Shown here piece by piece: positions 1-64,000 of a DNA stretch of 64,000 bases. The stretch's first letter is position 1. Each line of letters opens with the position of its first letter. This stretch comes from Prochlorococcus marinus str. MIT 9301 (GTDB lineage Bacteria; Cyanobacteriota; Cyanobacteriia; PCC-6307; Cyanobiaceae), in the NCBI RefSeq assembly GCF_000015965.1, contig NC_009091.1:992001-1056000 (forward strand), in the 5' to 3' direction. The notes under the pieces were generated by a model. The model had not been told where the DNA came from, made no database searches, and worked only from the letters and a program-made list of their open reading frames with translations. A program made the translations under genes and the position numbers.

Positions 1-1143
1 CATTCCCCCTGCTTCAAGTCTCATACATTCCACTGATTCACAGCCAAGTATTACACAAGTGTTATTTTTTTGAACCTCACTAATTCTTGAAATCAACCTC
101 AATCCAATCACTTGTCCTGAATGAATACTTGGATTCCCCAAAGATAAAGGATTAATTGACGCAGAAATTATTTCGCCATTAATTCTTTCAAACTCTATTT
201 TTGTTGATTCTGTACCCCTTTCAACTCTTAGAAAAGACCAACCAAGTTTATCGCTAATCCATGAGATCAAAAACAAAGCTTGAATCATATGATCCCCTGC
301 GATATCAATATCAACATCAGTAATATGATCTAATATTGGTCTTCTCGAAGGCGGATCAAAAATCATTGCCAATGATTCCCTCCAATTTTTCAACCTAACC
401 CAATTTAAATCATTAATAGCTTTGTCTGAATTATTTAATTGATCTAAAACTTTTAAACATCTGTATGGTGATCCAAGAGCAGTATCAATTATTAACCTTA
501 GACCATAATTAGTAAAATATTCGAAGATTTCAGGTGATTCATCCAAGCTTCCATTCCACCACAACCATGAAGGTAATTCCTCAATAGATAATTCATCAAT
601 TATTTTTAATCCTTTATTGGATATTGAGGCTGAGTCTCCCCTAATAACGACTAAATCCCCACAGATAGGTTGCATAGCTGGAGTATCACTTAATGGACAG
701 TAAGCGGATACAAAAGTTTTGATATCTGAATTTTTATTTAACGTTGGCGCTAGAGTTATTAATCTTCTTGGATTCAATGTACTTATTGATGATTCAAAAA
801 ATTGTCCTCTAAAGTCTTCAAAGTCTTTATTAGATAAATTTTCCTTCAATAAATTCAATAATTCTTCACTATTAAGGGATGTAGAGATTGGGAGTCCCTC
901 ATCTAATATGAACTTTTTAGCAACTTCAATTATCTCAGGACTTAAATTTCCAGTAATTGGTCCATTTAATAATCCTTTTTGAACCAAACATTGTTCTAGC
1001 CAAGCAGGCTGCCAGATCATTAGTGTAAAAGTATTAGCGCCAGTATTATCACTATCTTCTGAAACCCATAATTTATTAAGGTAATTAGAAATCTCCTCAT
1101 AAGGCAGCTCTAGCGGGGTTTGGAGTGTAAGTTGAGGTTTCAT
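1..1143 (-). CDS. opcA: Glucose-6-phosphate dehydrogenase assembly protein OpcA (C-terminus cut by window edge)
   Basis: OpcA is the cyanobacterial factor that activates and helps oligomerise glucose-6-phosphate dehydrogenase for the oxidative pentose phosphate pathway. The visible part is 381 codons, read from an ATG at 1143 to the window edge with no stop, so the last part is missing. The protein opens MKPQLTLQTPLELP and later contains AIVGDLVVIRGDS-like text (CGDLVVIRGDS) and a long mixed alpha/beta body without membrane segments. The start lies two bases after the zwf stop on the same strand, so zwf and opcA are almost certainly one transcript, the usual cyanobacterial arrangement. The call rests mainly on this pairing plus recognition of the family; an unrelated protein in this position is unlikely. 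Confidence 0.9.
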   Translation of the reverse strand, partial: MKPQLTLQTPLELPYEEISNYLNKLWVSEDSDNTGANTFTLMIWQPAWLEQCLVQKGLLNGPITGNLSPEIIEVAKKFILDEGLPISTSLNSEELLNLLKENLSNKDFEDFRGQFFESSISTLNPRRLITLAPTLNKNSDIKTFVSAYCPLSDTPAMQPICGDLVVIRGDSASISNKGLKIIDELSIEELPSWLWWNGSLDESPEIFEYFTNYGLRLIIDTALGSPYRCLKVLDQLNNSDKAINDLNWVRLKNWRESLAMIFDPPSRRPILDHITDVDIDIAGDHMIQALFLISWISDKLGWSFLRVERGTESTKIEFERINGEIISASINPLSLGNPSIHSGQVIGLRLISRISEVQKNNTCVILGCESVECMRLEAGGM

Positions 1144-1145
1144 TT

Positions 1146-2669
1146 TTAAGGTCTACGCCAGAAAATATTATCTTTTGAGAGTAATTGATCAGATTCAGGA
1201 GGTCCCCACGTCATGGATTCATAATTATAAATAGGTAACTTCCAAGGAGAATTATCCATCAATTCTATTAATGGGGTATAAAGTTTCCAGGCTGCCTCTA
1301 CTTCATCGCTTCGAGTAAATAAAGTTGGGTCAGAAAGCATTGCATCCGCTAATAATCTTACATAGCCTTCATCTGATGGTTCTCCAAATGATTCATCATA
1401 AGAAAATTCCATTTCAACAGGTCTTGATTTCATTCCAGAACCTGGAGATTTTACCTCAAACTTGAAAGTCGCCCCTTCATTTGGCTGAATTCTAAGGATA
1501 AGTTGATTTGGGGCAGGATTTATTATTGTTGATTCAAATAAATGAACAGGAACGTCTTTAAAAGTCAAGACTATTTCTCCAAGTCTTTTAGGCAGTCTTT
1601 TACCTGTTCTCAAATAAAATGGAACACCTTGCCAACGCCAGTTATCAACGAAAACTTTTGTCGCGATATAAGTTTCTGTTGTGCTATTGGAATTAACACC
1701 ATCTTCCTGCCTATATCCTTTCAGTTGATTTGAAATATTCCCTCCCTCTCCATATTGACCTCTTATGCAACAATTCCACGGTTCATTTTCGTCAGCAAGT
1801 TTTGAAGCTTGAAGAACCTTAGCTTTTTCATTTCTTATTGCTTCTGGCTCAAACTTCCCAGGAGGTTCCATAGCAGTAACAGCAAGCATTTGTGTCATAT
1901 GGTTTTGAAGCATATCCCTTAAAGCACCTGAGCTTTCGTAATAACCTGCCCTATCTTCAACACCCACTGTTTCAGATGAAGTAATTTGAACACTTGATAT
2001 ATAATTTCTGTTCCAAATTGGTTCAAAAATAGTGTTAGCAAACCTCAAAACAAGAATATTTTGAACTGTCTCTTTACCTAAATAATGATCGATCCTATAA
2101 ATCTGATTTTCTTCAGCACAACTTTGGACGATTTTATTCAATTTTTTTGCACTTGAATAATCTCTTCCAAAAGGTTTTTCAATCACTAAACGACTTTTCT
2201 TGGGGTCATCTAAAAGGCCAGCTTCTTTAAGAGCTTTACATCCACTTGCATAGAAATTCGGAGATACTGATAAATAAAATGTTCTATTACCATGAGTAGC
2301 TTGTTTTTTATCAATTTCATTTAATCTTTTAGAAAGCCTTACGACATGATCACTTTGTTGTAAGTCAACAGGTTCATAGAAAAGGTAATTAGAAAATTGT
2401 TCCCACTCCGTTTCTTTACCAGATATTTTATTTGATAGCTTTACTTTCATCTTTTCTCTAAACTCATTATCAGTCCAAGGTCTTCTCGCACAACCAACTA
2501 TTCCAAATTCACTAGGAATTCTTCTTTGTAAATAGAGTTCAAATAAGGCTGGTATTAATTTTCTATGAGTAAGGTCTCCACTAGCACCAAATATTACCAA
2601 GCATTGTGGAGATATGACTCTTTCCTGCCGTAAGCCTAATCTTAGAGGATTACTTAAAGTTGAAGGCAT
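1146..2669 (-). CDS. zwf: Glucose-6-phosphate 1-dehydrogenase
   Basis: This enzyme oxidises glucose-6-phosphate to 6-phosphogluconolactone with NADP, the entry step of the oxidative pentose phosphate pathway and a main source of NADPH at night. The 507-residue length is normal for the family. The N-terminal nucleotide-binding motif GASGDLTHRKL sits near residue 28, and the active-site signature RIDHYLGKE near residue 193 contains the substrate-binding and catalytic His/Lys residues. The frame is intact from ATG at 2669. It lies downstream of petH, separated by about 110 bases, and directly upstream of opcA. Confidence 0.98.
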   Translation of the reverse strand: MPSTLSNPLRLGLRQERVISPQCLVIFGASGDLTHRKLIPALFELYLQRRIPSEFGIVGCARRPWTDNEFREKMKVKLSNKISGKETEWEQFSNYLFYEPVDLQQSDHVVRLSKRLNEIDKKQATHGNRTFYLSVSPNFYASGCKALKEAGLLDDPKKSRLVIEKPFGRDYSSAKKLNKIVQSCAEENQIYRIDHYLGKETVQNILVLRFANTIFEPIWNRNYISSVQITSSETVGVEDRAGYYESSGALRDMLQNHMTQMLAVTAMEPPGKFEPEAIRNEKAKVLQASKLADENEPWNCCIRGQYGEGGNISNQLKGYRQEDGVNSNSTTETYIATKVFVDNWRWQGVPFYLRTGKRLPKRLGEIVLTFKDVPVHLFESTIINPAPNQLILRIQPNEGATFKFEVKSPGSGMKSRPVEMEFSYDESFGEPSDEGYVRLLADAMLSDPTLFTRSDEVEAAWKLYTPLIELMDNSPWKLPIYNYESMTWGPPESDQLLSKDNIFWRRP

Positions 2670-2778
2670 ATTTTTATTATTCTTTATTTAAAATCCTCTT
2701 TTTTTCAAATATTAGCTACATATTGTGTCTAAACCAAAAAGTATTTAGAAGGTTAAACTTAAATCTAAATATCAAAGT

Positions 2779-3915
<1,137 letters not shown>

Positions 3916-4072
3916 TTATCAACTTGTAGTTTAATTTGTAGTGTATTCACAAAAATGGTTACGTTTTGAGATCGGAATAAATAAAAGAAATTATTTTTAT
4001 TTTTCAGTATTTGTTGTTTTTATCAGTATAGTTACACAGAAATAATTTTTTATTTGGTTAAAAAATTCATTT

Positions 4073-4609
4073 ATGAATAATTCTCAAGAATCAGAAGATC
4101 ATTCTAAAAACAATGATTACCAGACAATTGAGCAAACGATGGAAAAGCTTTCTGGAGGAACGAGAAGACTTGCAGCTCAACTTACAACCTCTGCAAGTTT
4201 TGATTCTTTGTGGAATGTCTTAACTGATTATGATCGACTAAATCTTTACATACCAAATCTATTATCAAGCAAAAAAATATATCAAAAAAACAATAATGTT
4301 CATCTTAAACAAGTTGGAGCTCAGGATTTTCTTGGTATGAAATTTTCAGCTGAAGTGACCATCGATTTATTCGAAGATAAGGAGCTTGGCCTTTTAAAGT
4401 TCAGTTTAATTAAAGGGGATTTCAGAAAATTTGAAGGTAGTTGGAAAATTCAAAATATCAAAGATACTTCAAAAAATTCATTAATTTACGATCTAACTGT
4501 TCAAGGTTGTCAATGGATGCCAATAGGAATGATAGAGAAAAGACTAAAAAAAGATCTTTCAGAAAATTTGCTTGCCGTTGATAAGCAAGCAAAATTATCA
4601 ATAAATTAG
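4073..4609 (+). CDS. SRPBCC/START-like lipid-binding protein (cyclase/dehydrase family)
   Basis: A 178-residue soluble protein of the SRPBCC (polyketide cyclase/dehydrase, COQ10-like) fold. After about 30 polar residues it shows the family pattern: a first strand (TRRLAAQLTTSAS), the helix-loop FDSLWNVLTDYDRLNLYIPNL typical of these domains, alternating beta strands, and a long C-terminal helix ending in LSENLLAVDKQAK. Such domains bind hydrophobic ligands or act as chaperones for quinones and pigments; the ligand here is unknown. It is divergent from petH, and its 3' end faces tRNA-Glu. Confidence 0.8.
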   Translation: MNNSQESEDHSKNNDYQTIEQTMEKLSGGTRRLAAQLTTSASFDSLWNVLTDYDRLNLYIPNLLSSKKIYQKNNNVHLKQVGAQDFLGMKFSAEVTIDLFEDKELGLLKFSLIKGDFRKFEGSWKIQNIKDTSKNSLIYDLTVQGCQWMPIGMIEKRLKKDLSENLLAVDKQAKLSIN

Positions 4610-4625
4610 TTTAAATTTTAGAAAA

Positions 4626-4698
4626 TAGCCCCAAGGGGATTCGAACCCCTGTCGCCTCCGTGAAAGGGAGGTGTCCTAGGCCTCTAGACGATGGGGCC
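4626..4698 (-). tRNA. trnE: tRNA-Glu (TTC)
   Basis: Read on the minus strand it folds as a 73-nt cloverleaf. The acceptor stem GGCCCCA pairs with TGGGGCT (one G-U pair), the discriminator base is A, the anticodon loop is CTTTCAC with anticodon TTC, and the T loop is TTCGAAT. No CCA is encoded. In cyanobacteria glutamyl-tRNA also feeds tetrapyrrole synthesis. The gene sits alone between the SRPBCC gene and sasA. Confidence 0.97.
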
Positions 4699-4739
4699 AG
4701 GAAATTAGTATAACAGCTTATTAAAAACTAAGAGTAAGG

Positions 4740-5858
4740 CTAGCCTTTCGTCAAGTATTGTTGCTCTTTGTTTTGTCCTTGCCACACAGGAACTGTGAAA
4801 TGAAAGCACGAACCTACGCCAACTTCAGATACCACCCATATTCTTCCTCCATGGACTTGTACTATTCTCCTGCATACTGATAAACCTATGCCAAATCCTG
4901 AAGTTCCTTCAGAAGTCTGCGGGAGTCTTACCCTATCAAGAAAAATTCTTTTTTGTTCGCTCAAAGGAATACCTGCACCTTTGTCACAAATTGTTATTTC
5001 TACCCATTGATTTGTCTTGTGAATCATCGTGATTTTTATAGATCCAGAATCTCTAGAAAATTTAATAGCATTTTCAATTAAATTTAAAAATACTTGCCTC
5101 ATTCTTCTTTGATCTGCAAATACACTTGGCAGATCAGATGGAATATCAGTATCAATTTCAATATTCCTTAATCTCCAGAATTTTTCTAATTCGAGTATTA
5201 CTTCAGCACTAATATTACCTAAATCAATTTTCTGAGGATTAAATAACGCTTCCCATTTGGTTGTTCCAACCTCTAATAGATCCTGAGATAAGAGTTCAAT
5301 TTCTTCTAGACGTCTTTTTATTACCTCTTGCAATTTTGAAATATCTATTTGTCCTAGTTTTTGACTTTGAACAGCCAAAGTAGCAGCCGTTAAAGGTGTC
5401 CTTAATTCATGCGCGACCATTCTTAACAATCTCTCCTGAGACTCAATTCTTTTTGTTAAAGTCTCATTTTCTTGTCTTAAAACGAGAAGTTCATCTTCTA
5501 ATAGAAATTCTTTTTGAGTTCTTATTGAATCAATTTTAGATGGTTGCAAATTAATCCCAAGATTTTTTGTTAAGCCTTCCTGTGTCCATCTTGGCAACCA
5601 CTTTTGCAACTGAGAAAAAATATTACTTCCAGCAAATATTTGTTTTGGAGCTGGAGAAACTTTTATAAGGGCAGGAATAGCTACTAATCTATGTAATTCG
5701 AGTAATTCTGGTTGCTCTGTAGGCTCAGAAATCTGGAGAGATATCTCAAATTCACAATCATCTGATTCTAGATAAGCTATTAAGGACTTAATGTCATTAC
5801 TAGAAAGTTGATTTCTAGCTGCCACAAGTATTAATTTTAACTCTTTTTTATCATTCAA
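4740..5858 (-). CDS. sasA: Clock output histidine kinase SasA
   Basis: SasA reads the KaiC phosphorylation state and phosphorylates the response regulator RpaA to drive circadian transcription. The 372-residue protein has a KaiB-like thioredoxin-fold domain at about residues 5-95 ([21 protein letters not shown] onward). A linker with coiled-coil character follows. The HisKA phosphoacceptor is [12 protein letters not shown] near residue 149, and the ATPase domain has N box [11 protein letters not shown]1 DKGAGIPL and G2 GFGIGLSV. All kinase motifs are intact. It is a single gene; its C-terminal end faces tRNA-Glu, transcribed the same way. Confidence 0.96.
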
Positions 5859-5964
5859 ATGATTTCCTCTGAAGTGTTGAAAAGCTGTTAATCCTTATAA
5901 ACACCTTAAGATATTTATTTTTATTTTACAGATAAGCTATTAAATAAATAGGACTTATTTATAT

Positions 5965-6504
5965 ATGGTTGCTATTAATCCAAAGGAAAATTTACATTTT
6001 GGTGAAAACCCTCCAGAAATCAACCTAAATAGTAATTTAAAAAGGTGGTTTTCCAGGAATATTGGATTGTGGAAATCTAACAGAACTTATTTTCTTGATG
6101 AAGCACAAAAAACTTATAATTTAACTATGAATATTAATATTCAAGCTCTAGAAAGTAAATCCCAATGGGAGTCGCATTATAAGTTCACTTGGTACCCAGA
6201 AAAAAAATATAAGTTCTTTAACGAGAATCCCCAGTATAAAGAACGAGGAGAAATGCATGCATTTTTAAAAGGCCATCAACTAAAGAGGGAAAATTTTTAT
6301 TTAAGTGATGAGGAAGGTATTTCAAATATTAAACAAGTAGACGAACACGAAATGATTTTTGAATCTTCTTACAAAGATTGGTATATCCTTGAACATACAA
6401 GACTTTTAGATTCTGATAATCATAGATTTAGGGTTATATATTCGTGGAACAAAAATATCTTAAAAATAGTAGAAAATCATCACGAAATTAAAACTATTAA
6501 ATAA
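5965..6504 (+). CDS. Conserved protein with possible lipocalin-like (CpcS/CpeS-type) fold
   Basis: A 179-residue soluble protein I do not recognise firmly. From residue 25 the text LKRWFSRNIGLWKSNRTYFL is followed by alternating beta-type segments and a closing EHTRLLDSDNHRFRVIYSW. This is loosely like the lipocalin fold of CpcS/CpeS phycobilin lyases and related cyanobacterial proteins. The characteristic lyase motifs are not convincing, so no enzymatic role is claimed. It is rich in Trp, Tyr and Phe. It starts about 105 bases from sasA, divergently. Confidence 0.6.
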   Translation: MVAINPKENLHFGENPPEINLNSNLKRWFSRNIGLWKSNRTYFLDEAQKTYNLTMNINIQALESKSQWESHYKFTWYPEKKYKFFNENPQYKERGEMHAFLKGHQLKRENFYLSDEEGISNIKQVDEHEMIFESSYKDWYILEHTRLLDSDNHRFRVIYSWNKNILKIVENHHEIKTIK

Positions 6505-6576
6505 ATTCTATTTTCAGATTTAGTTTAAAAAATAAAAAATGGTATCTTTAATATATGAATTAAAAATGAATCAAAT

Positions 6577-7008
6577 ATGTGTTTTAAGATATCTAAAATT
6601 TTTGCAATCCCCCTAATTTCTTCAACTTTTTTGTTTGGTTTTAACAACTTGAATGCAAATGTTAAAAATTCTCCTGCAAATAAAAATGATTTAGATTTAT
6701 ATCATGGGATGGGAGTTTCATTTTTGTGTAATGCGACAAGAAAGGGATTTGATTTAGATTTCCCAAAAACATTAAACGTAGCTTCAGCAACTTTCGCATC
6801 AGTAGTTTCACAAAAACATGGAGGGAAAATAATAGAAAGGAAGAAAGAACAAACAGTTGATATAAAGAAATTACAATTTATTGCATCTCTGCAGTTAGTT
6901 GAATCAGCTCTTCAAGTGTGTCCAGATAATGTTCCAGAAAAGATTAAAAAACAATTCAAAATTGAAACTGAGAGACTCAAAAAATTAAAAGGATCAGGGA
7001 AAAAATAA
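6577..7008 (+). CDS. Small exported hypothetical protein
   Basis: A 143-residue protein of unknown function. Residues 1-28 look like a signal peptide: KISK, a hydrophobic core FAIPLISSTFLFGF, then a polar stretch with an Ala-type cleavage region near LNANVK. The mature part is Lys-rich, with two cysteines (SFLCNAT and LQVCPDN) about 55 residues apart that could form a disulfide in the periplasm. The start at 6577 is the only ATG in this frame ahead of the signal; another ATG at 6566 is out of frame. It is convergent with prs, with only 6 bases between the stops. Confidence 0.7.
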   Translation: MCFKISKIFAIPLISSTFLFGFNNLNANVKNSPANKNDLDLYHGMGVSFLCNATRKGFDLDFPKTLNVASATFASVVSQKHGGKIIERKKEQTVDIKKLQFIASLQLVESALQVCPDNVPEKIKKQFKIETERLKKLKGSGKK

Positions 7009-7014
7009 TTTCTT

Positions 7015-8010
7015 TTATCTAAACATAGAACTAACAGAACTTTCCTCGTGAATTCTCCAAATAGCCTCACCCAACATATTCGCAACAGAAAGAACTTTTA
7101 ACTGCGGAAAATTATCTTTATGTAAAACAGGTATACTATTAGTCACAATAACTTGTTCAAATAGATTCTTAGCACTTAATCTTTCATAAGAAGGAGGAGA
7201 GAATACAGCATGCGATGCACATGCAAATATTCTATTAGCTCCCTCTTGTTTTAATAAATTAGCTCCAGAACAAATTGTGCCTCCAGTATCTATCATATCG
7301 TCTATGAGAATAGCTGTCTTACCTTTAACTTCACCAATAACTGTTAAACTTTCAGCGATATTATGAGCAGATCTCCTTTTATCAATAATAGCCAACGGAG
7401 CATCTTTCATTAATTTTGCAAACGCTCTTGCTCTAGCAACTCCACCTACATCCGGAGAGACGACAACTATTTCTTCTAAATCTAAAGTTTCTAGATAATC
7501 AATTAACACAGGTGAACCGTAAATATGATCGCATGGAATGTCAAAATATCCTTGAATTTGAGCTGAGTGTAAATCCATAGCAAGAACCCTATCAACTCCT
7601 GATTTCTCAAGCAAATTAGCAGTTAGTTTTGCAGTTATAGACTCTCTTCCTGAGGTTTTTCTATCTGCCCTTGCATATCCAAAATAAGGAATTACAGCTG
7701 TTATTTGTCTCGCAGACGCTCTCTTGCACGCGTCTACCATTATCATAAGCTCCATCAAACTATCGTTTACAGGAGCACATGTAGGTTGTATCAGGAACAC
7801 ATCGCAACCTCTAATAGATTGTTGAATCTGGACATAAAGTTCTCCATCAGCAAATCTTTTTGATATTAAAGGTACATTTTCAATCCCTAAGTATGATGCA
7901 ATTTCTTCAGCTAATTTAGGATTAGTTGTCCCACTTACTAACCTTAATCTACTATTTGTTAGATTAAAATTCGACTCTTTACTCTGCATTGCCGTGATAA
8001 AACTTGTCAC
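7015..8010 (-). CDS. prs: Ribose-phosphate pyrophosphokinase
   Basis: PRPP synthetase makes 5-phosphoribosyl pyrophosphate from ribose-5-phosphate and ATP, feeding purine, pyrimidine, His, Trp and NAD synthesis. The 331-residue protein carries the class I signatures: the metal/ATP region DLHSAQIQGYFDIPCDH, the flexible-loop area VVSPDVGGVARARAFA, and the PRPP-binding loop ILIDDMIDTGGTI. About 15 extra N-terminal residues (MTSFITAMQSKESNFN) precede the conserved core, and a second in-frame Met at residue 9 could be the true start. It is divergent from malQ across 247 bases in which I see no other gene. Confidence 0.97.
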   Translation of the reverse strand: MTSFITAMQSKESNFNLTNSRLRLVSGTTNPKLAEEIASYLGIENVPLISKRFADGELYVQIQQSIRGCDVFLIQPTCAPVNDSLMELMIMVDACKRASARQITAVIPYFGYARADRKTSGRESITAKLTANLLEKSGVDRVLAMDLHSAQIQGYFDIPCDHIYGSPVLIDYLETLDLEEIVVVSPDVGGVARARAFAKLMKDAPLAIIDKRRSAHNIAESLTVIGEVKGKTAILIDDMIDTGGTICSGANLLKQEGANRIFACASHAVFSPPSYERLSAKNLFEQVIVTNSIPVLHKDNFPQLKVLSVANMLGEAIWRIHEESSVSSMFR

Positions 8011-8257
8011 GAAATTTGCACCATAAAACTATAATCTTATCGTAGTCGTTTATGAGAATTTCGCAAAAAATAATCTCTATATCTTTTCAAAAGTTAAATC
8101 AATCAAGCTAGATCTCATTCATTAAAAATTAGATTTTAAATGGATTCAGTCTAAAAAAGAAGTAATAATATTTGTCAATCAAAAAAAATTTGTATATTGT
8201 GTAATTTAGAGAATTAAAAACACTTTAAGAGTAAATAAACAAAATATAATTAATAAC

Positions 8258-9781
8258 ATGCCTAAAGAATCAGTTCTTGCAAAAAAATCATTAGGCATAC
8301 TTATGCATCCTTCATGTATTCCAGGAGGGGGAGGAGTATGCGGAACTTTTGGCAGAGGAGCTAAAGATTGGATAAAAAAACTACATAGGCATGGGATTGA
8401 ATATTGGCAATTTTTACCTCTTACACCCACTGACTGTATGGGATCTCCCTATAGTTCTCCATCTAGTTTTGCTCTAAACCCATGGTTCTTAGACATAGAC
8501 GAATTAATCAACAACGGGTTTATCTTTATTTCAAATAAAGAAGAATTAGGACCAACAAATCAGAATAAAGATTATTTTGACTTTAATGTTGCGGATGCTT
8601 TAACAAAAAAATTAGGTTACCTCCTCTTGCAAGGTTGGAGCTCACAACCTGAAGAAACAAAACTAGATTTTTATAAATGGATAAGTAGAAATTCTTGGGT
8701 TGAAGATTATGCATTATTTGTTGTAATCAAAGAGGAGTTTAATATGTTGCCTTGGTGGGAATGGCCTCAAGAATTTAAATTAAAAAATAACAAGTTCTTA
8801 AAATCGTGGATCAAGAAAAAAAGTGAAGAGATACTTATTAAAAAATTAATACAATGGCATCTTGATGAGCAATGGAGTGCTATTAAAAACTTTGCAAAAT
8901 CAAGAGATATTAAGCTAATAGGAGATTTACCTTTTTATGTCTCAAGGGACAGCTCTGACGTATGGAGTAATAGATCATTATTTTCAATTTTTAAAAATGG
9001 AGATTTAATTTTTCAAAGTGGTGTTCCACCTGATTATTTTTCATCAACAGGACAATTATGGGGCACCCCAACATACTTTTGGTCAAAACATAAGAGGACT
9101 AATTTCAATTGGTGGAGAAAAAGATTTCAAAGGCAATTTGAACTCGTGGATATATTGAGGTTCGATCATTTCAGGGGGTTAGCCGGTTACTGGAGAGTTA
9201 ATGGCAGTTCTAAATCAGCAATTAATGGAAAATGGATAAATTCTCCAGGTAAAACACTATTAAATAAAGTAAAAAAGGATCTGGGGTCTAACTATCTACC
9301 AATTATTGCTGAGGATCTGGGAGTAATTACCCCAGATGTAATCAAACTAAGGAATTTTTTTGAACTACCTGGCATGAAAATATTACAATTTGCTTTTGAT
9401 GGTAATGAAGATAATCCTTATTTACCTAAGAATATTAAAGGAGAAAATTGGGTTGTTTATACTGGTACTCATGATAATTCTACTTCTGTTTCATGGTGGG
9501 AATATTTAGATTATGAATCAAAAAAAAGAATAAAAGATGAATATAAATTTTCAGAAAATCCTTCTTGGGATTTAATAGAAATTGGCATGAATACAAATGC
9601 CTATCTCTTTATCGCTCCTATGCAAGATCTACTATCTCTAGACGATTCAAGTAGATTAAATAAACCCGGCACCACAAAAAATAACTGGAAATGGAAGTTA
9701 AATCGATCTTTAGAAGAAATAGAAGATAATATAAAAATCTTTAGTGAGCTAGGAAGTAATTTTGGGAGAACTCGAAAGTAG
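8258..9781 (+). CDS. malQ: 4-alpha-glucanotransferase (amylomaltase)
   Basis: This GH77 enzyme transfers maltooligosaccharide units between glucans and takes part in glycogen breakdown at night. The 507-residue length matches the short amylomaltase type. Visible signatures are PSSFALNPWFLD near residue 67, the catalytic Asp in LRFDHFRGLAGYW (about residue 301), the acid/base Glu in IAEDLGVITPDV (about 350) and GTHDNST (about 404). The frame is intact. It faces the HTH gene at 9795 convergently with a 13-base gap. Confidence 0.96.
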   Translation: MPKESVLAKKSLGILMHPSCIPGGGGVCGTFGRGAKDWIKKLHRHGIEYWQFLPLTPTDCMGSPYSSPSSFALNPWFLDIDELINNGFIFISNKEELGPTNQNKDYFDFNVADALTKKLGYLLLQGWSSQPEETKLDFYKWISRNSWVEDYALFVVIKEEFNMLPWWEWPQEFKLKNNKFLKSWIKKKSEEILIKKLIQWHLDEQWSAIKNFAKSRDIKLIGDLPFYVSRDSSDVWSNRSLFSIFKNGDLIFQSGVPPDYFSSTGQLWGTPTYFWSKHKRTNFNWWRKRFQRQFELVDILRFDHFRGLAGYWRVNGSSKSAINGKWINSPGKTLLNKVKKDLGSNYLPIIAEDLGVITPDVIKLRNFFELPGMKILQFAFDGNEDNPYLPKNIKGENWVVYTGTHDNSTSVSWWEYLDYESKKRIKDEYKFSENPSWDLIEIGMNTNAYLFIAPMQDLLSLDDSSRLNKPGTTKNNWKWKLNRSLEEIEDNIKIFSELGSNFGRTRK

Positions 9782-9794
9782 AGTTTATTAAAAA

Positions 9795-10289
9795 TTATTT
9801 ATTAATGATTTGATTTTCAATATTTTGAATCTCTATTACATTTACATTAAAAACAAAGTACCTCTTTAGTAAAAATATAGTTAAAACTAATATAAAAAAA
9901 TACAAAAGACTTCCCTGCCATGTATTTATAAGATCAAATTTCCTTAACAGAAAATCGTTTTCCCCTTTCTTTAAAATTTTTCTTTCTCTAACTGTTAATT
10001 TTAATAAGGTATTTTTTTTTAATCCTAAGCATTCCTCTAATTTAATTAATATAGATCTCATAAAAGGGTACTTCGGCATAATATTTTTATTGTTATTTTC
10101 AATAGAATTTATTACGCTTTCAGGAATTTTTGAAATGCATGACAATTCTTTTACTGTAAGGTTTTGTTGGATTCTTGCTTCTTTGACTAACTCTGCAATT
10201 TCTATATATTTATCAACCAATCCAGGACTAGAGTCTTTATTTTTTTCAGATTTTTTTTTAGATAAAAAGAGATTCTTCAAAATATTCAT
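9795..10289 (-). CDS. RodZ-like helix-turn-helix protein with one membrane segment
   Basis: A 164-residue protein. Residues 1-25 are charged and Lys/Ser-rich. Residues 27-100 form an HTH_25/Xre-type domain (LVKEARIQQNLTVKELSCISKIPESVINSIEN). One strong transmembrane helix follows at about residues 129-149 (LLYFFILVLTIFLLKRYFVF) with a short tail. This cytoplasmic-HTH plus single-TM layout is that of RodZ, which links MreB to the envelope. The long periplasmic domain of full RodZ is missing, as in many cyanobacterial versions. A membrane-bound regulator is the alternative. Confidence 0.75.
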   Translation of the reverse strand: MNILKNLFLSKKKSEKNKDSSPGLVDKYIEIAELVKEARIQQNLTVKELSCISKIPESVINSIENNNKNIMPKYPFMRSILIKLEECLGLKKNTLLKLTVRERKILKKGENDFLLRKFDLINTWQGSLLYFFILVLTIFLLKRYFVFNVNVIEIQNIENQIINK

Positions 10290-10406
10290 TAATATTCACA
10301 AGCTAATTAATCCTTTTTCTACTCAATTTTTTTTAAAAACCACATTCTCTATTGATTCTAATCTAATTAAAATCATAAGTAAATTCATTGCATATAAATA
10401 TAAAAA

Positions 10407-12065
10407 CTAAACTGTAGAAATAAAATTTTGAACTGCACTTTTTGCAATATTTAAAGGGCTAAAAGTATCTCTAATTAAACTGAAGAGTTTTTTAGCATCA
10501 GTAAATTCTAATTTTTCATCTTTTATAAGGCTTAAAAGAAGATTCTTTCGAACTTCGGATCCTTTCTTACTGACAAATAATTTCAATCCAGCGTTAGCTA
10601 CTGGTATAAGATCTGAATTAATATTTTCTGAATCTTTAAATAAAATATTTAATAAACTTTCAACTTTTTCTATTTGAATTTGACCTTTTTTATCAAAAAC
10701 GACTTCTAAAAGGATTTCTAAAATCTCCTCAGAATTATCGGTAAGTAGTTTTTTAGCAATATATGGATAAGCTATTTTTAAAATTTTAAATTCAGGATCT
10801 AGTCTTAGTGCTAAACCTTCTTGACTAACAACGGCTCTTATTATTAAGGCAAACCTACTGGGAACCCTGAAAGGATAGGAATACATAAGTTTTGAAAATT
10901 TATCAGTTACATTTTTAAGATTAAAATTACCAACCTCAGCGCTTAGGGATCCACCAAGAACTTCTTTTAATGGTTCTACAAGTTGGTTAAGATCTTGTTC
11001 TTTGGTTAAGAAACCTAATTTCTGGAAATCTTCTGCCAAAAGAAAATATTCTTCGTTTATTATGTGAACAATTGCTTTAATAAGAGTAAGTCTATCTGAA
11101 TTAGAAATATTATCCATCATTCCGAAATCAACATAAGCCAAATTTCCACAATCTGCATTTCCTCCTTTAAGAGCAAACATATTTCCTGGATGTGGGTCTG
11201 CATGAAAATATCCAAATTCAAATAATTGCTGGAGACCACTGATAACACAAGTTTTTATAAATGAAGCAGGTATTAAGTTATTTTCCTCCAATAAGGCTCG
11301 ATCTTTTAACTTAACTCCATCAATCCAAGAGGTTGTGATAATCCTTTTAGATGAAAACTGTTGTTCTAATTTAGGAATAAAAATATTCGGGTTTTCTTTG
11401 AATAAATTTGCAAACTTCAAAGCATTTTCGGCCTCTTTTTGATAGTCAATTTCATCAAAAAGTGCCTTACCAAACTCATCTATTATTTCCCCAATTCCAA
11501 CACCTATATTTAATGGTAAAATTGGGGATAAAAAAGTTCCTAAAAACCTTAAAATTACAATATCCCTTCTTATAAGAAAATATAAATTTGGCCTCTGTAC
11601 TTTCACAGCTAAATAAGAGTCATTTATTTTTGCTTTATAAACTTGACCTAAACTTGCAGAAGCAATAGGACTATCTGGAAACTCTTGAAATAATTCATTA
11701 GCAGGTGATCCAAGTTCATCTTCAATAATTTTTAAAGCAATTTTGTGATCAAATGCTGGGAGATTATCTTGTAAGTTTGTAAGTTCTGTAAGCCAATCTT
11801 GTCTAACAAGATCTGGCCTAGTTGAGAGTGCCTGACCTAATTTGATAAAACATGGACCTAAGTCTGTTATTACATCAAAAAGATATTTCGAGAGATTTTT
11901 TTGTACATTTTTATTTTTACTGTTACCTTGAGAAAGTATTCTCAAAAAAAGAAAAATAAAAGTTAAAAGGATATATAAAACTCTTGGTATAAAAATCCAT
12001 GGTCTCAAAATCAACCAAAGTAAATCATCTTTTGCTGAATATTTGGAATAAGATTTTTTCATCAA
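10407..12065 (-). CDS. ABC1/UbiB family atypical kinase
   Basis: UbiB/ADCK-type proteins are atypical kinases that support quinone synthesis; plants and cyanobacteria carry several copies acting on plastoquinone or tocopherol metabolism. The 552-residue protein shows the family KxGQ motif as FIKLGQALSTRPDLV near residue 75, an Ala-rich nucleotide loop (ASASLGQVYKAKI), the invariant Lys in AVKVQRP, and the HADPHPGNMF catalytic-loop signature near residue 292 with YVDFGMMD (metal Asp) shortly after. Two hydrophobic stretches occur near the N-terminus. It is divergent from the decarboxylase-like gene at 12127. Family membership is certain; the substrate is not. Confidence 0.93.
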   Translation of the reverse strand: MMKKSYSKYSAKDDLLWLILRPWIFIPRVLYILLTFIFLFLRILSQGNSKNKNVQKNLSKYLFDVITDLGPCFIKLGQALSTRPDLVRQDWLTELTNLQDNLPAFDHKIALKIIEDELGSPANELFQEFPDSPIASASLGQVYKAKINDSYLAVKVQRPNLYFLIRRDIVILRFLGTFLSPILPLNIGVGIGEIIDEFGKALFDEIDYQKEAENALKFANLFKENPNIFIPKLEQQFSSKRIITTSWIDGVKLKDRALLEENNLIPASFIKTCVISGLQQLFEFGYFHADPHPGNMFALKGGNADCGNLAYVDFGMMDNISNSDRLTLIKAIVHIINEEYFLLAEDFQKLGFLTKEQDLNQLVEPLKEVLGGSLSAEVGNFNLKNVTDKFSKLMYSYPFRVPSRFALIIRAVVSQEGLALRLDPEFKILKIAYPYIAKKLLTDNSEEILEILLEVVFDKKGQIQIEKVESLLNILFKDSENINSDLIPVANAGLKLFVSKKGSEVRKNLLLSLIKDEKLEFTDAKKLFSLIRDTFSPLNIAKSAVQNFISTV

Positions 12066-12126
12066 AGTTAAAAAATATCAAAAAAGATTACCACGTAATT
12101 CATTCTATATATGTAGATAATACTTT

Positions 12127-13524
12127 ATGAGCATTTCATCTTTTCTAACTAAAAAGTTTTTAAAGTCTTTATTCTTTCCCGCTCACAACAGAGGGGCGGC
12201 TCTACCAAAGAAATTAGTGAGGTTATTAAAAAATCCACCTGGGTATTGGGACTTGCCTGAACTACCAGAGATAGGATCACCACTATCCCAAAGCGGATTG
12301 ATTGCTAAATCTCAAAGAGAATTCTCTGACAAATTTGGGGCCAAAGGATGTTTTTTTGGAGTTAATGGAGCTTCCGGATTAATACAATCTGCAGTAATTG
12401 CAATGGCAAATCCAGGCGAAAATATCCTGATGCCTAGAAATGTTCACATAAGTGTTATAAAAATCTGTGCGATGCAGAATATAAATCCAATATTTTTTGA
12501 CCTAGAATTCTCAACCAGAACAGGGCATTACAAACCAATTACAAAAATTTGGTTGGAAAATGTATTTAAAAAATTAAATTTTGATGAGAATAAAATTGCA
12601 GGGGTGATTCTTGTAAATCCCTCTTATCAAGGATATGCCGGAGATTTAGAACCTTTAATAGATTGTTGTCATCAGAAAAATTTACCTGTTTTAGTTGATG
12701 AAGCCCATGGTTCTTATTTCCTTTTTTGTGAAAATCTTAATTTACCAAAACCTGCCTTATCATCAAACGCTGATTTAGTGGTTAATTCATTGCATAAGTC
12801 TCTCAATGGATTAACTCAAACGGCGATACTTTGGTACAAAGGGAATCTAATAAATGAAGGTAATTTGATCAAAAGTATTAATTTGTTGCAAACTACTAGT
12901 CCAAGTTCATTATTACTTTCTTCTTGTGAAGAGTCTATAAGGGACTGGCTTAATAAAAAAACTTTATCAAAATATCAAAAAAGAATTTTAGAGGCAAAAA
13001 GTATTTACAAAAAATTAATTCAAAAAAATATTCCTCTCATAGAAACTCAAGACCCATTAAAAATTGTAGTGAATACCTCTAAGGCTGGAATTGATGGTTT
13101 TACTGCTGATAAATTTTTTTATAGAAATGGCCTTATCGCTGAATTACCAGAAATGATGACTCTCACTTTTTGCTTAGGATTTGGAAATCAAAAAGATTTT
13201 CTTAATTTATTTGAAAAGTTATGGAAAAAGTTACTATTAAATTCCAGAAAATCAAAAAGTTTAGAAGTGATCAAATCGCCCTTTAAATTAGTTCAAGCAC
13301 CCGAAATCGAAATTGGAATTGCTTGGAGAAGTAAGACTCGGAGTATTCCTTTCTCACAATCATTAAATAAAATATCTGGAGATATTATTTGCCCTTATCC
13401 TCCTGGGATTCCTCTACTAGTTCCTGGCGAAAAAGTGGACATAGATAGGTTTAATTGGATAAATAATCAAAGTTTATGCAACAAAGATCTGGTAAATTTT
13501 AATATAAAGGTCTTAGAAACATAG
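12127..13524 (+). CDS. PLP-dependent Orn/Lys/Arg decarboxylase family protein
   Basis: A 465-residue fold-type I pyridoxal phosphate enzyme related to group III basic amino acid decarboxylases. The PLP region is clear: LVDEAHGSYF (Asp binding the pyridine nitrogen, His stacking) near residue 190 and the lysine-containing NSLHKSLNGLTQTA near residue 222. A decarboxylase C-terminal domain follows (DIICPYPPGIPLLVPGE). It lacks the N-terminal wing domain of large inducible decarboxylases, which is normal for the short cyanobacterial and Bacillus types. Likely product is a diamine (cadaverine, putrescine or agmatine), but the substrate cannot be read from sequence. cdsA follows after 9 bases. Confidence 0.9.
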   Translation: MSISSFLTKKFLKSLFFPAHNRGAALPKKLVRLLKNPPGYWDLPELPEIGSPLSQSGLIAKSQREFSDKFGAKGCFFGVNGASGLIQSAVIAMANPGENILMPRNVHISVIKICAMQNINPIFFDLEFSTRTGHYKPITKIWLENVFKKLNFDENKIAGVILVNPSYQGYAGDLEPLIDCCHQKNLPVLVDEAHGSYFLFCENLNLPKPALSSNADLVVNSLHKSLNGLTQTAILWYKGNLINEGNLIKSINLLQTTSPSSLLLSSCEESIRDWLNKKTLSKYQKRILEAKSIYKKLIQKNIPLIETQDPLKIVVNTSKAGIDGFTADKFFYRNGLIAELPEMMTLTFCLGFGNQKDFLNLFEKLWKKLLLNSRKSKSLEVIKSPFKLVQAPEIEIGIAWRSKTRSIPFSQSLNKISGDIICPYPPGIPLLVPGEKVDIDRFNWINNQSLCNKDLVNFNIKVLET

Positions 13525-13533
13525 CAATTTCAT

Positions 13534-14391
13534 ATGAGATTTAAAAGCGGATTACTAATAGGAATTTTTGGTTTAATTGTTGTTTTGTTGGGGGGATGGT
13601 TTTTTACCTTGGCAACTGCGTTGCTTACATATTTAGCATTATTAGAATTTTTTAGAATGGCAGAATTTAAAGGAATAAGACCAGCTACAAAAACCACATT
13701 ATTTTCGTCGTTTATTATTATAGTTTCTACTTATCTTGAGACCATTGGTGTGCTTGAAGGAGAAATTTCAAATTCAATTTTGCCAATCTGTTCAGTTGGG
13801 ATATGCACTTGGTTACTTTTGCAACCAAAATCTGGGACAATTTCAGATATTGCAGCATCTATTTTTGGATTATTCTATTTAGGTTTTTTACCTAGTTACT
13901 GGATTAAGTTGAGGGGATTAGATTCAGTGATAATAAGTTCAAATCAGAGTATTATGTCGTTTGAGAACTTATCAAATACCACAGGTCTTCATTTAACTTT
14001 AACTTCTTGTTTTTTAATTGTAGCTAGTGATATTGGTTCTTATTTCATTGGGAAGTCATTTGGTAAAACATCTCTATCTCCAATATCTCCGAGCAAAACT
14101 ATAGAAGGTTTAATTGGAGGAATATCCTGTTCAATTTTACTAGCAATATTTTTCGCATTTTTAATGAATTGGGAAAATCCATTAATTGTTGGAATAATTT
14201 ATGGAATTTCAATTTCTCTTATGGCATTAGTTGGAGATTTAATAGAATCTATGATGAAGAGAGATGCAAAAATAAAAGATTCCGGAACTTTTTTACCGGG
14301 ACATGGAGGGATTCTTGACAGAATTGACAGTTACATCTTTACTCCATCTGTTTTGTATTACTTTTTTATAATTCTCAAATATCTAAATTAA
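13534..14391 (+). CDS. cdsA: Phosphatidate cytidylyltransferase
   Basis: CdsA makes CDP-diacylglycerol from phosphatidic acid and CTP, the precursor of phosphatidylglycerol, the essential phospholipid of thylakoids. The 285-residue protein is polytopic with about seven hydrophobic segments. It ends with the family signature: SPSKTIEG near residue 187, GDLIESMMKRDAKIKDSG, then LPGHGGILDRIDSYIF with the conserved HGG and DRxD. It lies 9 bases after the decarboxylase gene and is probably cotranscribed. Confidence 0.97.
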   Translation: MRFKSGLLIGIFGLIVVLLGGWFFTLATALLTYLALLEFFRMAEFKGIRPATKTTLFSSFIIIVSTYLETIGVLEGEISNSILPICSVGICTWLLLQPKSGTISDIAASIFGLFYLGFLPSYWIKLRGLDSVIISSNQSIMSFENLSNTTGLHLTLTSCFLIVASDIGSYFIGKSFGKTSLSPISPSKTIEGLIGGISCSILLAIFFAFLMNWENPLIVGIIYGISISLMALVGDLIESMMKRDAKIKDSGTFLPGHGGILDRIDSYIFTPSVLYYFFIILKYLN

Positions 14392-14403
14392 TTAAGAAAA
14401 ATT

Positions 14404-15303
14404 TTATTCCAAAAAATAATCTTTGATAATTTTGCTAGATAATGATGGAAGATCTATATGTGGAAGATGACCACAATTTTGTAACCCTACAAAATTTAAT
14501 TTTTCAATATTTCCTATTTTTATAAGCTCTTTTTTTCCAAGAATTCGATCATTTTCTCCACATAATGTTTTGATTGGGATATTTTGGATATATTTTTGAG
14601 TGCCTGCAAAACCACCACTTTTTGCAAATGATGCGAGTGAATTTCTCCATCCTTTACAACCTAAATGAATTGAAGCAATTTGCTCTTCCATCTTACCAAC
14701 GCATTCATTTGGGAAAGCAAATGCTTGCCTACAAAGACTTTTTCTGACCTGAGGCAATCCAAGAAATGAGGCGCCAATTTGGTTAAAAGGGAAAGGAATA
14801 CTCTTAGGGTCTCCAAACAATCCGGCGGGGGACAAAAGGATAATTTTATCAATAGAATCAGGAATTTCATAAGCAAGTTTTAAAGCTGTTGAGCCTCCCA
14901 TAGAGGCACCAATAATTTTTAGATTCTTTGTTATGTTTAAGGTCTTAAGGAGATCAATTAAATGCGCAATTATTTTCGAGGAATTATATTCATTTGTTGC
15001 GCACCTGGGACTAAAACCAAAACCCAGCAGATCAGGAACGATAACTTGAAAATTTCTTTTTAGTGATTTATATATTCTTCTGAATTCTAAAAAACTACTA
15101 TCAAAGCCATGTAGAAGAAGTATAGGTTGACCTTTTCCTCCCATAACTACTGGGAATTTTAAGGAGTTCCAGTTTTGGTTAAATTTTATCCACTCAACAT
15201 CATTTGCCAAATAAAGACCTAAGGGGTCTAGTAGTGACAATTTGGCACTTTCAAAAAATTCTATATTTACATCACTTAATTGTTCAAAATTGTTTTTAGT
15301 CAA
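14404..15303 (-). CDS. Alpha/beta hydrolase
   Basis: A 299-residue alpha/beta-hydrolase fold protein. The oxyanion region is LLLHGFDSSFLEFR near residue 62, the nucleophile elbow is GASMGGSTALKLA (Ser near residue 134), a likely acid is in CGENDRILG near residue 248, and the catalytic His is in NCGHLPHID near residue 280. The full triad is therefore present. Substrate is unknown; in cyanobacteria such proteins are often loosely called lipases or haloperoxidase-like. It sits downstream of the glycerol-dehydrogenase-like gene with 8 bases between, and converges on cdsA. Confidence 0.9.
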   Translation of the reverse strand: MTKNNFEQLSDVNIEFFESAKLSLLDPLGLYLANDVEWIKFNQNWNSLKFPVVMGGKGQPILLLHGFDSSFLEFRRIYKSLKRNFQVIVPDLLGFGFSPRCATNEYNSSKIIAHLIDLLKTLNITKNLKIIGASMGGSTALKLAYEIPDSIDKIILLSPAGLFGDPKSIPFPFNQIGASFLGLPQVRKSLCRQAFAFPNECVGKMEEQIASIHLGCKGWRNSLASFAKSGGFAGTQKYIQNIPIKTLCGENDRILGKKELIKIGNIEKLNFVGLQNCGHLPHIDLPSLSSKIIKDYFLE

Positions 15304-15311
15304 AAAAATAT

Positions 15312-16403
15312 TTATGTTTTAATTTTTTGTTTTTCAAAATTTGTAATAACTTCTATTATTTCCCCTTTACTAATTTCAAAAGGCAAAAAGTGAATCTCAG
15401 ATTTATCTCGACAAGTAAAATCAGCAATTTTTTCTAAATTATTATTTTCAAAAACATTTATGCCAAGTTGTCCGATAGTAGTTGGTAAATTCAATTCTTC
15501 CATGAGTACAAATAATTGTTTAATTGATTGATCAGCTAATTTATTATTATTTTTCATTTCTTCTAGTCTTAATTGCAATAATAATCCAACCCCAACAATC
15601 TCACCATGTAAGAATTTATTAGGGGTGATTATCTGAGTAATTGCATTATGAAAAGCGTGTGCTGCTGCTGTCCTACATTTTTCTCCACCAATACCGCCAA
15701 CTAATCCTGCTGTAAGTCCACATGCTTCAACAGTATTTTGCCAAGATATATTATTTTCAAATTGACCCTTAAATGCTTTTCCTCCATCTATTAAAAGTTG
15801 ATCTCTTAAAACTCTTGATATCTGAATTGCTTGTTGAACAAGACCGTCGTCTATTTTTGAACTTGTTATTGAGGATTCATACCATTTTGCCAAGGCATCT
15901 GCTATGCCACTTGCAAGTGTTCTTGATGGAGCTGTTTGAATAAACTTATGATCAAAAACTAGTATTTTCGGACAAGATCCTAATGCGACATCTTTTATAA
16001 ATTGACCATCCTTTGTATAAATATTCGATAAGGCAGTCCAACCAGCACATGTAGAGGCGCTAAGCGGAACTGTAATACAAGGGATATTAAGAGACTCGGC
16101 TATATATTTTCCAGAGTCTAGAACTTTGCCACCTCCAGCTGCGATAACAGAATCATTATTATTATTTGAGATAATGTTCTTAACTCTTGAAATATCTTCG
16201 TAACAACAATCAAATTGCAAATTAGCAGAATTTACAGTTAATTTTTGACTTTTTAAATCATTAAAAATATTATTTCTCAAATTATTCGTTTGAAACCCTC
16301 TACCTAGAATTAATGGTCTTTTAGTTAATTTAGTAATCTGAGGTAAAGATTTTTCCCAAGCAGAATTTCCCCTGTATATTGTTTCTGGAGAGATAGACTG
16401 CAT
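15312..16403 (-). CDS. Iron-containing alcohol dehydrogenase family (glycerol dehydrogenase-like)
   Basis: A 363-residue dehydrogenase of the GldA/dehydroquinate-synthase-like superfamily. The NAD-binding glycine-rich stretch is AAGGGKVLDSGKYIAE near residue 88. Metal ligands are visible as Asp in SGIADALAKWYES (near 170), His in AHAFHNAITQ (near 248) and His in FLHGEIVGVGLL (near 266). This matches glycerol dehydrogenase and glycerol-1-phosphate dehydrogenase relatives; which alcohol is used is open. It lies between clpC and the alpha/beta hydrolase on the same strand. Confidence 0.88.
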   Translation of the reverse strand: MQSISPETIYRGNSAWEKSLPQITKLTKRPLILGRGFQTNNLRNNIFNDLKSQKLTVNSANLQFDCCYEDISRVKNIISNNNNDSVIAAGGGKVLDSGKYIAESLNIPCITVPLSASTCAGWTALSNIYTKDGQFIKDVALGSCPKILVFDHKFIQTAPSRTLASGIADALAKWYESSITSSKIDDGLVQQAIQISRVLRDQLLIDGGKAFKGQFENNISWQNTVEACGLTAGLVGGIGGEKCRTAAAHAFHNAITQIITPNKFLHGEIVGVGLLLQLRLEEMKNNNKLADQSIKQLFVLMEELNLPTTIGQLGINVFENNNLEKIADFTCRDKSEIHFLPFEISKGEIIEVITNFEKQKIKT

Positions 16404-16418
16404 ATTTACTTTGAATAA

Positions 16419-18944
16419 TTAGAAGTTAGCACCTGCTAGCTCTTGAGAAGATTCTTCAGAAGAAATATTTATAGTAACTTTTTTATTATCATCTATATCA
16501 ACTAAAGCATTATCTCCGTCTTTAATTCTTCCAGAAAGAACTTCTTCAGCCAAACTATCTTCTAGTAAACGCATAACTGCCCTTCTTAAAGGTCTCGCTC
16601 CGTATGAAGGATTGTAACCTTCTTCAACAAGTCTTTCTTTAAAAGCATCGGTGACATTTAATTTAATACCTTTATCTTGTAGTCGGATAAAAACTTCTTG
16701 CAACATTATTTCAGCAATTTCTTTAACTTCATTTTTAGTTAATTGTCTAAATACAATTATTTCATCAAGTCTATTTAAAAATTCAGGCCTAAAGTATTGC
16801 TTAAGTTCTTCATTAACTAGTGATTTAATTCTATTATATTGGCTATCTTCAACTGAATCACCTGAGAATTCAAAACCTAGTCCACCACCACCTTTTTCGA
16901 TAACTTTTGAACCGATATTAGAGGTCATTATTAATAATGTATTTTTAAAATCTACAGTTCTCCCTTTGGAGTCAGTTAATCTTCCGTCTTCAAGTAGTTG
17001 CAATAATAAGTTAAAAACATCTGGATGCGCCTTTTCAACTTCATCAAATAAAACAACGGTGTAAGGGCGTCTTCTAACAGCTTCAGTAAGCTGACCACCT
17101 TCATTAAAACCAACATAGCCAGGAGGAGAGCCTATAAGTTTACTAACTGTATGTCTTTCCATGAATTCTGACATATCTAATCTGATCATTGCTTCTTCAC
17201 TACCGAAGAAATATGAAGCCAATGATTTAGTCAATTCAGTTTTACCAACACCAGTAGGTCCAGAAAAGATAAAACTTGCTATGGGTCTATTAGGATTTTT
17301 TAATCCAACTCTTGCTCTTCTTATAGCTCTTGACACAGCCTTTACAGCTTCATCTTGTCCAATCAGTCTTTGGTGAAGTGTTTCCTCCATATTGAGAAGC
17401 TTGACTGATTCTGTTTCTGTTAATTTTTGAACAGGAACACCTGTCCATGAAGCCACAATATGAGCTACATCCTCTTCACTGACAAGAGGACTTTGTAAAA
17501 GTTTAGAATCACTTTTTGCAGAATTATCAGGATCAGTTTGATCTACAGCTGTAGATTCTTTCTTATTATCCAAAACCTCTTTAATTTTTGCAGACAATTC
17601 CATCTCTTTTTCGCGTAATTGCCCAGCCTGATCAAAATTTTGGTCTCTTACAGATTCTTCCTTCTGTTTTTGGATTTGTCTTAATTCTCTATCTATTTGT
17701 TTTGCTTCAGGCGGAAGTTTAGAGTTTATTAAACGCACCCTACTTCCAGCCTCATCGATAAGGTCAATAGCCTTATCAGGTAAAAACCTATCAGATATGT
17801 AACGATCACCTAAATGAGCGGCGGCCTCTAGGGCATCATCAGTAATTTTTAGTCGATGATGTTGTTCGTAACGCTCTCTGAGACCTTTTAAAATTTCGAT
17901 TGTATCTTCTATGGATGGTTCCCCAACCATTACAGGCTGGAATCTTCTTTCTAAAGCAGCATCTCTTTCAATATGTTTTCTATATTCGTCTAGAGTTGTT
18001 GCTCCAATACATTGAAGTTCCCCTCTAGCTAATGCTGGCTTAAGTATATTTGCTGCATCTATAGCTCCTTCAGCAGCTCCAGCACCAATTAAAGTATGCA
18101 CTTCATCTATGACAAGAATGACGTTACCCGCTGATTTAATTTCTTCCATAATTTTTTTTAACCTTTCTTCAAATTCACCTCTATATTTTGTTCCTGCTAC
18201 CAAAAGACCTATATCAAGGGTCAAAACTCTTTTATCTTCAAGTATGTCTGGAATATCGCCAGTTTGTATTCTTTGAGCTAAACCTTCTGCGATAGCTGTT
18301 TTACCTACACCTGGCTCCCCAATAAGAACAGGATTATTTTTTGTCCTCCTACCTAGTATTTGAACGACACGATCTATTTCTGAATGGCGACCAACGACTG
18401 GATCTAATTTTGATTCACTTGCTAATTTTGTTAAATTTGTTCCGAATTCATCAAGGGTAGCAGTTTTTAAGTTGCCCTTGTTTGAGCTACCCCCGGTGCC
18501 AACTTCGGCGGTTTCACCAAGCATCCTTATAACTTGAGTTCTAACTTTTGTGAGGTCAATATTAAGATTTTCAAGAACTCTTGCAGCCACACCTTCACCT
18601 TCTCTTATTAAACCTAACAATAAATGTTCTGTACCAATGTAATTGTGGCCAAGTTGACGAGCCTCTTCCAAAGATAGTTCCAAAACTCTTTTAGCTCTGG
18701 GAGTAAAAGGTATTTCTACAGCTACAAATCCTGAACCTCTACCAATTATCTTTTCCACCTCTATCCTTGAATCTTTTAAATTGACTCCAAGTGATTTAAG
18801 TACTTTTGCTGCTACCCCAGTTCCTTCTCCAATTAACCCCAAAAGAATTTGTTCAGTTCCAACAAAATTATGACCAAGTCTTCGAGCTTCCTCTTGAGCA
18901 AGCATAATGACTTTTATAGCCTTTTCTGTAAATCTTTCGAACAT
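16419..18944 (-). CDS. clpC: ATP-dependent Clp protease ATP-binding subunit ClpC
   Basis: ClpC is the HSP100 unfoldase that feeds substrates to the Clp protease in the cytoplasm; it is essential in several cyanobacteria. The 841-residue protein has two N-terminal Clp-N repeats (residues 1-150), AAA1 with Walker [14 protein letters not shown] near residue 208, and a UVR-type coiled middle region near residues 425-460. AAA2 follows with Walker [11 protein letters not shown] near residue 560, then a ClpB-D2 small domain. Length and motifs match full-length ClpC. The start MFERFTEKA is the family norm. Confidence 0.98.
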
Positions 18945-19118
18945 TAGAAGATTAAATTCCTATTAATAACCTACCAGTAATATGTCAATTTTGTGTTCAG
19001 AATGAGCTTTTGTGAATACCCAAAAGTATAATTTATCAAATTAAATTGAACTTTTTTAGTGATATAGCAAGAAATTATAGTAATTTCAAGGATTCTGGTT
19101 ATCCGAACATTTAATTTT

Positions 19119-19565
19119 TTACATTATTTTGTTGTTAATTTTTTTTTCTTTTAAAAGTGCATTTGAACCATCTTTATAATAATTTTTTCTGATCCCAACA
19201 GTAGAAAAATCAAAGCGACTATAAAATCTTTCAGCAGTAACATTGCTCTGAGAAACCTCCAATAGTAAATTCTTCAAATTTAATTTTTCACATTTTTTAA
19301 TTAAATAGCCCATAAGATAAGATCCAAATCCCTTTTTTCTAAATTTCTTATTTACAACAAAATAATTTATTTGAGCTTCATCAAGAACAACTTGAAAAAC
19401 ACATATCCCAATGACTAAATTTTTAATTAATAACCCAAATATTTTTGTACCATCTTTTTTGAATTCATTAGCCCATTGTTCTTTACTCCATAGCGAAATC
19501 GTATTTGAATCCAATTCATAACATAAATCAATATCTTTCTTATGCATTTGTTTAATAGATATCAT
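19119..19565 (-). CDS. rimI: GNAT acetyltransferase, probable ribosomal-protein-alanine N-acetyltransferase
   Basis: A 148-residue single-domain GNAT protein. The acetyl-CoA-binding region is VVNKKFRKKGFGSYLMGYLIKKCE near residue 89 (Q/R-x-x-G-x-G type), followed by LLLEVSQSNVTAERFYSRFDF, the usual RimI strand and YxxxGF-like motif. In bacteria RimI acetylates the N-terminal alanine of ribosomal protein S18; other N-terminal substrates are possible. The 174 bases between clpC and this gene hold nothing I can name. Confidence 0.82.
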   Translation of the reverse strand: MISIKQMHKKDIDLCYELDSNTISLWSKEQWANEFKKDGTKIFGLLIKNLVIGICVFQVVLDEAQINYFVVNKKFRKKGFGSYLMGYLIKKCEKLNLKNLLLEVSQSNVTAERFYSRFDFSTVGIRKNYYKDGSNALLKEKKINNKIM

Positions 19566-19652
19566 TTATTATGTATTTATAAATAGAAAGTTCAAATCTA
19601 AAGTCATTATAAAATATGACAGTTTTAGCAAAGCTTTACTTAACGTTCTCCC

Positions 19653-21026
19653 ATGGAAGAAAAACAATCTTTTTTAAAACAAAAAATTGACTTGGAAAGT
19701 CCTAACAGAAATATTATTCCTATTACCACATCCATTGATAGTGATGGGAAATTATCAGTTGGTGGGTGTTCTATTGAAGAACTAGTTAAAAAATATGATT
19801 CTCCTCTTTACATTTTAGATGAAATCACATTAAGAAATTCTTGTAAGGCGTACAAAAAAGCATTAGAAAAATACTACCCAGGAAAATCCTTGCCCATATA
19901 TGCTTCAAAAGCAAATAGTTCCATTTTTATGAGTAGTCTTGTTTCTTCGGAAGGTTTAGGACTTGATGCTGTTTCAGAAGGAGAACTATTAACTGCTATT
20001 AAAGGTGGGGTTCCAAATGAGAAAATTGTTTTTCACGGTAATAACAAATCGGACAAAGAATTAGAATTCGCAGTTAGAAATAATATTAAGGTTATTGTTG
20101 ATAATGATTACGACTTAGAAAGATTAGATGAGATCTCAAATGCATTTAATCATGATCTTGAAATAATGATTCGCTTTACTCCTGGGATAGAATGCCATAC
20201 ACATGAATATATTAGAACTGGATCATTTGATAGCAAATTTGGTTTCGGAATAGAATATTTAAATATTTTATTTAACAGAATCAGCAATACAAAGCATCTA
20301 AAATTAAAAGGTTTACATGCTCATATTGGTTCCCAGATTTTTGAACTGGACCCTCATAAGGATCTGGGAGAAATAATGGTAAAGGTTATCTTAGAAGCTA
20401 AAAAATTTGGTCATAATGTTGAGGAACTTAATGTTGGCGGGGGTTTAGGTATCAGGTATACAGAAAGTGACGATCCCCCTTCAATTGATGAATGGGTAAA
20501 AACAATTTCTTCTTCCGTTGTTGAAGCTTGTAAAAAAAACAACTTAGATTTTCCCACTTTAATGTGCGAACCTGGTAGATCTATTGTTTCTACAGCAGGT
20601 ATAACCATTTACAAAATTGGGGCTTTTAAAGAAATTCCTGGTATCAGAACATATTTATCTGTGGATGGTGGTATGAGTGATAATCCAAGACCAATTACAT
20701 ATCAATCAAATTATTCTGCATGTTTAGTGAGTAATCCATTTAATATTAATTCCAAAAATAAATATACTATTGCTGGTAAGCACTGCGAATCGGGAGATGT
20801 ATTGTTTAAAGAAATTGAACTAGCAGAGTGTAAGACGGGAGATCTTATATGTGTTTTTGGTACTGGTGCATATAATAATTCAATGAGTTCTAACTACAAC
20901 AGAATTCCAAGACCAGCTACTCTCTTAGTTAAAGATGGAGAGGCAGAAATTATTCAAAAAAGAGAAAGCCCATTGGATCTTTTAAAATACGACGTATTAC
21001 CTGATCGCTTTATCAAACAAAATTAG
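19653..21026 (+). CDS. lysA: Diaminopimelate decarboxylase
   Basis: LysA decarboxylates meso-diaminopimelate to lysine, the last step of lysine synthesis. The 457-residue fold-type III PLP enzyme shows the Schiff-base lysine in IYASKANSS near residue 85, HAHIGSQI near residue 230, the phosphate-binding GGGLGIRYT, EPGRSIVSTAG near residue 306, and the C-terminal substrate Tyr in GAYNNSMSSNYN. It heads a tight plus-strand series with cdaA, uppS, bioB and trhO. Confidence 0.97.
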   Translation: MEEKQSFLKQKIDLESPNRNIIPITTSIDSDGKLSVGGCSIEELVKKYDSPLYILDEITLRNSCKAYKKALEKYYPGKSLPIYASKANSSIFMSSLVSSEGLGLDAVSEGELLTAIKGGVPNEKIVFHGNNKSDKELEFAVRNNIKVIVDNDYDLERLDEISNAFNHDLEIMIRFTPGIECHTHEYIRTGSFDSKFGFGIEYLNILFNRISNTKHLKLKGLHAHIGSQIFELDPHKDLGEIMVKVILEAKKFGHNVEELNVGGGLGIRYTESDDPPSIDEWVKTISSSVVEACKKNNLDFPTLMCEPGRSIVSTAGITIYKIGAFKEIPGIRTYLSVDGGMSDNPRPITYQSNYSACLVSNPFNINSKNKYTIAGKHCESGDVLFKEIELAECKTGDLICVFGTGAYNNSMSSNYNRIPRPATLLVKDGEAEIIQKRESPLDLLKYDVLPDRFIKQN

Positions 21027-21054
21027 GTACATTTAAATTAATTTTGTTTTTAGT

Positions 21055-21963
21055 GTGAATTTCTGGGGGATTATAAATTTAAAGCTTTTATTAGATGTCT
21101 TATTTGCTGTTGGTTTCGGACTATTATTATTCTCTAGAGTAAAAGAACAACGGACATTATGGCTCCTAAGAGGATATTTGTTTTTAGTATCATCCGCATG
21201 GTTTATTCAAAGATATGCATACTTACCACTAACATCAAAATTAATTGATGCTGTAGTCCTCGCTTGCTCTCTCTCATTAGCGATCCTTTGGCAAGGAGAG
21301 TTAAGAAGATTAATGGAATTATTAGGTACTGGGAGGCTGGCTGTATTACTTGGGAATCCACCAAAGGAATTTAGAGCAACTTCAACTACCATTACTCAGT
21401 TAGTTGATACTGCAGGTAAACTCTCTCAAAATAGAAGAGGTGCTTTAATCGTTGTAGATTTGGGGAGTGATTTAAGACCTGAAGATTTTTTATATTCAGG
21501 CACCAATATTGAAGCACAATTATCAACTGACCTTTTAATAAATCTTTTTGCTACAGATACGCCTTTACATGATGGAGCAGTTCTTGTGAAAGGAAATAAA
21601 ATAATTTCTGCTGGCGTAATACTTCCTCTTTCAAGACAAGGAATAAGTAGATATGGCACAAGACATTTAGCAGCATTAGGAATTACAGAAAGATTTGACA
21701 GATGTATTTGTATTGTTGTTTCTGAAGAAACAGGTACGTTATCATTAGCAAACCAAGGCAAACTCGAGAGGCCAATAACCAGCAGCAGGTTACAAGAACT
21801 TCTCTCAAAATTGATTGGCAATCAAAACTCTATGGGAGCAAATAAAGCATCTTTAAGTAAAAATGTTTCGTCTCAAAAGACAGACTCGAGTGATAATATA
21901 ATCAGTGAAATTAATAAAAAAGAGTCAGAAAAATCAGAAATTTTTACTAACAAAAAGGATTAA
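21055..21963 (+). CDS. cdaA: Diadenylate cyclase (CdaA type), c-di-AMP synthase
   Basis: CdaA condenses two ATP into the second messenger cyclic di-AMP, which controls potassium and osmotic balance. The 302-residue protein has two or three N-terminal transmembrane helices (residues 1-85). The DAC domain carries the catalytic motifs: DTPLHDGAVLVKGN (DGA) near residue 170 and GTRHLAALGITE near residue 203. The canonical RHR is RHL here, which I believe is common in cyanobacteria. A Ser/Lys-rich tail of about 50 residues ends the protein. The start codon is GTG at 21055, the only plausible start upstream of the hydrophobic N-terminus. uppS starts 3 bases after the stop. Confidence 0.93.
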   Translation: MNFWGIINLKLLLDVLFAVGFGLLLFSRVKEQRTLWLLRGYLFLVSSAWFIQRYAYLPLTSKLIDAVVLACSLSLAILWQGELRRLMELLGTGRLAVLLGNPPKEFRATSTTITQLVDTAGKLSQNRRGALIVVDLGSDLRPEDFLYSGTNIEAQLSTDLLINLFATDTPLHDGAVLVKGNKIISAGVILPLSRQGISRYGTRHLAALGITERFDRCICIVVSEETGTLSLANQGKLERPITSSRLQELLSKLIGNQNSMGANKASLSKNVSSQKTDSSDNIISEINKKESEKSEIFTNKKD

Positions 21964-21966
21964 CTA

Positions 21967-22770
21967 ATGAGTTTAGAAAAAGTAATAGACGATAAAATTA
22001 CTGACTTATTAATGAAAATAGATAAGCAAAAATTGCCCAAGCATGTAGCAATAATTATGGACGGCAATGGGAGATGGGCGACTAGAAAAGGTTTACCCCG
22101 ATCATTTGGACATAAACAGGGAGTTAGTGTTTTAAAAAAAATTCTCAAAGCTGCAAAAAAATTAGGTTGTAAGGTAATTACTGTTTATGCTTTTTCAACA
22201 GAGAATTGGACAAGACCATCGAAAGAGGTCGATTTTCTCATAAATCTTTTTAGCGAAGTTTTAAAAAACGAAATTGATGAAATACATGAAGAATCAACAA
22301 AAATAAAATTCATTGGAGATTTAACTCCTTTCCCAAAAAATTTAAAAGAAATAATATCTAGTTCAGAATCACTTACTAAAAACAACAATAAATTTTTATT
22401 CAATGTTTGTGTTAATTACGGAGGTAGGCAAGAAATAGTAAAAGTTGCAAAAGAATTAGCATTAAAATCTTCTTCTGGGAAAATAAAGCCAAGTGAAATT
22501 AATGAAGAATTATTTAATTCAGAGCTATTAACAAGAGGAATTAAAGATCCAGAATTACTAATAAGAACAAGTGGTGAAAAAAGGATAAGTAATTTTTTAT
22601 TATGGCAATTAGCATATTCAGAAATTTATATATCTGAAGTCCTTTGGCCAGATTTCAATGAGCATGAATTTCTTAAAGCAATAATTGATTACCAATCAAG
22701 AAATAGACGTTTCGGCGGTATAGAATCATTACCAAATGAATCTTTTGCAGATTCTCAATATATTTCCTAA
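21967..22770 (+). CDS. uppS: Isoprenyl transferase (undecaprenyl diphosphate synthase)
   Basis: UppS extends farnesyl diphosphate with cis-isoprene units to give undecaprenyl diphosphate, the lipid carrier for peptidoglycan and polysaccharides. The 267-residue protein shows the cis-prenyltransferase signatures: [14 protein letters not shown] near residue 28 with the catalytic Asp, [11 protein letters not shown] near residue 72, and the C-terminal [20 protein letters not shown]. The frame is intact. It is closely packed after cdaA and 5 bases before bioB, so envelope synthesis and c-di-AMP production may be cotranscribed. Confidence 0.97.
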
Positions 22771-22775
22771 TAAAA

Positions 22776-23783
22776 ATGGCTAATTCGAATAATCAGTTAT
22801 TAAAAGAAATTAGGTACGATTGGAATAGGGAGGAGATATTGCAAATACTTAATATGCCTCTTATTGATTTAATGTGGGAAGCACAAATCGTTCACAGGAA
22901 ATTTAACAAATACGATATTCAATTAGCATCATTGTTCAGCGTAAAAACTGGTGGATGTGAGGAAAATTGTTCGTACTGTAGCCAATCGATTTATAGTGCT
23001 AGCGAAATCAAAAGTCATCCACAGTTTCAAGTTGAAGAAGTTTTAGCAAGAGCTAAAGTAGCAAAAAATGAGGGTGCAGATAGGTTTTGTATGGGTTGGG
23101 CGTGGAGAGAAATTAGAGATGGGAAATCTTTTAATGCAATGTTGGAGATGGTTAGCGGTGTAAGGGATTTAGGGATGGAAGCATGCGTTACTGCTGGGAT
23201 GCTTACAGAAGAACAAGCTTCCAGATTGGCTGATGCAGGTTTGACCGCCTATAACCACAATCTTGATACTAGTCCTGAGCATTATAAAAATATTATTACC
23301 ACTAGAACTTATCAAGACAGACTAGACACTATTAAAAGAGTAAGGAATGCAGGAATAAATGTTTGTTGTGGAGGAATAATAGGCTTGGGTGAAACTAATG
23401 GCGATAGAGCATCTCTTTTAGAAGTGCTTTCAAACATGAATCCACACCCTGAAAGTGTTCCTATAAATTCATTAGTAGCTATTGAAGGCACTGGTTTAGA
23501 AGATACTCAAGAAATTGATTCTATTGAAATGATAAGGATGATAGCTACAGCAAGAATTCTTATGCCTGAAAGTAAAATAAGACTAAGTGCAGGGAGAGAA
23601 AAGCTTACAAAAGAAGCCCAAATATTATGTTTTCAATGTGGGGCAAATTCAATTTTTTATGGAGATGAGTTACTCACAACTTCAAATCCATCTTTTCAAT
23701 CAGACAGAAAACTTCTTAAAGAGGTTGGAGTATCATTTAACAAAGATTTTGAAACTTGTGAAAAAACATTATCTTCTTTATGA
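22776..23783 (+). CDS. bioB: Biotin synthase
   Basis: BioB is a radical SAM enzyme that inserts sulfur into dethiobiotin. The 335-residue protein has the 4Fe-4S/SAM motif [11 protein letters not shown] near residue 54 (CxxxCxxC). It also has the [2Fe-2S] ligands expected of BioB in [16 protein letters not shown] surroundings, with NHNLDTSPE and [10 protein letters not shown], and the conserved Arg in RLSAGRE near residue 270. Length is normal. Its last four bases overlap the start of trhO (ATGA type), which suggests coupled translation. Confidence 0.97.
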
Positions 23784-24712
23784 AAGGCAAAAATTATAAA
23801 ATAGTTTCTCTTTACTCTTTCTTCCCATTTCAAGAAAACTTAATTCTTGATCTAAAAAATAAATTAATAGAAATCGAAAATGAAAACGATCTTTCGGGTT
23901 TATTTATTTTTGCTAATGAGGGCATTAATGGAACTATTTGTGCTGAGAAAAATGTAATTGATATTGTTATCAATTTAATTAATACATATACAGATAATAA
24001 AAATTTGAATATTAAAGTAAACTTTTCAAAAAACAAAGTCTTCAAAAAATTAAAAATAAAAATCAAGAAAGAAATAGTTACGATGGGAATCCCTGAAATA
24101 AACCCTTCAGAAAATAATGGGACCTATATTGACTCAGCTGATTGGAATAAGTTAATCAAAAATAAAAATACAATAGTCATTGATACTAGAAATCATTATG
24201 AGGTGTCTATAGGTACATTTCAGAACTCTATAAACCCAAATACAAAAAATTTTAGCGAATTTCCTAAGTGGGTAGATGATCATTTAGATACCCATTTAGA
24301 AAATAAAGATTCTACTAATATAGCAATGTTTTGTACCGGAGGAATAAGATGTGAAAAAGCTACTACTTTGCTGAAAAAGAAAGGTTATAAAAATGTCTAT
24401 CACCTACAAGGGGGCATTCTGCAATACCTTGATGATATACCAAAAGAAAAAAACTTATTTGAAGGTGAATGTTATGTTTTTGATAAAAGAGTTGCTTTAG
24501 ATCAAGAATTAGAAAAGGGCTCCTATTCGATTTGTCATGCATGTGGAATGCCAGTTTCAATTCAAGATCAAGAAAGGAAAGAATATAGAAAGGGTATCCA
24601 ATGTCATTTCTGCATAGATCAATTCAGTGAAGATGATAGGAAAAGGTTTGAAGAAAGACAAAAACAGATCGATAGATTAAAAGTGGAAAATCATAAAATC
24701 CATAAGGAATAA
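23780..24712 (+). CDS. trhO: Rhodanese-domain tRNA uridine(34) hydroxylase TrhO
   Basis: TrhO (formerly YceA) hydroxylates uridine 34 in tRNA wobble positions using oxygen. The 310-residue protein has an N-terminal acylphosphatase-like domain (residues 1-95). The rhodanese domain carries the active-site Cys loop [14 protein letters not shown] near residue 185, and a C-terminal Cys-rich patch follows ([13 protein letters not shown] and CHFCIDQF) that could bind metal. The start overlaps the bioB stop by four bases. Confidence 0.92.
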
Positions 24713-24723
24713 TTTTTAAAATC

Positions 24724-25224
24724 ATGAAGGTTGAAGAATTAGAAAAATTAGCAGGTGCCATTGGATTATTAATCAAAATTCAAGTTAGAGAAACTCTCGG
24801 ATTATGTTTTTTTAGAATCGTTATAGCAGAACAGAAAAATAACATAATTAAGATTTGGGCCGAAATGAAAGGTTGGACTTATTTAAATAAACAAGGTATT
24901 CAACTTGATACATTAAGAATCCTAAGTAAAGCTCCTGCCTTTGTTTCGGAATTAATATGGGCAACAACAATGGCTTGGGCAATTGAAAAAAAATCAAGCA
25001 ACAAAGTAAGACTTTTAGCTATTTTTGATAGTGAAGGTTATAGTAAAAAACTTACAAGATATTTCAAGTTAATAGGATTCAAAATTGTAAAAGAAGTTGG
25101 TTCTAGCCCAGAAGATCTTTTATTAAGATTGGTTTGGGGAGGGGCAGGTACACTTATGAACGGCGAATGTATATCCATATTGAAAAAACTTGAAAAGAAA
25201 CTCCCTTTAATTGAAGAAAGTTAA
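24724..25224 (+). CDS. Conserved cyanobacterial protein of unknown function
   Basis: A 166-residue soluble protein that I do not recognise beyond its looking conserved in cyanobacteria. It has an alpha/beta pattern: an N-terminal helix (VEELEKLAGAIGLLIKIQ), beta segments around CFFRIVIAEQ and IIKIWAEMKGW, and a central helix-strand unit KVRLLAIFDSEGYSKKLTRYFKLIGFKIVKEV that recalls the end of a GNAT fold. I see no catalytic motif. It follows trhO by 11 bases and may be the last gene of the lysA series. It overlaps the end of lipA by four bases tail to tail. Confidence 0.7.
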   Translation: MKVEELEKLAGAIGLLIKIQVRETLGLCFFRIVIAEQKNNIIKIWAEMKGWTYLNKQGIQLDTLRILSKAPAFVSELIWATTMAWAIEKKSSNKVRLLAIFDSEGYSKKLTRYFKLIGFKIVKEVGSSPEDLLLRLVWGGAGTLMNGECISILKKLEKKLPLIEES

Positions 25225-26120
25225 CCCGCGTGATAACTACTTCTAACTAAAGGGCCAGAAGATACTTTTTTGAATCCTAATTCCTTAGAGAAACGATATA
25301 AATATTGAAATTCTGATGGATCCCAATATTTCTTAACTGCCAAATGATTGAATGAGGGCCTTAAATATTGGCCAATTGTAATTTGATCACAATCTATTTT
25401 TTTAAGATCATAAATTGTATTTTTTATTTCATCCAATGTTTCCCCAAGTCCTAACATAATGCCTGATTTAGTTTGAATATGAGGAGCAATATCCTTTGAC
25501 TTTTCTAGTAAACTAAGGGATTTTTTGTAATTTGCACCCCTCCTAACTTCTTTTTGCAGTCTTTCAACAGTCTCAAGATTATGATTAAAGCATATTGGAT
25601 CTTTTTCTAAAATCATCTTCAATCTCTCAGTCTGAAGATTATTTGTTTCATCAAGATTTTTGCCTCCACCCCATAAATCAGGAGTTAGAACTTCAATTTT
25701 AATTGTTGAATCAATTTTTCTAATCTCATCAATTGTAGATATAAATAAATTTGCACCATGATCAGGGAGATCGTCTCTAGCTACAGATGTCAAAACAACA
25801 TATTTCAAATTTAGTACTTTCACAGCTTCAGCGACTTGAGTACATTCATCAATATTGATAGGACTTGGTCTCCCTTTATTTACCTGACAAAAAGCACATG
25901 AACGAGAACATATCGATCCACCCAGTAAGAAGGTGGCTGTTCCTGAGGCATAACATTCTGCTCTATTTGGACATCTTGCTTCTTCACAAATGGTATGAAT
26001 ATTTGATTTTTTGATGAGTGTTTGTATTTTTTCGAATTCTGAAGCTTTACTAATAGGAAATTTAATCCAAGAGGGAAGTCTTAAGATTTTTTCTTTCTTG
26101 ATTAGATTAATTTCTCTCAT
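25221..26120 (-). CDS. lipA: Lipoyl synthase
   Basis: LipA is a radical SAM enzyme that inserts two sulfur atoms into octanoyl groups on lipoyl domains. The 299-residue protein has the auxiliary cluster motif CEEARCPNRAEC near residue 40 (CxxxxCxxxxxC), the radical SAM motif CSRSCAFC near residue 72, and the C-terminal RSSYHAG ending in the conserved RSSY serine that binds the auxiliary cluster. It starts 3 bases after recR. Some cyanobacteria carry two lipA genes; the second is not in this window. Confidence 0.97.
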   Translation of the reverse strand: MREINLIKKEKILRLPSWIKFPISKASEFEKIQTLIKKSNIHTICEEARCPNRAECYASGTATFLLGGSICSRSCAFCQVNKGRPSPINIDECTQVAEAVKVLNLKYVVLTSVARDDLPDHGANLFISTIDEIRKIDSTIKIEVLTPDLWGGGKNLDETNNLQTERLKMILEKDPICFNHNLETVERLQKEVRRGANYKKSLSLLEKSKDIAPHIQTKSGIMLGLGETLDEIKNTIYDLKKIDCDQITIGQYLRPSFNHLAVKKYWDPSEFQYLYRFSKELGFKKVSSGPLVRSSYHAG

Positions 26121-26123
26121 TGT

Positions 26124-26723
26124 CTAATTTAGTTTTGTTCTACCTTCTAAGGCCCTTGCAAGTGTAACTTCATCCACATATTCAAGTTCACTGCCCATTG
26201 GAAGCCCATATGCAATCCTCGTAACTTTAGTAAAAGGAGCTAACAATTTTCCAATATAAAGACTTGTTGTATCTCCCTCAACACTTGGGGTCAATGCCAA
26301 TATGATCTCATCTATTTCAGACTTACTTACTCTTTCTACCAAGCTTCTTATTTCTAAGAGTTCAGGGCCAACAGAATCCATTGGGGATATTAAACCACCA
26401 ATAACATGGTAAACACCTTTAAATTCTCTGGCGCGCTCCAAAGCAAGTAAATCTTTTGTTTCTGCTACTACACAGATTAGTTTTTGATTTCTTTCAGTAT
26501 TTCTACATATTTCGCATTCATCTTCTGAAGTCAAATTGAAACATTTTTTGCAACGACCCACATTACTATGTGCTTCTAACAGAGCCTTTGAAAATTCTCT
26601 TATTGTGCTTTCAGGTTGTTTTAAAATAAACAGGGCTAATCGTTGCGCTGTTCTTGGACCAATCCCTGGGAATTTCTCAAAATGACCGATTAATTTTGAA
26701 AGTGGTTTGGTATAAGTAATCAA
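26124..26723 (-). CDS. recR: Recombination protein RecR
   Basis: RecR works with RecF and RecO to load RecA on gapped DNA. The 199-residue protein matches the normal length: an N-terminal helix-hairpin-helix ([17 protein letters not shown]), a zinc finger [16 protein letters not shown] near residue 57, a Toprim domain starting [14 protein letters not shown] near residue 83, and the C-terminal Walker B-like ALEGR region. It is cotranscribed with lipA. Confidence 0.97.
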
Positions 26724-26826
26724 AATTAAACTATTTCTAGAGATAATTTAGACGCAAAATTCCGAATTGCCATAATTGTTTGCTTTTAATGTCTTATTAT
26801 GTTTTTAGTTAGTAATTTCAAACAAA

Positions 26827-27384
26827 ATGAAAAATATTAAATTTAACCCTTTCAAATATTTATTTTTGGTTTTTTTATGCTTAACACTGAGTGCTTGTAG
26901 TGGCGGATTAAATGCGGGATTAGAAGCTTATCAAAGTCCAGACGGTAGATATGCCTTTTTGTACCCAACAGGATGGACTAGAGTAAAAGTCGATGGAGGA
27001 CCTGAAATTATTTATCATGATTTAATAAATAGTAATGAGACCTTAAGTTTAGTTATTTCTGATGTCAATAGAGAGGTTCAATTAGAGCAATTAGGAAGCC
27101 CAAGTGAAGTAGGTCAAACATTAATTGATAAAGTCATTGCTCCCGAAGGTTCTGGTAGAGAGGTAAAACTGATAAATGCCAATAAGAGGGAGACATCCGA
27201 TCATATTTTCTATGATTTAGAATATGAATTAAATTTAAATGAACAGGCAAGACATGAATTAGCTACTGTAGTAATTGATAGAGGAACACTATACACTTTC
27301 GCTGTTGGAACAAATGAAGAAAGGTGGAATAAAGTTGACAGTATGTTTAGTAATGTAATTGAATCATTTAACTTCTTAATATAG
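26827..27384 (+). CDS. psbP: Photosystem II oxygen-evolving complex protein PsbP (CyanoP), lipoprotein
   Basis: CyanoP is a lumenal lipoprotein that assists photosystem II assembly near the Mn cluster. The 185-residue protein has a lipoprotein signal (KYLFLVFLCLTLSACSGG) with the lipobox LSAC, so the mature N-terminus is Cys at about residue 24. The PsbP family opening YQSPDGRYAFLYPTGWTRVKV follows directly. The rest forms the PsbP beta fold and ends FSNVIESFNFLI. It is a single gene with its own promoter in the 103-base spacer and is convergent with the ABC exporter. Confidence 0.95.
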   Translation: MKNIKFNPFKYLFLVFLCLTLSACSGGLNAGLEAYQSPDGRYAFLYPTGWTRVKVDGGPEIIYHDLINSNETLSLVISDVNREVQLEQLGSPSEVGQTLIDKVIAPEGSGREVKLINANKRETSDHIFYDLEYELNLNEQARHELATVVIDRGTLYTFAVGTNEERWNKVDSMFSNVIESFNFLI

Positions 27385-27398
27385 TTTAGAAATTCATA

Positions 27399-29171
27399 CT
27401 AGATTCCTACTTGAACATTCCACAAATCAGCATATATTTTGTTCTGATCTAGTAGTTTTTCATGTTTTCCGCTTTCAACTATTTTACCTTTATCAATAAC
27501 TAGAATATTATCCGCATTTTTTATAGTGCTTAATCTATGAGCTATTACTATAGTTGTTCTTTCTTTTGTGATTTTAGATAACGATTTTTGGATTAAAGCC
27601 TCTGTTTCATTATCAACTGAAGCTGTGGCTTCATCTAATATTAATATTGGAGCATCCTTTAAAACAGCTCTCGCCAAGGCAATTCTTTGACGTTGCCCTC
27701 CTGAGAGCCTTTGGCCCCTTTCCCCCACTATAGTTTTATAACCATCTGGTAATTGTTCAATAAATTCATGGGCTTCCGCAATCTTTGAAGATTTGATAAT
27801 ATCTTTAAGACTTGGATTGATTGAGCCATAAGCAATATTTTCTTGTACACTGCCATGAAATAAATAAGTATCTTGACTTACTAAAGAGATACACTTTCTT
27901 AAATCCCTCAAATTTATTTCTTTAATAGAAACCCCATCCAAGGTTATTGAACCATTATTACTATCATAAATTCTAAGTAGTAGTTTTATTATTGTACTTT
28001 TCCCAGAACCTGTTAAACCAACAATTCCTAATGTTGAGTTTTTTTCAATTGTGAAATTTATGTTTTTTAAAGTTAAATCTCGTCCAGGATAATTAAAATT
28101 TACATTATTAAAAATAATTTCTCCTTTGATATCTTTAGGTTCAATTTTTATTTTTCCATCTTTTATTTTTATAGGCGTATCTATGAGATCAATTACTCTA
28201 TCTATTGAAGCCATAGATCTCTGAAAATCATCTAAAACATGCCCCAAAGTAGTTAAAGGCCATAATAGTCTTTGTGTAATAAACACTAAAAAACTATAAG
28301 TACCTACATCAAGTGACTTATTCCAAGTTTGGAACCCTCCAATTAATAGAATCGCTATAAAAGCAAATAAAATTGCAAATCTTATGAGAGGGATAAAAGC
28401 AGAAGATAATTTTATTGCAGCCTTATTACTTCTTTGATAATCGAGACTTTCTTTATTTAATCTATTTAGTTCCCATTTTTCTTTAGTAAAACTTTTTATG
28501 GTTAGAATTCCACTTAGATTATTATTTAGCCTAGATGCCAACAGTCCAGCTTTATTTCTAACATCTCTGTATTTTGGAGCAAGCTTCCTTTGAAATTTAA
28601 TTGATCCTAAAAATATAATTGGAATAGGAAAGAAAGCAAATAAAGCGATTTTTGGAGCGACAAAAATCATAGTGCCCCCAATTATTAAGACAGTTATAAA
28701 TAACTGAATAATCTGATTAGCCCCTTGGTCTAGAAATCTCTCAAGTTGATTTATATCATCATTCAAAATAGATAATAGCCTTCCAGTATTATCATTTTCA
28801 AAAAAATCCATATCTAATTCCTGGATATGTTCATAAGCTTTTATTCTTAATTTATGTTGCGATAACTGAGCCAAATTTCTCCATAAAATCGAATATAAAT
28901 ATTCAAAGGAGGATTCACCAGACCAAACTATTCCTGAAGCAAATGCAAGAAAAATCAATTGTGCTGGAACTTCTTTTATTCCAAAACCAGCAATCCATGA
29001 ATTCTGTTCCTTAACAACGATATCCACTGCAAGACCAATTATTACAGGGGGAGCTAAATCTAATATTTTATTAATTATGGAACTAAGAAAAGCAAAAAAT
29101 AGTAAGCTTCTTTCCTCAATCAGATTTAAATAAAGTCTAATTATTGGATTTTGATTGTTCTTAGACCTCAT
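27399..29171 (-). CDS. ABC transporter, fused permease and ATPase (MsbA/lipid-exporter type)
   Basis: A 590-residue half-transporter of the exporter class: six transmembrane helices over residues 15-310, then a nucleotide-binding domain with Walker A GLTGSGKSTI near residue 380, signature LSGGQRQRIALARA near residue 485, Walker B ILILDEATASVD and switch His in IVIAHRLSTI. It would work as a homodimer in the membrane. Lipid or lipopolysaccharide flipping is the common role of this subgroup, but multidrug or peptide export cannot be excluded. It is the last gene of the minus-strand series from deaD. Confidence 0.92.
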   Translation of the reverse strand: MRSKNNQNPIIRLYLNLIEERSLLFFAFLSSIINKILDLAPPVIIGLAVDIVVKEQNSWIAGFGIKEVPAQLIFLAFASGIVWSGESSFEYLYSILWRNLAQLSQHKLRIKAYEHIQELDMDFFENDNTGRLLSILNDDINQLERFLDQGANQIIQLFITVLIIGGTMIFVAPKIALFAFFPIPIIFLGSIKFQRKLAPKYRDVRNKAGLLASRLNNNLSGILTIKSFTKEKWELNRLNKESLDYQRSNKAAIKLSSAFIPLIRFAILFAFIAILLIGGFQTWNKSLDVGTYSFLVFITQRLLWPLTTLGHVLDDFQRSMASIDRVIDLIDTPIKIKDGKIKIEPKDIKGEIIFNNVNFNYPGRDLTLKNINFTIEKNSTLGIVGLTGSGKSTIIKLLLRIYDSNNGSITLDGVSIKEINLRDLRKCISLVSQDTYLFHGSVQENIAYGSINPSLKDIIKSSKIAEAHEFIEQLPDGYKTIVGERGQRLSGGQRQRIALARAVLKDAPILILDEATASVDNETEALIQKSLSKITKERTTIVIAHRLSTIKNADNILVIDKGKIVESGKHEKLLDQNKIYADLWNVQVGI

Positions 29172-29182
29172 AAAAATAATAA

Positions 29183-29476
29183 TTAAATTTTAGTATTATG
29201 ATTTAAATTTTCTTTAGTTTCTAATTTACATTTTGTTTTTGCATCTTGATGACTTGCAGTTTGCATAAATTCTTCGTAGTAACAATCACAAGTTCCATTC
29301 GCAATTTCTTCACTATATACCATTTCTGCTTTCATCATCTCCTCTTTGACACTCTGAAGACAAAATAATTTTATAATTGAATTTTGTTTTGTTTGAGCTA
29401 AATAATAACTATTAAAGGAGTTGAATAGTATTATCAGATTCACAACAAAAAAGAAATTATATTTGCCAGCTTTCAT
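29183..29476 (-). CDS. Small exported cysteine-containing hypothetical protein
   Basis: A 97-residue protein of unknown function. Residues 1-27 form a signal peptide or membrane anchor (NFFFVVNLIILFNSFNSYYLA). The mature part is acidic and Lys-rich with four Cys (FCLQS, GTCDCYYEE, TKCKLE). The CDC pair could bind metal or form a disulfide in the periplasm. It lies 9 bases after deaD and 11 bases before the ABC exporter, so cotranscription is likely. Confidence 0.65.
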   Translation of the reverse strand: MKAGKYNFFFVVNLIILFNSFNSYYLAQTKQNSIIKLFCLQSVKEEMMKAEMVYSEEIANGTCDCYYEEFMQTASHQDAKTKCKLETKENLNHNTKI

Positions 29477-29485
29477 TCTGTATCA

Positions 29486-31267
29486 CTAGTTTCTTACTTT
29501 AATTTTTTTTAATTTATTTTTAGTTTCTCTATGCAGATCTCTTGGTAAATCTACCAAACTGTAATCATTAAAAATCTGTATCTTACCTATGGATCTACCA
29601 TTTATATTAGTTGAATTACAGATTGAGGATATAATATTTGCAACTCTAACTCCATCAAATTTACCAAAGTTAAATTTGTAGGTTTCAAAAGAATCATTTT
29701 GATAATTATTTCTTCTACTTGAATTTCTCATACGGTTATTATTATTTCTATTTGATCTATTTCGATCAGTATTATTTTGTTTATTAATCCAAGAATCATC
29801 GTCATTAACAAAAAATGATTTATTACCTATTACTAAATTAATAGCCGCCATTGCAATATTTGAGTCATCCATAGAGTATTTTTCTTTTAAATTATCTAGT
29901 ACATCAATAATCAAAGCTTTATTTTCTTCATTTTCATCTTTAGCTAAAGAACTCTCATTAAAACTATCTATAAGTTTCTCCATCCTTTTTTCATTTATTA
30001 TTTTATTACTTGGTATATTAATTTCTTCAATCTTGGTTCTTGTTGAATTTTCTAAGTTTCTTAGAAAATGTTTTTCTCTTAGATTAACGAATAAAATTGC
30101 TTCTCCTGATCTGCCTGCCCTTCCAGTTCTTCCAATTCTATGAGTATATGTTTCCTTGTCAAAAGGAAAATCGTAATTAACAACAAGTTTTATCCTCTCA
30201 ACATCTAATCCCCTAGCTGCGACATCAGTTGCAACAAGAATATTAATAAATCCTTTTTTCAATCTATCTACAGTATTTTCTCTTTGATTTTGAGGTATAT
30301 CTCCATTAAGTACTGCCACAGTATGACCTGAATTCTCTAAAGCTTCAGCGATTGAAGTAGTAAGTAGTTTTGTCCTAACAAAAATAATTACTCCCTCGTT
30401 ATTAAGTTCTAGTATTCTTTTTAAAGCATCTAACTTATGATGTCTTTGAACATATAGAAATTTTTGAGAAATTAATTGAGTTTCTTTTTTGACACTTTTG
30501 ATTAATATTTCGGCGGGATCATTTAGATATTTTTTTGCTATATTTCTTATCTCATTAGGCATTGTTGCTGAAAACAATACCATCTGCTTATTTTCCGGAA
30601 GTTGATCTATTATCCATTCAATATCTTCAAGAAAACCCATATTTAACATTTCATCTGCCTCATCTAAAACAAGACAATTTATATCTTTAATTTTAAAAGT
30701 ACCCTGCCTTATATGATCCATTATTCGGCCTGGGGTCCCAACTACTACGTCAACTTTTCTTTTTAATGCAGAAATTTGATTTCGATAGTCGGTACCTCCA
30801 TATATTGCAACCGTCTTAAAATTACTAGATTCAGAACTATAACTTTTAAAGGATTCTGCCACTTGAGTTGCTAATTCTCTTGTAGGAGTCATAACTAAAA
30901 CCTTGGCATTTAATTCTTTATTATCTGTAAGTTTTTCTATTAATGGTAATGCGAAAGCTGCAGTCTTTCCTGTTCCTGTTTGTGCTTGGCCTAATAAATC
31001 CCTGCCTAACATTAGTTCGGGAATTGCAGCTTTTTGGATGGGAGTTGGATTTTTATATCCTTTATTTATTAACGAGTTTAAGATCGATTGATTAAACCCA
31101 AATTCGAGAAATCCATTGTCATTATCTTCTCCCTTAGATACTTCCAATAGTTGAGATTCAATTTCTTTTTTGTTATCTAAGTTCTTGAACTCTAGTAGAG
31201 AAGAATCGTCATTCTGAGAGTTTTCCTGCTCACTACCAAGAGAGTTACTATCTTTTTTAAAAGCCAT
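29486..31267 (-). CDS. deaD: DEAD-box ATP-dependent RNA helicase
   Basis: DeaD/CrhR-type helicases unwind structured RNA, help ribosome assembly and are induced by cold. The 593-residue protein shows every core motif: Q motif GYKNPTPIQ near residue 71, Walker A AQTGTGKTAAF, PTRELA, Walker B VLDEADEML, SATMP, and the helicase C motifs VATDVAARGLDV and HRIGRTGRAG. After residue 480 there is an Asn/Arg-rich low-complexity stretch and a DbpA-type RNA-binding domain ending FGKFDGVRVANIISSIC. A perfect 10-bp hairpin lies 4 bases before the ATG (separate entry). Confidence 0.96.
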   Translation of the reverse strand: MAFKKDSNSLGSEQENSQNDDSSLLEFKNLDNKKEIESQLLEVSKGEDNDNGFLEFGFNQSILNSLINKGYKNPTPIQKAAIPELMLGRDLLGQAQTGTGKTAAFALPLIEKLTDNKELNAKVLVMTPTRELATQVAESFKSYSSESSNFKTVAIYGGTDYRNQISALKRKVDVVVGTPGRIMDHIRQGTFKIKDINCLVLDEADEMLNMGFLEDIEWIIDQLPENKQMVLFSATMPNEIRNIAKKYLNDPAEILIKSVKKETQLISQKFLYVQRHHKLDALKRILELNNEGVIIFVRTKLLTTSIAEALENSGHTVAVLNGDIPQNQRENTVDRLKKGFINILVATDVAARGLDVERIKLVVNYDFPFDKETYTHRIGRTGRAGRSGEAILFVNLREKHFLRNLENSTRTKIEEINIPSNKIINEKRMEKLIDSFNESSLAKDENEENKALIIDVLDNLKEKYSMDDSNIAMAAINLVIGNKSFFVNDDDSWINKQNNTDRNRSNRNNNNRMRNSSRRNNYQNDSFETYKFNFGKFDGVRVANIISSICNSTNINGRSIGKIQIFNDYSLVDLPRDLHRETKNKLKKIKVRN

Positions 31268-31271
31268 TTTA

Positions 31272-31300
31272 AATGCCTAATAATCTTCTGATTAGGCATT
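31272..31300 (-). promoter_or_regulatory. Perfect hairpin covering the deaD ribosome-binding region
   Basis: AATGCCTAAT at 31272-31281 and ATTAGGCATT at 31291-31300 are exact inverted complements with a 9-base loop. On the deaD mRNA the 3' arm ends 4 bases before the ATG at 31267 and contains the only AGG in the translation-initiation region. There is no T-run after it, so it is a poor terminator for recD. A fold that blocks ribosome entry on a helicase mRNA suggests translational control; that is inference. Confidence 0.6.
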
Positions 31301-31405
31301 CAACAAATATCTAAATTGACATAAATTGTTGATTAGCCTTACAGAGCCGAAATATTAATCTAACATCTTGGGGTTAAGATATTACTAATTTCTCAAAAAT
31401 AAAAT

Positions 31406-33109
31406 TTAATTTAAATAATATATATTTAAAGATTTTTTCGCTCTTGTAACAGCAGTATAAAATAACCTTCTTTCAAAATTATCTCTGCAAAAGCTATTTT
31501 GACTATCTTTTTTTTCTTTTACAGCATATTGATTTCTTCTATAGTTTTGGGACCACAAAATGTTTACTTTTTCAGATTCACTTCCTTGAGATTTATGAAT
31601 AGTAATGGCTATTGCTGGTACAACATTTTCTAAATTAGATGGATCAATTAATGTGACAATTTCTTCGTTATTATCATTAAATTTTCTAAAAAGATATTTT
31701 CTTTTATTTTCTAAACCTATAAGTACTCCGATATCCCCATTTGACAATCCTAGTTCATTATTATTTTTTGTACACATGATCGGAATACCCTCTTTAAGAG
31801 TTTTAAGGTCATAGGGTTTTTTTTGACCAAAAACAATTTCATTCAAATATTCAACACTCCATATTCCGGAATTTTTTTCGCATAAAATTAAGTGACTTTG
31901 TAAATCCAGAAATATCTTATCTACTAAATCTTTTTCATTAAGCAACAAATTATCAATACACTTATCAAATATATATTTTTTTTTACTTAAATTTGAAGTT
32001 GAAATATTTAACTGTTTTAGATGACTTGTAATCGAAAATAATAGATCTTTTGGAATATCTTTTTTTCTACTCTTTGAAATAGTAATTTCTTTTGAATTAT
32101 TATCTTTTTCTAATTCTTTTATCTTTTGATTAAGTAAAGAAAAATCATTATTAAATATTAAACTACTAATTAATGCTATATCTCCAATGTTTCTATAAGT
32201 TTTTTCTAAATTTACTACACAAGATTTAATTGAACTATTGTCGGAATATTCAAACAAATAATTCCATATAGAACAGTTATTTACTGGAGACAATTGATTT
32301 TTATCACCAACTAAAATAATTTTACAATCCTTTGCTAGCAAATTTAAAACTGATTCAATCAAATCGATATTAACCATTGACATTTCATCAATTATAAAAA
32401 TATCAAGCTCTTTTAGTTTAAATTTCAAAGTAAGAGATTTATTTTTAGAATTTAAAATCCATCTATGTAAAGTTTGAAATTCTATCTGATCTAGAAATTT
32501 GCTAAAGGAAATATTTTTTTTATCATTAAGGGCTTCTTTTAAACGAGCTGTAGCTTTACCAGTTGGAGCAGACAAACCAATATTTAAAAAGTTATCAATT
32601 TGAAGCAGTTCTAGTATTAACTTTATTATTAAAGTGGTTTTACCCGTGCCTGGTCCTCCTTGAAGGAAAACTAAGTTTGAATATTTAAATATATTTTTAA
32701 TTTGATCAATTTTATTATCATCTTTATAAATTATTGAGTTCATTAAATTATCGGTATCTATTTTTTTTATAAATAAATTAATAACTCTTTCTATCTTTTT
32801 TGACCATTTTGATAAGGATAATTTTCTATTTACTAATACGAATGGAGAATCAAGGGAACCAATCAAACCTAAATTTTTTAAAACATCTATATGTTTATTG
32901 GGCCAGCCATCCTCTAATAATTCAAAGATTATTAAACTATTATCAACATCAATAATAGTTTCACCATTTTTTTCAAACTCTAATAAAATTCTTATTACAT
33001 CTTTTACGAAATTTCCATATTTTTTTTCACTAAATTTGAAAATACCTAAAATTAAATTAAATATATGATCGTATTGGAACTTTTCAATATCAGTGGAAGT
33101 TTTAGTCAT
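31406..33109 (-). CDS. recD: Exodeoxyribonuclease V subunit alpha (RecD)
   Basis: RecD is the 5'-3' helicase of the RecBCD complex that processes double-strand breaks. The 567-residue protein has an N-terminal RecBCD-interaction part, Walker A LQGGPGTGKTTLI near residue 155, Walker B IIDEMSMVN near residue 241, GDKNQLSPV, and the C-terminal UvrD-like AITIHKSQGSE and YTAVTRAKKSL motifs. It lies one base after the recB stop. The gene is very AT-rich with long Lys/Asn/Ile runs, like its partners. Confidence 0.94.
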   Translation of the reverse strand: MTKTSTDIEKFQYDHIFNLILGIFKFSEKKYGNFVKDVIRILLEFEKNGETIIDVDNSLIIFELLEDGWPNKHIDVLKNLGLIGSLDSPFVLVNRKLSLSKWSKKIERVINLFIKKIDTDNLMNSIIYKDDNKIDQIKNIFKYSNLVFLQGGPGTGKTTLIIKLILELLQIDNFLNIGLSAPTGKATARLKEALNDKKNISFSKFLDQIEFQTLHRWILNSKNKSLTLKFKLKELDIFIIDEMSMVNIDLIESVLNLLAKDCKIILVGDKNQLSPVNNCSIWNYLFEYSDNSSIKSCVVNLEKTYRNIGDIALISSLIFNNDFSLLNQKIKELEKDNNSKEITISKSRKKDIPKDLLFSITSHLKQLNISTSNLSKKKYIFDKCIDNLLLNEKDLVDKIFLDLQSHLILCEKNSGIWSVEYLNEIVFGQKKPYDLKTLKEGIPIMCTKNNNELGLSNGDIGVLIGLENKRKYLFRKFNDNNEEIVTLIDPSNLENVVPAIAITIHKSQGSESEKVNILWSQNYRRNQYAVKEKKDSQNSFCRDNFERRLFYTAVTRAKKSLNIYYLN

Positions 33110-33110
33110 T

Positions 33111-36100
33111 TTAAAAAAGGTTATCTAAATAATTAATTCTTTTTAAAGGTGCTTTGCTAATAAAAATACCTGGAGATATATCTTCAGACTTAGACTTTTC
33201 AAATAATTCAGAATCTGGCAATCCCTTTAAAAACAAATAAATATATCCTCCTAGATGTTTATGTGGTTGATAATTTTTAAGTCGCCACTTCAATAATCTA
33301 TGCAATGCTAATAAATAAAGATGAGATTGCAATGGATAATGATGTTTAATCATTTCATTTCTCATATTTTCATAGTTATAGTTTCTCGGTAAACAATCAC
33401 TATTATCACTACCAGAAATCAAATTACTTTTCCAGTCAATTACCCACCATTTACTATCTTCTAATTTATTTCCTACAGGGAAAACACAATCAATACATCC
33501 TGAATGAAAGCCTTTATTCATAATTTGAAGATCATTTATTTTATTTGCATATTCTTCACCAAATTCATATTCTTGATCTAAAAAAAAGCAATTTGATATA
33601 TCATTAGAATTAATATTTCTACCTTCATAAGATAGGGTTAAATCATATTTGAGTTCCTTAATTAAGTAATCATTTGGAATATCAACTAGTTTCTTATTTT
33701 GTAATTCTCTTCCTAAAGATATATTTATGATTCTTAAAATCGCATCTTTTACTTTAAAAGCTAAAGAAGTATCTATTTGATGAAAATTCAATTCCTCAAT
33801 AATTAAATCAATTAATTCTTGATTATTATCGTTTCTAAATTCAAATCTTTCTAATATTTTGTGCAGGCAAGTCCCAGCAATATTTCCTTTGGGAAATTCA
33901 CTTAAGGGATTTGGATAAGAAAAATAATTAGGATTATTCTTTGAATTCTTAAAATTAGAATCTTTGATAATTGATATATTATCTTCATAATCCTTATATT
34001 GATTAATAACTGCATCAATATTTTTATCTTTACGTATCCAAGAAGAATAACTTGAATAAGAAATAAATTGATCAGAATTAAATACATTAGATATTTTCTT
34101 ATTAAAGTTATCGATTTTCCAAAGATTATTATTCAATCGCTTGGTTCGGAACTTCGAAAAAATTTCTTTTATTTTCTCTTTTTCTATCCTGACTTGAAAA
34201 TTAGACTTGTAAATATTGATATTTTCCAAATTATTAAGTAAATCATTATTTAAAATATTATTTGTATCCTCTAAATCATTAAAAACAATAAGTTTATATT
34301 TGCTCCTGGTAAGTGCTACATAAATTAACCTCTCACTTTCTTTAAATAAATCTTCTTCTTCTATTAATTTAAATTTTTCAACTTTAGAGTAATTATTAGA
34401 AATATTAACATATATATTTCTATCAATATTCGATTTCCAAAGAGGTCCTTTAATTTTATTTGACTTATTTGAAATAATTGAGAGATATGGACATAGGACT
34501 ATTTCAAATTCGAGGCCCTTACTACTATGAATGGTAGAAAGATTTATTCCATTTTGAAGATTATAATCTTTCGTCAAAAAATCTTCGCCAGTAGAAATTC
34601 TTAAAATATGATCTAACTGATTTTTATACCAGTTGAAGACTATATTGATATCAAAATCATTATTTATTAACTCTATTTCAACAATTTCTGAAAGTTGAAA
34701 TAAATTTAAATTTAAATCTGAATCTTGAATAATCGAGGATGACTTGTAATTTATAAGTAGTTCATTAACAATGTTTAAAAAACCTTTTTCTCTTAGTTCG
34801 TGGGACCAAGTAATGCATTTATTAATTAAAATTTCTAAATTATTACTAATTCCATGATCAAGTAAATCTTCTAATTTTATTTCTATAAACTTTGAAGTAG
34901 CTAGCAAAGTTATATTTTTTAAAGACCTCGGATTTAATAAACATTCGATGAATAAAAATAGTAAAGAACTTGCTTCTGTATCAAAAATATTTTGCTTATT
35001 TTGAATTTTGCATGGGAGGTTAAACTGATTTAATTTTTTTTTAAAATCTAAGCATTGCGAATTATTTAATGTAAGAATCGCAATTTTATTAATATCAATT
35101 TCTTTATTATTTAAAATAAAGTTAACTATATAGTGAGTTACAAGATCCTCTATATCAGTCTCTTTTTTTGAAAACTCTACAATTTCAAATACATCCTTAA
35201 ATTTAAATTCATAATTAATATCTTCATTAATTGTTGAGGTTAATTTACTATATTTTAGTTTTGATTGTTTAAGTCCATTCTTATAAAGTTTATTAAGAAC
35301 ATCGATTAACTTTTTTGAGGATCTATAGTTATCTGTAAGATTAAAGACTTCGATTGCATTAGATCTTGCATCTAAGTAAGTTTCAATATCTCCACCTCTA
35401 AATTTGTAAATCGCTTGTTTTGGATCACCTACGCAAAGTAAAAAATGATTTTTTGTATTAAAGAACTTTTTTATTAAATTCCACTGAGTAATATCTGTAT
35501 CTTGGAACTCATCAACTAAGACACATTTAAATCTTTTTTGAATTTTAGATAGAGTATTACTATTACAAATTTCCGAATCTAGAAATGTATTTTCTACAGT
35601 CTTGATAAGATCATTGAAGTTTAAAATAGAAAAACTTTTCTTTAATTCAATTAATTTTATATAAGCTAATTGGGTAAATATTCTTACAAATTCAGTAAAG
35701 AAACCTTCTTTTATTTTATAAATTTTATCTTGTAATGAATTAAATTTAGTAAAATCTAATTTTAGATTATGTTTATTAATTTCTTTAGATATATTTTCAA
35801 TATAAAAATATTTAGATAAAAGATCATCCTTAGAAATATCATATATTAAATCAATAATATTTTTAGAATTAAGTCTTTTGTTAATCTCTTCAATCCAACA
35901 ATTTATTTGATTAAACTTATCATTTCTTGGTTTTGCAGCATATATTTGACTTTTTCCACCACTCTCCTTAATTAATTTTCCCAACTCTATGAGTTGTAAA
36001 AATAATTCCTTACCTTTCTTATTCCATTCAAAACAAAAATCGTTCCAATTTAAATAAAAAAATTGATTAAAATAATTATTAAAATCAATATTCTTATATT

Positions 36101-36737
36101 TATTATTTATTTGAAATTTACAGATATTTTCTTGATCTATATTTTTTAAAATTTCTACAAAAAATGACTTATTGATCCTACTTCCAAATCTAGAACTTAT
36201 TTTTTTTTTGTTGACCGCTGAAATAAGCTCATGATTAAGATTCAGAAAATCATCAATCCACAAATTATCTATTACATCTTTATAAAAATTATCAATATTA
36301 TTCTCAATATATGGATCTTGAGTTACACCTATTTCAATACTATATTCATCAATAATATCATTACAAAAAGCATGGAATGTAATTACTTTTAACTTGTAGA
36401 ATTGATTTATAAAATTATCAATTTCGGAAATTATATTTTCCTTAGATTCATCTTTATCCTTAAAATTTAAATACCAATCCTTAAGAGTATTATCTATCTT
36501 AACTTCATTATGACTTTGCAAATATACTTTTAAAGTATGAAATCTCAAGAGTATTTTATCTCTTAATTCTGAACAAGTATTTTTCGTAAAACTCAGCAAG
36601 AGTATCTCATCTGGTTTAACTTTTTTCTCCAAAACATTTCTTAAAACTATGTGAGCCAAAGTAAAACTCTTACCCGTTCCCGCACTTGCTTCTACTAATT
36701 TAAACTTATTATCTAATTTAATTTGATTAATATCCAT
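33111..36737 (-). CDS. recB: Exodeoxyribonuclease V subunit beta (RecB)
   Basis: RecB supplies the 3'-5' helicase and the single nuclease of RecBCD. The 1208-residue protein is close to the E. coli length. UvrD-type helicase motifs are present: Walker A VEASAGTGKSFTLAH near residue 16, LVDEFQDTD near residue 407, VGDPKQAIYKFRGGD, NLSTIHSSKGLEFE and YVALTRSKYKL. The C-terminal PD-(D/E)XK nuclease is intact: GTCLHKILE near residue 970, GCIDCVFPV near 1095 and WWVIDWKSN near 1115. It therefore looks like an active helicase-nuclease. Confidence 0.95.
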   Translation of the reverse strand: MDINQIKLDNKFKLVEASAGTGKSFTLAHIVLRNVLEKKVKPDEILLLSFTKNTCSELRDKILLRFHTLKVYLQSHNEVKIDNTLKDWYLNFKDKDESKENIISEIDNFINQFYKLKVITFHAFCNDIIDEYSIEIGVTQDPYIENNIDNFYKDVIDNLWIDDFLNLNHELISAVNKKKISSRFGSRINKSFFVEILKNIDQENICKFQINNKYKNIDFNNYFNQFFYLNWNDFCFEWNKKGKELFLQLIELGKLIKESGGKSQIYAAKPRNDKFNQINCWIEEINKRLNSKNIIDLIYDISKDDLLSKYFYIENISKEINKHNLKLDFTKFNSLQDKIYKIKEGFFTEFVRIFTQLAYIKLIELKKSFSILNFNDLIKTVENTFLDSEICNSNTLSKIQKRFKCVLVDEFQDTDITQWNLIKKFFNTKNHFLLCVGDPKQAIYKFRGGDIETYLDARSNAIEVFNLTDNYRSSKKLIDVLNKLYKNGLKQSKLKYSKLTSTINEDINYEFKFKDVFEIVEFSKKETDIEDLVTHYIVNFILNNKEIDINKIAILTLNNSQCLDFKKKLNQFNLPCKIQNKQNIFDTEASSLLFLFIECLLNPRSLKNITLLATSKFIEIKLEDLLDHGISNNLEILINKCITWSHELREKGFLNIVNELLINYKSSSIIQDSDLNLNLFQLSEIVEIELINNDFDINIVFNWYKNQLDHILRISTGEDFLTKDYNLQNGINLSTIHSSKGLEFEIVLCPYLSIISNKSNKIKGPLWKSNIDRNIYVNISNNYSKVEKFKLIEEEDLFKESERLIYVALTRSKYKLIVFNDLEDTNNILNNDLLNNLENINIYKSNFQVRIEKEKIKEIFSKFRTKRLNNNLWKIDNFNKKISNVFNSDQFISYSSYSSWIRKDKNIDAVINQYKDYEDNISIIKDSNFKNSKNNPNYFSYPNPLSEFPKGNIAGTCLHKILERFEFRNDNNQELIDLIIEELNFHQIDTSLAFKVKDAILRIINISLGRELQNKKLVDIPNDYLIKELKYDLTLSYEGRNINSNDISNCFFLDQEYEFGEEYANKINDLQIMNKGFHSGCIDCVFPVGNKLEDSKWWVIDWKSNLISGSDNSDCLPRNYNYENMRNEMIKHHYPLQSHLYLLALHRLLKWRLKNYQPHKHLGGYIYLFLKGLPDSELFEKSKSEDISPGIFISKAPLKRINYLDNLF

Positions 36738-36749
36738 TTTCTTATTAAA

Positions 36750-37223
36750 TTAAACTTTAACCTCATTTTTATATAGTAAGTAATTCTTAAATTTATTAAT
36801 TAAATATTTCTCTTCCAAGGCAATCTTAAATTTAATAATTAAAGATAAACTTATTGTCAAAAATAAGTAATAAATAGATAATTTAATTATAAAAACTCCA
36901 ATGGAAATAAATAATAAAGAATAGTACATGGGATGGCGCGTAAATCGATAAATACCTGTAGTAACTAGATTGCTATTGTTTATAGGTCTTGGGAAAGGGG
37001 ATAAATTTCTACCTAAGTCTTTAATTGAAACTAACATTAGTATGAAAGCGATTATGATAATCAAAAGGCCCATGAAATAAGAAAAAGGACTTGCTTGAAT
37101 TATTTGTTTTTTTGGAAGAAATTCCCATTGAAAAAAATGAAGACTAATAATAAAGAACTGTAAAAAAACAAGCATTAGGTCATAAGCAGCTTTAAAAAAA
37201 TTTTTTAACTTAAATTTAGACAT
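36750..37223 (-). CDS. Membrane methyltransferase of the isoprenylcysteine carboxyl methyltransferase (ICMT/PEMT) family
   Basis: A 157-residue membrane protein with about four hydrophobic segments. It ends with the family signature: PFPRPINNSNLVTTGIYRFTRHPMYYSLLFI near residues 78-105, where the RHPMY motif binds S-adenosylmethionine, then EEKYLINKF near the C-terminus. Members methylate small molecules or lipids; the substrate is unknown. It sits inside the recCBD series, 3 bases after the recC start region and 12 bases ahead of recB, so it would be made with the repair enzyme. Confidence 0.85.
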   Translation of the reverse strand: MSKFKLKNFFKAAYDLMLVFLQFFIISLHFFQWEFLPKKQIIQASPFSYFMGLLIIIIAFILMLVSIKDLGRNLSPFPRPINNSNLVTTGIYRFTRHPMYYSLLFISIGVFIIKLSIYYLFLTISLSLIIKFKIALEEKYLINKFKNYLLYKNEVKV

Positions 37224-37226
37224 TTT

Positions 37227-40200
37227 TTATTTCTTTAATGCTTTAATTAGAGGACCATATAATCTGTATGATAATTGATCAAAATTATTATTTCTAAGAA
37301 AGAAATCTGGTTCTTTTTCATTACCAAAACACAATTTCATTACGATATTATCTCTTTCTCCTTTAGAAAAATTTTTATTACCAATCCATTTATCTGTAAA
37401 AGCTTTTTTTTCATTTTTTGATTTTATTTTTGCTTCTACATATTTATAAGTACTTTCTGGAGGAAGAGGTAAACATTTTTCAGAATAATTTTTAAAAATA
37501 TTTATGTAATCCTCCAAAATTAGATTTGATTCAGCTTCTCCGGGTGATTGAATAATTTGCGATTTGTAATTATTTTCTGTTCTAAAAATTACTTTACTCC
37601 TTTTTATATTCCTCTTTAAAGAAGAAATAAAGAGTAATTTTATCCAAGCCTCAGTCAAACTACTTAAACTTAACTTCGCATTAATTAATTCAATTACGGT
37701 TTCATCAGCGATTAAATATTCTTCTTTATTCGCATTTAACTTGACATAGATTTTATTAATTTTATTATGTTGACTCAAACTTGCAGCTAGGCTGCTTAAT
37801 AAGTCTTTGATTTCTTTTTCTTTTGTAAAAATACTATTTTTGGGCATAATAATACCATTTTCAGCCAATTGATCATTAATATTTAATTCATTTAAATCAT
37901 CAATAATATTATGCTTATCAATCTCTATTTGCTGGATTATTTTTGTAATTAATTGCGACTTTTGCAGATTGCTTACATACTCCTCGTCTGGATGATGAAT
38001 AAATATTTCATTGGGAGAAATATTGTTTTTATTAAGCCAATATTTTTGTGGATTCTTGAACCAATAAATCAATTCTGATAACTTGTAATTTTTAATATCA
38101 GATTTTTTTTCATTCCAATTTATATCTTCTATTAAAGAATAATTACTTTTAATAATCTGACATTTATCAAGATCAATTATTTCATTTTTATTTAAATCAG
38201 AATCTTTAATTATTAGTTCTCTTTGGCTTTGGTTTAAGAAACTATCAAAAAAAGATATTAACTCTTTTATAGGAAAAGAAACATCTAATTTTTTATTGTC
38301 TTTATCATTTTTTACCCAGGTAACTATAAATTTATCTCTGCAGGCAATTAACAACTCCAGAAATGCATATTTCTCTCTTTCAAAAACAGATGGATCACCC
38401 AAATGATATTTGTTTTTTAATAAATTAATGGTTTCACTCTTTGGTAATTTTGGATAATTAACACTATTCATGTCTATCAGGAAAATAACCTTATGTGGAA
38501 TATGCCTTGAATTCTCAATATCACTTACTAGGATCTTGTTAACTCGTGATTTGTTTTGATATTTAACTTTATTTATGCAAGAAATTAATATTTCTCTAAA
38601 AACTTTTAACAAGATAAGATCATCAGGTATTAAAGGTATTGCGTGATTATCAAGAATTCTATTTATTTGACTTATTTCTAAATTGAAATTTGCATTAGAA
38701 TCAGCAACACTTTTTAATATAAACTTTATCTTTTCAACCCAATTCGTGTAAGAAAAAGATCCCCTTATCAAATTAATATATTTTTTTAAATGAATTAATA
38801 TTTTAACCCATTTATTCAAATCCAAACTAATATTTTTATAACTAAATGGTTTTAAATTAAAATTACTTAAATTTACTTCTTTATCATAAATTAACCCTAA
38901 AGTAATTCTATTTATACACCAATCTAGAGTATTTTTCTCTTCACCTAATCTTTCTTTATCATCTAATCCCCAATGAAACCCTGCTTGGGTTAGTAAGAAA
39001 ATTATTTCATCCTTCTCAGTAATATTAAAATCAAAAATGTTCTGAGTTACTTTTTTCGAAAGAATATAATCTATTTTTTCAAGTGTAATTTTTTCACTTG
39101 CTATTTCAGTAATATCAATTAGAAATTCATAAATGCCTGCAGAGTCATTATTATCATCATCAATAAAAAAATAAGGTATCTTTTCTCCATTAATTAACTC
39201 ATTATTAAAGATGTACCTTAGATAAGGTTTAATTAAATTTGTTTGTGGAGATAAAACAGCAATATCACTATATTTAATATTCTCGCAAGAATTTATTATC
39301 TCTATAATTTTTTTTCTTAAATATTCAAATTGACTATTCTGATTAAAATGCTCACAAAGTAATATTGAGTCATCCCTTTCACTTACTGTAAAATCGACGG
39401 TACTATTATCAATTAGTCTTTTTTGAATTTGATTAAGAAGAGGAATATCTTTCTTATTATTAAAATTAGTTGTTGGATCGAGATAAATAAGATTATTTTT
39501 TAAATTTATACCTTCTGTATAAATATTTTCATCAATTAATTTCTGAAAGTTTGCTCCAAATTTACCAAATATTTTCTCTATATTTGTATTATTTAAATTC
39601 AATTTACTTTCATTATCATCAAATTCCAACTCACCTTCAAGACAATTTATCCTATTCCATAAATCTTCTCCAGGAGATAATAAATACAAATTTACCTTAA
39701 TAAATTTTGAAAGTTCTGAATAAAAATTAATATGTAGTTTAGATAAGTTATTATCTGAAAAAATATAAATTTGATTTGGCACTTGAAATTGAAGGTTTTT
39801 AATTTTTCTTAAATTCTTTATTACTTCAATCATGTATAAACATGATGGCTTTTCAGATATCTTTTCCTCTAATAATTTATATAAAATAGGCTGCCAAAAT
39901 TGATCCGAGTTTAAATTCTTAAATAGACTAGATGAATTAATTTCATATCTATTCCATTGAGCAATCATTTCAGGTCTAAAAATCAGATAATCAATAAAAT
40001 TATTCGTGATCTTTTTTGTCAGACTATATATATCTCCATCAATTATCTTTTTATTATCCAAATATTTATTAATCCAATTTCTAAGCGGAAATGATTCTTT
40101 AAAGCTATTTAATTCTTCCAAGGAATCAACAATTCCCCATTTAATTGACTCAAAATTCCATGCGCTCATATCAATTGCAGGGAAAAAATTTGTCAATAAA

Positions 40201-40409
40201 GATTCGGTATACGTTGATATTGTCTTTAATTCATAAAGAGCACTTATTTTGTTTTTTATAGTTATTTGTTCACGTAACCAATTCCCAAAAAAGTAATTGG
40301 GGACTACTATTTCTAATTTCTCATTTATAGCCGGAGGACATATTTTTAATTCCTCTGCTAACAGCTCACTAATTACTTCAATTTTATTTGACTTATAAAG
40401 ATTGAGCAA
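37227..40409 (-). CDS. recC: Exodeoxyribonuclease V subunit gamma (RecC)
   Basis: RecC is the Chi-recognition subunit that holds RecB and RecD together; it has a helicase-like fold without active motifs. The 1060-residue protein opens MLNLYKSNKIEVISELLAEEL, contains PNYFFGNWLREQI near residue 48 (family pattern V-Q-S-x-G-M-x-x-W), an inactive helicase-like core with IAVLSPQTNLIKPYLR near residue 388 and VIFLIDMNSVNYPK near residue 645, and a nuclease-like C-terminal domain. Neighbouring recB and recD support the call strongly. It follows ycf54 by 17 bases. Confidence 0.92.
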   Translation of the reverse strand: MLNLYKSNKIEVISELLAEELKICPPAINEKLEIVVPNYFFGNWLREQITIKNKISALYELKTISTYTESLLTNFFPAIDMSAWNFESIKWGIVDSLEELNSFKESFPLRNWINKYLDNKKIIDGDIYSLTKKITNNFIDYLIFRPEMIAQWNRYEINSSSLFKNLNSDQFWQPILYKLLEEKISEKPSCLYMIEVIKNLRKIKNLQFQVPNQIYIFSDNNLSKLHINFYSELSKFIKVNLYLLSPGEDLWNRINCLEGELEFDDNESKLNLNNTNIEKIFGKFGANFQKLIDENIYTEGINLKNNLIYLDPTTNFNNKKDIPLLNQIQKRLIDNSTVDFTVSERDDSILLCEHFNQNSQFEYLRKKIIEIINSCENIKYSDIAVLSPQTNLIKPYLRYIFNNELINGEKIPYFFIDDDNNDSAGIYEFLIDITEIASEKITLEKIDYILSKKVTQNIFDFNITEKDEIIFLLTQAGFHWGLDDKERLGEEKNTLDWCINRITLGLIYDKEVNLSNFNLKPFSYKNISLDLNKWVKILIHLKKYINLIRGSFSYTNWVEKIKFILKSVADSNANFNLEISQINRILDNHAIPLIPDDLILLKVFREILISCINKVKYQNKSRVNKILVSDIENSRHIPHKVIFLIDMNSVNYPKLPKSETINLLKNKYHLGDPSVFEREKYAFLELLIACRDKFIVTWVKNDKDNKKLDVSFPIKELISFFDSFLNQSQRELIIKDSDLNKNEIIDLDKCQIIKSNYSLIEDINWNEKKSDIKNYKLSELIYWFKNPQKYWLNKNNISPNEIFIHHPDEEYVSNLQKSQLITKIIQQIEIDKHNIIDDLNELNINDQLAENGIIMPKNSIFTKEKEIKDLLSSLAASLSQHNKINKIYVKLNANKEEYLIADETVIELINAKLSLSSLTEAWIKLLFISSLKRNIKRSKVIFRTENNYKSQIIQSPGEAESNLILEDYINIFKNYSEKCLPLPPESTYKYVEAKIKSKNEKKAFTDKWIGNKNFSKGERDNIVMKLCFGNEKEPDFFLRNNNFDQLSYRLYGPLIKALKK

Positions 40410-40426
40410 TTTACTAGATGGTTATA

Positions 40427-40744
40427 TTACTCAACTTTAAATGGATCAATTATTTCTGCATTAGGAAATTCGAATTCCCCCACAGCAACAAACTCTAAAC
40501 GAAGCTTTAAGAAAGTTATAAATTTTTTATCGGTCGACAAAACAACTGCTGGGGTAGATGGAATTTTTGCTTTTAGATCAGCAAATTGGGTGGTTTGTAA
40601 AAATGATGGATTTTTTAAGAGCCAAAAATCTATTTCTTTATTATTTTCTTTATAGTTCCTCATCCTCTCTTTCAAAATTTCATCAAGTGGTTCTTCAACT
40701 GTTAAAAACTTTTCACTTGCTGCAACGAAAAAGTATGTTGTCAT
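40427..40744 (-). CDS. ycf54: Ycf54 family subunit of Mg-protoporphyrin IX monomethyl ester cyclase
   Basis: Ycf54 (DUF2488) is needed for the aerobic cyclase (with AcsF/CycI) that forms ring E of chlorophyll. The 105-residue protein matches the family over its full length: TTYFFVAASEKFLTVEEPLDEILKER at the start, EIDFWLLKNPSFL near residue 37, VVLSTDKKFITFLKLRLEFV near residue 67 and a GEFEFP close. It lies between pdxJ (8 bases upstream) and recC. Confidence 0.93.
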   Translation of the reverse strand: MTTYFFVAASEKFLTVEEPLDEILKERMRNYKENNKEIDFWLLKNPSFLQTTQFADLKAKIPSTPAVVLSTDKKFITFLKLRLEFVAVGEFEFPNAEIIDPFKVE

Positions 40745-40752
40745 TTTAAAAT

Positions 40753-41469
40753 TTAATTTGATGTGATAAGGGACTTCATCTCACGTACAGACTTTTCTAA
40801 TCCTATCGCTAAAGCCCTAGCAACAATACTATGACCTATGTTCAACTCGTTCATATTGTTAATTGATGCAATTTTTTTAACATTATTGTAGTTTAGGCCA
40901 TGACCAGCATTAACAACCAATCCAAGGTCATTTGCTAAATGTGTAGACTCTATAATCCTTTGGAGCTCTTTATATTGTTCAGATCCCGATAGTTCAGCAT
41001 ATTTTCCAGTATGTAATTCTATAAAATCAAAGCCTATTTCTTTGGAATAATTTATCTGTTCACCAAGAGGATCAATAAATGCGCTTACTTCTATATTTGA
41101 ATCCTTTAAATTCCCAACAGCCTTCTTAAGGTATTGCATATTACTTTTTAAATCCAACCCGCCTTCAGTAGTAACTTCCTCTCTTTTTTCAGGCACAAGC
41201 GTTACATAATCGGGAAGAATTTTTTTGGCAATTTCTAACATTTCACCTGTAGCAGCCATCTCTAAATTGAGTTTTGTTTTTATAGTCTCTTTCAGAAGGA
41301 ATACGTCCCTATCTTGTATATGTCTTCTATCTTCTCTGAGATGTACGGTTATGGAATCTGCCCCTCCTAATTCAGCTAAAAAAGCAAATTGCACAGGGTC
41401 AGGCTCGACAGTTTTCCTTGCTTGCCTTACATTTGCAATATGATCAATGTTTACTCCTAAAGTAGCCAT
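40753..41469 (-). CDS. pdxJ: Pyridoxine 5'-phosphate synthase
   Basis: PdxJ condenses 1-deoxyxylulose 5-phosphate with 3-amino-2-oxopropyl phosphate to give pyridoxine 5'-phosphate. From the chosen ATG the protein is 238 residues, the usual length, and begins MATLGVNIDHIANVRQARKT, the conserved family opening. Other motifs are GADSITVHLREDRRHI near residue 33, VTLVPEKREEVTTEGG near residue 98, FIELHTGKYA and NAGHGLNYNNV. The reading frame stays open upstream to 41823, but that 118-codon extension is hydrophobic, unlike any PdxJ, and overlaps plsC on the other strand. Confidence 0.96.
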   Translation of the reverse strand: MATLGVNIDHIANVRQARKTVEPDPVQFAFLAELGGADSITVHLREDRRHIQDRDVFLLKETIKTKLNLEMAATGEMLEIAKKILPDYVTLVPEKREEVTTEGGLDLKSNMQYLKKAVGNLKDSNIEVSAFIDPLGEQINYSKEIGFDFIELHTGKYAELSGSEQYKELQRIIESTHLANDLGLVVNAGHGLNYNNVKKIASINNMNELNIGHSIVARALAIGLEKSVREMKSLITSN

Positions 41470-41569
41470 AATTTTGAAATTCTTAGTTTCTAGACAATCT
41501 AGTAACCGCCCAATAATAGCTAATAAAAAAAGGCAAACACTTAAATTATTAATATATAGTAAATAGAAC

Positions 41570-42244
41570 TTGAAGAAGAATTCCACAAATATTTGGCATA
41601 AAATCAACCCTGCGTTGGGATTTATTGCAATGTTCGTTACCCAGGACGTCGTTTTGAGATTCTTTTTTAGAAAAAAGAAAATATTAAAAAATGGTTTTTC
41701 GTTACCCATAAATTCTTCTATCATTCTAGCTCCAACCCACAGATCAAGATGGGACGGCTTAATACTCACAATGGCGCTGGGCAGGAGGGTAACAAAAAAG
41801 GATTGTAGATTTATGGTTACCAAATCCGAAATGAGAGGAATACAAGGTTGGTTTTTAAAAAGACTTGGATGTTTTTCAATAAATCAATTATCGCCTTCTC
41901 TCTCAGCTTTAAGATATGCTATTGATCTTATAGAAAAAGGAGAACAACTAGTTGTTTTCCCCGAAGGAAAGATTAATAGATATGGAAAAAAATTAGTTCT
42001 CAAAGAAGGACTTTATAGATTAGCTAGATTAGCTACCAAAAAAACAACTTCTATTACTATTATTCCAATTGGGATTGCCTACAGTAAAGTTCCTCCTAAT
42101 TTTAGGGGTGAATTTTGTTTATCATTTGGAGAGCCAATAGTAATTAATGACTATTTAAACTTTCCTATCAAAAAATTTAATACATTTCTAAATGAAAAAA
42201 TGATTCAAGAGGAAGAAAAAGCATTAAAAAATGTAGGTAGATGA
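41570..42244 (+). CDS. plsC: 1-acyl-glycerol-3-phosphate acyltransferase family protein
   Basis: PlsC-type enzymes acylate lysophosphatidic acid to phosphatidic acid in membrane lipid synthesis. The 224-residue protein has the HX4D motif as APTHRSRWDG near residue 55, the substrate motif VFPEGKINRYG near residue 125, and PIGIAYSKVP near residue 157. The only start that includes the N-terminus is TTG at 41570, because an in-frame TAG lies just upstream. An ATG at 41630 (residue 21) is an alternative. It is divergent from pdxJ. Confidence 0.88.
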   Translation: MKKNSTNIWHKINPALGFIAMFVTQDVVLRFFFRKKKILKNGFSLPINSSIILAPTHRSRWDGLILTMALGRRVTKKDCRFMVTKSEMRGIQGWFLKRLGCFSINQLSPSLSALRYAIDLIEKGEQLVVFPEGKINRYGKKLVLKEGLYRLARLATKKTTSITIIPIGIAYSKVPPNFRGEFCLSFGEPIVINDYLNFPIKKFNTFLNEKMIQEEEKALKNVGR

Positions 42245-42288
42245 ATCTGTAATAAGTTACTATAAATTTTAATAATTGAAAAAGAAAA

Positions 42289-42804
42289 ATGAAATTCTTA
42301 AAATTAATCCCAATTCTATTTATATTTTTTGGGAATATTCCCTACAAAAATGAAGTTCATGCTGAAATAAAGAATCCAAAAGACTTCAGAGTATTCTCAA
42401 ATGAAAGTAAAAAGCTTTCAATTTCAAACGTAGAATATTTCATAAAAGAAGGTGATAAATATATTAAAAATGGGGATTTCGAAAAAGCAAAGGATTCTTA
42501 CTTAGACGCTAGAAAATTGGCGAAGCAACTTGCCTCTTTTTATTCTGATCTAAATTCATCCTTCAAAGGAATTGATGCCAGAATACCAAATGAAATGCAA
42601 AGGAAAGGAAAGGAAACATTACAAATTTTGGCAGAAACAAATGAGAGATTAGCATCCATGTATATAAAAACTGAAAAGCCTGAGGTTGCAGTACCCTTAC
42701 TTGTTGAGACAATTAGAATAATGTCACCTAACACTCCAGAAGGTAAAGAAGCTTATGAAAGATTGATCCAACTAGGATTTGTTGAGACAAAATACAAAGG
42801 TTAA
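42289..42804 (+). CDS. Exported helical-repeat hypothetical protein
   Basis: A 171-residue protein with a signal peptide (KFLKLIPILFIFFGNIPYKNEVHAE, cleavage after HA likely near residue 25). The mature part is helical with TPR-like character: GDKYIKNGDFEKAKDSYLDARKLAKQLASFYSDL near residues 60-93 and a second pair EVAVPLLVETIRIMSPNTPEGKEAYERL. Such proteins usually mediate protein contacts in the periplasm or lumen. It is followed by bolA after 10 bases. Confidence 0.7.
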   Translation: MKFLKLIPILFIFFGNIPYKNEVHAEIKNPKDFRVFSNESKKLSISNVEYFIKEGDKYIKNGDFEKAKDSYLDARKLAKQLASFYSDLNSSFKGIDARIPNEMQRKGKETLQILAETNERLASMYIKTEKPEVAVPLLVETIRIMSPNTPEGKEAYERLIQLGFVETKYKG

Positions 42805-42814
42805 TTAAAAAAAT

Positions 42815-43045
42815 ATGATTACTAAAACAGAGGTTATTAATTTAATCACTAAAAAAATTCCAAGTTCCAAAGTTTTTGTTGAAAACCTTAAGGGAAATGA
42901 TCATTTACAAGTTACTGTAATTGCATCTGAATTCCATGGATTATCATTAGTTAAACAACACCAGCTAGTCTATTCTGCTTTGAAGGAAGAATTAGCTTCA
43001 GAGGCTATCCATGCACTGGCATTAAAAACAGAAACTCCAAATTGA
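42815..43045 (+). CDS. bolA: BolA family protein
   Basis: BolA-type proteins bind monothiol glutaredoxins and take part in iron-sulfur cluster handling. The 76-residue protein has the short BolA fold with the typical pattern NLKGNDHLQVTVIASEFHGLSLVKQHQLVYSAL (residues 24-55), where the conserved His can help ligate a shared cluster. Its partner grxD begins 3 bases after the stop, so the two are cotranscribed. Confidence 0.92.
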   Translation: MITKTEVINLITKKIPSSKVFVENLKGNDHLQVTVIASEFHGLSLVKQHQLVYSALKEELASEAIHALALKTETPN

Positions 43046-43048
43046 ATT

Positions 43049-43372
43049 ATGGACAAACTAACAAAAGATAAAATACAAAAACTGATTGATTCTAATCCAG
43101 TAATGGTTTTCATGAAAGGGACAAAATTAATGCCTCAATGCGGTTTTTCCAATAATGTAGTGCAAATACTAAATTCACTGGGAGTAGAATTTGGAACGTT
43201 TGATGTTTTAAGCGATTTTGCTATCCGAGAAGGTATTAAAGAATATTCAGATTGGCCAACAATTCCGCAAGTTTACCTAAAAGGAGAGTTTCTTGGAGGT
43301 TCAGACATTCTTATTGAGATGTACAACTCAGGATCTCTTAAAGAAAAAATAGAAATTGAATTAGCGTCTTAA
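43049..43372 (+). CDS. grxD: Monothiol glutaredoxin (Grx4 type)
   Basis: Grx4-type glutaredoxins carry and transfer [2Fe-2S] clusters bound with glutathione. The 107-residue protein has [21 protein letters not shown] near residues 20-40 with the CGFS active site, the glutathione-binding [19 protein letters not shown] near residues 70-90 and the usual helical end. Directly adjacent bolA matches the known Grx-BolA complex. Confidence 0.96.
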
Positions 43373-43419
43373 GACATTAGTAAGTATAAATACTGAATTG
43401 ATTAATAAAAATTAATATT

Positions 43420-43689
43420 TTAAATCCTTTTTTTATCAAAAAAGCCTTTATTTCCATCTCCCTCTGGATCAATAAAACTTGACGGATCTAGAATCCATCT
43501 TTCAATTAATTTTTCTAATTTTTCTTGATCATTTTGCTCTAAACCATTGCAATTCCTTAATGCTTGAAGATAACCATCACTATATAATTTAAGATCAGAT
43601 GGCGTATGATAACGAGTAACTAAGTCCTGGAGACTATCGCAAATTGATTGAAAATGACGAATTGCTTTAGGATTTTCAAATGATGTCAT
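43420..43689 (-). CDS. Conserved cyanobacterial protein of unknown function
   Basis: An 89-residue soluble, mainly helical protein: IRHFQSICDSLQDLVTRYH, YSDGYLQALRNC, QEKLEKLIERWILDPSSFI, with a charged C-terminus. I recognise it as a small conserved cyanobacterial family (I think DUF6761) without a known role. It is divergent from the regulator at 43776 across 86 bases. Confidence 0.75.
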   Translation of the reverse strand: MTSFENPKAIRHFQSICDSLQDLVTRYHTPSDLKLYSDGYLQALRNCNGLEQNDQEKLEKLIERWILDPSSFIDPEGDGNKGFFDKKRI

Positions 43690-43775
43690 AATTCGATAGA
43701 TTCTGATTTTTATTTAGCATTTGTTATACCTTATTAAGGATGACCAAATATTGCCCGGCCAAACAGTAATTAAGA

Positions 43776-44513
43776 ATGCAATCAACTGAGCAAATCTTAG
43801 CTTCAACTCCTGGCAGTTCACAATTGCCTCAGAGCTCTCAAACCCCCTCAAGAGTTTTAGTTGTTGAACCTCACCCCACACTTAGAACGGTCCTTGTTCA
43901 AAGGCTTCGCCAAGATGGCCATTTAGCTGCGGCAGTAGGCACAGCAGCTGAAGCTATTGACTTATGCAGAGAACAATCACCTGACCTATTAGTTAGCGCA
44001 GAAATACTCGATCAGAATACTGCAATGAGACTCGCCCAACAATTAGGGTCCTCTGTCATAGTTTTAACGGCAAGATCAGGTGTGGAAGCATTAGTTAATT
44101 TGTTAGATGAAGGTGCAGATGATGTTCTTAGAAAACCATTTGGTCTAGAAGAGCTTGCAGCTAGATGTAGAACCCTTTTGAAAAGAGGGAGAATTGGATT
44201 ACAAGAAAAAGTTGAGGTTGGCCCACTAGAGGTTCATCTTCTTTTAAGACAGGTAACTCTTAGCGAGAAGCCCGTAGAATTAAGCCCTAGAGAGTTTGCA
44301 CTCCTTTGCGCCCTTTTAATGCCACCTGGCATGGTTAGGAGCCGACAAGAGCTTCTGAGAATGGCCTGGCCACCCTTCAGCGGGGGGCCGAGATCTGTAG
44401 ATACTCAGGTATTAACTTTGCGGAGAAAATTAGAACAGGCAGGCTTGGGAGAAGGTGGTGGTATAACCACTGTTAGACAACAAGGTTATAGATTCAGTAT
44501 TGATAATATTTAG
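43776..44513 (+). CDS. OmpR/PhoB-type transcriptional regulator with degenerate receiver
   Basis: A 245-residue protein with a receiver-like domain (about residues 27-140) and a winged-helix DNA-binding domain (about 147-243, ending GITTVRQQGYRFSID). The receiver lacks key acidic residues: the usual DD pair after strand 1 reads VVEPHP, and the phospho-acceptor position in PDLLVSAEILD is Ala where family members have Asp. The Thr (IVLTARSG) and Lys (RKPFG) sites remain. It is therefore probably phosphorylation-independent, like NblR-type atypical regulators. The gene looks richer in G+C than its neighbours. It overlaps the next gene by four bases tail to tail. Confidence 0.88.
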   Translation: MQSTEQILASTPGSSQLPQSSQTPSRVLVVEPHPTLRTVLVQRLRQDGHLAAAVGTAAEAIDLCREQSPDLLVSAEILDQNTAMRLAQQLGSSVIVLTARSGVEALVNLLDEGADDVLRKPFGLEELAARCRTLLKRGRIGLQEKVEVGPLEVHLLLRQVTLSEKPVELSPREFALLCALLMPPGMVRSRQELLRMAWPPFSGGPRSVDTQVLTLRRKLEQAGLGEGGGITTVRQQGYRFSIDNI

Positions 44514-45016
44514 CTTAGAAAAGCAAAAATCTCCCCCGCAATCATCATTATCGAAAGTAAAGTCAATAACTTATAAGTCCATAGTGGTGATATGTAAGAT
44601 ATTTCATTAATATCAATCCCAGTATTACTAGAAACAATTAATAAAAATTTTTCAAATTTTTCCACTCTTTGTGGGACAAGGTAGTTTTCACCTTGATGCG
44701 TATTAAAGTAATAAACTTTACTACTCTGACTCGTTGGTAAAGATTTGATTAACTTAATATCTTTCCAAGAAATCTCCCAATTTTTTTTTCCTAAGAATTT
44801 AGAAATAAAGCTACTTTTATATGAAATTTTATTACTGCAAGTTTCTACATAATCACTAGTAATATTGATTATCAAATAAAGGCCTAGTGCAAAAATTATA
44901 ATAGAGGGTATTTTTAATTTTTCGATTGAAATAAATGGTAAAGGAATTGTAAGCGCTAAATAAAGAGAAATTAACGAACTTTTCACAAAAAAAAGAGTTT
45001 TAAATTTTTCTATCAT
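44510..45016 (-). CDS. Hypothetical membrane protein
   Basis: A 168-residue protein of unknown function with two hydrophobic helices near the N-terminus (residues 9-58), a soluble beta-rich middle (ISYKSSFISKF, WEISWKDIKLIKSL, VYYFNTHQGENYLVPQ) resembling a bacterial PH-like domain, and one C-terminal helix (LLTLLSIMMIAGEIFAFL). It starts 15 bases after crtH on the same strand, suggesting cotranscription. Confidence 0.65.
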   Translation of the reverse strand: MIEKFKTLFFVKSSLISLYLALTIPLPFISIEKLKIPSIIIFALGLYLIINITSDYVETCSNKISYKSSFISKFLGKKNWEISWKDIKLIKSLPTSQSSKVYYFNTHQGENYLVPQRVEKFEKFLLIVSSNTGIDINEISYISPLWTYKLLTLLSIMMIAGEIFAFLS

Positions 45017-45031
45017 TTCATAAAAATCCTT

Positions 45032-46576
45032 TTAATCTGGCAATTTAAAACTGTTTAAGTTTAACTTTGCACCTATTTTATGAGCGCATGCGTATCCACT
45101 AAAAGCAACGGCATTTAGGCCTTGGCCAGGGAAACATGAATCCCCTACACAATAAAGGTTTTGAATTTTTGTAGTGTTGAAAGGCATTGGCAAAAGTCCA
45201 AGCAACTTTTTACTGGGAATTGGCCCATAACTACCTTCAAATCTTCCAAGAAACTTTTTATGAGTTTTGGGAGTACCAATTTCTTTGTGGTCAATATTTT
45301 GTTCAAGATTAGGAAGAATAGTTGATATTTTTTCAACAAGGAAAGAAAAATATTTATCTTTCTTTTGCAAATATTCTTTCCTTGTTAGGCCTTCCCATTC
45401 ACTAATCGATGAAGGAGTAAATGCATGCACGATATGTTTACCTTCAGGAGCCAAAGACGAGTCAAGCAAAGTAGGTATAGAAACAAAAATAACTCCCTTT
45501 TCGCTTTCTAATTCATCCCAATTTTTAACTATTATATGATGACAATTAAAATTGTCGGGTATTAGATTTTTTTCTACTCCAAGGTGAATCGAAACAAAAG
45601 AAGGTGAGGGTTTATAAGTTTCTGACCACTTATATTCACTTTTTGGCACGTTTTCACTTGAAATTAATCCTTTAGTATTATCTTTCAATCCAAATGTATC
45701 CCATCTAGTAGAGTTGGATACAATAATATTTGAATATATCTCTTCTCCATTTGAGAGCTTAACTCCTACCGCCTTCTCATCCTTTAAGAGGATTTCAGTC
45801 ACGTTGGCTTTATATCTTACTTTTCCTCCTAATTTTTCAATACCAGAAACAAACTTCTCTGCTATCGTTCCAACTCCCCCTTTTGGATAATTTATACCCC
45901 CAGCATGCCTATCTGTAAATACCATCCCTGCATTAATCATAGGGGTTTTTAGAGCTGGCATTACAGACCAACAAAAACATTCGATATCGATAAATTTTAA
46001 AAGTTCAGGATCTTTTATAAACTTTCTCGCAACATCTCCTGCATTTGCAGGTAACCATCTAGCTAACCCTAAACAGGATAATGGGGATTTAAAGAAGACT
46101 TTAAAAAGATAACTTGGATCCTCTATTGATAAAAGAGGCATTGAATCTAAACATTTAAATACACTGGCACAAGTATCATAGAATTTCTTGATACCTTTTT
46201 TTTCATTGGGGAAACTAGCTGATAATTTGCTTATAAATTGCTCATAATTTTTATCTACTGAAATATTAAAGTTATGTGGTAAGTGATATTCCAGTTGAAC
46301 AGGATCCGGAATAGTTTCGCATTTTTCGTTTACATCCTTTAATGCACGAGTTAATAAATTGGTATAACCTTTTTCTCCAAATCCAAAAATCATTGAAGCT
46401 CCTACATCAAAGGTATAGCCTTTTCTTTTAAAAGAGCCTCCACTCCCTCCTGGAATAATATATTTTTCAAGAACTAATACTTGAGCTCCTTTCGCTGCCA
46501 ATTGTGAAGCAGTTACTAACCCTCCTATTCCTGAGCCAATAATAATTGCATCGAAGTTTTCCTTATTTAATTCCAT
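45032..46576 (-). CDS. crtH: Carotene (prolycopene) isomerase CrtH/CRTISO
   Basis: CrtH converts tetra-cis prolycopene to all-trans lycopene in carotenoid synthesis. The 514-residue FAD protein has the dinucleotide fold IIGSGIGGLVTASQLAAKG near residue 12 with EKYIIPGGSGG, a GGINYPKGGVGTIAEKFVSGIE block near residue 230, and the C-terminal FAD motif YCVGDSCFPGQGLNAVAFSG. Length and motifs match plant CRTISO and Synechocystis CrtH more closely than phytoene desaturases. It is 23 bases from trmFO on the same strand. Confidence 0.94.
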   Translation of the reverse strand: MELNKENFDAIIIGSGIGGLVTASQLAAKGAQVLVLEKYIIPGGSGGSFKRKGYTFDVGASMIFGFGEKGYTNLLTRALKDVNEKCETIPDPVQLEYHLPHNFNISVDKNYEQFISKLSASFPNEKKGIKKFYDTCASVFKCLDSMPLLSIEDPSYLFKVFFKSPLSCLGLARWLPANAGDVARKFIKDPELLKFIDIECFCWSVMPALKTPMINAGMVFTDRHAGGINYPKGGVGTIAEKFVSGIEKLGGKVRYKANVTEILLKDEKAVGVKLSNGEEIYSNIIVSNSTRWDTFGLKDNTKGLISSENVPKSEYKWSETYKPSPSFVSIHLGVEKNLIPDNFNCHHIIVKNWDELESEKGVIFVSIPTLLDSSLAPEGKHIVHAFTPSSISEWEGLTRKEYLQKKDKYFSFLVEKISTILPNLEQNIDHKEIGTPKTHKKFLGRFEGSYGPIPSKKLLGLLPMPFNTTKIQNLYCVGDSCFPGQGLNAVAFSGYACAHKIGAKLNLNSFKLPD

Positions 46577-46599
46577 TTTTTGATCCTTGATAATTTATC

Positions 46600-48012
46600 T
46601 TAGTAAATTTTGCTGAGTAAGTGGTCTTTATCAAAACAAGAATCTAGTTTATTTTTAAAGTCATTCAAGGCTTCTGTAGATCTTTCTTGATAAGCTTTGT
46701 ACCTTAATCTTTTATCTTTTATTCTTTTAGTTAGTTCTGGAACTAAACCAAATGAAGCAGGCATTGGTTGGAATTTATTCTTTTTCTGATTAGATAATAT
46801 TTGATTTTTGTTACTAATAAAATTCATTAGAGAACCAATCATTGATTCATCAGGAAAACTTACTGGTTTTTTACCCTTAGCTAATAAGGATGCATTTATT
46901 CCTGCAAGCAAGCCTCCTGCAGCTGCTGCTGCATAACCTTCCGTCCCAGTTATTTGACCCGCTGCAAAAAGGTTTTCTCTTTTCATAAATTGCAATGTTG
47001 GTAAAAGTAATTTTGGAGATTCTAAAAAAGTATTTCTATGCATTACTCCAAAACGTACAAACTCGGCCTTTTCTAAACCAGGAATCATCCTAAATATTCT
47101 TTTTTGCTCAGACCATTTGAGGTTAGTTTGAAAACCTACCATATTTAGTAATTTCCCTTCTAAATCTTCTTTCCTTAATTGGACAACTGCATGAGGTCGC
47201 TTTTTTAACCTATTTTCCCTATCAAATAAATCTCCCCATTTTGGATTCCACAAACCAATAGATTTCAATGGCCCATATCTCATTGTATCAACTCCTCTTC
47301 TAGCAATTTCTTCAATTGGTAAGCAAGCCTCAAAGAAATTAGCTGATTCTTTCTCAAAGTCTTTTAAATTAGCTTGTTCTCCTTCTATAAGTTCATTCCT
47401 GAAATGGATGTATTTATTTTCATCCATAGGGCAATTTAGATATGCAGGATCTCCTTTGTCGTATCTACTAGCTTTAAATACAATCTCTTGATCAATAGAA
47501 TCTCCATAAATTATGGGGCTAGCCGCGTCAAAAAAATGACAATCATCGATACCAGTAAAATCTTGGATTTTATAGGATAAATCATCGGCAGTTAATGGCC
47601 CAGTTGCAAGGATAGTTATATTTTCTTCACTTGGGATATCTAGTTGTTCAAATCTCTTAATTTCGACTAAAGGATGATTTGATAATTGTTCAGTCAAAGC
47701 GTAACTAAATTTAGATCTATCAACCGCCAAAGCACCTCCGGCTGGAACAGCAAATTTATCAGCTGTTTGAACAATCAAAGATTTAAAAAACCTAAGTTCT
47801 TTTTGCAATAAACCTGCAGCTCTATCAGGACTTAAAGCTCCAAAACTATTACTACAAACCAATTCTCCAAATTCACTCGTATGATGAGCTGGAGTTGATT
47901 TAATAGGTCTCATTTCAACTAACTTAACTGGTACACCAGAATTTGCTAATTGCCAAGCAGCTTCAGATCCTGCAAGACCAGCTCCAATAACTAATACTTC
48001 TTTATCTAACAA
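46600..48012 (-). CDS. trmFO: Folate-dependent tRNA (uracil-5-)-methyltransferase TrmFO
   Basis: TrmFO methylates U54 of tRNA to ribothymidine using methylenetetrahydrofolate and FAD. The 470-residue protein has [19 protein letters not shown] near residue 6, [21 protein letters not shown] near residue 55, and the C-terminal [21 protein letters not shown] that binds FAD. Length is normal. It starts 6 bases after the stop of psbY on the same strand. Confidence 0.97.
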
Positions 48013-48018
48013 ATTAGA

Positions 48019-48147
48019 TTAATCCTTGCCCAAAAAGTCCCTATTGAATTGCTCTCTTGCTGGTTTTTGTATATTGAATATAACCCAAGCTAAAGCAGCG
48101 ATAATGGGTGCAAAAACTACGATTGTTCTTAGCATTTTTGAAATCAT
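48019..48147 (-). CDS. psbY: Photosystem II protein Y
   Basis: PsbY is a single-helix subunit at the edge of photosystem II near cytochrome b559. The 42-codon product is mostly one membrane helix: [20 protein letters not shown] (residues 6-25), with the RxIVVxAP and W..xN pattern of PsbY, then a polar tail [17 protein letters not shown] second Met at residue 5 is an alternative start. It lies just upstream of trmFO (6 bases), so psbY and trmFO are probably read together. Confidence 0.85.
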
Positions 48148-48312
48148 ATTATTAACTAGATTATTTTAACTTTTAACTGTAAATTTAGAGAGAAATTTTA
48201 ATTTTTTATTTCATAAGTTAAGAATTGTTTTTCTATTGTTCAACTTGAGATAAAAAGTTGTTTTTTTTACCTTAAAAAGGGATAATTTCATATGTACTCG
48301 ATTTTACAAAAT

Positions 48313-48384
48313 GGGTCGCTAGCTCAGCGGTAGAGCATCCGGCTTTTAACCGGCTGGTCCTGAGTTCGAATCTCAGGCGACCCA
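48313..48384 (+). tRNA. trnK: tRNA-Lys (TTT)
   Basis: A 72-nt cloverleaf: acceptor GGGTCGC pairs with GCGACCC, discriminator A, anticodon loop CTTTTAA with anticodon TTT, T loop TTCGAAT. One mismatch sits at the top of the anticodon stem. No CCA is encoded. It is divergent from psbY. Confidence 0.97.
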
Positions 48385-48896
48385 CATTTACTTATAATTG
48401 AGTCCAATATTTAGAATCTTTTTAATTAACTATAAACTTCAACCAATCTAACTTCATTAATAATTTCGTTTGCAGATATTTATTTATATTCTATTTCTAT
48501 CATAACTATTTACGACATAAGAAATCTTTTATTACTTAAAAAGAAATAATGAAAATAATTATGCATAAAATAAAATCGATAATATAACTACTCAGAATTT
48601 AACTAAATCAAAATTTATATAGCTCTAAATTCTTCAGAAATCCCAAATATAAAATTTAAATCAAATCTATCCAAGCATTTAATTTATGAAACTTGAGAAA
48701 AATAACTAGTAATTAATTTAAATACAAGCTGTAATTGATTTAAAAATTTGCAAAAACACTCAAAAATGAACCAATTTTGTAGCATCATCTACATTTAGAT
48801 TAAACAAGGCCGAGTCCAAGCGCGATTTTTCAAAAATACTTTACAAAGCTTCATAATATCTGTTACAATAGTTTACATAATTTACTTCTTATTATT
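48385..48896. other. 512-base intergenic region before hli
   Basis: Very AT-rich; I find no ORF longer than about a dozen codons that looks coding and no RNA gene. The last 120 bases hold an NtcA-like palindrome (separate entry) and a TACAAT at 48864-48869 that could be a -10 element for hli. Confidence 0.6.
48778..48793. promoter_or_regulatory. Candidate NtcA box TGTA-N8-TACA upstream of hli
   Basis: TGTAGCATCATCTACA matches the full NtcA consensus TGTA-N8-TACA. It lies about 105 bases before the hli ATG. NtcA activates several hli genes of Prochlorococcus under nitrogen stress, which makes the site plausible. A correctly spaced TAN3T -10 box about 22 bases downstream is not obvious, so this remains tentative. 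Confidence 0.4.
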
Positions 48897-49004
48897 ATGA
48901 CTCCCGAAGCAGAACGTTTTAATGGTTGGGCAGCAATGTTAGGTTTTGTTGCTGCTGTTGGTGCTTATGTAACAACTGGACAAATCATCCCTGGTTGGTT
49001 CTAA
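48897..49004 (+). CDS. hli: High-light-inducible protein (Hli), short form
   Basis: Hli proteins are single-helix relatives of plant light-harvesting proteins that bind chlorophyll and carotenoid and protect photosystems under stress. The product is 35 residues. It has the chlorophyll-binding motif AERFNGWAAMLGFV, where E and N/R are the ligand and salt-bridge residues, and a single membrane helix up to TTGQIIPGWF. Prochlorococcus carries many such genes, often near islands. A strong terminator follows at 49031. Confidence 0.93.
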   Translation: MTPEAERFNGWAAMLGFVAAVGAYVTTGQIIPGWF

Positions 49005-49030
49005 GCCATACAAGATTTTAAGTAATTACC

Positions 49031-49070
49031 GTGAGAGCTCCTGAACTACAGGTCTCTCACTCTTTTTTTT
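49031..49070 (+). terminator. Rho-independent terminator of hli
   Basis: GTGAGAG at 49031-49037 pairs exactly with CTCTCAC at 49054-49060, followed by a run of T. It ends the one-gene hli transcript. Confidence 0.85.
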
Positions 49071-49300
49071 TCAATCAAATAAAGAATGTATAAATTGAAT
49101 TTTATAAACTCAAGATTCATTGAATAAAAAAACCTATTAGGTAGTGGCTAGAAAAACCGTAAAATTAGTAAAAGATTTTCATTCTAGTGATAAGTTAAAT
49201 TTTTAATAGTTTATTATGATTTGATTTACCAGACTAAAATTACTTAAATCAAGAAAAAAATTATTTTTATTAGAGAATTTAATATATTCTTCAAAAGTAT

Positions 49301-49492
49301 TTATTTAGTTGATTTTTTTTCGATAGTATCTAAACATGAAGAACATAGTAAGTGTCCTTTCTTTTTCCAGAATGTTTTAGTTGACCTTTCTATATCTTTG
49401 CGACAAATTAAACATTTAAATATGGGTGTCACTAAACCTCCAAAGTTAGTTGTTAATTTAATAATAAATACTTTTATAGTTTCAAGCTTCAA
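49301..49492 (-). CDS. Small protein with two CxxC pairs (zinc-ribbon-like)
   Basis: Up to 63 codons from ATG at 49492. The C-terminal part FKCLICRKDIERSTKTFWKK and LLCSSCLDTIEKK carries two CxxC pairs about 22 residues apart, the layout of a small zinc ribbon or treble-clef. The first 20 residues look less conserved, and a GTG at 49432 (43 residues) is an equally good start. Function unknown. The gene is a short single unit between hli and the porins. Confidence 0.6.
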   Translation of the reverse strand: MKLETIKVFIIKLTTNFGGLVTPIFKCLICRKDIERSTKTFWKKKGHLLCSSCLDTIEKKSTK

Positions 49493-49507
49493 CTATTTCT
49501 AATTTCC

Positions 49508-49545
49508 AAAAAAAAAAAAAAAGACCTGCTATATGCAGGTCTTTT
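49508..49545 (-). terminator. Terminator of the first tandem porin
   Basis: Inverted repeat AGACCTGC (49522-49529) / GCAGGTCT (49535-49542) with a 14-base A-run on the plus strand, that is, a T-run in the transcript. The same stem ends both other porin genes in the window. Confidence 0.9.
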
Positions 49546-50559
49546 AATGTGTGTAAGATTTCTAAATTAAATTTAGATTTAGAAGCTGAATGATGTTTTA
49601 ACCATAATTCCAGTTTCATCCAAATCTCCTGTTTCACCAGGATCAGCTTCCACAGTATAAATAAGTGGAGTGATTGTCATTCCATCATTTACTGCGTATG
49701 AATAATAAATTTCATACATCATCCTATCAGGTATTCCAGTAGCGGTTTCAACCATTCTTCCGGCAGTACCTGCAGCAGCACCTAATTCACCTGGTCCAAC
49801 TTCACCGTTGATTCCCACGAAGTAAGCTTCTGTTTCGTCAACAGTTGCAGCTGCATTATCAAGATCACCGATTTCATAACCAGCACTGATGTTTAAACCG
49901 TTATCAAATGAATAATAACCATTAAATGCCATGTATGTATCGTTGTCGTTACCATCTTCGATGTTTGCGTAAGTGATAGAAGCACCGTAGCTATCGCTAA
50001 TGTATGCAGCGTTTAACGCATAAGAATCGTCAGTTTCATCAGTAGCTATACCAGTTTCACTGAATTGAGCACCAAATGCTGTTGTGAATCCGTTATCGAA
50101 GTCATATGCAGCACCGATAGATAATCCACCACCTGTGATTCCAGCAGTTACGTTACCGCAATCATCAAGTGTGTTAGATGGTCCGCCATATACACAAGCT
50201 GTAGTAAATAGCATACTTCCATCTGTATTGTCACCAACGAAAGCAGTTGCGCCACCTAGAGGGAAAGTATATGAAATACCATCAACAGTTAGGATGTCGC
50301 TAGCAGTTATTTCATTAGCTGCGTCAGTAGTAGCAGGGCCATTAAGGTCGAATTCACCTAGTGAGCCGTTACCATTACCAGCGTCAAGAGAGATATCAAG
50401 TGAATCTTCCCCAGTGAAACTTGTGTTCAAGTCAATCTGGAAACCGTAAGTAGCCTGAAGATCTTCATCTCCATCAGTAATTGTAGTTGTTGTACCTCTT
50501 CCATCAACAGCACCGATCGCGAAATCTACTGAGAAGGAAGCAGTTGTTGTTTCTGAGAA
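49521..50559. repeat. 1,039-bp near-identical direct repeat, copy 1
   Basis: This stretch covers the terminator stem, 3' UTR and the whole barrel-coding part of the first porin. By eye it equals 50874-51912 except for one base in the terminator loop (T at 49532, C at 50885). The offset is 1,353 bp. Identity stops abruptly after the codons for FSETTTASF. Confidence 0.95.
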
Positions 50560-50778
50560 GCCTCCGTCATAACTATCTGTATCAGCTAGTCCTTCTCCAC
50601 CTGCTAGAAGCAGACTTTTATTTGGTTGATCACTATCAAAAGAGTTAGCTAATTCAATGTTTTCTACGTCAGAGTAGTTTGCAATTTCATTGAGGTTAAT
50701 CTCAGTAGCATTTGCAGCAATAGGTGAAATTAATCCTAAAGCAGCTGGAGCTACCAACAAACGTTGGAAAAGCTTCAT
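49579..50778 (-). CDS. som: Outer-membrane porin, tandem copy 1 (no SLH domain, short N-terminus)
   Basis: A 399-residue porin of the cyanobacterial OprB/Som family. The signal peptide is MKLFQRLLVAPAALGLISPIAANA. About 60 residues follow, including LLLAGGEGLADTDSYDGG, and then the beta barrel from FSETTTASFSVDFAIGAV to the terminal GIMVKTSFSF, whose final Phe is typical of outer-membrane proteins. The SLH domain that usually anchors these porins to peptidoglycan, present in the paralogue at 61245, is absent. The barrel is identical to the one in the next gene. The GC content is clearly above that of the neighbours, as for other abundant proteins. Confidence 0.92.
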   Translation of the reverse strand: MKLFQRLLVAPAALGLISPIAANATEINLNEIANYSDVENIELANSFDSDQPNKSLLLAGGEGLADTDSYDGGFSETTTASFSVDFAIGAVDGRGTTTTITDGDEDLQATYGFQIDLNTSFTGEDSLDISLDAGNGNGSLGEFDLNGPATTDAANEITASDILTVDGISYTFPLGGATAFVGDNTDGSMLFTTACVYGGPSNTLDDCGNVTAGITGGGLSIGAAYDFDNGFTTAFGAQFSETGIATDETDDSYALNAAYISDSYGASITYANIEDGNDNDTYMAFNGYYSFDNGLNISAGYEIGDLDNAAATVDETEAYFVGINGEVGPGELGAAAGTAGRMVETATGIPDRMMYEIYYSYAVNDGMTITPLIYTVEADPGETGDLDETGIMVKTSFSF

Positions 50779-50784
50779 AAAGTG

Positions 50785-50793
50785 TCCTCACAC
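50785..50793 (-). promoter_or_regulatory. Yfr1-complementary leader element, porin copy 1
   Basis: On the mRNA this reads GTGTGAGGA, 7-15 bases before the ATG, covering the ribosome-binding site. It is complementary to nine bases of the invariant ACTCCTCACAC loop of the sRNA Yfr1, which is known to repress two som porins in Prochlorococcus MED4. Yfr1 itself is not in this window. Confidence 0.65.
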
Positions 50794-50867
50794 AATTTTG
50801 TAATTTTAAGATAATTTAAATAATGATTAATGACAAGCCACGGTAGACAAAAAAAAAGTTGTCTAAA

Positions 50868-50898
50868 TAAAAAAAGACCTGCTACATGCAGGTCTTTT
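50868..50898 (-). terminator. Terminator of the second tandem porin
   Basis: AGACCTGC (50875-50882) / GCAGGTCT (50888-50895) with an A-run on the plus strand side, matching the terminator of copy 1 except for one loop base. Confidence 0.88.
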
Positions 50899-51912
50899 AA
50901 TGTGTGTAAGATTTCTAAATTAAATTTAGATTTAGAAGCTGAATGATGTTTTAACCATAATTCCAGTTTCATCCAAATCTCCTGTTTCACCAGGATCAGC
51001 TTCCACAGTATAAATAAGTGGAGTGATTGTCATTCCATCATTTACTGCGTATGAATAATAAATTTCATACATCATCCTATCAGGTATTCCAGTAGCGGTT
51101 TCAACCATTCTTCCGGCAGTACCTGCAGCAGCACCTAATTCACCTGGTCCAACTTCACCGTTGATTCCCACGAAGTAAGCTTCTGTTTCGTCAACAGTTG
51201 CAGCTGCATTATCAAGATCACCGATTTCATAACCAGCACTGATGTTTAAACCGTTATCAAATGAATAATAACCATTAAATGCCATGTATGTATCGTTGTC
51301 GTTACCATCTTCGATGTTTGCGTAAGTGATAGAAGCACCGTAGCTATCGCTAATGTATGCAGCGTTTAACGCATAAGAATCGTCAGTTTCATCAGTAGCT
51401 ATACCAGTTTCACTGAATTGAGCACCAAATGCTGTTGTGAATCCGTTATCGAAGTCATATGCAGCACCGATAGATAATCCACCACCTGTGATTCCAGCAG
51501 TTACGTTACCGCAATCATCAAGTGTGTTAGATGGTCCGCCATATACACAAGCTGTAGTAAATAGCATACTTCCATCTGTATTGTCACCAACGAAAGCAGT
51601 TGCGCCACCTAGAGGGAAAGTATATGAAATACCATCAACAGTTAGGATGTCGCTAGCAGTTATTTCATTAGCTGCGTCAGTAGTAGCAGGGCCATTAAGG
51701 TCGAATTCACCTAGTGAGCCGTTACCATTACCAGCGTCAAGAGAGATATCAAGTGAATCTTCCCCAGTGAAACTTGTGTTCAAGTCAATCTGGAAACCGT
51801 AAGTAGCCTGAAGATCTTCATCTCCATCAGTAATTGTAGTTGTTGTACCTCTTCCATCAACAGCACCGATCGCGAAATCTACTGAGAAGGAAGCAGTTGT
51901 TGTTTCTGAGAA
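50874..51912. repeat. 1,039-bp near-identical direct repeat, copy 2
   Basis: Second copy of the repeat at 49521-50559, covering the barrel of the second porin and its 3' UTR. Sequences flanking the repeat (signal peptides, N-terminal segments, 5' UTRs) are clearly diverged. Confidence 0.95.
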
Positions 51913-52089
51913 ACTACCAGCTTCAAAGTTGTTTAGTCTTGCTTCTAAACCGTCTACACGGCTATTTGTAATAGCAAGTTGTTCTGCAGGTGTGAAGTCA
52001 CTGATTGTAACTTCATTTGCTGTAGCTGCTACAGGAGCTAAAAGTCCTAATGTTGCAGGAGCTACAAGCAAGCTTTTAAAAAGCTTCAT
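50932..52089 (-). CDS. som: Outer-membrane porin, tandem copy 2 (no SLH domain, keeps coiled-coil)
   Basis: A 385-residue Som-family porin from the ATG at 52089. The frame is open to 52152, but the extra 21 residues precede a clear signal peptide (MKLFKSLLVAPATLGLLAPVAATA) and the ribosome-binding GAGG. After the signal comes a short heptad segment ITNSRVDGLEARLNNFEAGS, as in the SLH porin at 61245, then a barrel identical to that of copy 1. The SLH domain itself is missing. It lies upstream of copy 1 with its own terminator between them, so each is a separate unit. Confidence 0.92.
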   Translation of the reverse strand: MKLFKSLLVAPATLGLLAPVAATANEVTISDFTPAEQLAITNSRVDGLEARLNNFEAGSFSETTTASFSVDFAIGAVDGRGTTTTITDGDEDLQATYGFQIDLNTSFTGEDSLDISLDAGNGNGSLGEFDLNGPATTDAANEITASDILTVDGISYTFPLGGATAFVGDNTDGSMLFTTACVYGGPSNTLDDCGNVTAGITGGGLSIGAAYDFDNGFTTAFGAQFSETGIATDETDDSYALNAAYISDSYGASITYANIEDGNDNDTYMAFNGYYSFDNGLNISAGYEIGDLDNAAATVDETEAYFVGINGEVGPGELGAAAGTAGRMVETATGIPDRMMYEIYYSYAVNDGMTITPLIYTVEADPGETGDLDETGIMVKTSFSF

Positions 52090-52094
52090 AAATT

Positions 52095-52103
52095 TCCTCA
52101 CAC
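52095..52103 (-). promoter_or_regulatory. Yfr1-complementary leader element, porin copy 2
   Basis: The mRNA reads GTGTGAGGA directly upstream of the ATG at 52089, identical to the element before copy 1 although the surrounding leaders differ. Conservation in a diverged leader supports a function. Confidence 0.65.
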
Positions 52104-52311
52104 GAAATTTAAAGTACACCTTAAGATAGTGTATTAACCCATACGAAATCAAGTAGCAACCGCTACATTTTTAAAAAATATGTGACAGTTTGTTGACCTA
52201 TACAATATTTTTTTAATAGTCAAAAAATTTTAATTAATTTGAAATTTCTATCTGTAATTTTATATATATGTATTCTTAGTTTGTTATTTCTAGCTTTGAA
52301 GATGAAAAAAC

Positions 52312-52479
52312 CTATTCTAACTTTTTAGAAATTTTGAAAATCACCTCTTTAGTTTTATATTTTTTTTTGTTGTTACCGTTTAAGGCGTCTACATACCAAC
52401 CGGAAGCTAATCTTGTATCTATTTCTTCGTAGCTTTCATTTTTTTTTAATTTGCTTAAAGATTTCTTTTTATAATCCAT
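52312..52479 (-). CDS. Small basic hypothetical protein
   Basis: A 55-residue Lys-rich protein: MDYKKKSLSKLKKNESYEEI, then DTRLASGWYVDALNG, then a basic tail KKYKTKEVIFKISKKLE. The pattern of a polar N-terminus and a central SGWYVDALNG looks protein-like rather than random. No function is known to me. It sits alone in the 700-base spacer between the porins and the oxygenase gene. Confidence 0.5.
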   Translation of the reverse strand: MDYKKKSLSKLKKNESYEEIDTRLASGWYVDALNGNNKKKYKTKEVIFKISKKLE

Positions 52480-52694
52480 AATTTAAATTAATAATCAAAA
52501 TATAGCATTAAGAAAAATGCAGAGCATTAAATAAACATACTATCAAAACATAAATATCTATATATTTAAGTATCAAAAATAAAATATGTATTTTCGAAAT
52601 CTTTAGAAAAAAGAAAAAAATACTTTGATTTACCTCAACAAAAAAAATAATTAGTTATATTTTTTAAAAATAAACCTGAGGAGCACAAGGTAAA

Positions 52695-52799
52695 ATGACT
52701 CAAATAAGTCTTATTGTCAATTCCATGCCACGAGATTTGACAGAATTTGCATTTTTTTTAGCAGTTGGATTTACAGCAGGATCAATGGGTTTAATCTGA
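52695..52799 (+). CDS. 34-residue putative single-helix membrane protein
   Basis: ATG at 52695 follows CTGAGGAGCACAAGG, a good ribosome-binding region. The product MTQISLIVNSMPRDLTEF is followed by a short hydrophobic helix AFFLAVGFTAGSMGLI. It resembles the many tiny thylakoid or membrane proteins of cyanobacteria, but I cannot name it. The oxygenase gene at 52863 starts 63 bases later on the same strand. Confidence 0.5.
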   Translation: MTQISLIVNSMPRDLTEFAFFLAVGFTAGSMGLI

Positions 52800-52862
52800 T
52801 TAAGTTTAAATCGGTTTGATAAATTATTAGTTAATAAAACTAGTAAGTAGACCAATTAAGGT

Positions 52863-53423
52863 ATGAAATATGGAGATAGATGTAGAGTTATAGAACTCAA
52901 GGGAGATTTCCTAAGAAAAATTGATAATACAACTTCAAATATGGATTTACAAATAGAAAAAAGTTTAGTAAATGAAGGGGATCCTAACATCAGAATTTCT
53001 AAGCAAGCTTGGATAAAAGAAGCTTCTTTTTGTAAATTATTTTTTGATATCGGTCAAAAAGTAAACGAACTTTGTAAATGGAATTTTGATATTAAAGGTA
53101 TAGAACCTATCCAATATGGAATATATAGTGACGGAGGAAAATATGATTGGCATGTAGACCAAGGCGCAAAAATGTTTCTTAAAGGAGGTTCGGTAAGAAA
53201 AATCAGCATGACTTTATTCATTAATAATCCTGATGAGTATGAAGGAGGCGAATTTGATCTGGAATTATTCCCCCCAGAGAAAGAACCTAGATATGAAACT
53301 TTTAAATTGAAAAAAGGTTCTGCAATCTTTTTTCAGTCTGATGTTTGGCATAGAGTTAGACCTGTTAGTTCGGGAGTAAGGAAATCATTAGTAGCTTGGT
53401 ACTCTGGACCTCCTTTCAGATAA
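52863..53423 (+). CDS. 2-oxoglutarate/Fe(II)-dependent oxygenase (prolyl hydroxylase-like)
   Basis: A 186-residue protein of the PKHD/P4Hc family. The iron ligands are visible: HVD in YDWHVDQGAKM near residue 97 and the distal His in SDVWHRVRPV near residue 162, with the 2-oxoglutarate-binding Arg in SGVRKSLVAWYSG near residue 176. GGEFDLELF is the usual strand between them. Such enzymes are common in Prochlorococcus and in cyanophages; the substrate is unknown. It lies just before the tRNA-Pro region. Confidence 0.88.
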   Translation: MKYGDRCRVIELKGDFLRKIDNTTSNMDLQIEKSLVNEGDPNIRISKQAWIKEASFCKLFFDIGQKVNELCKWNFDIKGIEPIQYGIYSDGGKYDWHVDQGAKMFLKGGSVRKISMTLFINNPDEYEGGEFDLELFPPEKEPRYETFKLKKGSAIFFQSDVWHRVRPVSSGVRKSLVAWYSGPPFR

Positions 53424-53587
53424 AGTTATTGAATTTAAAAAATTATATTTCTATTGAATGAGAAGAAAGTTTTTATGAAAAAGATTAACAAATAAAGAAT
53501 ATACATTTTAGAAGTCATATTCAATAACTATTTTTAGCAAGAGTGATTTTAAAGCACCATATTTATTCACGAAAATCAGTTTAAAAA

Positions 53588-53609
53588 TTAGTGAGAGATT
53601 AGTGAGAGA
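53588..53609. repeat. Tandem 11-bp repeat TTAGTGAGAGA x2
   Basis: Two exact head-to-tail copies, about 90 bases before tRNA-Pro. Read on the other strand (TCTCTCACTAA) they are loosely similar to the TTCCCTCAAAA repeats on the far side of the element, so they may be recombinase-binding sites; that is speculative. Confidence 0.6.
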
Positions 53610-53699
53610 AAGCATATTTATGCATAAATAATATTTTTTACAAAAAATTTTGCTATTTACTCTTTTATAGATGTCTGTTATGAACTAAGATCTTATGAG

Positions 53700-53773
53700 C
53701 GGGGCGTGGCGCAGCTTGGTAGCGCGGGTGCTTTGGGAGCACTAGGTCGCAGGTTCGAATCCTGTCGCCCCGA
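53700..53773 (+). tRNA. trnP: tRNA-Pro (TGG), integration target
   Basis: A 74-nt cloverleaf: acceptor CGGGGCG pairs with CGCCCCG, discriminator A, anticodon loop TTTGGGA with anticodon TGG, T loop TTCGAAT. The last 46 bases (53728-53773) are repeated exactly at 55273-55318. This marks the gene as the attachment site of an integrated element that restored the tRNA on insertion. Confidence 0.97.
53728..53773 (+). repeat. Attachment core attL (46 bp, within tRNA-Pro)
   Basis: From GTGCTTTGGGAGCAC through the T arm to the discriminator, identical to 55273-55318. It spans the anticodon arm to the tRNA 3' end, the usual crossover region for tyrosine recombinases. Confidence 0.9.
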
Positions 53774-53795
53774 CTCTTAAAAACCAAGTCATACT

Positions 53796-53820
53796 AGCGA
53801 GTCTCCCAACTCGCTTTTTT
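53796..53820 (+). terminator. Terminator after tRNA-Pro
   Basis: AGCGAGT (53796-53802) pairs exactly with ACTCGCT (53809-53815) around a 6-base loop and is followed by a T-run. It lies 23 bases past the tRNA end, inside the element. Confidence 0.88.
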
Positions 53821-53844
53821 ATTATTTGTTGTCTCACATTAAGA

Positions 53845-53868
53845 AAATGTAGCTAAAGGGGTAGCTAG
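53845..53868. repeat. Left arm-type tandem 12-mers
   Basis: AAATGTAGCTAA then AGGGGTAGCTAG, head to tail. The second unit is identical to the first unit of the right array at 55125. The array starts 71 bases inside the attL core. Spacing and position resemble integrase arm-binding sites. Confidence 0.7.
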
Positions 53869-53961
53869 GATACAGTTGTTGCGGTCGTCACTTACTTATC
53901 TAGTGCCTTTTATTGACAATTCCATCAATTAGGTTGTTCCCCAAAAATTTTAGAACACTTA

Positions 53962-54594
53962 TTAATCAATAAGTGCGACCCATGAAAAGGCTGCTCCAAT
54001 ACCGATTAAAATTCCCGAAACCAAATTTTTATTCTTTAAAATTTTTCCAATATGCTCTGATAAGTATAGGACTATTAAGAGCAAAGATCCTTGCCCTATA
54101 AATATTCCTAAAAAGTAACTTAATAGAGGACTTTGCTCAGCACCAACAATTGCACCTCCTATCAAGTAACCATGCAAAGAGATCATGGGTAAAAGTAATG
54201 AGCTAGGTAAATAGCCCAAAATTATCAAACTTTCTAAAACTAAGCTTAAAGATACTAATGCTTCTGCGTAGGGAATCATAAATTCTGGCAATGACAAAAT
54301 TTGCGCAATAGCACTTCCAATTAAACCAAAACCTAATAAAGGTAATATCCATTTTTTTGGGAATCTCAATCCAATAAGACTTATTGCCAAAATAAAAAGG
54401 AGATGGTCTGGACCTAATAAGGGATGACCAATACCACTGATAAATCCCTGCCAGGAAGTTAATGTGGAACTCTCACCCATACCAAATGGATGATGAGCAA
54501 ATACTGGATTATAGATACTAATAAAAAACAAATATACAGGGAAGATTATTAAAGAGACTTTTAAGTTCTTATGAAAAAAATTTTTAGAATTCAT
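53962..54594 (-). CDS. hupE: HupE/UreJ family metal permease
   Basis: A 210-residue membrane protein from the ATG at 54594. It has a signal-like first helix, then FAHHPFGMGESS near residue 33 (the His-rich HupE opening HP-x-G). About six further helices follow with the family motifs GIGHPLLGPDHLLFILAI near residue 53 and LHGYLIGGAIVG near residue 142. HupE/UreJ proteins carry Ni or Co for hydrogenase and urease, but in organisms without these enzymes the metal is uncertain. The frame is open 26 codons further, but that part overlaps the Cys-rich gene upstream. It is 13 bases after that gene and likely cotranscribed. Confidence 0.85.
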   Translation of the reverse strand: MNSKNFFHKNLKVSLIIFPVYLFFISIYNPVFAHHPFGMGESSTLTSWQGFISGIGHPLLGPDHLLFILAISLIGLRFPKKWILPLLGFGLIGSAIAQILSLPEFMIPYAEALVSLSLVLESLIILGYLPSSLLLPMISLHGYLIGGAIVGAEQSPLLSYFLGIFIGQGSLLLIVLYLSEHIGKILKNKNLVSGILIGIGAAFSWVALID

Positions 54595-54607
54595 TTTTCT
54601 ATTTAAA

Positions 54608-54745
54608 TTAATGATCTTTGCATGGTGAACATTCTTCACAATCTGTACATTCGCAAGGACAAACACAACCACAACCTGGACAAACTTCTTTCTCGTTTAA
54701 AATCAAAGTATCTGTTACTAAATGTTTTGTAAAAGTAATAACCAT
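54608..54745 (-). CDS. Cysteine-rich metallothionein-like protein (45 aa)
   Basis: Not a classic SmtA by pattern, but a strong metal-binding candidate. Residues 1-20 are ordinary (MVITFTKHLVTDTLILNEKE). Residues 21-42 read VCPGCGCVC, PCECTDCEE and CSPC in order, nine Cys in 21 positions (residues 22, 25, 27, 29, 31, 33, 36, 39, 42), and the protein ends KDH. Such density is typical of metallothioneins that bind Zn, Cu or Cd. It is followed after 13 bases by hupE and preceded by two Fur/Zur-type palindromes. Marine Synechococcus has a Zur-activated metallothionein gene (bmtA), which makes this arrangement meaningful; orthology is not claimed. Confidence 0.75.
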   Translation of the reverse strand: MVITFTKHLVTDTLILNEKEVCPGCGCVCPCECTDCEECSPCKDH

Positions 54746-54893
54746 AATTTGGAAAATTTATTTCTAAATATAAACAATATATGACTAAAAATCATTGCTA
54801 GTAAGTATTTTTATACATTTTATAAAATTAAATTAAAAAACGATTATCATTTTTATTTAATTAAGAAATATATTATTTAACAAAATTTTAAAA

Positions 54894-54908
54894 TGATAAT
54901 CATGTTCA
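54894..54908. promoter_or_regulatory. Fur/Zur-type 7-1-7 palindrome A
   Basis: TGATAATCATGTTCA fits the Fur-family pattern TGATAAT-N-ATTATCA with two mismatches. It is part of a 29-base block repeated at 54960-54988 with three differences. It lies about 150 bases before the Cys-rich gene, far enough for an activator site. Confidence 0.6.
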
Positions 54909-54960
54909 TGAATATTATTTAGCAAAACAATAACAAACCTTTTAAATAATATTTTGATAA

Positions 54961-54975
54961 TGAAAATCATATTCA
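54961..54975. promoter_or_regulatory. Fur/Zur-type 7-1-7 palindrome B
   Basis: TGAAAATCATATTCA is a near-perfect inverted repeat of the same type as box A, 67 bases away. Two similar boxes in one promoter region suggest a metal-responsive Fur-family regulator. Which one (Zur, Fur, Nur) is not readable from the sequence. Confidence 0.6.
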
Positions 54976-55124
54976 TGATTATTATTTAAAAAGATAACTT
55001 CACTCAGCTTCTATTTCAATAATTCTTTTACCTTCCAAAGCATTAATTCTTTCTTCTTGGAATTCAATAGCGACTATCAATTATTTTTTGGGGTGATAAC
55101 TACAAGAAGGCACTCGGGTGTAAA

Positions 55125-55148
55125 AGGGGTAGCTAGAGGGGTAGCTAA
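55125..55148. repeat. Right arm-type tandem 12-mers
   Basis: AGGGGTAGCTAG then AGGGGTAGCTAA, head to tail, ending 124 bases before the attR core. AGGGGTAGCTAG is an exact match to 53857-53868 in the left array. Confidence 0.7.
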
Positions 55149-55272
55149 GTGACGATCTCATGCGAATTCATGCGATCGCAAGGCATAAATTTGAGACTCA
55201 GAAACGTTCCAACACAACAGAAAAGCCTAGTTATAATCTATATTCTTATATTTTTCTCAAAGTTACATACAA

Positions 55273-55318
55273 GTGCTTTGGGAGCACTAGGTCGCAGGTT
55301 CGAATCCTGTCGCCCCGA
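55273..55318 (+). repeat. Attachment core attR (46-bp tRNA-Pro 3' fragment)
   Basis: Exact copy of the last 46 bases of tRNA-Pro, lacking the acceptor 5' strand and D arm, so it is not a functional tRNA. It defines the distal end of the element. Confidence 0.92.
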
Positions 55319-55353
55319 TCAGTTATAGCAGTAAGTCTCAGCTAATACTATAT

Positions 55354-55431
55354 TTCCCTCAAAAATACCTTCCCTCAAAATTCCCTCAAATGGGCTATTG
55401 GTATTACTAGCTTTGTAAAGTTTCCTCAAAT
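55354..55431. repeat. TTCCCTCAAAW direct repeats just outside attR
   Basis: TTCCCTCAAAA at 55354 and 55370, TTCCCTCAAAT at 55381 and the variant TTTCCTCAAAT at 55421. They begin 36 bases beyond the attR core, on the side away from the element. They may be arm sites of another element that once used the same tRNA. Confidence 0.55.
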
Positions 55432-55452
55432 CTTGCAGTTGTTTTCTCAATA

Positions 55453-55554
55453 ATGAAATTTGTAAAAATTGAAGAAAAAGGAGAAAAATTAGACGCGCTT
55501 GTTTTTTTGAAGAATCAAATATTGAGGAAGGCGAAAAAGTTAGAAATAAAATAA
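55453..55554 (+). pseudogene. Short possible gene remnant
   Basis: ATG at 55453 opens MKFVKIEEKGEKLDALVFLK and stops after 33 residues. Adding one T to the T-run at about 55501-55507 would extend the frame to 42 residues ending NKITSYLYSRY, with more protein-like content. This suggests a frameshifted remnant, but the sequence is short and the call is weak. Confidence 0.3.
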
Positions 55555-55646
55555 CTTCATATCTATATTCCAGATATTAAAAAAATTTTTCCTTTAACTT
55601 TACTTAACCATAGGTGAATATTATTTATTAAATAGAAATTGTGGGG

Positions 55647-55853
55647 ATGTTTAAATACAAGGAATTCATTGCTCAAATCAAATATAAAGAAGTAATATCT
55701 TCACCTGTATATTTTATTCCTGTTTTGCTTCTATCCATAATGATTATTATTGAAGGTTTTCACATCTTTAATCACAAACAAAATTGCAAAACTAAAGCTG
55801 AGTGGATGGAACAATCAGGAATGACTTATGACAGGGAATCAGAAGTTAATTAA
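55647..55853 (+). CDS. Small single-helix membrane hypothetical protein
   Basis: A 68-residue protein from ATG at 55647; a GTG at 55641 is an alternative start two codons earlier. Residues 1-18 are charged, one membrane helix spans about residues 19-38 (SPVYFIPVLLLSIMIIIEGF), and a polar tail follows with NHKQNCKTKAEWMEQSG. Function unknown. It converges on arsR with an 18-base gap. Confidence 0.6.
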   Translation: MFKYKEFIAQIKYKEVISSPVYFIPVLLLSIMIIIEGFHIFNHKQNCKTKAEWMEQSGMTYDRESEVN

Positions 55854-55871
55854 TAAAATCTAAAATAAAAT

Positions 55872-56192
55872 TTATTCACAGCAACGTTTTCTATTTGAGG
55901 AATAATCTGTCAAAGAAGTTATCCATTCCTTGATCAAAAAGAGAGATTCTTTATTTAGGCTGTAGTACACCCATCTACCTTCTTGTCTGTCTGAGATAAG
56001 ACCAGCTTCCTTCAAAATTTTTATGTGATATGAAATTCTTGATTGAGATAACTTAGTTAATTTCATAATATCGCAAACACAAACTTCTCCCTCCATCATT
56101 AGGTCTATTATTTCTAGCCTAAAAGGATCAGAAAATGAAACCATCAACTCAGATATATCTTCTTTTTTTACTTTGCTAATATTTTTTAACAA
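55872..56192 (-). CDS. arsR: ArsR family transcriptional repressor (arsenite-sensing CXC type)
   Basis: A 106-residue winged-helix repressor of the ArsR/SmtB family. The recognition region reads EVCVCDIMKLTKLSQSRISYHIKILKEAGLI near residues 36-65. The CXC in helix 3 (EVCVCD) is the arsenite-sensing site of classical ArsR, and the C-terminal RKRCCE may add ligands. Wing motif DRQEGRWVYYSL follows. It is divergent from gap and arsJ, with two ATCAA-N6-TTGAT operators in the spacer, so it should repress both directions until arsenite binds. Confidence 0.92.
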   Translation of the reverse strand: MLKNISKVKKEDISELMVSFSDPFRLEIIDLMMEGEVCVCDIMKLTKLSQSRISYHIKILKEAGLISDRQEGRWVYYSLNKESLFLIKEWITSLTDYSSNRKRCCE

Positions 56193-56246
56193 TTTTAAAG
56201 TAATTAAATTTCCCTAAATATAGCTTAAATAAAAAAGATTTCATTA

Positions 56247-56280
56247 ATCAAAACAACTTGATACATCAAAATATTTTGAT
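56247..56280. promoter_or_regulatory. Two ArsR operators between arsR and gap
   Basis: ATCAAAACAACTTGAT (56247-56262) and the perfect palindrome ATCAAAATATTTTGAT (56265-56280) both match ATCAA-N6-TTGAT, the ArsR/SmtB-type operator reported for cyanobacterial ars genes. Their centres are 18 bp apart, and they lie 28 bases before the gap ATG. Confidence 0.8.
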
Positions 56281-56307
56281 CTATAATTAATATAGAAAAT
56301 TTCAACA

Positions 56308-57333
56308 GTGATGAAAATTGGAATTAATGGTTTTGGAAGAATTGGCAGATTAGTTTTCAGAGCATTATGGGATAGAGCTGATATAGAAATAACTCATATA
56401 AATGAGATAGCAGGAGATTCGAATGCTGCTGCGCATTTACTCGAATTCGATTCAGTCCATGGTAGATGGGTGAAAGATATAAAGGTAAAAGAAGAAGAAA
56501 TAATAATTGATGGAAAGAAATTAACCTACACATCTTTTAAAAATTACCTTGATATTCCTTGGGAAAAATCTTCTGTAGATATTATTTTGGAATGTACAGG
56601 AAAGAATAAAAAGCCAGACAAACTAAATCCCTATTTTGATACTCTTGGGATGAAAAGAGTAATAGTAGCTTGTCCAGTCAAAGGAATTGTTGCAGAAGCT
56701 GAATCACTGAATATTGTTTACGGTATAAATCAAAGTCTTTATGACCCTACCAAACATAAATTAGTAACTGCAGCATCCTGCACTACAAATTGTTTAGCTC
56801 CGATAGTAAAGGTAATTAATGAAAATTTTTCTATTAAACACGGTGCTATTACAACTATTCACGATGTAACGAACACTCAAGTTCCTGTAGATTTTTATAA
56901 AAGTGATCTGAGGAGAGCAAGAGGATGTATGCAAAGTTTAATACCTACTACCACTGGATCTGCTAAAGCTATCGCTGAGATCTTTCCAGAATTAAAAGGA
57001 AAATTAAATGGACATGCAGTAAGAGTTCCTCTACTTAATGGTTCTTTAACAGATGCAGTTTTTGAATTAAATAAAGAAGTGACAACTGAACAAGTGAATA
57101 TGGCACTAAAGGAAGCTTCAGAAACTTATTTAAAAGGAATTCTTGGCTACGAAGAAAGACCTTTAGTTTCTGCAGATTATGTAAATGACTCTAGAAGTTC
57201 AATAGTTGATAGTTTATCAACGATGGTTGTTAATTCAAATTTATTAAAGATATACGCTTGGTATGACAACGAGTGGGGTTACAGCTGCAGACTTGCAGAT
57301 CTTACTGAATATGTAATCAAAAAAGAGATTTAA
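56308..57333 (+). CDS. gap: Glyceraldehyde-3-phosphate dehydrogenase, arsenic-cluster type
   Basis: A 341-residue GAPDH. The NAD-binding opening is [20 protein letters not shown], the catalytic Cys is in [11 protein letters not shown] near residue 156, and the C-terminal [15 protein letters not shown] is conserved. Placed before arsJ and behind ArsR operators, it should make 1-arseno-3-phosphoglycerate from glyceraldehyde-3-phosphate and arsenate for export by ArsJ. This role was shown for GAPDH-ArsJ pairs in other bacteria. It is probably separate from the Calvin-cycle GAPDH, which is not in this window. Confidence 0.93.
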
Positions 57334-57344
57334 TTTATGTCTTT

Positions 57345-58604
57345 ATGAAGTTATCTAATATTCAACAATATAGTGTTGTAACAGCAAACTATTGGGCGTT
57401 CACGCTTACTGACGGCGCATTAAGATTATTAGTTGTTGGTCACTTTCATGAGCTAGGTTACACAACTCTACAAATTGCTTTACTTTTCCTTTTTTATGAG
57501 TTTTTTGGAATAATTACTAATCTTTATGGTGGCTGGATAGGAGCAAGATATGGATTAAGGCTTACTTTATGGATTGGGACTATCCTTCAAATCATTGCCC
57601 TTTTCATGCTTATTCCAGTTAAGGAGGATTGGCCGGTAATTTTTAGTGTCGCATACGTTATGGTTGCTCAAGCAGTTAGTGGAATAGCAAAAGATTTAAA
57701 CAAAATGAGTGCTAAAAGTGCTGTTAAGACAGTTGTCCCAGAGACAAATGATGGCAATGATACTGGCCAAAAACAACTTTTTAAATGGGTTGCTATTTTA
57801 ACTGGATCTAAAAATGCTCTTAAGGGAGTTGGTTTTTTCTTGGGTGGACTTTTATATAAGTTATTTGGATTCAATAATGCTGTAGGAATTATGGGTTTTG
57901 GACTCTGCTTAGCCTTTTTATTGACATTAATTTTACCTGGAGAAATTGGCAAGATGAAAACCAAACCAGCTTTTAATGATCTTTTTTCAAAATCAAATGC
58001 CATAAATATTCTTTCTGCAGCAAGATTCTTTCTTTTTGGAGCAAGAGATGTTTGGTTTGTTGTAGCTCTTCCAGTATTCCTAGATATGGCATTTGGTTGG
58101 GACTACATGGAAATAGGATTATTTCTTGGGGCCTGGGTAATAGGTTATGGAATTGTTCAGGCTTCTGCTCCAGCAATTAGAAAGATATGGGGCCAGAAAG
58201 AAAGTCCAGATCGTAAAGCTATCCAATTTTGGAGTGCCGTATTAATGGTAATACCATCTTTGATAGGAGTCGCATTATGGAGAGAAAGTTCTCCATCAAT
58301 AGCAATAATTTTAGGACTTACTATTTTTGGATTTGTTTTTGCAATGAATTCCTCTACACATTCTTATATGATTTTGGCATACTCTGATAATGAAAAAGTC
58401 AGTTTAAATGTTGGCTTCTATTACATGGCAAATGCTGCTGGAAGACTAGTTGGAACATTACTATCTGGCTTACTATTTATGATTGGGAGAAATCCGAGTA
58501 TTGGTCTTCAATATTGTCTTTATTTTTCATCACTTTTAATATTCTTATCTTGGATTTCGAGTCTTAAATTACCATCAATCAAACAAAGCTTATCAGCTCC
58601 ATAA
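57345..58604 (+). CDS. arsJ: Organoarsenical efflux MFS transporter ArsJ
   Basis: A 419-residue major facilitator protein with about 11-12 membrane helices. The opening NYWAFTLTDGALRLLVVGHFHELGYT and SGIAKDLNKMSAKSAVKTVVPE near residue 112 match the ArsJ family, which exports 1-arseno-3-phosphoglycerate. It begins 11 bases after gap, so the two are cotranscribed, exactly the order known from arsenate-resistance operons. Confidence 0.92.
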   Translation: MKLSNIQQYSVVTANYWAFTLTDGALRLLVVGHFHELGYTTLQIALLFLFYEFFGIITNLYGGWIGARYGLRLTLWIGTILQIIALFMLIPVKEDWPVIFSVAYVMVAQAVSGIAKDLNKMSAKSAVKTVVPETNDGNDTGQKQLFKWVAILTGSKNALKGVGFFLGGLLYKLFGFNNAVGIMGFGLCLAFLLTLILPGEIGKMKTKPAFNDLFSKSNAINILSAARFFLFGARDVWFVVALPVFLDMAFGWDYMEIGLFLGAWVIGYGIVQASAPAIRKIWGQKESPDRKAIQFWSAVLMVIPSLIGVALWRESSPSIAIILGLTIFGFVFAMNSSTHSYMILAYSDNEKVSLNVGFYYMANAAGRLVGTLLSGLLFMIGRNPSIGLQYCLYFSSLLIFLSWISSLKLPSIKQSLSAP

Positions 58605-58634
58605 AGACTAATTTTTAGGAATTAGAATATTTTA

Positions 58635-59861
58635 ATGGCAAAAATATCCTTAATTGAACTTGCAAAAACTTTCCTAAAAATTGGTATTTTAAGTTTTGGA
58701 GGACCCTATGCTCATATTTCCTTATTCGAAGATGAACTTATAAATAATAAAAAATTGATCTCAACCCAATCTTTTGAAAAAGGTATTGGTTTATGTCAAT
58801 TGCTTCCAGGGCCAATATCCACTCAATTAGCAATATATCTAGGTCTTAAAATTAATGGTTATCTCGGTGGATTGATATCCGGTATATGTTTCATTATCCC
58901 AGGATTCGTTTCAGTATTAGTTCTTAGCTTTTTTTGGCAAATTTATTCTGGATCAAAATTTCTAAATGATTTAATTTATTTTAATCCTCCTATTATTGCA
59001 GGAATAATTTTTTCATTTTCATTAGTTCTTTTAAAAAAAAGATTAAGGTTAGATCGGGTATTATTCTCTAGCTCAATCTTATTTCTACTTATATTTGCAA
59101 AATATAATAGTATTCAATTTCCCCTCATAACAATTCTTACTATTGCAGGTTTGATAAATATTTTCTTACAGAAATGGAAAAATATTTTTTATAGCTTGGT
59201 TCCTTTATCTATATTTTCAACAACCTCATTCTTAACTAGCTCAATCTTTTTGGATATTGCCAAGTTTTATAATTTTTTAAAGCTCTCTACAAACTCAAAG
59301 TTTTTAATAGATTATCTTAATCTGTTTTTTTTCTTCTTTAAATCTGGACTTTTTATTTTTGGAGGGGGATTAGTAATCATTCCTCTAATGAGTGATTATG
59401 TTATCTCGCAAGGATGGTTAACAAATAATGAATTTATAGATGGGATAATGATTGGCCAGATAACACCTGGCCCTGTCTTATTAACTACAAGTTTTATTGG
59501 ATACAAAGCTGGGTTTTCGGTCGGAGGAATACATGAAGCTATAAAGTATTCATTTATATCAACTTTTGCAATTTTTTTACCAAGTTTTTTAATGATTTTT
59601 GTTTTTGGAAAAGGCTTCATAAAAAACAGAATTAAATCGATTAATTACTTTATCGAAGGAGTAATCAATACAATTCCTGGAGCAGTTATTTTCTCTGGCT
59701 TTAATTTAATTGAAGATAGTTTTTCATCAAAATTCTTTTTAATTAGCTCTATTTTTATAGTTTTAATCTCCACACTATTATCTTTTTTTAAAATAGTTCC
59801 AACATACATACTTATTCTTTTTTCTTTAATATTAGGTTTATCAAAATATTTGTTTGCATAA
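58635..59861 (+). CDS. chrA: Chromate transporter family protein ChrA
   Basis: A 408-residue membrane protein with two homologous CHR halves. Half one: [20 protein letters not shown] near residue 18 and [18 protein letters not shown] near residue 55. Half two: [21 protein letters not shown] near residue 238 and [21 protein letters not shown] near residue 272. ChrA exports chromate in proton exchange in resistant bacteria; in this setting sulfate, chromate or another oxyanion is possible. It follows arsJ by 30 bases and may be in the same transcript. Confidence 0.92.
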
Positions 59862-59892
59862 AAAAAGGAGGAAATAAATTCCCCCTTTTAAA
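59861..59892. terminator. Bidirectional terminator between chrA and pstS
   Basis: An A-run plus GGAGG and a matching CCCCCTTTT arm form a stem with one mismatch. A- and T-runs on both sides allow termination of the convergent chrA and pstS transcripts. Confidence 0.7.
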
Positions 59893-59907
59893 TATTTGTC
59901 TTACGGT

Positions 59908-60903
59908 TTATTTACCGATTCTTTTTACAGCAGCTCTTGATTTCTCAAGAATATCGCCTTTCAAAGGAACAAATCCAAGTGATGGAGCTTTATCTTGATA
60001 CTCATCACTTAATAATGTATTAAAGGCTTGTTTGATAGCTTTAGTGTTTCTACCATTACCTTCTTCATAGGCAAGTATCCATGTCAATGAAGCTATAGGA
60101 TATGCTCCTTTTGCTGTTGGATTAGGATTTTTACCAGCGAGATTTTCATCTAAAGTAATACCATTGAGAGCTTTAGCTCCTGCCTCAACTGTAGGCTTTA
60201 CATATTCTCCAGAAAGGTTCTGAAGTGCAGCAGCTTTCACATTACCTTTAATATATGACTGATTTACATAACCAATTGCGCCTGGAGTGTTTTGAATTAC
60301 ACCTGCAACACCAGAATTACCTTTTGCTCCAACGCCTGCTGGCCACTTAACAGACTTACCAGTGCCTAATGTCCAGGTTTTTGAAAAAGCTTCCATAGAG
60401 TTAGTAAAAGCTTTGGTTGTGCCTGATCCGTCAGAACGATGTGCCCAAGTTAATTTACCAGGTTTACAGCCTAATTCTTTCCAGTTTTTAACCATACCCA
60501 TAGCAACTTGTACTGCTTTCTCTTGGGAAAGTTTCAAATCACAATCATAGTTATAACCAAAAGCAATAGTTCCTCCAACCATAGGAATCTGTACTAATCC
60601 TCTTGTTACCTTTGCTATATCTTTATCCTTCATAGGATCATCAGAAGCACCAAAGTTTACTGTCTGATCAATAAAAGCTTTTCTTCCAGAGCCTGAACCA
60701 ACAGCTTGATAGTTTACTCTTGGTCCACCTGAAGAGGCTAAATCTTTGAACCAACGAGTGTAAATTTTGGCAGGGAATGATGCCCCAGCACCACTTAATC
60801 TTGTTCTAGCAGAAACACTTATGCCAGGAACACTTGTACCAGCAGCAATGGCTACTGCAGAAGTGAAAACCAAAGCTTTCTTAGCAATGTTCATGGATGT
60901 CAT
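59908..60903 (-). CDS. pstS: Phosphate ABC transporter substrate-binding protein PstS
   Basis: PstS captures phosphate in the periplasm for the PstCAB importer and is a strong marker of phosphate stress in Prochlorococcus. The 331-residue protein has a signal peptide (residues 1-30, KKALVFTSAVAIAAGTSVPG). The phosphate-binding loops are RLSGAGASFPAKIY near residue 34, GSGSGRKAFIDQTVNFGASDDPM near residue 66 and HRSDGSGTTKAF near residue 156. ATG at 60894 is an alternative start. pstCAB are not in this window. Confidence 0.96.
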   Translation of the reverse strand: MTSMNIAKKALVFTSAVAIAAGTSVPGISVSARTRLSGAGASFPAKIYTRWFKDLASSGGPRVNYQAVGSGSGRKAFIDQTVNFGASDDPMKDKDIAKVTRGLVQIPMVGGTIAFGYNYDCDLKLSQEKAVQVAMGMVKNWKELGCKPGKLTWAHRSDGSGTTKAFTNSMEAFSKTWTLGTGKSVKWPAGVGAKGNSGVAGVIQNTPGAIGYVNQSYIKGNVKAAALQNLSGEYVKPTVEAGAKALNGITLDENLAGKNPNPTAKGAYPIASLTWILAYEEGNGRNTKAIKQAFNTLLSDEYQDKAPSLGFVPLKGDILEKSRAAVKRIGK

Positions 60904-60989
60904 GATTAAATTAAAGACTCCATATATATAGCACTGAATTCAAACACAAATACTCCTAAATTAAAAGTTTATTTTTTAATTAATTAGTT

Positions 60990-61019
60990 CTTAACCTCAC
61001 CTTAAACTAAATATTAGAT
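60990..61019 (+). promoter_or_regulatory. Pho-box-like repeat array 1
   Basis: CTTAACCT, then cac, then CTTAAACT, then aaa, then TATTAGAT: 8-bp units at an 11-bp period, the last one weak. The cyanobacterial Pho box is a set of such (C/T)TTAACC(T/A) units with 3-bp spacers. It lies 87 bases upstream of pstS but points the other way. Confidence 0.5.
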
Positions 61020-61122
61020 TGGCTTACTTTCATTTGGTTTTAAAAAAATTTGATTATAAATTCATATAAATTTTGAACTTTTATTAATAAAAATTTTAAA
61101 ATTTGCAGACAATTTTTCTTTT

Positions 61123-61152
61123 AGTTTAAGAGATGTTTAAGGTCTCTTTAAA
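61123..61152 (-). promoter_or_regulatory. Pho-box-like repeat array 2
   Basis: On the minus strand this reads TTTAAAGA, gac, CTTAAACA, tct, CTTAAACT, three 8-bp units at an 11-bp period. It points toward pstS, 220 bases away. Confidence 0.45.
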
Positions 61153-61172
61153 TTTCCTTTTTGACTTTATTT

Positions 61173-61202
61173 CTTACCCGTTTCTTAACCTAAATTCGTT
61201 CA
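61173..61202 (+). promoter_or_regulatory. Pho-box-like repeat array 3
   Basis: CTTACCCG, ttt, CTTAACCT, aaa, TTCGTTCA, 11-bp period with the third unit degenerate. It points toward the porin at 61245 and ends 42 bases before its ATG, a position suited to PhoB activation. Confidence 0.6.
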
Positions 61203-61244
61203 TATGTAGATGGATTATTATCCATTTCTACGTGTTTGAGGAAC

Positions 61245-62594
61245 ATGAAACTTTTTCAAAAATTAATTGCTGCTCCTGCAATCATTTCACTTGTTTCAGG
61301 ATTTGCAGTAAATGCTGCTGAGATCAATACATCTGATCTTAGTGATTATTCTAGTACTAACAATTTAGTATCTTTAGACAACTTTAAATCAGAAACTTTA
61401 GTCCCTGGAGATTGGGCTTACGATTCATTAAAGGATCTTACAAATAGTTCAAAATTCAATGGAAACTCAGTTACTCGTTTAGAAGCTGCCGCTGAATTAA
61501 ACAACTTAATTGCAGGCAGTGAAGGCTTAATGAACGGAGCTGCGATTGATAGACTTAGTGATGAGCTTGGTTCTGAGTTGGCAATTATGAAAGGAAGAGT
61601 GGATGGCCTCGAATCTCGTGTAAATACAATCGAAGCTGGAAGTTTTTCTGAGACATCTACTATTTCATTCAAAGCTCGGATGGCAATCGGTGCTGTTGAT
61701 GGTAAAGGTGTAACAGCCACAGTTACTGATGGTGACGAAGCTGTTAATTTCCAATACACTTTTGATTCTGCAATAAAAACTAGTTTTACTGGTGATGATT
61801 CATTAACAGTAAAAATTGATTCTGGTAATGGAACAAGTGGTAATCCAGTCGATGAATTCGACCTTAACAATACAGACGACTTTCTTAAAGTCGACGGTGT
61901 TGCATACAAATTTCCTTTGGGAGATAACTTGACTGCTCTCGTTTCTGACGGGTATGACGGTAGTAAAATATTCACAACAGCATGTGCTTATGGTGGTCCA
62001 TCCAACACTCTTGATGATTGTGGTAATGTAAACGCAAATATCGATAATGCTGGTGCTTCTGCAATGGCTGAATATGATTTCGGTAATGGCTTTACTGCTG
62101 CTGTAGGTTATGCAGGTAATGAAGAAGGTCTTATGACTACAGCTAAAAATGACGCTTACGGTGCTAACTTAGCTTATATTGCTGATAACTACGGCGTTTC
62201 TTTAACTTACGGAATGCAAGAGGATGGTGCTAGTAACGAAACATATACAGCATTAAACGGTTTCTATTCATTTGATAACGGTTTAAACATCAGTGCTGGT
62301 TATGAAGTCGGAGATCTCGATGTTGCTGACGCAAATGTGGACGAAACATTAGCGTACTTCGTCGGAATTAACGGTGATGTAGGTCCAGGTGAACTTGGTG
62401 CTGCTGTAGGTACTAATGGATCTATGACTGAATCTGCTGGTTCTATAACTGAAGAGATGATGTATGAAGTATATTATGACTACCCATTAAATGATGGTAT
62501 GACTATTACTCCTCTTGTTTTCGTCAAGGAGTCATCAACAGCTGGCACTCCAGATCAAACTGGTGTAATGGTTAAAACAACATTTAAATTCTAA
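61245..62594 (+). CDS. som: SLH-domain outer-membrane porin, phosphate cluster
   Basis: A 449-residue Som/OprB-family porin. The start is ATG at 61245 behind TTTGAGGAAC; a TTG at 61236 is in frame but unlikely. It has a signal peptide (MKLFQKLIAAPAIISLVSGFAVNA) and an SLH domain at about residues 46-95 (VPGDWAYDSLKDLTNSSKF, VTRLEAAAELNNLIAG). A coiled-coil follows (MKGRVDGLESRVNTIEAGS), then a barrel ending in Phe. Its barrel and 3' UTR are related to those of the tandem porins. In Prochlorococcus a porin next to phoR and pstS is induced by phosphate limitation; the Pho-like boxes upstream agree. Confidence 0.94.
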   Translation: MKLFQKLIAAPAIISLVSGFAVNAAEINTSDLSDYSSTNNLVSLDNFKSETLVPGDWAYDSLKDLTNSSKFNGNSVTRLEAAAELNNLIAGSEGLMNGAAIDRLSDELGSELAIMKGRVDGLESRVNTIEAGSFSETSTISFKARMAIGAVDGKGVTATVTDGDEAVNFQYTFDSAIKTSFTGDDSLTVKIDSGNGTSGNPVDEFDLNNTDDFLKVDGVAYKFPLGDNLTALVSDGYDGSKIFTTACAYGGPSNTLDDCGNVNANIDNAGASAMAEYDFGNGFTAAVGYAGNEEGLMTTAKNDAYGANLAYIADNYGVSLTYGMQEDGASNETYTALNGFYSFDNGLNISAGYEVGDLDVADANVDETLAYFVGINGDVGPGELGAAVGTNGSMTESAGSITEEMMYEVYYDYPLNDGMTITPLVFVKESSTAGTPDQTGVMVKTTFKF

Positions 62595-62630
62595 ATTAAA
62601 GTTTAATTTAGAAATCTTACACACATTAAA

Positions 62631-62660
62631 AAGACCTGCTAAATACAGGTCTTTTTTTTT
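62631..62660 (+). terminator. Terminator of the SLH porin
   Basis: AGACCTG (62632-62638) / CAGGTCT (62646-62652) followed by nine or more T. The stem and the preceding GAAATCTTACACACATTAAA are shared with the two tandem porins 10 kb away. Confidence 0.9.
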
Positions 62661-62683
62661 ACCTTTAAGAATTTAAATTTTTA

Positions 62684-63844
62684 TTATATATCGGTATTAA
62701 TACACGGAAAGATGGTTTCAACAATCGCTCCACCATCTTTATGATTAAAAGCCTTTATAAACCCTTTATTGTTATTGATTATTTTTTTTGTTATTGAAAG
62801 ACCTAAACCACTACCACTTTTCTTAAATTTAGTCCTTGATGGATCCCCACGATAAAAACGAGAAAAAATATCATTATATTCATTTTCTTCTAATCCAATA
62901 CCTTTATCCCTCACTCTTATAACAACAGAGCTGTCTCTCTTAAAAATTTCAATTTGTATTTCCTCATTTGTTGGGGAGTAACGTATAGAGTTATCCAAAA
63001 TATTTATAAATGCTCTCTTTAAATTTTCAATATCACCAGAAATATAATATTTTGTTGGTATAAATAAATTTATTTTTATATTTTTTTTATCTGCAAGCGG
63101 TTTTAAGGTTTGCCAAGATTCCATTACCAAATCTGAAATAGATATTTTTTTATTTTTATTAAAAGATTCGCTACTTTCTAACTTGGAAAGCTCTAAAGTC
63201 TCTTCGGCCATTTTTCGCAATCTTTTTGACTCTTTCTTAAGCCTTTTAACAAGATACCTATCCTTTTTTGATACTACTGCTTCCAGTCTTTCCCCAATTA
63301 AAATAAGAGATGTAAGAGGGGTTTTCAATTCATGAGATACATCATTAATTAATTGATTTTGTCGTTTTTTTATGGATTCAATTGATAATTTACTTTCCAA
63401 CAATATTAAATAATTCTTTTTACTTCCTCTAACAATATTTGCCCAAATAGGTTCTCCTGCGATGGTGAAATCAATGCTGACTGGAAAATCTTTTTTTCTT
63501 GAGTAAAGAATTTTATTTCTCAGTAATTCAAGCTCATTAATATCATTAATTGCTTTTCCAATGACATCTTTATATTTAATAAACCTAATAAGAGATAAAG
63601 CCTTTTTATTAATAAATTTTATTGTTAGGTCTGATGATAAGATTATCCATCCTTGTGATGAATAATCCAACCAAGACAACATTTCTTGAGGTCTAATTTT
63701 GTCAAATGGGAAATCAATAGTTCTTTTATACTTATTTTTATCAACTTCAAATTTTTTTTCTTTTGATTGAGAAAAATGCTTGACTTTTATTTTCCACTTC
63801 TGATGTAAAAACAATAATACTTCTTGTAGAGTTTTCATTTTCAT
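62684..63844 (-). CDS. phoR: Phosphate sensor histidine kinase PhoR
   Basis: A 386-residue kinase. A short hydrophobic N-terminus is not a clear membrane helix. A PAS-like domain spans about residues 52-150 ([23 protein letters not shown]). The HisKA phosphoacceptor is [15 protein letters not shown] near residue 165. The ATPase has [12 protein letters not shown] (N box), DKGIGLEEN (G1) and GSGLGLSI (G2). The start overlaps the phoB stop by four bases (ATGA). Position beside pstS and the Pho-box porin supports PhoR over other kinases. Confidence 0.92.
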
Positions 63845-64000
63845 CCAAACTTATATCCAAAACCTCTTACAGTTTTAAGAAACTTTGGAGCTGAGGGATC
63901 TTCTTCTAGTTTCTCTCTGAGCCACCTAACATGAACATCTACAGTTTTAGTATCACCAATAAAGTCAATTTCCCAAATTTTTTCCAGAATTAAATCTCTT
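63841..64000 (-). CDS. phoB: Response regulator PhoB, C-terminal fragment (rest beyond window)
   Basis: Only the last 52 codons are visible: the end of an OmpR/PhoB-type winged-helix domain ([43 protein letters not shown]). The TGA stop overlaps the phoR start, so phoB-phoR is a translationally coupled pair. The receiver lies outside the window. Confidence 0.88.

Follow-up and report, generated by a model that had tools for sequence, protein, structure and literature searches.

Segmental concerted evolution of duplicated outer-membrane protein genes has been described for babA/babB and homA/homB of Helicobacter pylori. According to the part of that report available to us, the 5′ part of these genes (in bab also the middle part) resembles the orthologue between strains and the 3′ part resembles the paralogue within the strain (PMC3960876). 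In Brucella, the neighbouring porin genes omp2a and omp2b undergo gene conversion and reach up to 100% identity in some species; the accessible text describes the two genes as lying in opposite directions and being 79–100% identical, with conversion of segments and with only omp2b shown to be expressed (PMC7050475). PMM1119 and PMM1121 of MED4 are homologous som porins ascribed to gene duplication, and both are reported targets of the sRNA Yfr1 (PMC6778093, PMC3142192). These two papers deal with regulation and target prediction, conversion is not mentioned in the portions available, and our comparison with the MED4 pair is one by description.

The Prochlorococcus porin pair studied here has the same marks of segmental concerted evolution as the Helicobacter genes, namely a segment that groups within the strain, a segment that groups by paralogue, and mosaic pairs. 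The Helicobacter genes, however, encode adhesins at separate loci and their chimeras change binding (PMC3960876), whereas here the genes are neighbouring porins and the homogenised block comprises the entire predicted barrel and the terminator, near-completely in 39 of 49 loci. Segmental concerted evolution is thus already known from Helicobacter and conversion from Brucella, and the Prochlorococcus porin pair adds a further case. No report of porin conversion in Prochlorococcus was present among the matches listed in a literature search over titles and abstract starts, with subscription papers mostly outside its scope.

The pair lies in the window, the whole 64,000-base stretch that was analysed (G000:C1:992001-1056000), which belongs to a single-contig genome of 1,641,879 bases (1.64 Mb). 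The two genes are arranged head to tail, both on the minus strand:

50932..52089, minus strand: upstream porin gene (U), 385 aa, with a signal peptide, a short N-terminal segment SRVDGLEARLNNFEAGS and a 16-strand barrel
49579..50778, minus strand: downstream porin gene (D), 399 aa, with a signal peptide, a distinct N-terminus LLLAGGEGLADTDSYDGG and the barrel of U
51913..52089, minus strand: class-U N-terminal segment, unhomogenised
50560..50778, minus strand: class-D N-terminal segment, unhomogenised
50869..51912, minus strand: homogenised block copy 1 (barrel, 3′-UTR and terminator), in U
49516..50559, minus strand: homogenised block copy 2 (barrel, 3′-UTR and terminator), in D
50872..50898, minus strand: terminator-like hairpin of U, within the block
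49519..49545, minus strand: terminator-like hairpin of D, within the block

The two copies of the block, each of 1,044 bp and offset by 1,353 bp, are identical at 1,043 positions, and the sole mismatch (49532/50885) falls in the loop of the terminator hairpin. A preliminary description of this DNA had reported tandem porins identical bar one base over 1,039 bp (49521-50559), which proved correct over a slightly longer block. On the minus strand, its first base is that of the Phe codon in the FSETTT motif (residue 60 of U and 74 of D), and from there the block extends across the stop codon and the 3′-UTR to past the hairpin. Divergence is immediate outside it, and gaps are needed to align U and D on the 5′ side. 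Judged from the sequence, identity over about 1 kb, synonymous sites and 3′-UTR included, would be far above chance; because these sites are also identical, protein-level selection alone is ruled out as an explanation. By eye, the N-terminal segment of U looks coiled-coil-like, and D appears to have no such segment.

For comparison we used 77 loci from the best 80 of 94 relatives, which are almost all Prochlorococcus with one uncultured Synechococcaceae. Because the search patterns were built from the U protein of the window, this sample favours barrels resembling the window's. A second set comprised 151 genomes of the genus, 141 with a match, and 30 loci came from the matches listed. Most loci are single-cell or metagenome assemblies, and six from the window's own genome (L001-L006) were excluded. 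Of the 142 distinct ORFs of the family with a length of 250 aa or more, 128 were aligned (72 U, 52 D and 4 unclassified) and 14 were left out (7 judged to be other paralogues and 7 running off the contig). Exactly one U and one D were present in 49 loci, comprising 43 of the 77, five from the 151-genome set and the window itself; the trees were built on this set, and L113-L132, picked later as interesting cases, stand outside it, their pairs being compared singly. Among the flank genes, upstream gap was found at 90% coverage in 10 of the 49 loci, whose flanks are limited, and downstream trmFO and crtISO in 30 and 25. The 2OG-oxygenase-like and HupE-like genes upstream of U (52863-54672) are present, within the available flanks, in one of the 49 loci, the window itself, so that the upstream flanks are unusable as a clock; the upstream side of the pair looks variable and the trmFO side better conserved.

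The N-terminal tree of the 98 genes from these loci separated 49 U from 49 D sequences with a support of 1.0 and placed no gene as sister to the neighbour from its own locus (0 of 49). The barrel tree, built from the same genes, joined the two neighbours as sisters in 42 of the 49 loci, and the barrel identity within a locus also exceeded that with every other locus in 42. The preliminary description had proposed that identity higher within than between strains over the barrel only would prove concerted evolution, and this is what is observed in those 42 loci. Barrels were at least 99.7% identical at the amino acid level within 39 of the 49 loci, with a within-pair pS of 0.0094 or less, compared with a between-strain barrel pS of 0.601 (median) and 0.113 (minimum). 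These 39 homogenised pairs were selected by an identity of >98.5%, and in 23 of them the coding sequence of the two barrels is the same. On average, the 39 diverge about 209 times as much from the nearest other strain as within the pair, a ratio of divergences in a selected set rather than a measured rate. The 3′-UTR behaves likewise (identity 0.90 within strains vs. 0.67–0.71 between strains). The N-terminal nucleotide identity of U and D within a locus averages 0.549 (49 loci); for leaders and N-termini alike, identity is about 55% when U is compared with D and 81–82% among U genes across strains, D genes being less conserved (leaders 0.59, N-termini 0.67).

Concerted evolution confined to the barrel was therefore shown in 42 of 49 Prochlorococcus loci, with a 5′ boundary near FSETTT and sharp-edged mosaics. 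We consider U and D to be old paralogues whose barrels, 3′-UTRs and terminators have repeatedly been homogenised by gene conversion between direct repeats, and we put the probability of this reading at about 0.9. A recent tandem duplication in each strain, with the N-termini then diverged or replaced, would fit copies that are adjacent and near-identical in many strains, and the two genomes with two U-type genes (G103, locus L033, and G106, locus L113) may indeed carry recent duplications. The N-terminal classes, however, recur across strains in the 49/49 split, which rules out this origin for the 49 loci. Distance between the copies also speaks against it, since 12 of the 14 pairs in the 49-locus set whose copies are about 2 kb apart are homogenised (L047 and L063 are not), and in G109 the barrels show 0 mismatches even though a TPR-sulfotransferase gene (L117:3476-5320, minus strand) lies between them. 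We give per-strain duplication practically no weight, and the earlier preference for conversion of the 3′ part over a simple recent duplication is borne out by the N-terminal split and the separated pairs. The loci with copies about 2 kb apart are L046, L047, L048, L052-L060, L063 and L075.

Across the 39 homogenised pairs, identity sets in no further than about three codons from FSETTT and extends 51–109 nt past the stop codon. An assembly artefact, with a single barrel assembled twice or two barrels merged, could be suspected at such a locus: in the 77 loci (from the best 80 of 94 relatives) eight ORFs of the family are cut by a contig end, as is the U gene in G042, G092, G141 and G144, the contig of MIT 9302 (L074) breaks within U, and U stands alone in 11 of the 77 loci although 4 kb or more of sequence follows it. 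Breaks inside the barrel are the expected product of an unresolved exact repeat, and small differences in a 1 kb repeat could be smoothed by short-read assemblers. An artefact would, however, hardly yield a common 5′ boundary throughout, nor mosaic pairs, and the identity is found in four of the five single-contig genomes that have both genes, with 0 (G000), 0 (G109), 2 (G041) and 6 (G015) coding differences in the barrel; G015 additionally has a diverged 3′-UTR, and in the fifth, G022, the D barrel is unrelated to that of U. A sixth single-contig genome, G050, has U alone within 6.5 kb, and among genomes in few contigs G107 (5 contigs) has a diverged pair and G039 (4) and G147 (3) have U alone. 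An artefact as the general explanation is thus very improbable, and the practical lesson is a warning that these porin genes may end up broken or merged in short-read assemblies.

The barrels were not near-identical in 10 of the 49 pairs. Three of these are partially identical (83–88% at the amino acid level; L020, L039 and L040), with identical runs exceeding those in all of 2,000 random placements of the mismatches. In L130, the mismatches are confined to the first 364 of 984 barrel columns. Conversion tracts with sharp edges are thus visible in the mosaic pairs L020, L039, L040 and L130. The other seven pairs, at 28–67% identity, have their closest barrel in another strain. In four of them (L095, L098, L047 and L063) the D barrels are related and belong to a single subtype, at 71–92% mutual identity, and in L045, L067 and L107 the D barrel is 28–34% identical to its U partner; the D barrels of L045 and L067 are akin (52% to each other and 50–65% to L076-L078). 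The 77 loci comprise 43 with both genes, 11 with U alone, 1 with D alone (L032), 8 uninformative and 14 other. U was called alone where at least 4 kb of downstream DNA was present, and deletion between the direct repeats and assembly collapse fit these loci equally well. The two findings named beforehand as speaking against conversion, a single copy and two distinct barrels, apply to a minority (11 of the 77 loci with U alone and 7 of the 49 pairs, respectively). In L032 (4650-7149) the second copy has a hybrid N-terminus, U then D, and 1,111 bp are identical, indicating that homogenisation there extended into the N-terminus. The first copy of L032, known from one single-cell assembly, has no intact start, and its reading frame is apparently broken near the start.

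Both leaders carry a short box complementary to a motif of the sRNAs Yfr1 and Yfr10:

52095..52103, minus strand: GTGTGAGGA box in the leader of U, complementary to the Yfr1/Yfr10 motif, 5 bases from the ATG
50785..50793, minus strand: GTGTGAGGA box in the leader of D, complementary to the Yfr1/Yfr10 motif, 6 bases from the ATG

The divergence of N-termini and leaders noted in the preliminary description is real, but both leaders retain GTGTGAGGA, an exact copy of which directly precedes the start codon in all 49 U leaders and in 47 of the 49 D ones (the exceptions are the D leaders of L053 and L068). The genome carries Yfr1 (RF01116) and two Yfr10 genes, and of eight genomic copies of GTGTGAGGA three are the complements of sites in these three sRNA genes, two are those in the U and D leaders and three lie elsewhere (G000:C1:453031, 1056729 and 1345024); by sequence match, the last three may mark other Yfr1/Yfr10 targets. 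Cyano-1 RNA (RF01701) genes adjoin both Yfr10 genes (L134:1303-1370 and L133:1283-1350). For MED4, repression via the 5′-UTR of PMM1121 was shown in an E. coli reporter, according to the accessible sections of the two papers (PMC6778093, PMC3142192). Taking the shared box together with the MED4 reports, U and D probably answer to the same sRNAs. What differs in their control may be the promoters and N-termini. A promoter scan returned 11 sites vs. 9.7 expected. The earlier suggestion that the arrangement keeps one channel under two leaders fits these observations, with the addition that both leaders bear the same sRNA box.

Exchange between lineages occurs at this locus, and barrel identity is unrelated to that of the flank. 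Over 435 strain pairs with a shared flank, the Spearman correlation with flank identity was 0.03 for the barrel, 0.66 for the U N-terminus and 0.09 for the D N-terminus. In 40 comparisons (14 strains) with flanks >92% identical and both strains homogenised, 24 barrels were <70% and 10 were >85% identical, showing that barrel alleles have been replaced between close lineages, in both copies. The barrel correlates more with the D N-terminus (0.52) than with the U N-terminus (0.33), and exchange of the barrel only between lineages was seen in none of 741 comparisons, looking for D N-termini >0.82 together with barrels <0.70 identical, so that a single import spanning the U barrel through D could explain the allele swaps. 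An imported block that was already homogenised can mimic a replacement in both copies. One might go further and propose that such imported pairs explain most of the pattern and that conversion is rare, and these correlations and the 24 divergent barrels would agree with it. Against this, the alleles of the window and L010 differ at a barrel pS of 0.269 with zero differences inside either pair; conversion is still needed because alleles diverge between strains while the copies stay identical within each. We therefore regard import as the principal cause as unlikely and retain repeated conversion as the preferred reading.

The preliminary description also raised the possibility of a hotspot for phage-driven barrel exchange, which found no support. 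A tblastn search of 50,697 phage records with the U protein of the window gave no match, and one scan of viral_contigs with the same query returned 2 stretches fitting the pattern, neither encoding a relative. The window's U protein was the only query in these searches, and divergent alleles in phages may escape it. Phage-borne barrels were rejected as the source, as no phage relative of the window's U was found.

AlphaFold2 predicts 16 strands for both U and D, in agreement with the general porin fold, at a mean pLDDT of 82 and 77, respectively, and mostly <50 in the N-termini. The first predicted strand, at residue 63 of U and 77 of D, would lie three residues beyond the start of the block. 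With the D model as the query, Foldseek returned OmpF, the Rh. blastica porin and OmpU (best E 2e-11). In sequence-based searches, the NCBIfam model por_somb (SOM iron-uptake porin, NF033921) scored U at 50.9 and D at 29.1 bits, below its cut-off of 100, neither protein matched OprB (PF04966) up to E = 1, and a sequence profile found no relative of solved structure at E 0.1. Other porin paralogues of the genome (61% and 37% identical) remain distinct from the pair, including the following one:

61245..62591, plus strand: third porin paralogue, unhomogenised, its barrel 61% identical to that of U and its N-terminus SLH-like by eye

This paralogue reaches 23.3 against OprB, whose gathering cut-off is 22.9. 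Having stayed different, it serves as a control from within the genome for the homogenisation of U and D. Its sequence is nevertheless identical to that of the pair over a stretch of 42 nt within the barrel and over 26 nt in the 3′-UTR, hinting at rare short conversion with the third paralogue.

The barrel evolves differently from its neighbours at the amino acid level. Between-strain medians of pS and pN are 0.601 and 0.352 for the barrel, 0.553 and 0.107 for the U N-terminus, 0.579 and 0.092 for trmFO, 0.534 and 0.074 for crtISO and 0.580 and 0.108 for gap, so that amino acid change in the barrel is three to five times that of its neighbours at a like, nearly saturated pS. The mean entropy is 1.82 in the odd-numbered loops, which we take to be the outer ones after the usual porin topology, compared with 0.85 in the even turns (P = 6e-6), 1.19 in the strands and 0.40 in the U N-terminus. 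That the presumed outer loops vary most points to surface-directed selection. It is possible, though we hold it as a tentative view, that homogenisation itself is selected, in that escape from a channel-binding phage or grazer needs both copies changed together; this is compatible with conversion, and the high barrel pN and the variable odd loops would be in line with it. Neutral conversion combined with fast-evolving loops predicts an identical picture, however, and no phage copy of the window's U was found. We know of no phage that uses this porin.

Under the preferred reading of repeated conversion, the two direct repeats of about 1 kb, being near-identical, would recombine by the cell's ordinary RecA-type homologous recombination. 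The tracts would end where homology is lost, on the N-terminal side (about 55% identity) and beyond the terminator. The distinct N-termini and leaders would be retained by selection, perhaps for different anchoring or assembly. The effect would be that two genes, each with its own start and both probably under repression by Yfr1-type sRNAs, yield one channel type, the outer surface of which would meanwhile change fast between lineages. A more speculative extension, which we rather doubt, is a ‘swap and copy’ switch of the surface, in which one slot acquires a new barrel by recombination with a different lineage and the second slot then receives it by conversion. If so, the whole channel surface would change while both modules of N-terminus and sRNA-regulated leader stay, and the boundary at the first β-strand and the terminator would make the barrel and terminator an exchange cassette.

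Prochlorococcus is a dominant phototroph of the ocean whose small genome encodes few regulators. In many of its lineages, the porin pair makes one channel type per lineage, and the lineages differ strongly. If the barrels alone are kept identical, intragenomic recombination far outpaces mutation at this locus, the separate N-termini and leaders probably have distinct uses worth retaining, and the outer loops of the barrel are a candidate target of phage or grazers.
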